Made by a program: the position numbers and the translations under genes
Shown: piece by piece, positions 1 through 20,874 of the stretch
Layout: each line of letters opens with the position of its first letter
Numbering within the stretch: the first letter of the stretch is position 1
DNA from: a virus
Length of the DNA stretch: 20,874 bases
Virus record (IMG/VR): IMGVR_UViG_3300010938_000015
Location: 27,824 to 48,697 of that record
Reading direction: 5' to 3' (one strand)
The notes under the pieces: generated by a model
What the model saw: only the letters and a program-made list of their open reading frames with translations
Database searches by the model: none
Told to the model about the DNA's origin: nothing

Positions 1-285
1 TCCTAAAAAATTTTGTACAAATTTAACAATATTCGAATCATGATGCTTATAATTTGGTCGCCAATCCCTGACCACACCGGTATCAGGATGAACATTCATA
101 TGATATTTAGTGTCTTCAACACCAGTTTCTCTACCTTGAAACGGGTTACAAATTTTTAACCAACCTTTTTTATTCTTGTTCTTTACTTCAAAGTTATTTC
201 TTACCCATGATTCAATTTCATCACTTTTTAAGTATGAATTTAAATTTTTCTTCGAAGATTGGTTCAAATTTTCTGATTTGGTCAT
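1..285 (-). CDS. N-terminal part of a primase-like protein (runs off the window)
   Basis: This is an open frame of 95 codons with no stop before the window edge. The chosen ATG at 285 overlaps the 3' end of the fic gene by about 65 nt in another frame; a later start is possible. From about residue 38 the protein reads GWLKICNPFQGRETG, then TKYHMNVHPDTGVVRDWR and IVKFVQNFLG. The pattern 'NPF..., beta hairpin with tG, DW/DF, then hydrophobic FV..FLG' resembles the CHC2-type zinc-binding N-terminal domain of DnaG-like and phage primases, but most zinc-ligand cysteines are absent. The primase reading is a pattern-level inference. Only the open frame and its coupling to fic are directly visible. 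Confidence 0.45.
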   Translation of the reverse strand, partial: MTKSENLNQSSKKNLNSYLKSDEIESWVRNNFEVKNKNKKGWLKICNPFQGRETGVEDTKYHMNVHPDTGVVRDWRPNYKHHDSNIVKFVQNFLG

Positions 286-838
286 AATACTCAGTCTTAT
301 TTACATCCCATGCCGATATATCCATCCCATGCCTCATTCGTAGCATATTAAACAAAAATCTTCCTACTCTTCCATTATCATATTCAAATGGGTGTATACA
401 CTGAAATACATTATGAATGTGCCAAAAGAAGAAATTAGAAAGATCGTCACCATAATAAATAATATCATCAGCCAGTGCAAGGAGTAAGTCAAATTGCTGC
501 ATTAACTGAGGTATTAATTCTGGGGCTGGACATGTGTATTTCCTAACTATTTTATGATGCTCTCTAAATACTCCAATACAATCAGCATCTGAAAATTTAT
601 TAAGTTTATAATGTATTACTTTTAAATCATCAGAAGATATTGATTTATCTAATTTTACTCTTTCTTTAATCCATAAATATACATTATGTTGGCAAAGTTC
701 TTGTGGTGATGATCTTTCAACATCGTCATCTGGTATATTATAATTTTTAATTATTCTTTGTATAGTAGAAACAGGTTTGCAATCAATATCATCTAAGATA
801 TTATTATTGTGATAAAATTCTGAAACAACTATTATCAA
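221..838 (-). CDS. fic: Fic/Doc-family (Fido) protein, probable AMP- or nucleotidyl-transferase
   Basis: The 205-aa protein has a Fic core: IGVFREHHKIV (about 88-98), a PAPELIPQLM helix (about 104-113), and the signature HPFEYDNGRVGR at residues 149-160. Fic enzymes move AMP (or a related group) from a nucleotide to a hydroxyl on a target protein, using the motif His as base. His149, Asn155, Gly156, Arg157 and Arg160 are kept. The residue that normally ligates Mg2+ (Asp/Glu in HPFx[DE]GNGR) is Tyr153 here, with Asp154 next to it, so activity is uncertain. The start is TTG at 838, overlapping the stop of the previous gene, with AAAGGAAGG five bases upstream. No separate antitoxin gene is seen. 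A host-directed effector or counter-defence role is inferred from the phage context. Confidence 0.85.
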   Translation of the reverse strand: MIIVVSEFYHNNNILDDIDCKPVSTIQRIIKNYNIPDDDVERSSPQELCQHNVYLWIKERVKLDKSISSDDLKVIHYKLNKFSDADCIGVFREHHKIVRKYTCPAPELIPQLMQQFDLLLALADDIIYYGDDLSNFFFWHIHNVFQCIHPFEYDNGRVGRFLFNMLRMRHGMDISAWDVNKTEYYDQIRKFEPIFEEKFKFILKK

Positions 839-1029
839 AGCTGCCTTCCTTTACCTCTTATGTCGGCTGGCTTTGACATATTAGGCGCTGTGTTAACTTT
901 ATCACTAACTTGCTTCATCATTATAGAGATTGGAGATTCTGTACTAAGGTCTCCCGGCTGAATACGTTTACTAAAACGTTTTTTCAAACGTGTACCTGGT
1001 TTTGCCTTATGTAAATCATCCAATTTCAT
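835..1029 (-). CDS. Small basic hypothetical protein (64 aa)
   Basis: I do not recognise this protein. It is short and Lys/Arg-rich at the N-terminus (KPGTRLKKRFSKRIQPGD), followed by a Ser/Met-rich middle and a polar tail (KPADIRGKGRQL). No signal peptide or membrane segment is visible. Its ATG sits one base after the stop of the upstream 263-aa gene (TAA-T-ATG), and its own TGA overlaps the TTG start of fic. It is therefore translated as part of a coupled three-gene string. The coupling argues that it is real, but the function is unknown. Confidence 0.55.
   Translation of the reverse strand: MKLDDLHKAKPGTRLKKRFSKRIQPGDLSTESPISIMMKQVSDKVNTAPNMSKPADIRGKGRQL
844..852 (-). promoter_or_regulatory. 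Ribosome binding site that fixes the TTG start of fic
   Basis: On the minus strand AAAGGAAGG lies five bases before TTG (836-838). The TTG overlaps the TGA stop of the 64-aa gene. No good ATG exists near the Fic N-terminus, so this site supports the TTG start and coupled translation. Confidence 0.5.
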
Positions 1030-1030
1030 A

Positions 1031-1822
1031 TTAATGAATTTCTAGATACATATCAGGGCTTGTTATAGAATGTCCGGTTGGTAAACTTAATGTAACACGT
1101 GCCTTTAATGTACTAACCAAAAAATCGGCTGTATCTAGTTCATAGCGCAAAACAAATGGATCGGTTCTATAACTACCAGACCTAATACCCATTGTCATAG
1201 GTGCATTAGTAACAAGGACTTCACAACTTGGAGTTTCTATAGTTATAGTAGCAGTTGACTTTAATAATACAGGATATAATAAATTTTGATCAAAATCATA
1301 CAAAGGAAGAGGCATAACACCAACTTCAAAGAATCTCTTCTCTGGCTTTCTAAATTTCATACTAAGTGGTGTAAATCCAAAATTTGGAATTTCTAAACCA
1401 TCCCAACAGAAAAATCCACCTTCATATAGCCAGAATTTATTGCAGCATTTTTGCCATAAAGTAGTATCATCAAAGTCTATAGATGATCCAGTAGAAGGTA
1501 CTGGTTCAATAGGTATAAAGTGCCAAACATCAAAGTATAAATCAGGTGTTAAATCTAATGGCACATTCCATCTATAAACAAATTCACCATTATTTATAGT
1601 TCCATCGCTATTTGCATCCCAAGAGGTAATAGGTGCTGGATATGATGAATCAGTTGGATATGGTATTATAATTTCCGCAACTTTATTTTCTTCTTTAATA
1701 GAACTTTTATAAATATCTATTCTACGTATAGCATAAGGAGGAGTTGGTATACCATTTTTGAAAAATGTTACATTTAAATCTAGTTCTGAGCCAATTCTAC
1801 CTGATATTCTCTTTTCAGCCAT
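1031..1822 (-). CDS. Probable virion structural protein with an EF-hand-type calcium loop
   Basis: The 263-aa beta-rich protein has no signal peptide. The N-terminus reads like a phage accessory domain (DLNVTFFKNGIPTPPYAIRRIDIY), then PDLYFDVWHFIP, a Cys/aromatic stretch (WQKCCNKFWLYEGGFFCWDG, about 123-142), and a C-terminal beta domain (about 185-263). Residues 69-80 read DANSDGTINNGE, which fits the 12-residue EF-hand/dockerin loop (acidic or Asn at 1, 3 and 5, Gly at 6, Ile at 8, Glu at 12). It is the first gene after the tape measure, with AAGGTG five bases before ATG, a position typical of tail or baseplate proteins. The virion role is inferred from context; no family was identified with certainty. 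Confidence 0.65.
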   Translation of the reverse strand: MAEKRISGRIGSELDLNVTFFKNGIPTPPYAIRRIDIYKSSIKEENKVAEIIIPYPTDSSYPAPITSWDANSDGTINNGEFVYRWNVPLDLTPDLYFDVWHFIPIEPVPSTGSSIDFDDTTLWQKCCNKFWLYEGGFFCWDGLEIPNFGFTPLSMKFRKPEKRFFEVGVMPLPLYDFDQNLLYPVLLKSTATITIETPSCEVLVTNAPMTMGIRSGSYRTDPFVLRYELDTADFLVSTLKARVTLSLPTGHSITSPDMYLEIH

Positions 1823-1843
1823 TTGTTCACCTTAAAATATATT

Positions 1844-4753
1844 TTATTTAGGGGATCGCATACCACCACTAATTGTTTGATTAACTGGCATTCCATCGCT
1901 ACTACCAGTTGCCTTAGTAGCATTAAGTTGCTTTTCAGCATCCTCTTTCCTTTGCCTTTCAGCTTCTACTTGTTGATTAACCAATGCTTCAATCCCAGAT
2001 ACAGCTCTTTCATCTAATGCTGACTTTTCTTTTTGTTTTTCAGTTACTTTTTCAGAAGCCACATCATTATTTTCACGAGTTAAAGATACTCTATTTTTGT
2101 TTTCTAACATTGTACCAAGGTATTTAAATGGTATACTAAGTCTATCGCCAGCTGTGCCCCATACATTTTTTGCCTGATCTATAAACGCCTGTCCAAAACC
2201 AACATTACCTTGGTAAACATCATACCCAGTTTTTAATGTTTTTGCACCAATAACGAGGCCAGGCGCAATCATAGTTGCTGCATCTTTTGCAGTCTCCCAC
2301 CATTGTTGTAGTTTACCAGGTTTAAGTTCTTTGTCATTCCTCTTTTCCATACCAATTTTTAAAGTCTCTGAAGCTTTCATTGTATCATTGGCAGCATTTC
2401 TCCATTCATCTGCTGCTTTTTGTGCTGCCTCTTCTTCCATCTTAGTCGAGAGATCACTAAGAGCTTTCCTTTTAGCAGCTAAATCTGCTAAGCCTCTTTC
2501 GTATTCAACCTGATTAATAGCACCTTTTTCACCAACCTTTAAAGCTCTTGCTTCTCTTAATGCTTTTTCTTCCTTATCATATTTATTAGATAGTTCTTTT
2601 AACTCAGCAGCATCTTTTGATTCTTTAGCAGAATCTACCATTGTTTTAGAAACATCAGCAAATGCTTCATCTATTGATTCTCTAGCTGATTTGAAAATAT
2701 CACCATTACCATCACCAAACATCCATTTATAAACTTCTTCAAAAACATCTAACATAATCTTGCCTATCTTAATAAATATTGGCATTAACTTTACGCCTAA
2801 TTTAATAAGTATAGCTTTTACTTTATCACTCAATAGATTCATTATTCTATCTGTATTATTATTTGTTTCTTTTGCAGCTTGTTCAATATTAGTAATAAGT
2901 TTCTCTGAATCATCAACAGACTTTAAGTATTCTCTAGCGCCCATTTTTTGTATTTTTAATATTTCTTCTTGCGAAGCACCATTTGCTAGAGCTGTCTTTT
3001 CTAACTCTTTTTTCCATGCTATAGTATCTTCTTTCATTCTAGCAGCCCATTTTAATTGCTGCTCATCTAGACCATATACATTTTTTAAAATAATGTCTCT
3101 TTCGAATGCTGTTGTTCCTTTTAATGCATCTTCCACATTACCAATACTATCAATCAAGGCTGACATTGCAGCTTCCGGCCCTTCTAATGATTTACCACCA
3201 GTAGCGACTATAAATTTGGTAAAGTCATTAGACATTTCATTCAAAAGATTCTTAACTACTGAAATATCCATGCCCAAAGCTTTAGCTGCTTTACCACCTT
3301 TAATCATCATCGATGTCAAAATATCAGCAGATTCAGCACCATATCCAAGTGTTACATTAAATTTCCATAATAATTCCTGTGTGGCTTTTAATATTTCATT
3401 AGCCTCAGCTGTATTAAATCCATAACGTTGCATAGCGTTAGCTAACTTTAGCAATGCTTTTTCTGCTTCGGCTAATGTTTTAGTTCCTAATCCACGTTGT
3501 GTTTTTAAGAATTTTGCAACTTCTTCTTCAGCCAAGCCAGTTGTGCGAGCATATGATGCAACTTTAACAGACAATTGTTCAAACATTTTAGACATTTTAC
3601 CATTTGCATCTAATACTATAAACCCTTGTTCGGTTAAAGCTTTTGTTGACTTTTTAACTTCGTCTACTAAAAAGCTATGTTCACCAGCCAAATCAGCAAC
3701 TGCTTCAGTTATTGCTGAAGCACTGCCAACTGCGTTATAATTAATAGTATGGAACTCTTCCATTACAGCACTAGCTTCAGATAATGCTTTCTTCGCTACC
3801 AAAGCAGCAGCTACAACTGCACCAATAGCAACCGCTACAGCCGTAACAGCTATACCTGCTGGATTCATTAATGCCGGTAACATGCTGGCCATACCTGCCA
3901 TACCGCCTGCACCATCTGCCCCAGCTGCCCCAGCGGCAGTAACTGCACCACCACCTCCACCACCTCCACCACTAGCGGCGGCTACCTGCGCAGCTTGTTT
4001 TAATCCTAATTTAGATGCTTTAGTTCTCGATTTAACAACTGATTCTATGGCTTTTAATTCAGCTTTATTTTTATATGTAGCAAATTTATGTTCTAACTTA
4101 CCATTTTTCATTATTGTATAATGAAAAATTTTATCACGATCCATTCTTTTCTTAGCTGGCTCTAAAAATAACTTATTTAATACACCAAATACACTCTTCA
4201 TTTTCCCGACAACTGTGGAAAATTCATTACCGAAGCCAACCATATCTGCTATTTTAGCTGCTGAAGATCCTGCTAAATCTTTAAATGTTTCAAATTTAGC
4301 ATTGGCTATATCTTGTTCTTCCCTAACTTCAGATAATCTACGGCTAATATTTTTATACAAACTTTCTTCTACTTCTTGCTCTTCCTCTTTCTTCGCTAAT
4401 ATTTCTTTTTGATACTTTACTTTCTTGTCTATAAGATTTTGATAAGTTTTAACGTCATCATCTGACATTTTATTTAACTTTTGAAGATCTTTTAAAGCAT
4501 CAGGTATTCCTTCAACTCCAAAGTCTTTTAACATTTTATGTGAAACATCTAAAGCTTTTTCCATTCTATGCGCTGATCTAACAGAATTCATTATACCTTT
4601 ATCAACAGCTTCAATTGGCTTAGTATCAATTTTCGATGCATTTTTTAATTTTTCAGATAATGATTCCACACTAGACTTAACAGTGTCAAGTCTTTTTGAA
4701 ATTGAGTCTCTAAAACCAATTTCTAATTCTATCAGCTTTTGAATATCAGACAT
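1844..4753 (-). CDS. Tail tape measure protein
   Basis: At 969 aa this is the longest reading frame in the tail module. It sits directly after the tube genes and the gp26-type/frameshift unit, which is where the tape measure lies in many tailed phages. The tape measure fills the tail tube and sets tail length. The N-terminal 190 residues are charged and likely coiled coil, containing SLSEKLKNA and KKEEEQEVEE. A Gly tract (262-269) and an Ala/Gly-rich linker lead into a hydrophobic segment at about 295-321 (GIAVTAVAVAIGAVVAAALVA), common in tape measures and perhaps used for DNA ejection. Charged helices fill the C-terminal third (about 700-940). The ribosome binding site is weak, and a terminator-like hairpin lies just upstream, fitting a low-copy product. 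The opposite-strand frames inside the gene are compositional shadows. Confidence 0.88.
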   Translation of the reverse strand: MSDIQKLIELEIGFRDSISKRLDTVKSSVESLSEKLKNASKIDTKPIEAVDKGIMNSVRSAHRMEKALDVSHKMLKDFGVEGIPDALKDLQKLNKMSDDDVKTYQNLIDKKVKYQKEILAKKEEEQEVEESLYKNISRRLSEVREEQDIANAKFETFKDLAGSSAAKIADMVGFGNEFSTVVGKMKSVFGVLNKLFLEPAKKRMDRDKIFHYTIMKNGKLEHKFATYKNKAELKAIESVVKSRTKASKLGLKQAAQVAAASGGGGGGGGAVTAAGAAGADGAGGMAGMASMLPALMNPAGIAVTAVAVAIGAVVAAALVAKKALSEASAVMEEFHTINYNAVGSASAITEAVADLAGEHSFLVDEVKKSTKALTEQGFIVLDANGKMSKMFEQLSVKVASYARTTGLAEEEVAKFLKTQRGLGTKTLAEAEKALLKLANAMQRYGFNTAEANEILKATQELLWKFNVTLGYGAESADILTSMMIKGGKAAKALGMDISVVKNLLNEMSNDFTKFIVATGGKSLEGPEAAMSALIDSIGNVEDALKGTTAFERDIILKNVYGLDEQQLKWAARMKEDTIAWKKELEKTALANGASQEEILKIQKMGAREYLKSVDDSEKLITNIEQAAKETNNNTDRIMNLLSDKVKAILIKLGVKLMPIFIKIGKIMLDVFEEVYKWMFGDGNGDIFKSARESIDEAFADVSKTMVDSAKESKDAAELKELSNKYDKEEKALREARALKVGEKGAINQVEYERGLADLAAKRKALSDLSTKMEEEAAQKAADEWRNAANDTMKASETLKIGMEKRNDKELKPGKLQQWWETAKDAATMIAPGLVIGAKTLKTGYDVYQGNVGFGQAFIDQAKNVWGTAGDRLSIPFKYLGTMLENKNRVSLTRENNDVASEKVTEKQKEKSALDERAVSGIEALVNQQVEAERQRKEDAEKQLNATKATGSSDGMPVNQTISGGMRSPK

Positions 4754-4768
4754 ATTCTATAAAATAAA

Positions 4769-4793
4769 TTTGCCACCTTAAATCGGTGGCAAA
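4769..4793 (-). terminator. Terminator-like hairpin (attenuator) just before the tape measure gene
   Basis: On the minus strand there is a perfect 9-bp stem TTTGCCACC / GGTGGCAAA with a 7-nt loop, followed by TTTATTTTAT. The stop codon of the upstream reading frame lies in the loop. The T-rich tail fits an intrinsic terminator or attenuator that would lower tape measure transcription relative to the tube genes. Confidence 0.55.
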
Positions 4794-5053
4794 CTTCTTT
4801 GCGGAACTGTTGATGGATCTATTGACTTTGGTTTAAATTCTTCTAGAATGAACTCTATCAAAGTATTTCTTTCTTCTGGAGTCATCTTATATATATCATT
4901 CAAAGAAAGATGTAGATTTCTAGATAAGACGTAAATTTCCCTTTGTAGAGCCTTCCATCTAGCTTCTAATTCGACATCATCCAGTGTAGCGAAAAAACGT
5001 CTCCTTGAATGGTAGGTCCACCTCCATATGAGTATTACATTTTGGACAATCAA
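4778..5053 (-). CDS. Out-of-frame extension of the gp26-like gene, probably made by programmed frameshifting
   Basis: This frame is open from about 5053 to its stop at 4778 and is +1 relative to the gp26-like gene. The only initiator-type codon in the overlap is TTG at 5053, with no ribosome binding site; the first ATG is at residue 57 (MTPEERN), which would leave only 35 residues. The part after the upstream stop looks like real protein: ATLDDVELEARWKALQREI, then LHLSLNDIYKMTPEERNTL and a Pro-rich end. An AAGGAG followed by ACG TTT TTT CGC (4989-5006) lies just before the stop. I read this as a C-terminal extension fused by +1 or -2 frameshifting, like the G/GT tail assembly chaperones upstream of tape measures. 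A separate gp51-type small gene is the alternative. Confidence 0.5.
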   Translation of the reverse strand: MIVQNVILIWRWTYHSRRRFFATLDDVELEARWKALQREIYVLSRNLHLSLNDIYKMTPEERNTLIEFILEEFKPKSIDPSTVPQRSLPPI

Positions 5054-5792
5054 CTATTATTTGTGGATCTATAGTAGGGTTATTAGAATTTATAGTTTCC
5101 CTAAGATATGAAACATCTTTAGCAGATAATTTTGTTAATACTTTACTAATAATATTCTTATCCTCTATATCGTTAATTGATATTATATTATGTAGTAACA
5201 TTTTCTCTATAGTATCATCTGGTAAGTCACCAAATCCTTTAGAAATAAGTTTTGATGTACTATCCATATCCTTAATATCATAAGCTCTAGTAAAACGCCA
5301 TTTAACAATAATAGGACCTTTAGCTTTTTTAGAAGCATCTGGTAATTCTAATGCAAAAGGTTCAATACCATTATTTGGATTAGCCCATTTAATAGCATTT
5401 ACTAAATTATTTAAATCATATTCGCATGGAAATTTAGCACCACAATCTTTATTGGTACAATCCATGTGAAATTTGTATATATTACCGTATGATATGCCTC
5501 TAAAATAATAAATCAAAAAAGTTCTATCGCCAACTAACAACTGTTGAGCGTCAAATCCCTCTGGGAATTTGCAACAGTTATTAAATATCATATCAAACGA
5601 TTTATCTGCCTTAACAAGTCTTTGTGTAGTTAAGATCTTTTCTTCTACCATAGTCCATGGTCTAACTTTTAAAATGCCGCCAGGAATACTATTACCATAA
5701 TATAAGCCTTTTGATGGTAATTCAACATCTTCCCATAATATATCATCACTTTTTAAGAAATCATTTAAAAACTTTTGCTTGTCTTCTGTCAT
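4977..5792 (-). CDS. T4 gp26-type baseplate/tail assembly protein with zinc-binding cysteines
   Basis: The frame starts upstream at 5816, but the ATG at 5792 (MTEDKQKF) is preferred because GGAG lies seven bases before it. It gives 271 aa. The opening pattern (VELPSKGLYYG, GGILKVRPWTMVEEKIL, LLVGDRTFLIYYFRGISYG) matches the T4_baseplate (gp26-like) family. Four cysteines in CTNKDCGAKFPC and CPKC (DCPKCNTHMEV near the C-terminus) suggest a zinc site. It lies between the tube genes and the tape measure, the position of tail assembly chaperones in many phages, and its 3' end carries a likely frameshift site feeding the overlapping downstream frame. The family call is fairly secure; whether it acts in the baseplate hub or as a chaperone is open. 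Confidence 0.72.
   Translation of the reverse strand: MTEDKQKFLNDFLKSDDILWEDVELPSKGLYYGNSIPGGILKVRPWTMVEEKILTTQRLVKADKSFDMIFNNCCKFPEGFDAQQLLVGDRTFLIYYFRGISYGNIYKFHMDCTNKDCGAKFPCEYDLNNLVNAIKWANPNNGIEPFALELPDASKKAKGPIIVKWRFTRAYDIKDMDSTSKLISKGFGDLPDDTIEKMLLHNIISINDIEDKNIISKVLTKLSAKDVSYLRETINSNNPTIDPQIIVDCPKCNTHMEVDLPFKETFFRYTG
4989..5006 (-). promoter_or_regulatory. Candidate programmed ribosomal frameshift site
   Basis: In the frame of the gp26-like gene the mRNA reads AAG GAG ACG TTT TTT CGC. AAGGAG is a Shine-Dalgarno-like stimulator three bases before two Phe codons. A +1 slip of tRNA-Phe from TTT to TTC moves into the frame of the downstream extension. The next codon, CGC, looks rare in this AT-rich gene. 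The zero-frame stop (4977-4979) comes three sense codons later. The same frame could also be reached by a -2 shift. Confidence 0.45.
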
Positions 5793-5830
5793 ATATGTCT
5801 CCAATATTATATACAATTAAAATAATTATA

Positions 5831-6451
5831 TTAGATACCAGATGGAACTATTGTTTGCGGTGTTTTTGGTGCTTGCAATGGAACTATTGTTTGCGGTACT
5901 TTTGGTATTTGCGGTACTTTTGGTGTTGAATACCAATCAAATGTTAAATCGATAGTAACTTCAGATATTGTATTCTCTGCATATGACAATTGAGTATGAT
6001 CGACTTTTGATGGCCATGAACCGTGTAATTTAATTTTAAATATTGGAAATCCAGTATGTTCACTTTCTAATTCAAATTCAGAAGTTGATTTATACTCATC
6101 AGCAAATCCAACACTGTTCATATTTTCGCCAGACCCATGGACTTTACTAACCCATTGATCTATTAATGACTTCATAGTGCTAGTACCACTAGAATAAGCT
6201 TCATAGAAAGTAACAGATGCTTGTGTAAATTCAATATTGCCTGCAAATTTATATTTAATACTAGATCCAAGAGCTTCTATAATTTGTGATTGTATTGTTG
6301 GGAATGTAAAAGATTTTGCATACCAAGCACCAGAAACTAATCCATTGGTGCCATCTATAGGGCCTAATTTTAAAATGCGCCATCTATGCGCTCTACCAGT
6401 GGCTATAGTATTTATTTCACCACCAGACCCATTTATATTAAATCCAGGCAT
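5831..6451 (-). CDS. Second tail tube-like protein with a Pro/Gln/Lys-rich repeat tail
   Basis: The 206-aa protein is a paralogue of the next-upstream tube protein. Both begin MPGFN, then carry a 'T.R.HRW' segment (TGRAHRWRILKLGP versus ETRRKHRWLFTTLGP), a KFAG element, and near the end a 'GSWP/GAWP-K-VD' motif followed by EVT..L..D. Tube proteins of this gp19-like fold stack as hexameric rings inside the sheath. Residues 177-206 form a repeat tail (PKVPQ, PQTIVP twice) absent from the paralogue. The start follows the previous stop by one base (TAA-T-ATG) and lacks a clear ribosome binding site, so translation is probably coupled. It may form a minor ring, a tube initiator or a baseplate-proximal cap. 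Confidence 0.72.
   Translation of the reverse strand: MPGFNINGSGGEINTIATGRAHRWRILKLGPIDGTNGLVSGAWYAKSFTFPTIQSQIIEALGSSIKYKFAGNIEFTQASVTFYEAYSSGTSTMKSLIDQWVSKVHGSGENMNSVGFADEYKSTSEFELESEHTGFPIFKIKLHGSWPSKVDHTQLSYAENTISEVTIDLTFDWYSTPKVPQIPKVPQTIVPLQAPKTPQTIVPSGI
5834..5923 (-). repeat. In-frame short repeats coding the Pro-rich tail of the second tube protein
   Basis: ATGGAACTATTGTTTGCGGT occurs at 5842-5861 and again at 5878-5897 (plus strand), a 36-base period equal to 12 codons. GCGGTACTTTTGGT is also repeated back to back next to it. All units are multiples of three, so length changes would keep the frame. They code for PQTIVP and PKVPQ units. Confidence 0.75.
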
Positions 6452-6452
6452 A

Positions 6453-6965
6453 TTATAATATACGTTGTGCTCTATCTATCGATAATGTAGCAGTAACTTC
6501 TTGTATTTCATTATTACTATAATCCAAATCTCCCCAATCAACTTCTTTTGGCCAAGCGCCAAACAATGACCATGATTCATTTGCTACACCAGCACCATTT
6601 GTCATTGTTAAGCCAGCATCTGCTTTATAAGTACCTGGAACACCAACATTAGCCGTTGGCACATTAACTACTGTATTAAACCAATCATAAATAACTTTAG
6701 ATATATTTGGATCTTGCTCGCCATCGTACCAAGTCATGTTGATATCTTCCCAAGTATACTTACCAGCAAACTTGGCTTGCTCTTCATCATGATGCATTTC
6801 TGCTACTTGTACAGTAGCCTTTGGTCTTGCTGCTGACTTTAAAACCAGTAATGCAGTTCTACCTAATGGTCCCAATGTCGTAAACAACCAACGATGTTTA
6901 CGACGAGTCTCAATAGTATTACTAACTGCGTTTTGGTTTGGTGCTCCTAGATTAAAACCTGGCAT
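6453..6965 (-). CDS. Tail tube protein (T4 gp19-like)
   Basis: The 170-aa protein sits directly after the sheath gene, the usual place for the tube gene in contractile tails. It has the expected size for gp19-type tubes (about 160-170 aa). Features are MPGFNLG at the N-terminus, KHRWLFTTLGPLG (about 24-36), KFAGKYTWEDINMTWYDGEQDPN (central), and a C-terminal GAWPKEVDWGDLDYSNNEIQEVTATLSIDRA. The end of that run, 'N.I.EVT.TL..D.A', is a common ending in this family. GGAG seven bases before ATG gives a good ribosome binding site. It should form the inner tube around which the sheath contracts. A second, longer paralogue follows immediately. Confidence 0.85.
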   Translation of the reverse strand: MPGFNLGAPNQNAVSNTIETRRKHRWLFTTLGPLGRTALLVLKSAARPKATVQVAEMHHDEEQAKFAGKYTWEDINMTWYDGEQDPNISKVIYDWFNTVVNVPTANVGVPGTYKADAGLTMTNGAGVANESWSLFGAWPKEVDWGDLDYSNNEIQEVTATLSIDRAQRIL

Positions 6966-6992
6966 TATTAACTCCGTGCATTATTTTTGACA

Positions 6993-9815
6993 TTAGGATC
7001 CAAGCTGAACACCACCAGCGACCAATACTTCTGAAGCAGAGAAACTTTGATCAGTTCTCAACACAGCAACCGTTAACTCGATAAATTCGGCTGCTCTTGT
7101 TGGCTTTACAAGAACTGAGACTCTTAATTCATTTCTATCAATCACTTCAGGTGTATTATTAGTGCCGTCAACAACAACTTTATAAGCAGTAATACCCCTA
7201 CGTGCACCAATATCTCTTAAGAATGGATCAATATTGGCTTTGATTGTGCTCCACAAAATCTCATCATTTGGTTCGAAAACATAATTACGAAGTAAACGAA
7301 CTAACTTTCTCTTAAGATGGTTCATTAACATACGTACGTTGACTCTGTTTAGAGCAGTATCTGCACGTTGCAAAGTACGTTGTCCAAAAACAACTATACC
7401 ATCTTGTGGGAATTTAGTTATAGGGTTGACAGCATTTCCATAACCATATAACGCATCCCTTTCTGCTTGTGATGGATTAAATTCAACATCTAGTGCTGTT
7501 AATAACTTACCCCTATTTAAGCCAGCAGGAGCTTGCCAAATTTCACCAACTCTAGCGGTTCTTGCAAATACAGCAGCAGTATGACCACTTGGTGGAATAA
7601 AGATTTCTTGTCTGCCAAATTGATCAAACACTTTCAACCAGCTCCAGTACAAAGCACCATAGCTAGAATTGATTGCTGCTGTAACTGTGCTATCTAATAA
7701 GCCATTATGCCAGTCAATAACTTGTTGTGGTCTTAGTCCAAATGGTGAATCTACTAAGTAGAAGCAATCACCACGACCTTCACACATTTGTAATGCTTGC
7801 CCAATGACAGTTCCTGTGCTTACACCTGGGGTTATAACCAAATCAATTTCATATCTTTCTGGATTTTGGAAAGCAAAAATTCCAGTACTATCGACTGCAT
7901 TACCCAAGATTGCGGCATCAACTTCGCTACTATATGCTGCATCTGTTGGTATGCCGTTAGCTCCACCAGTAAATGCTCTTGAGAATGTTCCTGGGTTTCT
8001 AACTTCAAATGTCGAAAGATCACTAACATCATTGTTCAAGAATGATGGTCTTTCTTCCCATCTGATGAATTTGTTTCCGTTTGTTCCGCCTAATGAGCTA
8101 CCAGCATTAACAATATTAGCTATATAGCGAGCTTCTCTTGGATCAAAGCTAACATCGTCCAATCTTTCTACAACCACACCACTACCATCACGAATCTTGA
8201 TAGTATAACGTCCAGTTGTGTTATTGAATAATTCAAGTGATACTGTATAATCATTAGACCACGTTCCTGCACTTTCAGCTACTATAAATCCAACTATTCT
8301 AGCGTAATAAGCAGAATCGAGAGCACATTCATCACTGAGAGCGCTAGTCTCACAACTTAATGGCACAGAATTATCGCCAGTAGTTGGCAAAATTACTCTT
8401 GAGTCAAAGAATACAGTGTAGTCTGTACCGTATGGAACATTTATACCAAGTTCTTGTGCGAATCTTAGTGTTTTTGGATTTGTTGCAGAAGCTAGTAATC
8501 TTAAGTTATCTGTCTGATTAGTAGTTGTTGTTATTAAAACAGGGACAGTTCTAGTATCACTAATCCTTAAAACGATAGCATCAAAGTAAGGTGTGCCATT
8601 AATTGTTCCAGCGGCATCTAATTCTGCCGCCAATGAACTAGCAGTATGTGCTGAATTAGTTGTTAAACTAACTTCTGTTTCAACATTTCCAGTTTCTGTA
8701 ATAACACGCACTTTAACTCTATTATTTGTGCTGTTGATATTGTATGGGCCTACATCAGTAGCCAAGACGTGACTTCTTGGTATATCATATGCCCACAATT
8801 GAACACCAATTTCTAATGCGAATGCTTCTGTTGATACTAACTGTATCCATCTTCCAGCAGTATCAGTTCTAATACAAACAGAACCATCATCTTGCGCTAC
8901 TGCAATATATGATTCACTAGAACCAGCTAGTGCGTTAAATGCTGTTACGAATGTATCTGGATCAGTATAAGTAGCTGTTCCAAATGAAACTGTATTTGGA
9001 ACATCTCCGTCAACTGAAAATGCAAATGATCTATTATCTGGAGCAGCTGAAAATACAAAATAGTCACCAACATCCAAAGCTGCAGAGCCAGTATCAGTGT
9101 TAATAACACCAGTCAAGCCAGTATTATTATCACCAGTTCCGATATCAAAGCTATCAGAAACTCCAGGCGATGCTTCAGTAAATGTACCAGATGATATAAC
9201 TTCGTCATCACTATTTCTTATAATGTCATATGTAGCACCGGCTATCATATTTGAACCGGTAGGTGCTCCTGTTAATACAACTATGAAGCTATCATCTATT
9301 GCATCAACATAAGTTCCAGATAATGTCAATGAAGCATCTGATGCACCATAGGTATCACTTTCTTTAACATCTGTAAAGACTGGAGTAGAAGTTGAAGCTG
9401 GGTGGAAAACTAGTGGTGTTTCAGCACTAATAACATGTGTGCAAATTTTACCATAATCAACACCAGTAAATAGGGCTATTCTACCCCAACCTGATTCTTT
9501 AGATCCAGATGTGTCGATACATACATCTGACAAAGCTGCATCTTGTCCACTTTCACATTCCACTCCAACTCTGTTTACGTAGCAAATATTGCCTTCTTCT
9601 AAAAAGGCAAGAACTGCGTATCCAAGATAAGATTCTGCGAATGGCTCGCCAAATGTTTCAATAAATTGTTGAGCAGAAGTTATTAAAACAGGACTGTTAA
9701 TTGGTCCCTTATTAGCTGTTCCGATAAAGGCTGGCACAACGCTGCTTCCATCAGAAGCAAATGCACTCAAATCTTTCTCGACAGTGTATACACCTGGTGA
9801 TAGGTAAACTGGCAT
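6993..9815 (-). CDS. Tail sheath protein (contractile)
   Basis: The 940-aa protein begins MPVYLSPGVYTVEKDLS and continues VVPAFIGTANKGPIN...PVLITSAQQFIETFGEP, the standard sheath N-terminus. The C-terminal domain (about 700-940) is also typical: FIPPSGHTAAVFARTARVGE, WQAPAGLNRGKL, then IVVFGQRTL and NHLKRKLVRLLRNYVFEPND, ending in a beta arm with ELRVSVLVKPTRAAEFIELTVAVLRT. Sheath subunits polymerise around the tube and contract to drive it through the host envelope. T4 gp18 is 659 aa, so this one carries about 280 extra residues, mainly in the variable middle (about 100-480), which probably faces outward. The ribosome binding site is the strongest in the window, and the codons look less AT-biased than in neighbours, fitting high expression. 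Confidence 0.95.
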   Translation of the reverse strand: MPVYLSPGVYTVEKDLSAFASDGSSVVPAFIGTANKGPINSPVLITSAQQFIETFGEPFAESYLGYAVLAFLEEGNICYVNRVGVECESGQDAALSDVCIDTSGSKESGWGRIALFTGVDYGKICTHVISAETPLVFHPASTSTPVFTDVKESDTYGASDASLTLSGTYVDAIDDSFIVVLTGAPTGSNMIAGATYDIIRNSDDEVISSGTFTEASPGVSDSFDIGTGDNNTGLTGVINTDTGSAALDVGDYFVFSAAPDNRSFAFSVDGDVPNTVSFGTATYTDPDTFVTAFNALAGSSESYIAVAQDDGSVCIRTDTAGRWIQLVSTEAFALEIGVQLWAYDIPRSHVLATDVGPYNINSTNNRVKVRVITETGNVETEVSLTTNSAHTASSLAAELDAAGTINGTPYFDAIVLRISDTRTVPVLITTTTNQTDNLRLLASATNPKTLRFAQELGINVPYGTDYTVFFDSRVILPTTGDNSVPLSCETSALSDECALDSAYYARIVGFIVAESAGTWSNDYTVSLELFNNTTGRYTIKIRDGSGVVVERLDDVSFDPREARYIANIVNAGSSLGGTNGNKFIRWEERPSFLNNDVSDLSTFEVRNPGTFSRAFTGGANGIPTDAAYSSEVDAAILGNAVDSTGIFAFQNPERYEIDLVITPGVSTGTVIGQALQMCEGRGDCFYLVDSPFGLRPQQVIDWHNGLLDSTVTAAINSSYGALYWSWLKVFDQFGRQEIFIPPSGHTAAVFARTARVGEIWQAPAGLNRGKLLTALDVEFNPSQAERDALYGYGNAVNPITKFPQDGIVVFGQRTLQRADTALNRVNVRMLMNHLKRKLVRLLRNYVFEPNDEILWSTIKANIDPFLRDIGARRGITAYKVVVDGTNNTPEVIDRNELRVSVLVKPTRAAEFIELTVAVLRTDQSFSASEVLVAGGVQLGS

Positions 9816-9820
9816 CAGTA

Positions 9821-9828
9821 TTCCTCCC
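9821..9828 (-). promoter_or_regulatory. Strong ribosome binding site of the sheath gene
   Basis: GGGAGGAA lies five bases before the sheath ATG (9813-9815). It is the longest Shine-Dalgarno match noticed in the window and fits a very abundant product. Confidence 0.6.
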
Positions 9829-9857
9829 TACTTTCTGAATGTATATTTGATTAGCAT

Positions 9858-10115
9858 TTACTGAGCTAGTACTTTAAGCATACCTTTCTTTTGGAGATTG
9901 CTAATTTGTTCATTCCACATTAATCTATCCTTAGCAAATGTAGCCCGCTTAGAAGGATGCAAATAGATTGTTTGTGCTCCAATAAAGAAATTCACACCTT
10001 CAGGAGGCTTTAAATGAATTGCGATCATTTGCTTACTACAATTATACAAGACAACAGTATCTACAGCCACTGGTGCTTGCTCTTTTGCTATTTGACGCTG
10101 CGTTTTTGGTTCCAT
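9858..10115 (-). CDS. Small hypothetical protein upstream of the sheath gene
   Basis: I do not recognise this 85-aa protein. A charged N-terminus (EPKTQRQIAKEQ) is followed by a predicted beta-rich core (DTVVLYNCSKQMIAIHL, FFIGAQTIYLHPS) and a C-terminal helix (WNEQISNLQKKGMLKVL). There is no signal or membrane segment. AGGA six bases before ATG supports the start. Its place between the gp15-like gene and the sheath suggests a small virion or tail-assembly protein, but that is inference only. Confidence 0.65.
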   Translation of the reverse strand: MEPKTQRQIAKEQAPVAVDTVVLYNCSKQMIAIHLKPPEGVNFFIGAQTIYLHPSKRATFAKDRLMWNEQISNLQKKGMLKVLAQ

Positions 10116-10124
10116 GTTATTTCC

Positions 10125-10946
10125 TTATTCATAATCTTCAGGGTCGTCAGATATCTCCATAGATTCAGTAACGCCCAATACAGTAGGTACTATTTTAGTA
10201 GGTAATGGCAACCATGCCTCTACTTTTATAGAAAAATCAAATCTAACTTTCGCTAACTCTTCAGGTGCAACATCAATATCTGATGAATTAGTAGAGCTTA
10301 ATAAAAATGCATCAACATTACCAGATAAATATTCATCTTCAACAAGCCATTGAGCTATTGGTGGACTTCCACCATTAAATCTTTGCAAAATTTGTGCCTT
10401 TATATATTCAGCTTCTGTTTTACGTTCTGCCCATAATTGTAAAGAATAATTAAGATTCCAAGGAGCTGGTCTATAAATTAGTTCAACTTTTGAGCCGCCA
10501 TCTAAATATCTTCTTCTCATTTCATGATGTGGTGGGCTATATTTTTCTACATTATATTCTTCATTATCTCTATTAATAGATAATACGGGCAATTTTATTC
10601 TACCATTTTTCCTTTCCTGTGCCCAAGCTAGTATTGTTTTATCTCCACCAGCTATTTTAACAGAAACATTCCTGAATCCAGTTGACTTATCTGGAAACAT
10701 TAAATTAGAAAAATAAGCTTTAATCGCCTCATCTTGAACGTGGAAACCTTTATTCAAAAATTGGGTTACAATTTCAACATTTTTATTTAATTCATCATCT
10801 CTTAATTCATTTCTTACTAAATTATCAGGGAGACGAACTGGTTTATTACCAATAATAGGTTCAACGACTGGCTTAATAACAGCTGGCTCATCTTCTGGTA
10901 TATGTGCTCTATCATCAAAAAATGAAAAATTATATAATGGTGGCAT
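10125..10946 (-). CDS. Tail completion/sheath stabiliser-like protein (T4 gp15-type)
   Basis: The 273-aa protein has the pattern seen in T4 gp15: a strand-rich core with KLPVLSINRDNEEYN (about 118-132), PAPWNLNYSLQLWAERKTEAEYIKAQI (about 157-183), which is the 'P.P....Y.L.....Y..D...I..QI...F' element, and a closing KVRFDFSIKVEAWLP strand (about 238-252). gp15 caps the tail and joins it to the neck, and this gene lies shortly upstream of sheath and tube, as expected. The N-terminal 65 residues (acidic, with PVVEPIIGNKPVRLPD) are extra. It begins in a TAATG overlap with the upstream stop, with GGAG six bases before the ATG. The match is at pattern level. Confidence 0.6.
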   Translation of the reverse strand: MPPLYNFSFFDDRAHIPEDEPAVIKPVVEPIIGNKPVRLPDNLVRNELRDDELNKNVEIVTQFLNKGFHVQDEAIKAYFSNLMFPDKSTGFRNVSVKIAGGDKTILAWAQERKNGRIKLPVLSINRDNEEYNVEKYSPPHHEMRRRYLDGGSKVELIYRPAPWNLNYSLQLWAERKTEAEYIKAQILQRFNGGSPPIAQWLVEDEYLSGNVDAFLLSSTNSSDIDVAPEELAKVRFDFSIKVEAWLPLPTKIVPTVLGVTESMEISDDPEDYE

Positions 10947-11317
10947 TATTTACTCCACTTTTTTAAAAGCGACATCATACTAGATTTACTGCTAATTTTT
11001 GCTAAAAGTGACTGTACTGGAGTTTGCTTTCCATAAATATATTCTAACACTCTAGCATCTCTTACCCTATCAGCTGATATTAAAATAACTTCGTTTTCAA
11101 CAACCGAAGAAATAGTAATATTATCAAGCGACTCTAAATTATATTTTTCAACTAATAATTCTTTGCTATCATTTGGTAATTTTTGTAATTCTGATGTATA
11201 ATTATTAAAATTTGATTGTAATTCTGACGTAACTGCATTAATTACATCAGATTTAAGTTCCTCTGATAAATTATTAACATATGATTTCAGCTCTTTAAAA
11301 ACAGAGTCTATACTCAT
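10946..11317 (-). CDS. Hypothetical helical protein (123 aa)
   Basis: I do not recognise this protein. The N-terminal half is charged and probably helical or coiled coil (KELKSYVNNLSEELKSDVINAV, with regularly spaced Leu, Val and Ile). A mixed middle follows (SSVVENEVILISADRVRDARVLEYIYG), then a Ser/Lys-rich C-terminus (KISSKSSMMSLLKKWSK). It has no Cys and no membrane segment. It sits between the gp14-like and gp15-like genes, and its stop overlaps the next start (TAATG). No clear ribosome binding site precedes it; the base composition upstream is almost pure A/T. A neck-assembly role would be a guess from position. Confidence 0.6.
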   Translation of the reverse strand: MSIDSVFKELKSYVNNLSEELKSDVINAVTSELQSNFNNYTSELQKLPNDSKELLVEKYNLESLDNITISSVVENEVILISADRVRDARVLEYIYGKQTPVQSLLAKISSKSSMMSLLKKWSK

Positions 11318-11330
11318 ATTTTATTTTTTA

Positions 11331-11921
11331 TTAAGCTTTCTTATTAGGTGACCAAACTTCATCACCAGATATTGGTTCAACAGTGCATTTAGTATATAGC
11401 CATCTATATCTGTAATTACCATCATCGACAGCAGAAATTATCCTATAAAACAATAAATCTTGTTGTCTATCTAATTTGAAATCTTTATTAGCAGTATTTT
11501 GTGGAGCAGCAATAACATCCCCTTCTCTTAAATTGCGTCTAAATTCTTTTAATATTACAGCTCTACTAAATGTTATAACCGATTTAGCATTGGCATCTAT
11601 ACCCCATCTAGCCAACTCATTAGTCAATGGTTGTGGTCTCCACACTCCCTTTAAAATTCGTGGTGATTCATATATAGGATTTGGGTCTTCATCCCATACC
11701 TGGTCAACAGCTGCTTCATTTTCAGCTTTTAAATATATAGCCATAATTGCGCCAGATATATTACAAATTTCTTCTACAGCTCGTTCTACTGATGCAATAT
11801 CAATAATGTCTGGATTGTAAACAGATCCAGGTGTATAAAATTTTTCAACATCAGTTCTATAGTCAGGTATCTGATCTATAGAATGAAGTGGCTGTTTAAA
11901 ATCGAAATTATAAAGAGGCAT
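11331..11921 (-). CDS. Neck protein-like (T4 gp14-type head closure)
   Basis: The 196-aa protein has the order seen in gp14-type neck proteins: an early 'Y.P..VYNPDIIDIASVER' region, a central IDANAKSVITFSRAVILKEF (about 106-125), then NLREGDVIAAP (about 129-139), and LLFYRIISAVDDG...WLYTKCTV. This resembles the family's 'GD.I..P....LFEI..V' segment. gp14-type proteins close the head at the portal and accept the tail. The gene lies upstream of the gp15-like gene, in keeping with that role. Its ATG is inside the 3' end of the 508-aa gene (14-nt overlap). It shares the start PLYNF with the gp15-like protein (MPLYNFDF versus MPPLYNFSF). The identification is by pattern. Confidence 0.5.
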   Translation of the reverse strand: MPLYNFDFKQPLHSIDQIPDYRTDVEKFYTPGSVYNPDIIDIASVERAVEEICNISGAIMAIYLKAENEAAVDQVWDEDPNPIYESPRILKGVWRPQPLTNELARWGIDANAKSVITFSRAVILKEFRRNLREGDVIAAPQNTANKDFKLDRQQDLLFYRIISAVDDGNYRYRWLYTKCTVEPISGDEVWSPNKKA

Positions 11922-13434
11922 TTGGATTTACAGGTGGTTTAACAGATGGCTTAACAGTTGGTTTAACAGACTGGCTAGCTTGCTTGGCAGCGTCAAGTTT
12001 CTTTTTATTAACTTGATACTTACCGCCTCTATTTATTAAATCTCCACTCTTTTCAAGCCTGTACAGCGCAACAGCTATTTGATCATCGTTTAAATCTGTC
12101 ATTTTTCTCTTAAGATCGTCACTTGTTACGCCAGTACTACTATCCTGAACTATTTTATTAACAGCGGCATCTATCATTAGTTCTTCGTTACCTTCTAATG
12201 CATTACCTTCTAACACAATATCAATACTTTTAATCATGTGTTCTAATTTTAATGCTTTTGGATCTGCTTGAATTTGTGATAAGATTTTAGATGCAAATCC
12301 AACTGCCTTACCACCGCCTCTTGGATCACCAAATAATTCAATAGCCTGTACCTCTTTCATATTATCAGGATCAAAACGTTCATACGTAGTTGGGTCAGAG
12401 GCTTTTAATAATTTTTCAACAGCCATACTTATATAATATGGTGATAGTTTTCTGTCGTCCTTTATAAGACCAGATTTGCTCATAATGTTAGCTATATTAG
12501 CTATTAGCAAATCCCATTTATCTTTAAATGCTTCTTTATTAAAAGCACCAGTTGGCGTTCTAAAAGACTTTTCCTTTTCTAAAGATCCAAGTTGCGCTTG
12601 CTCTTTTCCTTTTTTCTTTTCGGCGTCTATTTTAGCTTTTACATCCTTATCCATTTGGAATCCTGGCTCGTCTATTTTAGCAAGCACATACCAAGTTCCG
12701 TGCTCGTCCCAATCAGGACTACCAACAACATCAAACCAAGGTTTGTGTTCTGCTGTTGATATAATTTTATCAAAAGCCACTTTTTGATCATCAACTAACT
12801 CGTCAAATTCTTGCGGAATATCAAAATAATAAATAGTTTTTATATCATATCCAACTGGATAATACCCTGGTTTGAATTTTGGATGCTTAATTTTTTGCTC
12901 TTGTGGCGAGCCAGCATTATACTTTTCTAGAAGATGTTTTAACCAATTCATCACAAACACTATTGGCTTGTAACCAAGTTTCATATAACCTAAATCTTCA
13001 TAACTCTGACCTGGCTCGCCTTCTGTTTCTGTTGTAACATTGACTTGAGAACCATCAGCCTTTTTTAACCATGTCCAGCCTGGTAATGGTTCACCAGTAT
13101 CAGTCCTGTTGCCAGTATAATCAGGCGCATCAGACATTAACGCCCTATCATAAACAGTAACAACTACTGTATGTCCATCATATCCAGATAATTTCTTTGA
13201 AGTTTTTACAGGTTGTTGGCCTTCTTTATTTGTTAATACATTGTCCCAATATTTATTAGTATAGTCTATCTTATCATCTTTTTTACCATAGTCATGCTGG
13301 TAATCAATTCTAGACCCTGCTCCTGGCAACAATTCAATACTGCATATAGCAGCATTTACTACATCTTCAATAAGCAAGGATGGATTTAAAACATACTTTA
13401 AGTGTCTAACTAATCTTTGTTCATCTAGATTCAT
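11908..13434 (-). CDS. 508-aa phage protein with winged-helix-like C-terminal domain and KP-repeat tail
   Basis: I do not recognise the family. The N-terminus (QRLVRHLKYVLNPSLLIEDV) is helical. Residues about 50-260 hold aromatic- and Asp-rich stretches such as GYDGHTVVVTVYDRALMSD and WDEHGTWYVLAKIDEPG. Residues about 265-300 are Lys/Glu-rich. From about 418 to 483 there is a compact helix-helix-helix-wing pattern (IVQDSSTG-VTSDDLKRKM-DDQIAVALYRLEKSGDLINRGG-KYQV), which looks like a winged helix. The last 19 residues are VKPT, VKPS and VKPP units. GGAG lies four bases before ATG, and the start overlaps the upstream stop (ATGA). Context suggests a virion or head-tail joining protein, but a DNA-binding role is possible. 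Confidence 0.7.
   Translation of the reverse strand: MNLDEQRLVRHLKYVLNPSLLIEDVVNAAICSIELLPGAGSRIDYQHDYGKKDDKIDYTNKYWDNVLTNKEGQQPVKTSKKLSGYDGHTVVVTVYDRALMSDAPDYTGNRTDTGEPLPGWTWLKKADGSQVNVTTETEGEPGQSYEDLGYMKLGYKPIVFVMNWLKHLLEKYNAGSPQEQKIKHPKFKPGYYPVGYDIKTIYYFDIPQEFDELVDDQKVAFDKIISTAEHKPWFDVVGSPDWDEHGTWYVLAKIDEPGFQMDKDVKAKIDAEKKKGKEQAQLGSLEKEKSFRTPTGAFNKEAFKDKWDLLIANIANIMSKSGLIKDDRKLSPYYISMAVEKLLKASDPTTYERFDPDNMKEVQAIELFGDPRGGGKAVGFASKILSQIQADPKALKLEHMIKSIDIVLEGNALEGNEELMIDAAVNKIVQDSSTGVTSDDLKRKMTDLNDDQIAVALYRLEKSGDLINRGGKYQVNKKKLDAAKQASQSVKPTVKPSVKPPVNPNASL
11925..11967 (-). repeat. 12-base in-frame repeats coding VKPx units
   Basis: On the plus strand the sequence reads GGTGGTTTAACAGATGGCTTAACAGTTGGTTTAACAGA, three imperfect 12-base units. 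Read on the minus strand they code for VKPT-VKPS-VKPP at the C-terminus of the 508-aa protein. Confidence 0.7.
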
Positions 13435-13790
13435 AAGGCTCCAAAGTACGGGAATGAATCGTTTGGCAAGCAGTCTGGTGCTATTTCTTCAACTTCTTCT
13501 TTTCCTATGTCTCTCAAAATAGCATACCAATCATTATTTTGACACACTCCATTACATCCAAATTTTGATGGTGGGCCATCTGGTAAAACAAACCAATTTG
13601 TTGTAGGGTTATATGAAGTTTCTATGGTCGCATCTGGAATAGCTGCCATAGCCTGTTCTAAAGTAATAATAGTATTTTTACATTTAAAGTTAGCTAATAA
13701 TGTCAAACTAGTCAAGTCAGATAAAGGCTCGCATCCAGGTACCTGAATGTACCCACCCTTTTTTATTTCTATTTTATTTCTAATTTCCAT
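13431..13790 (-). CDS. Cys-containing hypothetical protein (119 aa)
   Basis: I do not recognise this protein. It has five or more cysteines, in VPGCEPL (about 20), NFKCKNT (about 37), KFGCNGVCQNND (about 80-90) and APDCLPND near the end. They might bind metal or sit inside a virion joint, although cytoplasmic phage proteins rarely form disulfides. No signal peptide is visible. The gene overlaps its upstream neighbour by 11 nt, and its last codons provide the GGAG that serves the next gene (GGAGCCTTATG). It is part of the coupled neck-gene string. Confidence 0.6.
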   Translation of the reverse strand: MEIRNKIEIKKGGYIQVPGCEPLSDLTSLTLLANFKCKNTIITLEQAMAAIPDATIETSYNPTTNWFVLPDGPPSKFGCNGVCQNNDWYAILRDIGKEEVEEIAPDCLPNDSFPYFGAL

Positions 13791-14169
13791 GCTTTAACTT
13801 TAATTTTGTGTATAATTCTTTTAAAAATAATTTAACAGCTCTAAGTCCTTTTAACTTTTTATAATTATCAACATCTAAAACGACAGCAACAGCAACAGGA
13901 ACTTCTATTGTACAGTCATCAACATCATAAATAGTTACCGATACTACTTGCGAATTTTTAAATAATTTATTTCTTCCAAATTGTATATCAATTCTGGAAT
14001 ACAAATATTGCATACTATCAGTAGCATCTATAATATCTGTTTCCAGCTTAAAATCTGCTACATAATTAAGAATTTCTTTAGCTCTTTTATTTAAAAATCT
14101 TATTGATTTAGAGCGACTTTTAGAAATTAAACCTTCAGAAATAATCTTATGTAGCATTTTACTAATCAT
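13780..14169 (-). CDS. Hypothetical protein (129 aa) downstream of the fractured neck gene
   Basis: I do not recognise this protein. The basic N-terminal third (KMLHKIISEGLISKSRSKSIRFLNKRAKEIL) is helical. A beta-rich centre (MQYLYSRIDIQFGRNKL, VVSVTIYDVDDCTIEVPVAVAVVLDVDN) is followed by a Lys/Leu-rich C-terminal helix. There is no membrane segment; the VPVAVAVVL stretch is too short and is flanked by acids. The start overlaps the upstream stop (ATGA). Small alpha/beta proteins at this place in neck clusters are often head-closure or tail-terminator subunits, but I cannot support that here by motif. Confidence 0.6.
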   Translation of the reverse strand: MISKMLHKIISEGLISKSRSKSIRFLNKRAKEILNYVADFKLETDIIDATDSMQYLYSRIDIQFGRNKLFKNSQVVSVTIYDVDDCTIEVPVAVAVVLDVDNYKKLKGLRAVKLFLKELYTKLKLKHGN

Positions 14170-14897
14170 TTAACGAAAATCCCCATAGGTTCACCATAAA
14201 GGAGTAAATCCTGCTCTAATTTATCGTATTCTGCTTTACCTTCTGCAACTAATGCATCTCCATCTAAACCTATTGTGCCGCCATCAGGAGCTGGCATGTT
14301 ACCAATCTTTCTTCTTACATTTCCAACAGCTATCTTAGTTTTAGCTAAAATAGCTCTAAAAGCCAATTCTCTAACGTGCGGATTTTTAAATTCAGTAACA
14401 GAAGGGCTATAACGAACTATAACAGGGAAAACACCCTTTGGTGTTGGGAATAGCCTAATCTTATTTTCACCATATGAAAATTCCCATCTGCCTTCTGTTC
14501 CTAATATTCTCTGACTAAATTTTCTATATGCTTGTAATAAATGATAATCTGTTAAAAGGTTCTGAATACCGGTGACGTTACCTATGTTTGCGCCAAAACC
14601 AACTGGTAATCCAAAACGTCTTCTTAAAGTATCATATTCTATAGAATGACTTGGTATTTTTCCAGCGTATTTTTCACAAGCATTGCGCCAATTTTCGTCA
14701 TGGGTTGATGATCCTGATAGAATATGTGCTACTTCATCACAGATAACATCATTGAAATTATCCATATTAATATTTAACGAAGAGATATAAATAATCTTGT
14801 TACTTATGTCTGTAATTGCATTATGATACTTTAATGGCAGTATTTCTAACTTTATATACGCACTTGTAGTATCTTCCAACTTTTGTTGTGTATGCAT
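14166..14897 (-). CDS. C-terminal half of a fractured neck-like structural protein, fused behind a SprT-like remnant
   Basis: The 243-aa frame has two unlike parts. Residues about 30-84 resemble the SprT/Spartan zinc-protease core: KIIYIS strand, VICDEVAHIL (HExxH with the first His replaced by Asp54; Glu55 and His58 kept), THDENW with His66 in the place of the third ligand, and ACEKYAGKIP. Residues from about 85 or 93 to 243 look like the rear part of a phage neck/connector-type protein (NLLTDYHLLQAYRKF, GTEGRWEF...IRLFPTPKGVFPVIVRYSP, PAPDGGTIGLDGDAL, GEPMG). This part has no N-terminal half of its own; that half is at 16574-16254. The ATG overlaps the endonuclease 3' end by 77 nt, with GGA five bases before it. 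The two-part reading is inference from sequence character. Confidence 0.62.
   Translation of the reverse strand: MHTQQKLEDTTSAYIKLEILPLKYHNAITDISNKIIYISSLNINMDNFNDVICDEVAHILSGSSTHDENWRNACEKYAGKIPSHSIEYDTLRRRFGLPVGFGANIGNVTGIQNLLTDYHLLQAYRKFSQRILGTEGRWEFSYGENKIRLFPTPKGVFPVIVRYSPSVTEFKNPHVRELAFRAILAKTKIAVGNVRRKIGNMPAPDGGTIGLDGDALVAEGKAEYDKLEQDLLLYGEPMGIFVK
14646..14810 (-). other. SprT-like zinc metalloprotease remnant domain
   Basis: The segment covers residues 30-84 of the 243-aa frame. A strand leads into DEVAH, then THDENW about eight residues on, then C..YAGK. This follows the SprT-like spacing 'HE..H......H(G)..W...C...G'. The first metal-ligand His is Asp, and the usual N-terminal helices of the family are missing, so it looks like a decayed or truncated copy. 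Confidence 0.5.
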
Positions 14898-15813
14898 AAT
14901 GATCCAATGATTGCAAAATTTCGGTTTTATTTTTGAACCACATAGTTAAGCACTTACCATATTTTAATTTACCATTTGCGCATTCAACATTATCAAAATT
15001 AAATCCAGATTTAAACAAATCAAACCCTGCTTTTCTTTCTATATCTGTAATACCACTAAACTTAGCCCCAGCTTTTTTAGCTTGTCTAGAAGCATATAGC
15101 CTTTTATCAAGTGGTATCATTTTGTCATTTGGCTTTACTTCAATCCATCTATCACCATTTTTAGACTGAACAGAAAAGTCAATCATATAAGTTCTAAATT
15201 TCCCTGTAAATCTATCAATATAAGGAACAGTTATTAATTTATAATCCCAATTATCAACACTAGCATCAAAGTCTAATAACATAGCATAACATAGTTCATG
15301 AAGAGATTTGAAAACATATTCTCTATTTGTTTTTACTGATTTATATTTAAATCGTGATCGTGACCCAATTGCTTTCTTAAAATTTTCTGGGTTAGATCCT
15401 GGATGCCAATAGCCAGTTTTTTCAAAATATTTTAATTTCATAGATATAGCTTGATTTTTCTTATCTTTTTTTATTTTATATAATTGTACGTATTTTCTGA
15501 CAGAAGAGTAGTGAACATTATTTTCGTTAGCTATAACCTTCGTATCTTTATTATTTATTATGTATTCTTTTATTAAAAAATCTTTTGATAGAAAGTTTGT
15601 TTTATTGAATTTAGGATTTCTTAGTGATGCAAAATCTTTAGTATTATGTATTGATGTGTCAACACCTGCTGCTCTTAATTTTCGTTTTATTGTTGATTCA
15701 GAACATCCAAATTCTTTTGAACATTCAGACAACGAATGTGTTTTATGAAACTCTTTTAATCTAGCCATATCTATATCTATATAATTAGAAGCAAATTTAT
15801 TAGGCTTTATCAT
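14821..15813 (-). CDS. PD-(D/E)XK homing endonuclease with helix-turn-helix repeats
   Basis: The frame is open from a TTG at 15849, but ATG at 15813 (MIKPNKFASNY) is the better start and gives 330 aa. Two helix-turn-helix modules lie at about 16-52 (LSECSKEFGCSESTIKRKLRAAGV) and about 74-118 (FLSKDFLIKEYIINNKDTKV...). Such modules are frequent DNA-recognition units of homing endonucleases. A nuclease core follows with Glu173 (SLHELCYAML), Asp212 (YMIDFSV) and Glu225-x-Lys227 (RWIEVKP), the Vsr/TnsA-like PD-(D/E)XK layout. The C-terminus is basic and aromatic (GRYYKCVYKVRN). The gene begins about 40 nt after an intein-like frame and overlaps the C-terminal half of the split neck gene, the classic 'fractured gene' site. 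It probably cuts uninterrupted alleles of this locus. Confidence 0.82.
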   Translation of the reverse strand: MIKPNKFASNYIDIDMARLKEFHKTHSLSECSKEFGCSESTIKRKLRAAGVDTSIHNTKDFASLRNPKFNKTNFLSKDFLIKEYIINNKDTKVIANENNVHYSSVRKYVQLYKIKKDKKNQAISMKLKYFEKTGYWHPGSNPENFKKAIGSRSRFKYKSVKTNREYVFKSLHELCYAMLLDFDASVDNWDYKLITVPYIDRFTGKFRTYMIDFSVQSKNGDRWIEVKPNDKMIPLDKRLYASRQAKKAGAKFSGITDIERKAGFDLFKSGFNFDNVECANGKLKYGKCLTMWFKNKTEILQSLDHYAYTTKVGRYYKCVYKVRNTAIKVS

Positions 15814-15851
15814 ATAAATATATTTGAATAAAATTTTACAGGGGTGCAAAA

Positions 15852-16253
15852 TTAATGCACCAAAACTGGCAAACCATCATGTGAAGCATATAAGCAGTGA
15901 GCACCGTTTGCATAAATTGAATATGTATCACCTTTACCAAATTGCTCAATTTTAATAATTTTGGTAGATGTACCATCTTTTTTAAATAAATTCATATTTT
16001 GTTTTAATTCTGATACTTCATACCATCCATTTAGCATGTCAGTTATTTCATCCGATTTAACGGGATGGTTTGGCGTTGATATAAACCAACCATCTTCATA
16101 TATAACTTTATATAATTGTTGCTGCTCTTTATGATGTGTAATTGATAATTTTTTAGGCCCAAATGGGGTAATCGCCCTAAAATGTTTTTCCCAACTATCA
16201 ACAGATATCATTTCATTATCTTCACGTAATATTTTTACACCTGAGCCGAAGCA
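15852..16253 (-). mobile_element. Intein-like Hint domain lacking its C-terminal Asn
   Basis: Blocks A, B, F and G can all be seen in 133 residues, with the penultimate His present. The stop codon TAA replaces the codon for the terminal Asn. There is no endonuclease inside the domain; one follows as a separate gene. Confidence 0.72.
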
Positions 16254-16574
16254 AAATAAAAATGATTCAGCACTAAATATATCATCAATTCTTGATGTAA
16301 CTGGGTCCCATGCAACTTCTCTAACCCAGTACGCATCTTGTGGTAAATCATAAGTATGTTGTAACGGATTTGTGTAGAAAAATGCATATCTTTCCTCATA
16401 CGGAAAATGATGGGCCACGAAATCGCCCATACTTCTTAATATATGTTCCCATTGAGGCTCCTGCATTTCAATTAAAACATTTGGATGCCCTAATTCAGAT
16501 ATGGCATGAAGCTTAAGAGGGTTTGAATCAACACGAAGAACAACTGGCAATTGTGATGGTCCTAAAATGGCCAT
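15852..16574 (-). CDS. N-terminal half of a neck-like structural protein fused to an intein-like Hint domain
   Basis: Residues 1-107 are the extein part (MAILGPSQLPVVLRVDS, ending DPVTSRIDDIFSAESFLF). They lack the rear half of the protein, which appears at 14645-14166. Residues 108-240 form a mini-intein-sized (133 aa) Hint domain: Cys108 opens block A (CFGSGVKILREDNEMISV), block B is STPNHPV (Thr167, His170), block F is DTYSIYANGAHCLYA, and block G is LPVLVH. The frame ends TAA straight after His240, where the terminal Asn should be, and no +1 Cys/Ser/Thr follows. N-terminal thioester cleavage is conceivable; normal cis-splicing is not. The ATG has GGAG five bases upstream, inside the end of the previous ORF, and the two overlap by 13 nt. 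Confidence 0.75.
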   Translation of the reverse strand: MAILGPSQLPVVLRVDSNPLKLHAISELGHPNVLIEMQEPQWEHILRSMGDFVAHHFPYEERYAFFYTNPLQHTYDLPQDAYWVREVAWDPVTSRIDDIFSAESFLFCFGSGVKILREDNEMISVDSWEKHFRAITPFGPKKLSITHHKEQQQLYKVIYEDGWFISTPNHPVKSDEITDMLNGWYEVSELKQNMNLFKKDGTSTKIIKIEQFGKGDTYSIYANGAHCLYASHDGLPVLVH

Positions 16575-16753
16575 TTTTTCTCCATAAGGCTTTTAGTTAT
16601 CTTCTTAACTTTTAGTTTTGAGCCAGCCAATATAAATTTGTTTCCAGCGGGAGAACAATCACATTCATTAGATATATTTATAGTACTTCTCTTAAGATCA
16701 ATATAATTATATCTTAACCAATCTAAACTATTTAATTTTTCATAATTTATCAT
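16562..16753 (-). CDS. Short helix-turn-helix ORF related to homing endonuclease DNA-binding modules
   Basis: The 63-aa product is mostly one module: LNSLDWLRYNYIDLKRSTINISNECDCSPAGNKF (about 7-40) and then LKVKKI. It aligns by eye with the second module of the endonuclease at 14821-15813: 'L.S.D[WF]L...YI....(S/D)T..I..E......S...K......KIKK'. No nuclease domain follows. It starts four bases after the previous stop and overlaps the split neck gene, for which it supplies the GGAG ribosome binding site. It could be the remnant of an older homing gene, or a small DNA-binding regulator of the insertion. The resemblance is moderate. Confidence 0.5.
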   Translation of the reverse strand: MINYEKLNSLDWLRYNYIDLKRSTINISNECDCSPAGNKFILAGSKLKVKKITKSLMEKKWPF

Positions 16754-16756
16754 AAT

Positions 16757-17326
16757 TTAAACTGGGAAGTGAATACCACCATCACCAAAATTAGTACCAA
16801 GGTAATCAAGCTTTACTAATGTAACAGGAAAACCTTCTGCTATAAAGTCAGATGCTAGCATCGCATCTACATTAGCTTTAAATTCGGCAACAGCTGTTCT
16901 AACTGCTGCAGTTAATGTCTGCCCATGTTGAACATTACCACCTATTCCTGTTTTAATAGAGCCACTATGATCAACTATTCTATCTGACAAAACAGGAGCA
17001 TTTTTCCTGTAATCATATGCCGAAGCTCCTGGCACAACTGTCATAAATCCTATTACACTAACCATAGCAGCTTTTTGGCCAAATTGTGGCTTTTCAAATG
17101 GTCTAGATTCTGTTATAGTATAGCCAAGATCAATCATAGCTGCTTCTAGCCTAGCAGCCAATTTAAGGTGTGCCACTTCATATTCTCTACGTTTACCATT
17201 ATTAAGTCCTGCCTTTGGCAGTACCCTAAAATATGCAGTAAATTGCTCTTTATTATCTTGGACTGCTGCTCCAGCACCATTAAATGGGTCGGTAGAATAA
17301 TGATTTGCTGGTATTGGTAATGGCAT
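16757..17326 (-). CDS. Probable structural protein, family unknown (189 aa)
   Basis: I do not recognise this family. The protein is alpha/beta with a Pro-rich start (MPLPIPANHYSTDPFNG), a helical region (YEVAHLKLAARLEAAMIDLGYTI), a strand-rich core (AAMVSVIGFMTVVPG), a Gly-rich turn (KTGIGGNVQHGQT), a long Ala-rich helix (AAVRTAVAEFKANVDAML) and a Gly-rich end (GTNFGDGGIHFPV). It has no signal or membrane segment. A GAGAGGAAA ribosome binding site precedes ATG. It is the first gene after the terminator at 17374-17400 and leads the neck-gene string. Its base composition is less AT-biased than the small ORFs, as in other virion genes here. Confidence 0.68.
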   Translation of the reverse strand: MPLPIPANHYSTDPFNGAGAAVQDNKEQFTAYFRVLPKAGLNNGKRREYEVAHLKLAARLEAAMIDLGYTITESRPFEKPQFGQKAAMVSVIGFMTVVPGASAYDYRKNAPVLSDRIVDHSGSIKTGIGGNVQHGQTLTAAVRTAVAEFKANVDAMLASDFIAEGFPVTLVKLDYLGTNFGDGGIHFPV

Positions 17327-17373
17327 AAATTTCCTCTCTACTTAAATTTGACACAAAAATGGTCAAAATATAC

Positions 17374-17400
17374 AAAAGGCTGGGGAAATCCCAGCCTTTT
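17374..17400 (-). terminator. Intrinsic terminator after the 128-aa-frame gene
   Basis: A perfect 11-bp stem AAAAGGCTGGG / CCCAGCCTTTT encloses a 5-nt loop. On the minus strand it ends in TTTTG and a T-rich stretch. With A and T runs on both sides it could work in either direction. It separates the small virion gene upstream from the neck-gene string downstream. Confidence 0.82.
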
Positions 17401-17420
17401 GTTTGTATCTTGCACAATTA

Positions 17421-17783
17421 CTAGACAGCACGAGCATCAGCATGTAAATCGTCGCTAAGATTTGCTGCATTCTTATTGATGAACTTATCACGACCGATTT
17501 GGAATGGAAGCTCAATACCGTCAATGTCAGCAACTGCGTCAGCAACGGTTGCTCTCGAAGCTGTGTTGACATAAACTTGGTGACCTCTCCAGTATCTATC
17601 AGTCTTAAATGCTGTGTTATAAGTACGTGTTACACGTCCTTCTTCTCCAGGTGCTACTAATTCAAGCGTACGTAACCCAGGAGACAAGACATTCTTAACT
17701 ACATCATGTCTTTCATCCCTACGTTGGGTGCGAACACGCCTATAAACAGAAATTGTGCTGTTTGCAGGTTGGCTATTTGCCAT
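17421..17783 (-). CDS. Small, probably abundant virion protein (about 120 aa)
   Basis: The frame is open from 17807, but ATG at 17783 (MANSQPANSTISVYRRV) is chosen because GGAG lies seven bases upstream. The protein is beta-rich and basic at the N-terminus (RRVRTQRRDERHDVVKNVLSPG), then LRTLELVAPGEEGRVTRTYN, a Trp/Arg segment (DRYWRGHQVYVNT), and an acidic C-terminus. I do not recognise the family. Its codons (CGT, GTC, GCA) are clearly less AT-biased than in the sugar genes next to it. It has its own terminator and a good ribosome binding site, which fits high expression as a decoration, stabiliser or similar virion component. That role is inferred. Confidence 0.68.
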   Translation of the reverse strand: MANSQPANSTISVYRRVRTQRRDERHDVVKNVLSPGLRTLELVAPGEEGRVTRTYNTAFKTDRYWRGHQVYVNTASRATVADAVADIDGIELPFQIGRDKFINKNAANLSDDLHADARAV

Positions 17784-17812
17784 TTTTATTCTCCATTCAC
17801 AAACCATTAAAT

Positions 17813-17833
17813 TTTGAGCAACAATTGCCCAAA
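17813..17833 (-). other. Small hairpin before the 17783 gene
   Basis: TTTGGGCAA-TTG-TTGCTCAAA forms a 9-bp stem with one G-U pair and a 3-nt loop in the leader of the small virion gene. It has no clear T tail. It could protect or process the mRNA 5' end; the support is weak. Confidence 0.3.
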
Positions 17834-17839
17834 GACACT

Positions 17840-18031
17840 TTATATTTGCCTAAAATATCCAGATTTGTCATGGTTATAACTAGTTATTAAACTTATTGCC
17901 TTATCTATATCTAACATATACTCAGATTTTACTTCTTTTCTTTTCATATTAAAAATAGATTTATCAATTTGGTCTATATTTATACATTTAATATCAAATT
18001 TGCTATACACAGATTCTGGCTGATACAACAT
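17840..18031 (-). CDS. Hypothetical 63-aa protein whose start lies in a hairpin
   Basis: I do not recognise this protein. It is Lys/Ile/Asp-rich (MLYQPESVYSKFDIKCINIDQ, then KSIFNMKRKEVKSEYMLDIDKAISLITSYN) with no membrane segment, and is strongly AT-biased. Its ATG (18029-18031) forms the base of the 3' arm of a perfect 39-nt palindrome, so in a folded transcript the start would be paired. There is no separate ribosome binding site. It lies between the glycan cassette and the virion genes. It may be a boundary relic, or a gene expressed only when the hairpin is opened. Confidence 0.4.
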   Translation of the reverse strand: MLYQPESVYSKFDIKCINIDQIDKSIFNMKRKEVKSEYMLDIDKAISLITSYNHDKSGYFRQI

Positions 18032-18067
18032 TTACATATTATCCCAATTTGGGATAATATGTAAATG
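18029..18067. repeat. Perfect 39-nt palindrome (19-bp arms, 1-nt centre)
   Basis: CATTTACATATTATCCCAA, a single T, then the exact reverse complement. It lies 27 nt after the stop of the pyruvyl transferase gene. As RNA it makes a long AT-rich hairpin without a T tail, so it is not a typical terminator. It marks the border between the sugar cassette and the virion genes. Confidence 0.92.
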
Positions 18068-18094
18068 TGTCATGAAAATCAATACCAAGATTCA

Positions 18095-18880
18095 TCAAAC
18101 ATCTACTGAATATGGATAGTCACATAAAAATGGGCATACAGACATTAATTTACTAGAAACCTTTTCTATTGATGTATCAAACTTTCTTATATTTTTTAAT
18201 ATAGTGTCAAAATCTACATTATTTTCCCTCAAATTTAATGGTTTATATGGTTCTATATCAATAGACATAAAATAATCATTAAATTTCGTACCATCGCCTG
18301 TAACATTATTTGAAAATTCAACCCACAAATTTGGTTTATTATATGCTTGTGACGCAACTAAACCATGTAATGAACTAGATATAGTCATCTCACATGAATT
18401 GATTTCGTCAATAATTTTTTCTATATTATCAAATAAATTAATAATTTTAACACCATCAATATGTTTATATCTAGAATTTGCTATTTCGAAGTCTATATAA
18501 TGCGGAATAACTCCTAATTTATACATCACATCAGTAGTTGGTTTATAAATTTTTGGTAAAATGATGGCAGGGTCGCCATAGACTTCTGGGCATTCCCAGC
18601 CGCATTCAATTATTCTTGTCCTTGATATCGGTCCTCTAACAGCATTTATTTTATAAGGTTTAGGAATTTTATCATTCCTCCAGGCAATTCCACAACCCCA
18701 AATTATACTATGTGTAATATCGGCATCCAGCATACTACCAGTCACCATGAATGTTATAACATCACTTGGTTGTTCAATATATCTAACATCTTTTCCTGTT
18801 AATTTATTCAATATATATGGAGTTAAAGCATCACCAAAGTTCTCGCTGAAATGCCAATATGCATTGATATAGTCTGTCAT
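18095..18880 (-). CDS. Polysaccharide pyruvyl transferase family protein
   Basis: The 261-aa protein shows the family hallmarks in order: NFGDALTPYIL (14-24), IIWGCGIAW (59-67), VRGPISR (81-87), YGDPAIILP (101-109), and near the C-terminal third SSSLHGLVASQAYNKP (168-183). In that last motif the Ser-Leu-His-Gly is the conserved signature. Members add ketal-linked pyruvate to sugars of exopolysaccharides, or are related glycosyltransferase-like enzymes. The length is slightly short compared with many bacterial members, but the core seems complete. It ends the four-gene glycan cassette, has no clear ribosome binding site, and follows the LicD gene by 29 nt. Its target could be a virion glycan or the host surface. 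Confidence 0.88.
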   Translation of the reverse strand: MTDYINAYWHFSENFGDALTPYILNKLTGKDVRYIEQPSDVITFMVTGSMLDADITHSIIWGCGIAWRNDKIPKPYKINAVRGPISRTRIIECGWECPEVYGDPAIILPKIYKPTTDVMYKLGVIPHYIDFEIANSRYKHIDGVKIINLFDNIEKIIDEINSCEMTISSSLHGLVASQAYNKPNLWVEFSNNVTGDGTKFNDYFMSIDIEPYKPLNLRENNVDFDTILKNIRKFDTSIEKVSSKLMSVCPFLCDYPYSVDV

Positions 18881-18909
18881 TATTTAAACTTATGTTTAAA
18901 AGTTGGTCT

Positions 18910-19719
18910 TTATAATGGCTTAAATTTTGGTTGAATAGGTTTTGCTTGTGATGACGTTTTAATAGTAGGCTTTAAAGAACTTCTTAAATTTGGAGTAGGT
19001 CTGACTAATGGGTTTGCTTTCTTCCAATTTTGTGGTTTAACTCTCTTAGTTTGTGGCTTAGGTTTTGAAAATTCATGGCTTTTAACAACTATATTACCAT
19101 TTTCAACAGATAAATCATTTGGCTTCCTGTTCTTATCTGGAGTTTTCCAATTATCACCATATAAGTATACTAAAAAAGATTCAATATCCGATGGTGTATT
19201 GAAAATTTCACCTCTCCATTCTATTTTATTAAAAGTATCAAACATTGTTGCTGGAAAGACTACTTTAGATCTATTTTTATCATAATAATAAAAATCATCA
19301 ATTTTATCAAATATCCATCCTTCAATTTTTTCACCATCTTTAATAGTTACAAAGTCAGAATATGGTGCATTAGATTGTGGATCGATTGGTTTTTGTGGAT
19401 CACCCTCATCAACAACATAGAATCCAAGTTTGCGTAACCTTATCCTAGCTTCTGCTAACTTCGATCTATCATCAGAGAATAATGCTAGATCAACATCATC
19501 ATCCCAAGGAATTATATCTTTATCTCTATAGACACCAAGCATAGTTCCGTGTGATAAACAATATTTAATACCAAGTTCTTCGAACAAATCGCATATAATC
19601 TTGGTATTTTTAAATAAAATATCCCTATCAATAGGTCTGGTTCTTCCACCATGCTGGCCGCGCTCCCACAATGGGACATCAGCACCATACACATTTTTAT
19701 TTGGGTTTAAAGTATGCAT
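18910..19719 (-). CDS. LicD-family transferase with Lys/Pro-rich tail
   Basis: The N-terminal 120 residues hold the LicD/fukutin nucleotidyltransferase-like core: NTKIICDLFEELGIKYCLSHGTMLGVYRDKDIIPWDDDVDLALF, where GTMLG (58-62) and the PWDDDVD metal-binding cluster (71-77) are diagnostic. LicD proteins transfer phosphocholine or similar phospho-groups to surface glycans. A middle domain (to about 200) includes YGDNWKTPDKNRKP, a typical LicD end. Residues 218-269 are a basic, Pro-rich low-complexity tail (SKPKPQTKRVKPQNWKK to the end FKPL), which is unusual for the family. The start overlaps the methyltransferase stop (TAATG). It could decorate a sugar built by the aminotransferase and methyltransferase upstream. 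Confidence 0.85.
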   Translation of the reverse strand: MHTLNPNKNVYGADVPLWERGQHGGRTRPIDRDILFKNTKIICDLFEELGIKYCLSHGTMLGVYRDKDIIPWDDDVDLALFSDDRSKLAEARIRLRKLGFYVVDEGDPQKPIDPQSNAPYSDFVTIKDGEKIEGWIFDKIDDFYYYDKNRSKVVFPATMFDTFNKIEWRGEIFNTPSDIESFLVYLYGDNWKTPDKNRKPNDLSVENGNIVVKSHEFSKPKPQTKRVKPQNWKKANPLVRPTPNLRSSLKPTIKTSSQAKPIQPKFKPL

Positions 19720-20330
19720 TATTTCTTTCGCGCTATTATTCTCATTAATGTTGGATTTTCGTCCTTATAAGGTGAAAGATTTTTATCTTCAACAAAATAC
19801 AGTATATCAAAATCCTTTAATTTACTCTTAAATATATTTGGATCTATAAATCTTCTAAAATGGTCACTAATATAACTATGTTCAGCTACTTTAGTGCCTA
19901 CACCATATATTGAGTCCCTAATAGTTCTAGCTTCTACACAAAATAAGTCATCACTAGCTAAATTATCAGTAGCCCACTGAAGAACTTTATCTTCATCATT
20001 TTCATCAATAGAGTGAATAGTAAATCTGGAATAAATGATATCAATTCTATTAAATTTAGGCAAGTTTGTAAAATCACCAATATTTATAACATAATTTCTT
20101 CCGATTTCAGGGGTGCAAGCCAAATCAACACCATAAATCATATGCCCCTTTGATGCAAAGTACTTTAAATCTCTACCATTACCGCACCCAAGTTCAATCA
20201 TGTTGCAAAATTTTTTAGAATTTGGTATGAAATTTTCTACAAATTCAGCAAATAAAGATGGCTTTTCCTCTGAGAATTCTTTATAAAAGTTAGACCAGTA
20301 TTCAACATCTTTTTTATCTTCTTGCCACAT
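19719..20330 (-). CDS. Class I SAM-dependent methyltransferase
   Basis: The 203-aa protein has a Rossmann-type methyltransferase core: motif I IELGCGNGRD (45-54), the acidic end of strand 2 in YGVDLA (Asp69), a short 'INIGDFTNLP' segment (motif II region), and IDIIYSRFTIHSID (about 96-109, motif IV region). The C-terminus has a strand pair ending LMRIIARKK. Its place between a DegT-type aminotransferase and a LicD gene suggests methylation of a sugar, perhaps an amino sugar, instead of DNA or RNA. The start overlaps the aminotransferase by 17 nt, so the genes are translationally coupled. The substrate cannot be told from the sequence. Confidence 0.83.
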   Translation of the reverse strand: MWQEDKKDVEYWSNFYKEFSEEKPSLFAEFVENFIPNSKKFCNMIELGCGNGRDLKYFASKGHMIYGVDLACTPEIGRNYVINIGDFTNLPKFNRIDIIYSRFTIHSIDENDEDKVLQWATDNLASDDLFCVEARTIRDSIYGVGTKVAEHSYISDHFRRFIDPNIFKSKLKDFDILYFVEDKNLSPYKDENPTLMRIIARKK

Positions 20331-20874
20331 AATATGCCTTTATTGATTCACAGATATGCAAAATAGACTCTTGTGTTAAAGAAAATGAACTTGGAAGCCA
20401 CAACCCCATAGAACTATATTTAGTAGCAACTTCTGTGTCTAGCATAGTCTTATAAAAAGGTGTAAAACGTTCAAGATATGAATATACACCTTGGGTATGC
20501 AATGCTGGATATAATTTTCTAGTTTGAATATTATTTTCAGATAGATAGCTGATCAAATCATCCCTATCTTCTACAAAGATATCAATAAACCATGGTATAT
20601 TACCATAATCAAATTCCAAAAATTTGACTTCTTCAACATTTTTTAAATGCTGTTTATACTCATCATATAGCCATCTTTTAAATTCTATTCTTTGATTGAC
20701 TTTCTTTAATTGAGCAAGCCCAATAACAGCTTGCAAGTCTGTAAATTTACTATTAATACCAAAGTCAGTATGAATATCGGTGCCACCTGACAATCTACCA
20801 AAGTCTTTTAGTCTTTCAATCTTTTCATAAGTATCGATACTATTTGTAACAAGACATCCACCTTGACCAGTTGA
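20314..20874 (-). CDS. DegT/DnrJ/EryC1/StrS-family sugar aminotransferase, C-terminal part (cut by the window edge)
   Basis: The visible 186 residues begin STGQGGCLVTNSID, the segment just after the PLP-binding lysine in this family ('K....GEGG...T'), so the lysine itself lies outside the window. Then come ERLKDFGR, FGINSKFTDLQAVIGLAQLKKV (the 'G.N.R...LQAAIG..QL' element) and the 'R..LY.AL' region as IQTRKLYPALHTQGVY. The C-terminus has LPSSFSLTQESILHICESI, also typical. These enzymes transfer an amino group from glutamate to a keto-sugar nucleotide. The gene heads the glycan cassette in this window; further sugar genes may lie upstream. Confidence 0.9.
   Translation of the reverse strand, partial: STGQGGCLVTNSIDTYEKIERLKDFGRLSGGTDIHTDFGINSKFTDLQAVIGLAQLKKVNQRIEFKRWLYDEYKQHLKNVEEVKFLEFDYGNIPWFIDIFVEDRDDLISYLSENNIQTRKLYPALHTQGVYSYLERFTPFYKTMLDTEVATKYSSMGLWLPSSFSLTQESILHICESIKAYYVARR

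What the first reader, a model, noticed from the sequence alone, without database searches (positions are those of the whole stretch)
14166..16574. Neck-like virion gene fractured by a Hint domain, a homing endonuclease and a SprT-like segment
Two frames that look like the front (16574-16254) and rear (14645-14166) halves of one phage structural protein are separated by an intein-like domain, a PD-(D/E)XK homing endonuclease gene and a metalloprotease-like segment. Fractured genes with split inteins and a free endonuclease between the halves are known from marine phage metagenomes. In this copy, however, the complete Hint domain stays on the N-half and a SprT-like domain leads the C-half. The neck protein may work as two chains, be rebuilt by an unknown reaction, or be broken.
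Basis: partly seen in the sequence, partly recalled or inferred. Interest (0 to 1): 0.85.

Follow-up and report, generated by a model that had tools for sequence, protein, structure and literature searches.

The report
Phage neck gene split by self-processing insert
A gene for a phage neck (head-tail connector) protein is cut in two by a mobile insert that leaves an intein-like domain, ending one residue short of a normal intein, on the first half and a tiny zinc-protease domain on the second half, which may be an undescribed way of removing an insert from a protein and possibly of rejoining the two pieces.

Summary
Confirmed and extended. N-half (16574-16254) and C-half (14588-14166) are one T4 gp13-like neck protein; about 60 relatives carry it uninterrupted and fix the break between F107 and N108. 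The insert is a complete Hint domain (Cys1, TxxH, terminal His) whose stop codon replaces the catalytic Asn; a TnsA-like homing-type endonuclease; and a SprT-like/minigluzincin domain fused ahead of the C-half. I found 14 divergent N-halves (Hints 18-81% identical) and 16 C-halves with the same design. All Hints stop at the same point without Asn, all C-halves keep [HD]ExxH-(6-9)-H, and a hydrophobic-small-small motif precedes N108. One insert (L012) is exact to the base against an intact relative, with extein dN/dS about 0.015. The endonuclease can be inverted, swapped or absent, so Hint and protease look like the core. Most likely mechanism (about 50%): Hint forms an F107 thioester, the protease frees Asn108, and aminolysis joins the halves, as proposed for type-A BIL domains but with a protease replacing Asn cyclisation. 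Main rival (about 35%): the same two cuts without ligation. Decay is unlikely. The chemistry is inferred; architecture, recurrence and selection are shown.

The parts
16254..16574 (-). N-extein: residues 1-107 (MAILGPS...SAESFLF) of a T4 gp13-like neck / head-tail adaptor protein
   Evidence: 81% identical to intact L009/L003; intact family matches phrog_211 head-tail adaptor Ad2 (22 of 28 members, best E 5.6e-11) and T4 gp13 (E 7.6e-4)
15855..16253 (-). Complete Hint domain fused in frame: Cys1, block B T60-x-N-H63, last residue His133; no Asn
   Evidence: Profile hits 8w20 (E 1e-6) and BIL 2lwy; AlphaFold pLDDT >90 over most of it; Foldseek gp41-1 intein E 4e-9, BIL2 E 5e-9; alignment of 14
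15852..15854 (-). Stop codon TAA at the place of the intein's C-terminal Asn
   Evidence: Same position in the homologues examined, with TAA, TAG and TGA all used
14821..15849 (-). Homing-type endonuclease gene (two helix-turn-helix units + PD-(D/E)xK, E..D..EVK); ATG start probably at 15813; overlaps the C-half gene by 77 bases
   Evidence: PF08722 TnsA-like E 6.9e-7, HTH_28, conserved motif in A9
14589..14897 (-). SprT-like/minigluzincin domain (DEVAH-x7-H) plus linker ending F-G-A, fused in frame to the C-half
   Evidence: Profile A6 hits proabylysin 4jiu E 5e-5 and selecase 4qhj E 2e-4; Foldseek 4jiu E 5e-4; E, H, H invariant
14166..14588 (-). C-extein: N108 to the end of the neck protein (NIGNVTGIQ...GIFVK)
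   Evidence: 77% identical to the intact L009 C-part; junction F|N seen in intact homologues

Best explanation
A homing-type mobile element that sits between codons 107 and 108 of a phage neck gene and is removed at the protein level by two separate enzymes. (1) The Hint domain on the N-half shifts the F107-Cys1 bond to a thioester (inferred from conserved C1/S1 and TxxH). (2) The minigluzincin domain on the C-half cuts its own linker just before N108, at a hydrophobic-small-small|N site 42-50 residues from HExxH, giving a free alpha-amine (inferred). (3) That amine takes the place of the missing Hint Asn next to the terminal His and attacks the thioester, joining F107 to N108 without a scar (inferred). 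The protease would thus replace Asn cyclisation. The endonuclease spreads the element and is dispensable for processing.
For: Fourteen divergent Hints (pairwise identity 18-81%, mean 31%) keep C/S1 and TxNH 14/14 and all end at the block G His position: His 11, Lys 2, Ser 1, none with Asn; TAA, TAG and TGA are all used there. Sixteen C-halves keep [HD]ExxH-(6-9)-H with HExxH 42-50 residues before N108. Before N108: hydrophobic 15/15, A/G/S 15/15, A/G/S 13/15. Exact 1,564-bp insert in L012 against L015; extein dN/dS 0.013 and 0.016, Hint 0.12-0.19, protease 0.15-0.31. At least 6 changes of state forced on the neck tree. No intact backup copy. Precedents: type-A BILs are proposed to splice by thioester formation followed by attack of the freed C-terminal amine (PMC4031507), and BIL2 ligates to a lysine amine (PMC8616854). 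The endonuclease is inverted in L011 and of another nuclease type in L180, while Hint and protease are kept.
Against: No biochemistry or proteomics. Many Hint domains only cleave, and type-A BILs give mostly cleavage products. Thioester aminolysis by a non-Cys N-terminus competes with hydrolysis. Self-cleavage by the protease is inferred from motif and tether length only. The window and five relatives have Asp for the first zinc His. Three of 14 Hints lack the terminal His. The two halves were not modelled as a complex.
Confidence: 0.5

Rival explanations
1. Cleavage without ligation: the Hint thioester is hydrolysed and the protease trims the C-half, giving two tidy chains (ending F107, starting N108) that fold together as a nicked neck protein.
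For: Same conserved catalytic residues and exact boundaries; the junction lies between two predicted helices (N-half helix 96-106; C-half helix 108-114 of its chain, low confidence); type-B BILs only cleave.
Against: Would not explain why the Hint ends exactly at the block G position in 14/14, usually with His: type-B BILs lack block G similarity. The break lies in one of the most conserved stretches of the protein.
Confidence: 0.35
2. No processing: the two chains keep Hint and SprT-like domains and assemble non-covalently, with the extra domains decorating the neck.
For: No processing has been measured here (inference only).
Against: Does not explain conserved catalytic residues of both enzymes, or the hydrophobic-small-small|N motif in an otherwise diverging linker.
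Confidence: 0.1
3. Decay: a former intein whose end was lost; the neck gene is broken and the domains are relics.
For: The Hint lacks its Asn; the window's zinc motif is DExxH; L005 keeps only part of the endonuclease.
Against: Same design in 14 divergent copies, extein dN/dS about 0.015, purifying selection on both domains, no intact backup gene.
Confidence: 0.04

Closest known systems
Fractured genes with split inteins and a free-standing homing endonuclease (Dassa et al. 2009; paper not held, recalled)
   Same: A conserved phage gene split in two ORFs with an endonuclease gene between them and intein-fold sequence at the break.
   Different: The whole Hint is on the N-half; no IntC, no Asn and no Cys/Ser/Thr+1; a zinc-protease domain is on the C-half; the window's endonuclease is TnsA-like PD-(D/E)xK rather than Vsr-like.
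Bacterial intein-like (BIL) domains, type A, and Tetrahymena BIL2
   Same: Hint fold with no nucleophilic +1 residue; the proposed ligation is amine attack on the N-terminal thioester (PMC4031507; PMC8616854).
   Different: Type A ends His-Asn and frees the amine by Asn cyclisation in cis; here Asn is absent, a second chain brings the amine, and a protease is proposed to free it.
Minigluzincins (abylysin, jannalysin, selecase) and SprT/WLM proteases
   Same: Small fold with HExxH and a third His; best sequence and fold matches.
   Different: Fused to half of a virion protein; first zinc ligand is Asp in 6 of 16 copies, the window among them.
T4 neck protein gp13 / PHROG 211 head-tail adaptor Ad2
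   Same: Both halves map to one member of this family.
   Different: Encoded as two chains.

Membership tests
Class 1 intein | Cys/Ser at position 1 and block B TxxH | tested here: met
   C1 11, S1 3 of 14; T and H invariant
Class 1 intein | C-terminal Asn (Gln/Asp) and Cys/Ser/Thr at +1 | tested here: not met
   Stop codon at the Asn position in all 14; first C-extein residue is Asn
Split intein / fractured gene | Intein N-part on one half and intein C-part (blocks F, G) on the other | tested here: not met
   Complete Hint on the N-half; zincin fold on the C-half
Split intein / fractured gene | Endonuclease gene between the two gene halves | tested here: met
   Window and most relatives
Split intein / fractured gene | Halves joined by trans-splicing | not testable with these tools
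   Needs protein chemistry or proteomics
BIL type A | C-terminal His-Asn | tested here: not met
   His kept in 11/14, Asn absent in all
BIL type B | No similarity to intein block G | tested here: not met
   Ends like ...PVLVH and aligns to the VLVH ends of 8w20 and 2lwy
Minigluzincin / SprT-like | HExxH plus third His in the minigluzincin fold | tested here: inconclusive
   Family profile and fold match abylysin/selecase; the window reads DEVAH..H and alone has no SprT Pfam hit
T4 gp13 neck protein | Sequence similarity of the intact family to gp13 / PHROG 211 | tested here: met
   gp13 E 7.6e-4; PHROG 211 in 22 of 28
Homing endonuclease element | Fixed empty/occupied site with scattered occurrence | tested here: met
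   Exact insert L012/L015; at least 6 changes on the tree
Homing endonuclease element | Enzyme cuts the empty site | not testable with these tools
   Needs a cleavage assay

The most novel reading that the evidence does not exclude
A new class of protein trans-splicing in which bond activation (Hint thioester, no Asn, no +1 nucleophile) and release of the acceptor amine (zinc metalloprotease) are done by two enzymes on two chains, carried by a mobile element that can even leave the two halves at separate genomic sites.
Probability: 0.45. Interest if true: 0.95.

Novelty: new variant of a known kind. Interest (0 to 1): 0.85.

Why it matters
Known inteins free the C-extein by cyclising their own last residue (Asn, or Gln/Asp/Glu in variants). 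Here that residue is absent in every copy and a protease domain is always present instead. If ligation is shown, it is a new splicing chemistry, a new natural two-part ligase with no Cys/Ser/Thr scar, and an example of a selfish element that turned an essential virion gene into two genes. If only cleavage occurs, it is still an unusual natural route to a two-chain virion protein with precise ends.

Tried and rejected
Readthrough or frameshift to restore His-Asn: rejected, stops vary (TAA/TAG/TGA) and the C-half is over 1 kb away. Intact second neck gene: none in 13 records. Same element in another gene: narrow Hint profiles found only the neck copies plus ordinary cis Hint domains in portal genes; the endonuclease profile gave one more fractured neck (L153) and distant nucleases; a protease scan of 26 records found only necks. 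Broad Hint and SprT profiles could not seed a collection scan, so other target genes are not excluded. A split-intein reading of the C-half: rejected, its leading domain is a zincin. Isolated phages: no N-half match in 50,697 phage records. Literature: no paper found that joins an intein with SprT or a metalloprotease in this sense; most subscription papers are not held, so priority is not proven.

Full report
What is there. The window is part of an 88-kb virus record (G000) with sheath, tube, tape-measure and hub genes. Next to them, on the minus strand, lie the N-half plus Hint (16574-15852), an endonuclease gene (15849-14821) and the SprT-like domain plus C-half (14897-14166).

One protein, broken at a fixed point. 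Intact relatives read ...FGAESFLF-N[IV]GN[IV][TS]GIQ... in one frame. In the tree set 63 rows are intact, 17 fractured, and one (L019) carries an ordinary cis insert ending HN just before SFLF. The intact family is gp13/PHROG 211. Its profile matches the N-half from position 1 to 108-118 and the C-half from about 101-108 on, with no other copy in 13 fractured records. The true C-half start is 14588.

Empty site. L012 (fractured) and L015 (intact) are colinear over 12 kb at about 79-81% DNA identity; homology stops at the last base of codon F107 and resumes at the first base of codon N108, a clean 1,564-bp insert. Exteins between the two have dN/dS 0.013 and 0.016, so both halves stayed under strong purifying selection. 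dS is high, so these ratios are approximate.

The Hint. Profile and fold searches agree on the Hint/intein fold, with high model confidence. Cys or Ser at position 1 and T-x-N-H are kept in 14/14 and the chain ends at the block G His position in all 14 (His 11, Lys 2, Ser 1). The catalytic Asn is replaced by a stop every time.

The C-half's leader. It matches minigluzincins by profile and by fold. [HD]ExxH and a third His are kept in 16/16, at 42-50 residues from N108. The last three linker residues are hydrophobic, small, small in nearly all while the rest diverges. The 15 loci behind that count were found by neck or endonuclease searches; L166 and L176 were found with a pattern that itself asks for A/G at the last two places and are not counted for it.

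The endonuclease. Two HTH units and a TnsA-like nuclease. It is inverted in L011 and reduced in L005. In an archaeal MAG bin (probably viral contigs) the N-half-Hint (C160, followed by a different, MTES_1575-like nuclease gene with a Mom-like domain) and the SprT-C-half (C118) are on different contigs, with no partner in the 9 kb after the N-half gene or the 4.4 kb before the C-half gene. That they belong to one virus is not shown.

Mobility. On the neck tree the fractured state needs 11 changes by parsimony and at least 6 on well-supported branches. Repeated gain, repeated loss, or both would fit.

Mechanism. Shown: architecture, recurrence, exactness, selection, mobility pattern. Inferred: thioester formation, self-release of N108, ligation. 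Type-A BIL splicing is described as thioester formation, C-terminal release, then attack by the freed amine (PMC4031507); BIL2 joins its N-terminal partner to a lysine amine (PMC8616854). The present element has the parts for the first and last steps and, in place of Asn, a protease. I put ligation at about 0.5 and cleavage only at about 0.35.

Novelty. It resembles fractured genes but fails their split-intein feature, and fails the end-residue tests of inteins and type-A BILs. I file it as a new variant of a known kind; it would be a new mechanism if ligation is shown.

Noticed in passing
window 16562-16753 (-): A 63-aa ORF just before and overlapping the neck start, weakly like phrog_8446 (E 0.012), the family that also matches the endonuclease's N-terminal part; maybe a relic of another endonuclease.
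   Followed up: no
L019 1849 onward (+): Same neck gene with a cis intein-like insert ending HN just before SFLF, four codons from the fracture site: a second kind of element aimed at the same conserved motif.
   Followed up: partly
window 14821-15849 (-): The nuclease domain resembles phage head-completion/closure proteins (phrog_218 E 1.7e-12; phage head-completion hits), so this nuclease fold is shared between a virion gene and the endonuclease gene.
   Followed up: partly
window 5831-6451 and 6453-6965 (-): Two tandem, different tail-tube genes (phrog_45 / phrog_4542).
   Followed up: no
window 18095-20874 (-): Genes that look like pyruvyl transferase, LicD-like, methyltransferase and sugar aminotransferase upstream of the virion genes (read by eye except the methyltransferase hit).
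   Followed up: no
L005 5740-6426 (+): The linker before the extein repeats the extein motif (NVGNIAG|NVGNITG), a possible local duplication.
   Followed up: no
L178/L180 (C160) and L177 (C118) of G053: N-half and C-half genes on separate contigs of one MAG bin, each beside an endonuclease gene with a Mom-like acetyltransferase domain.
   Followed up: partly
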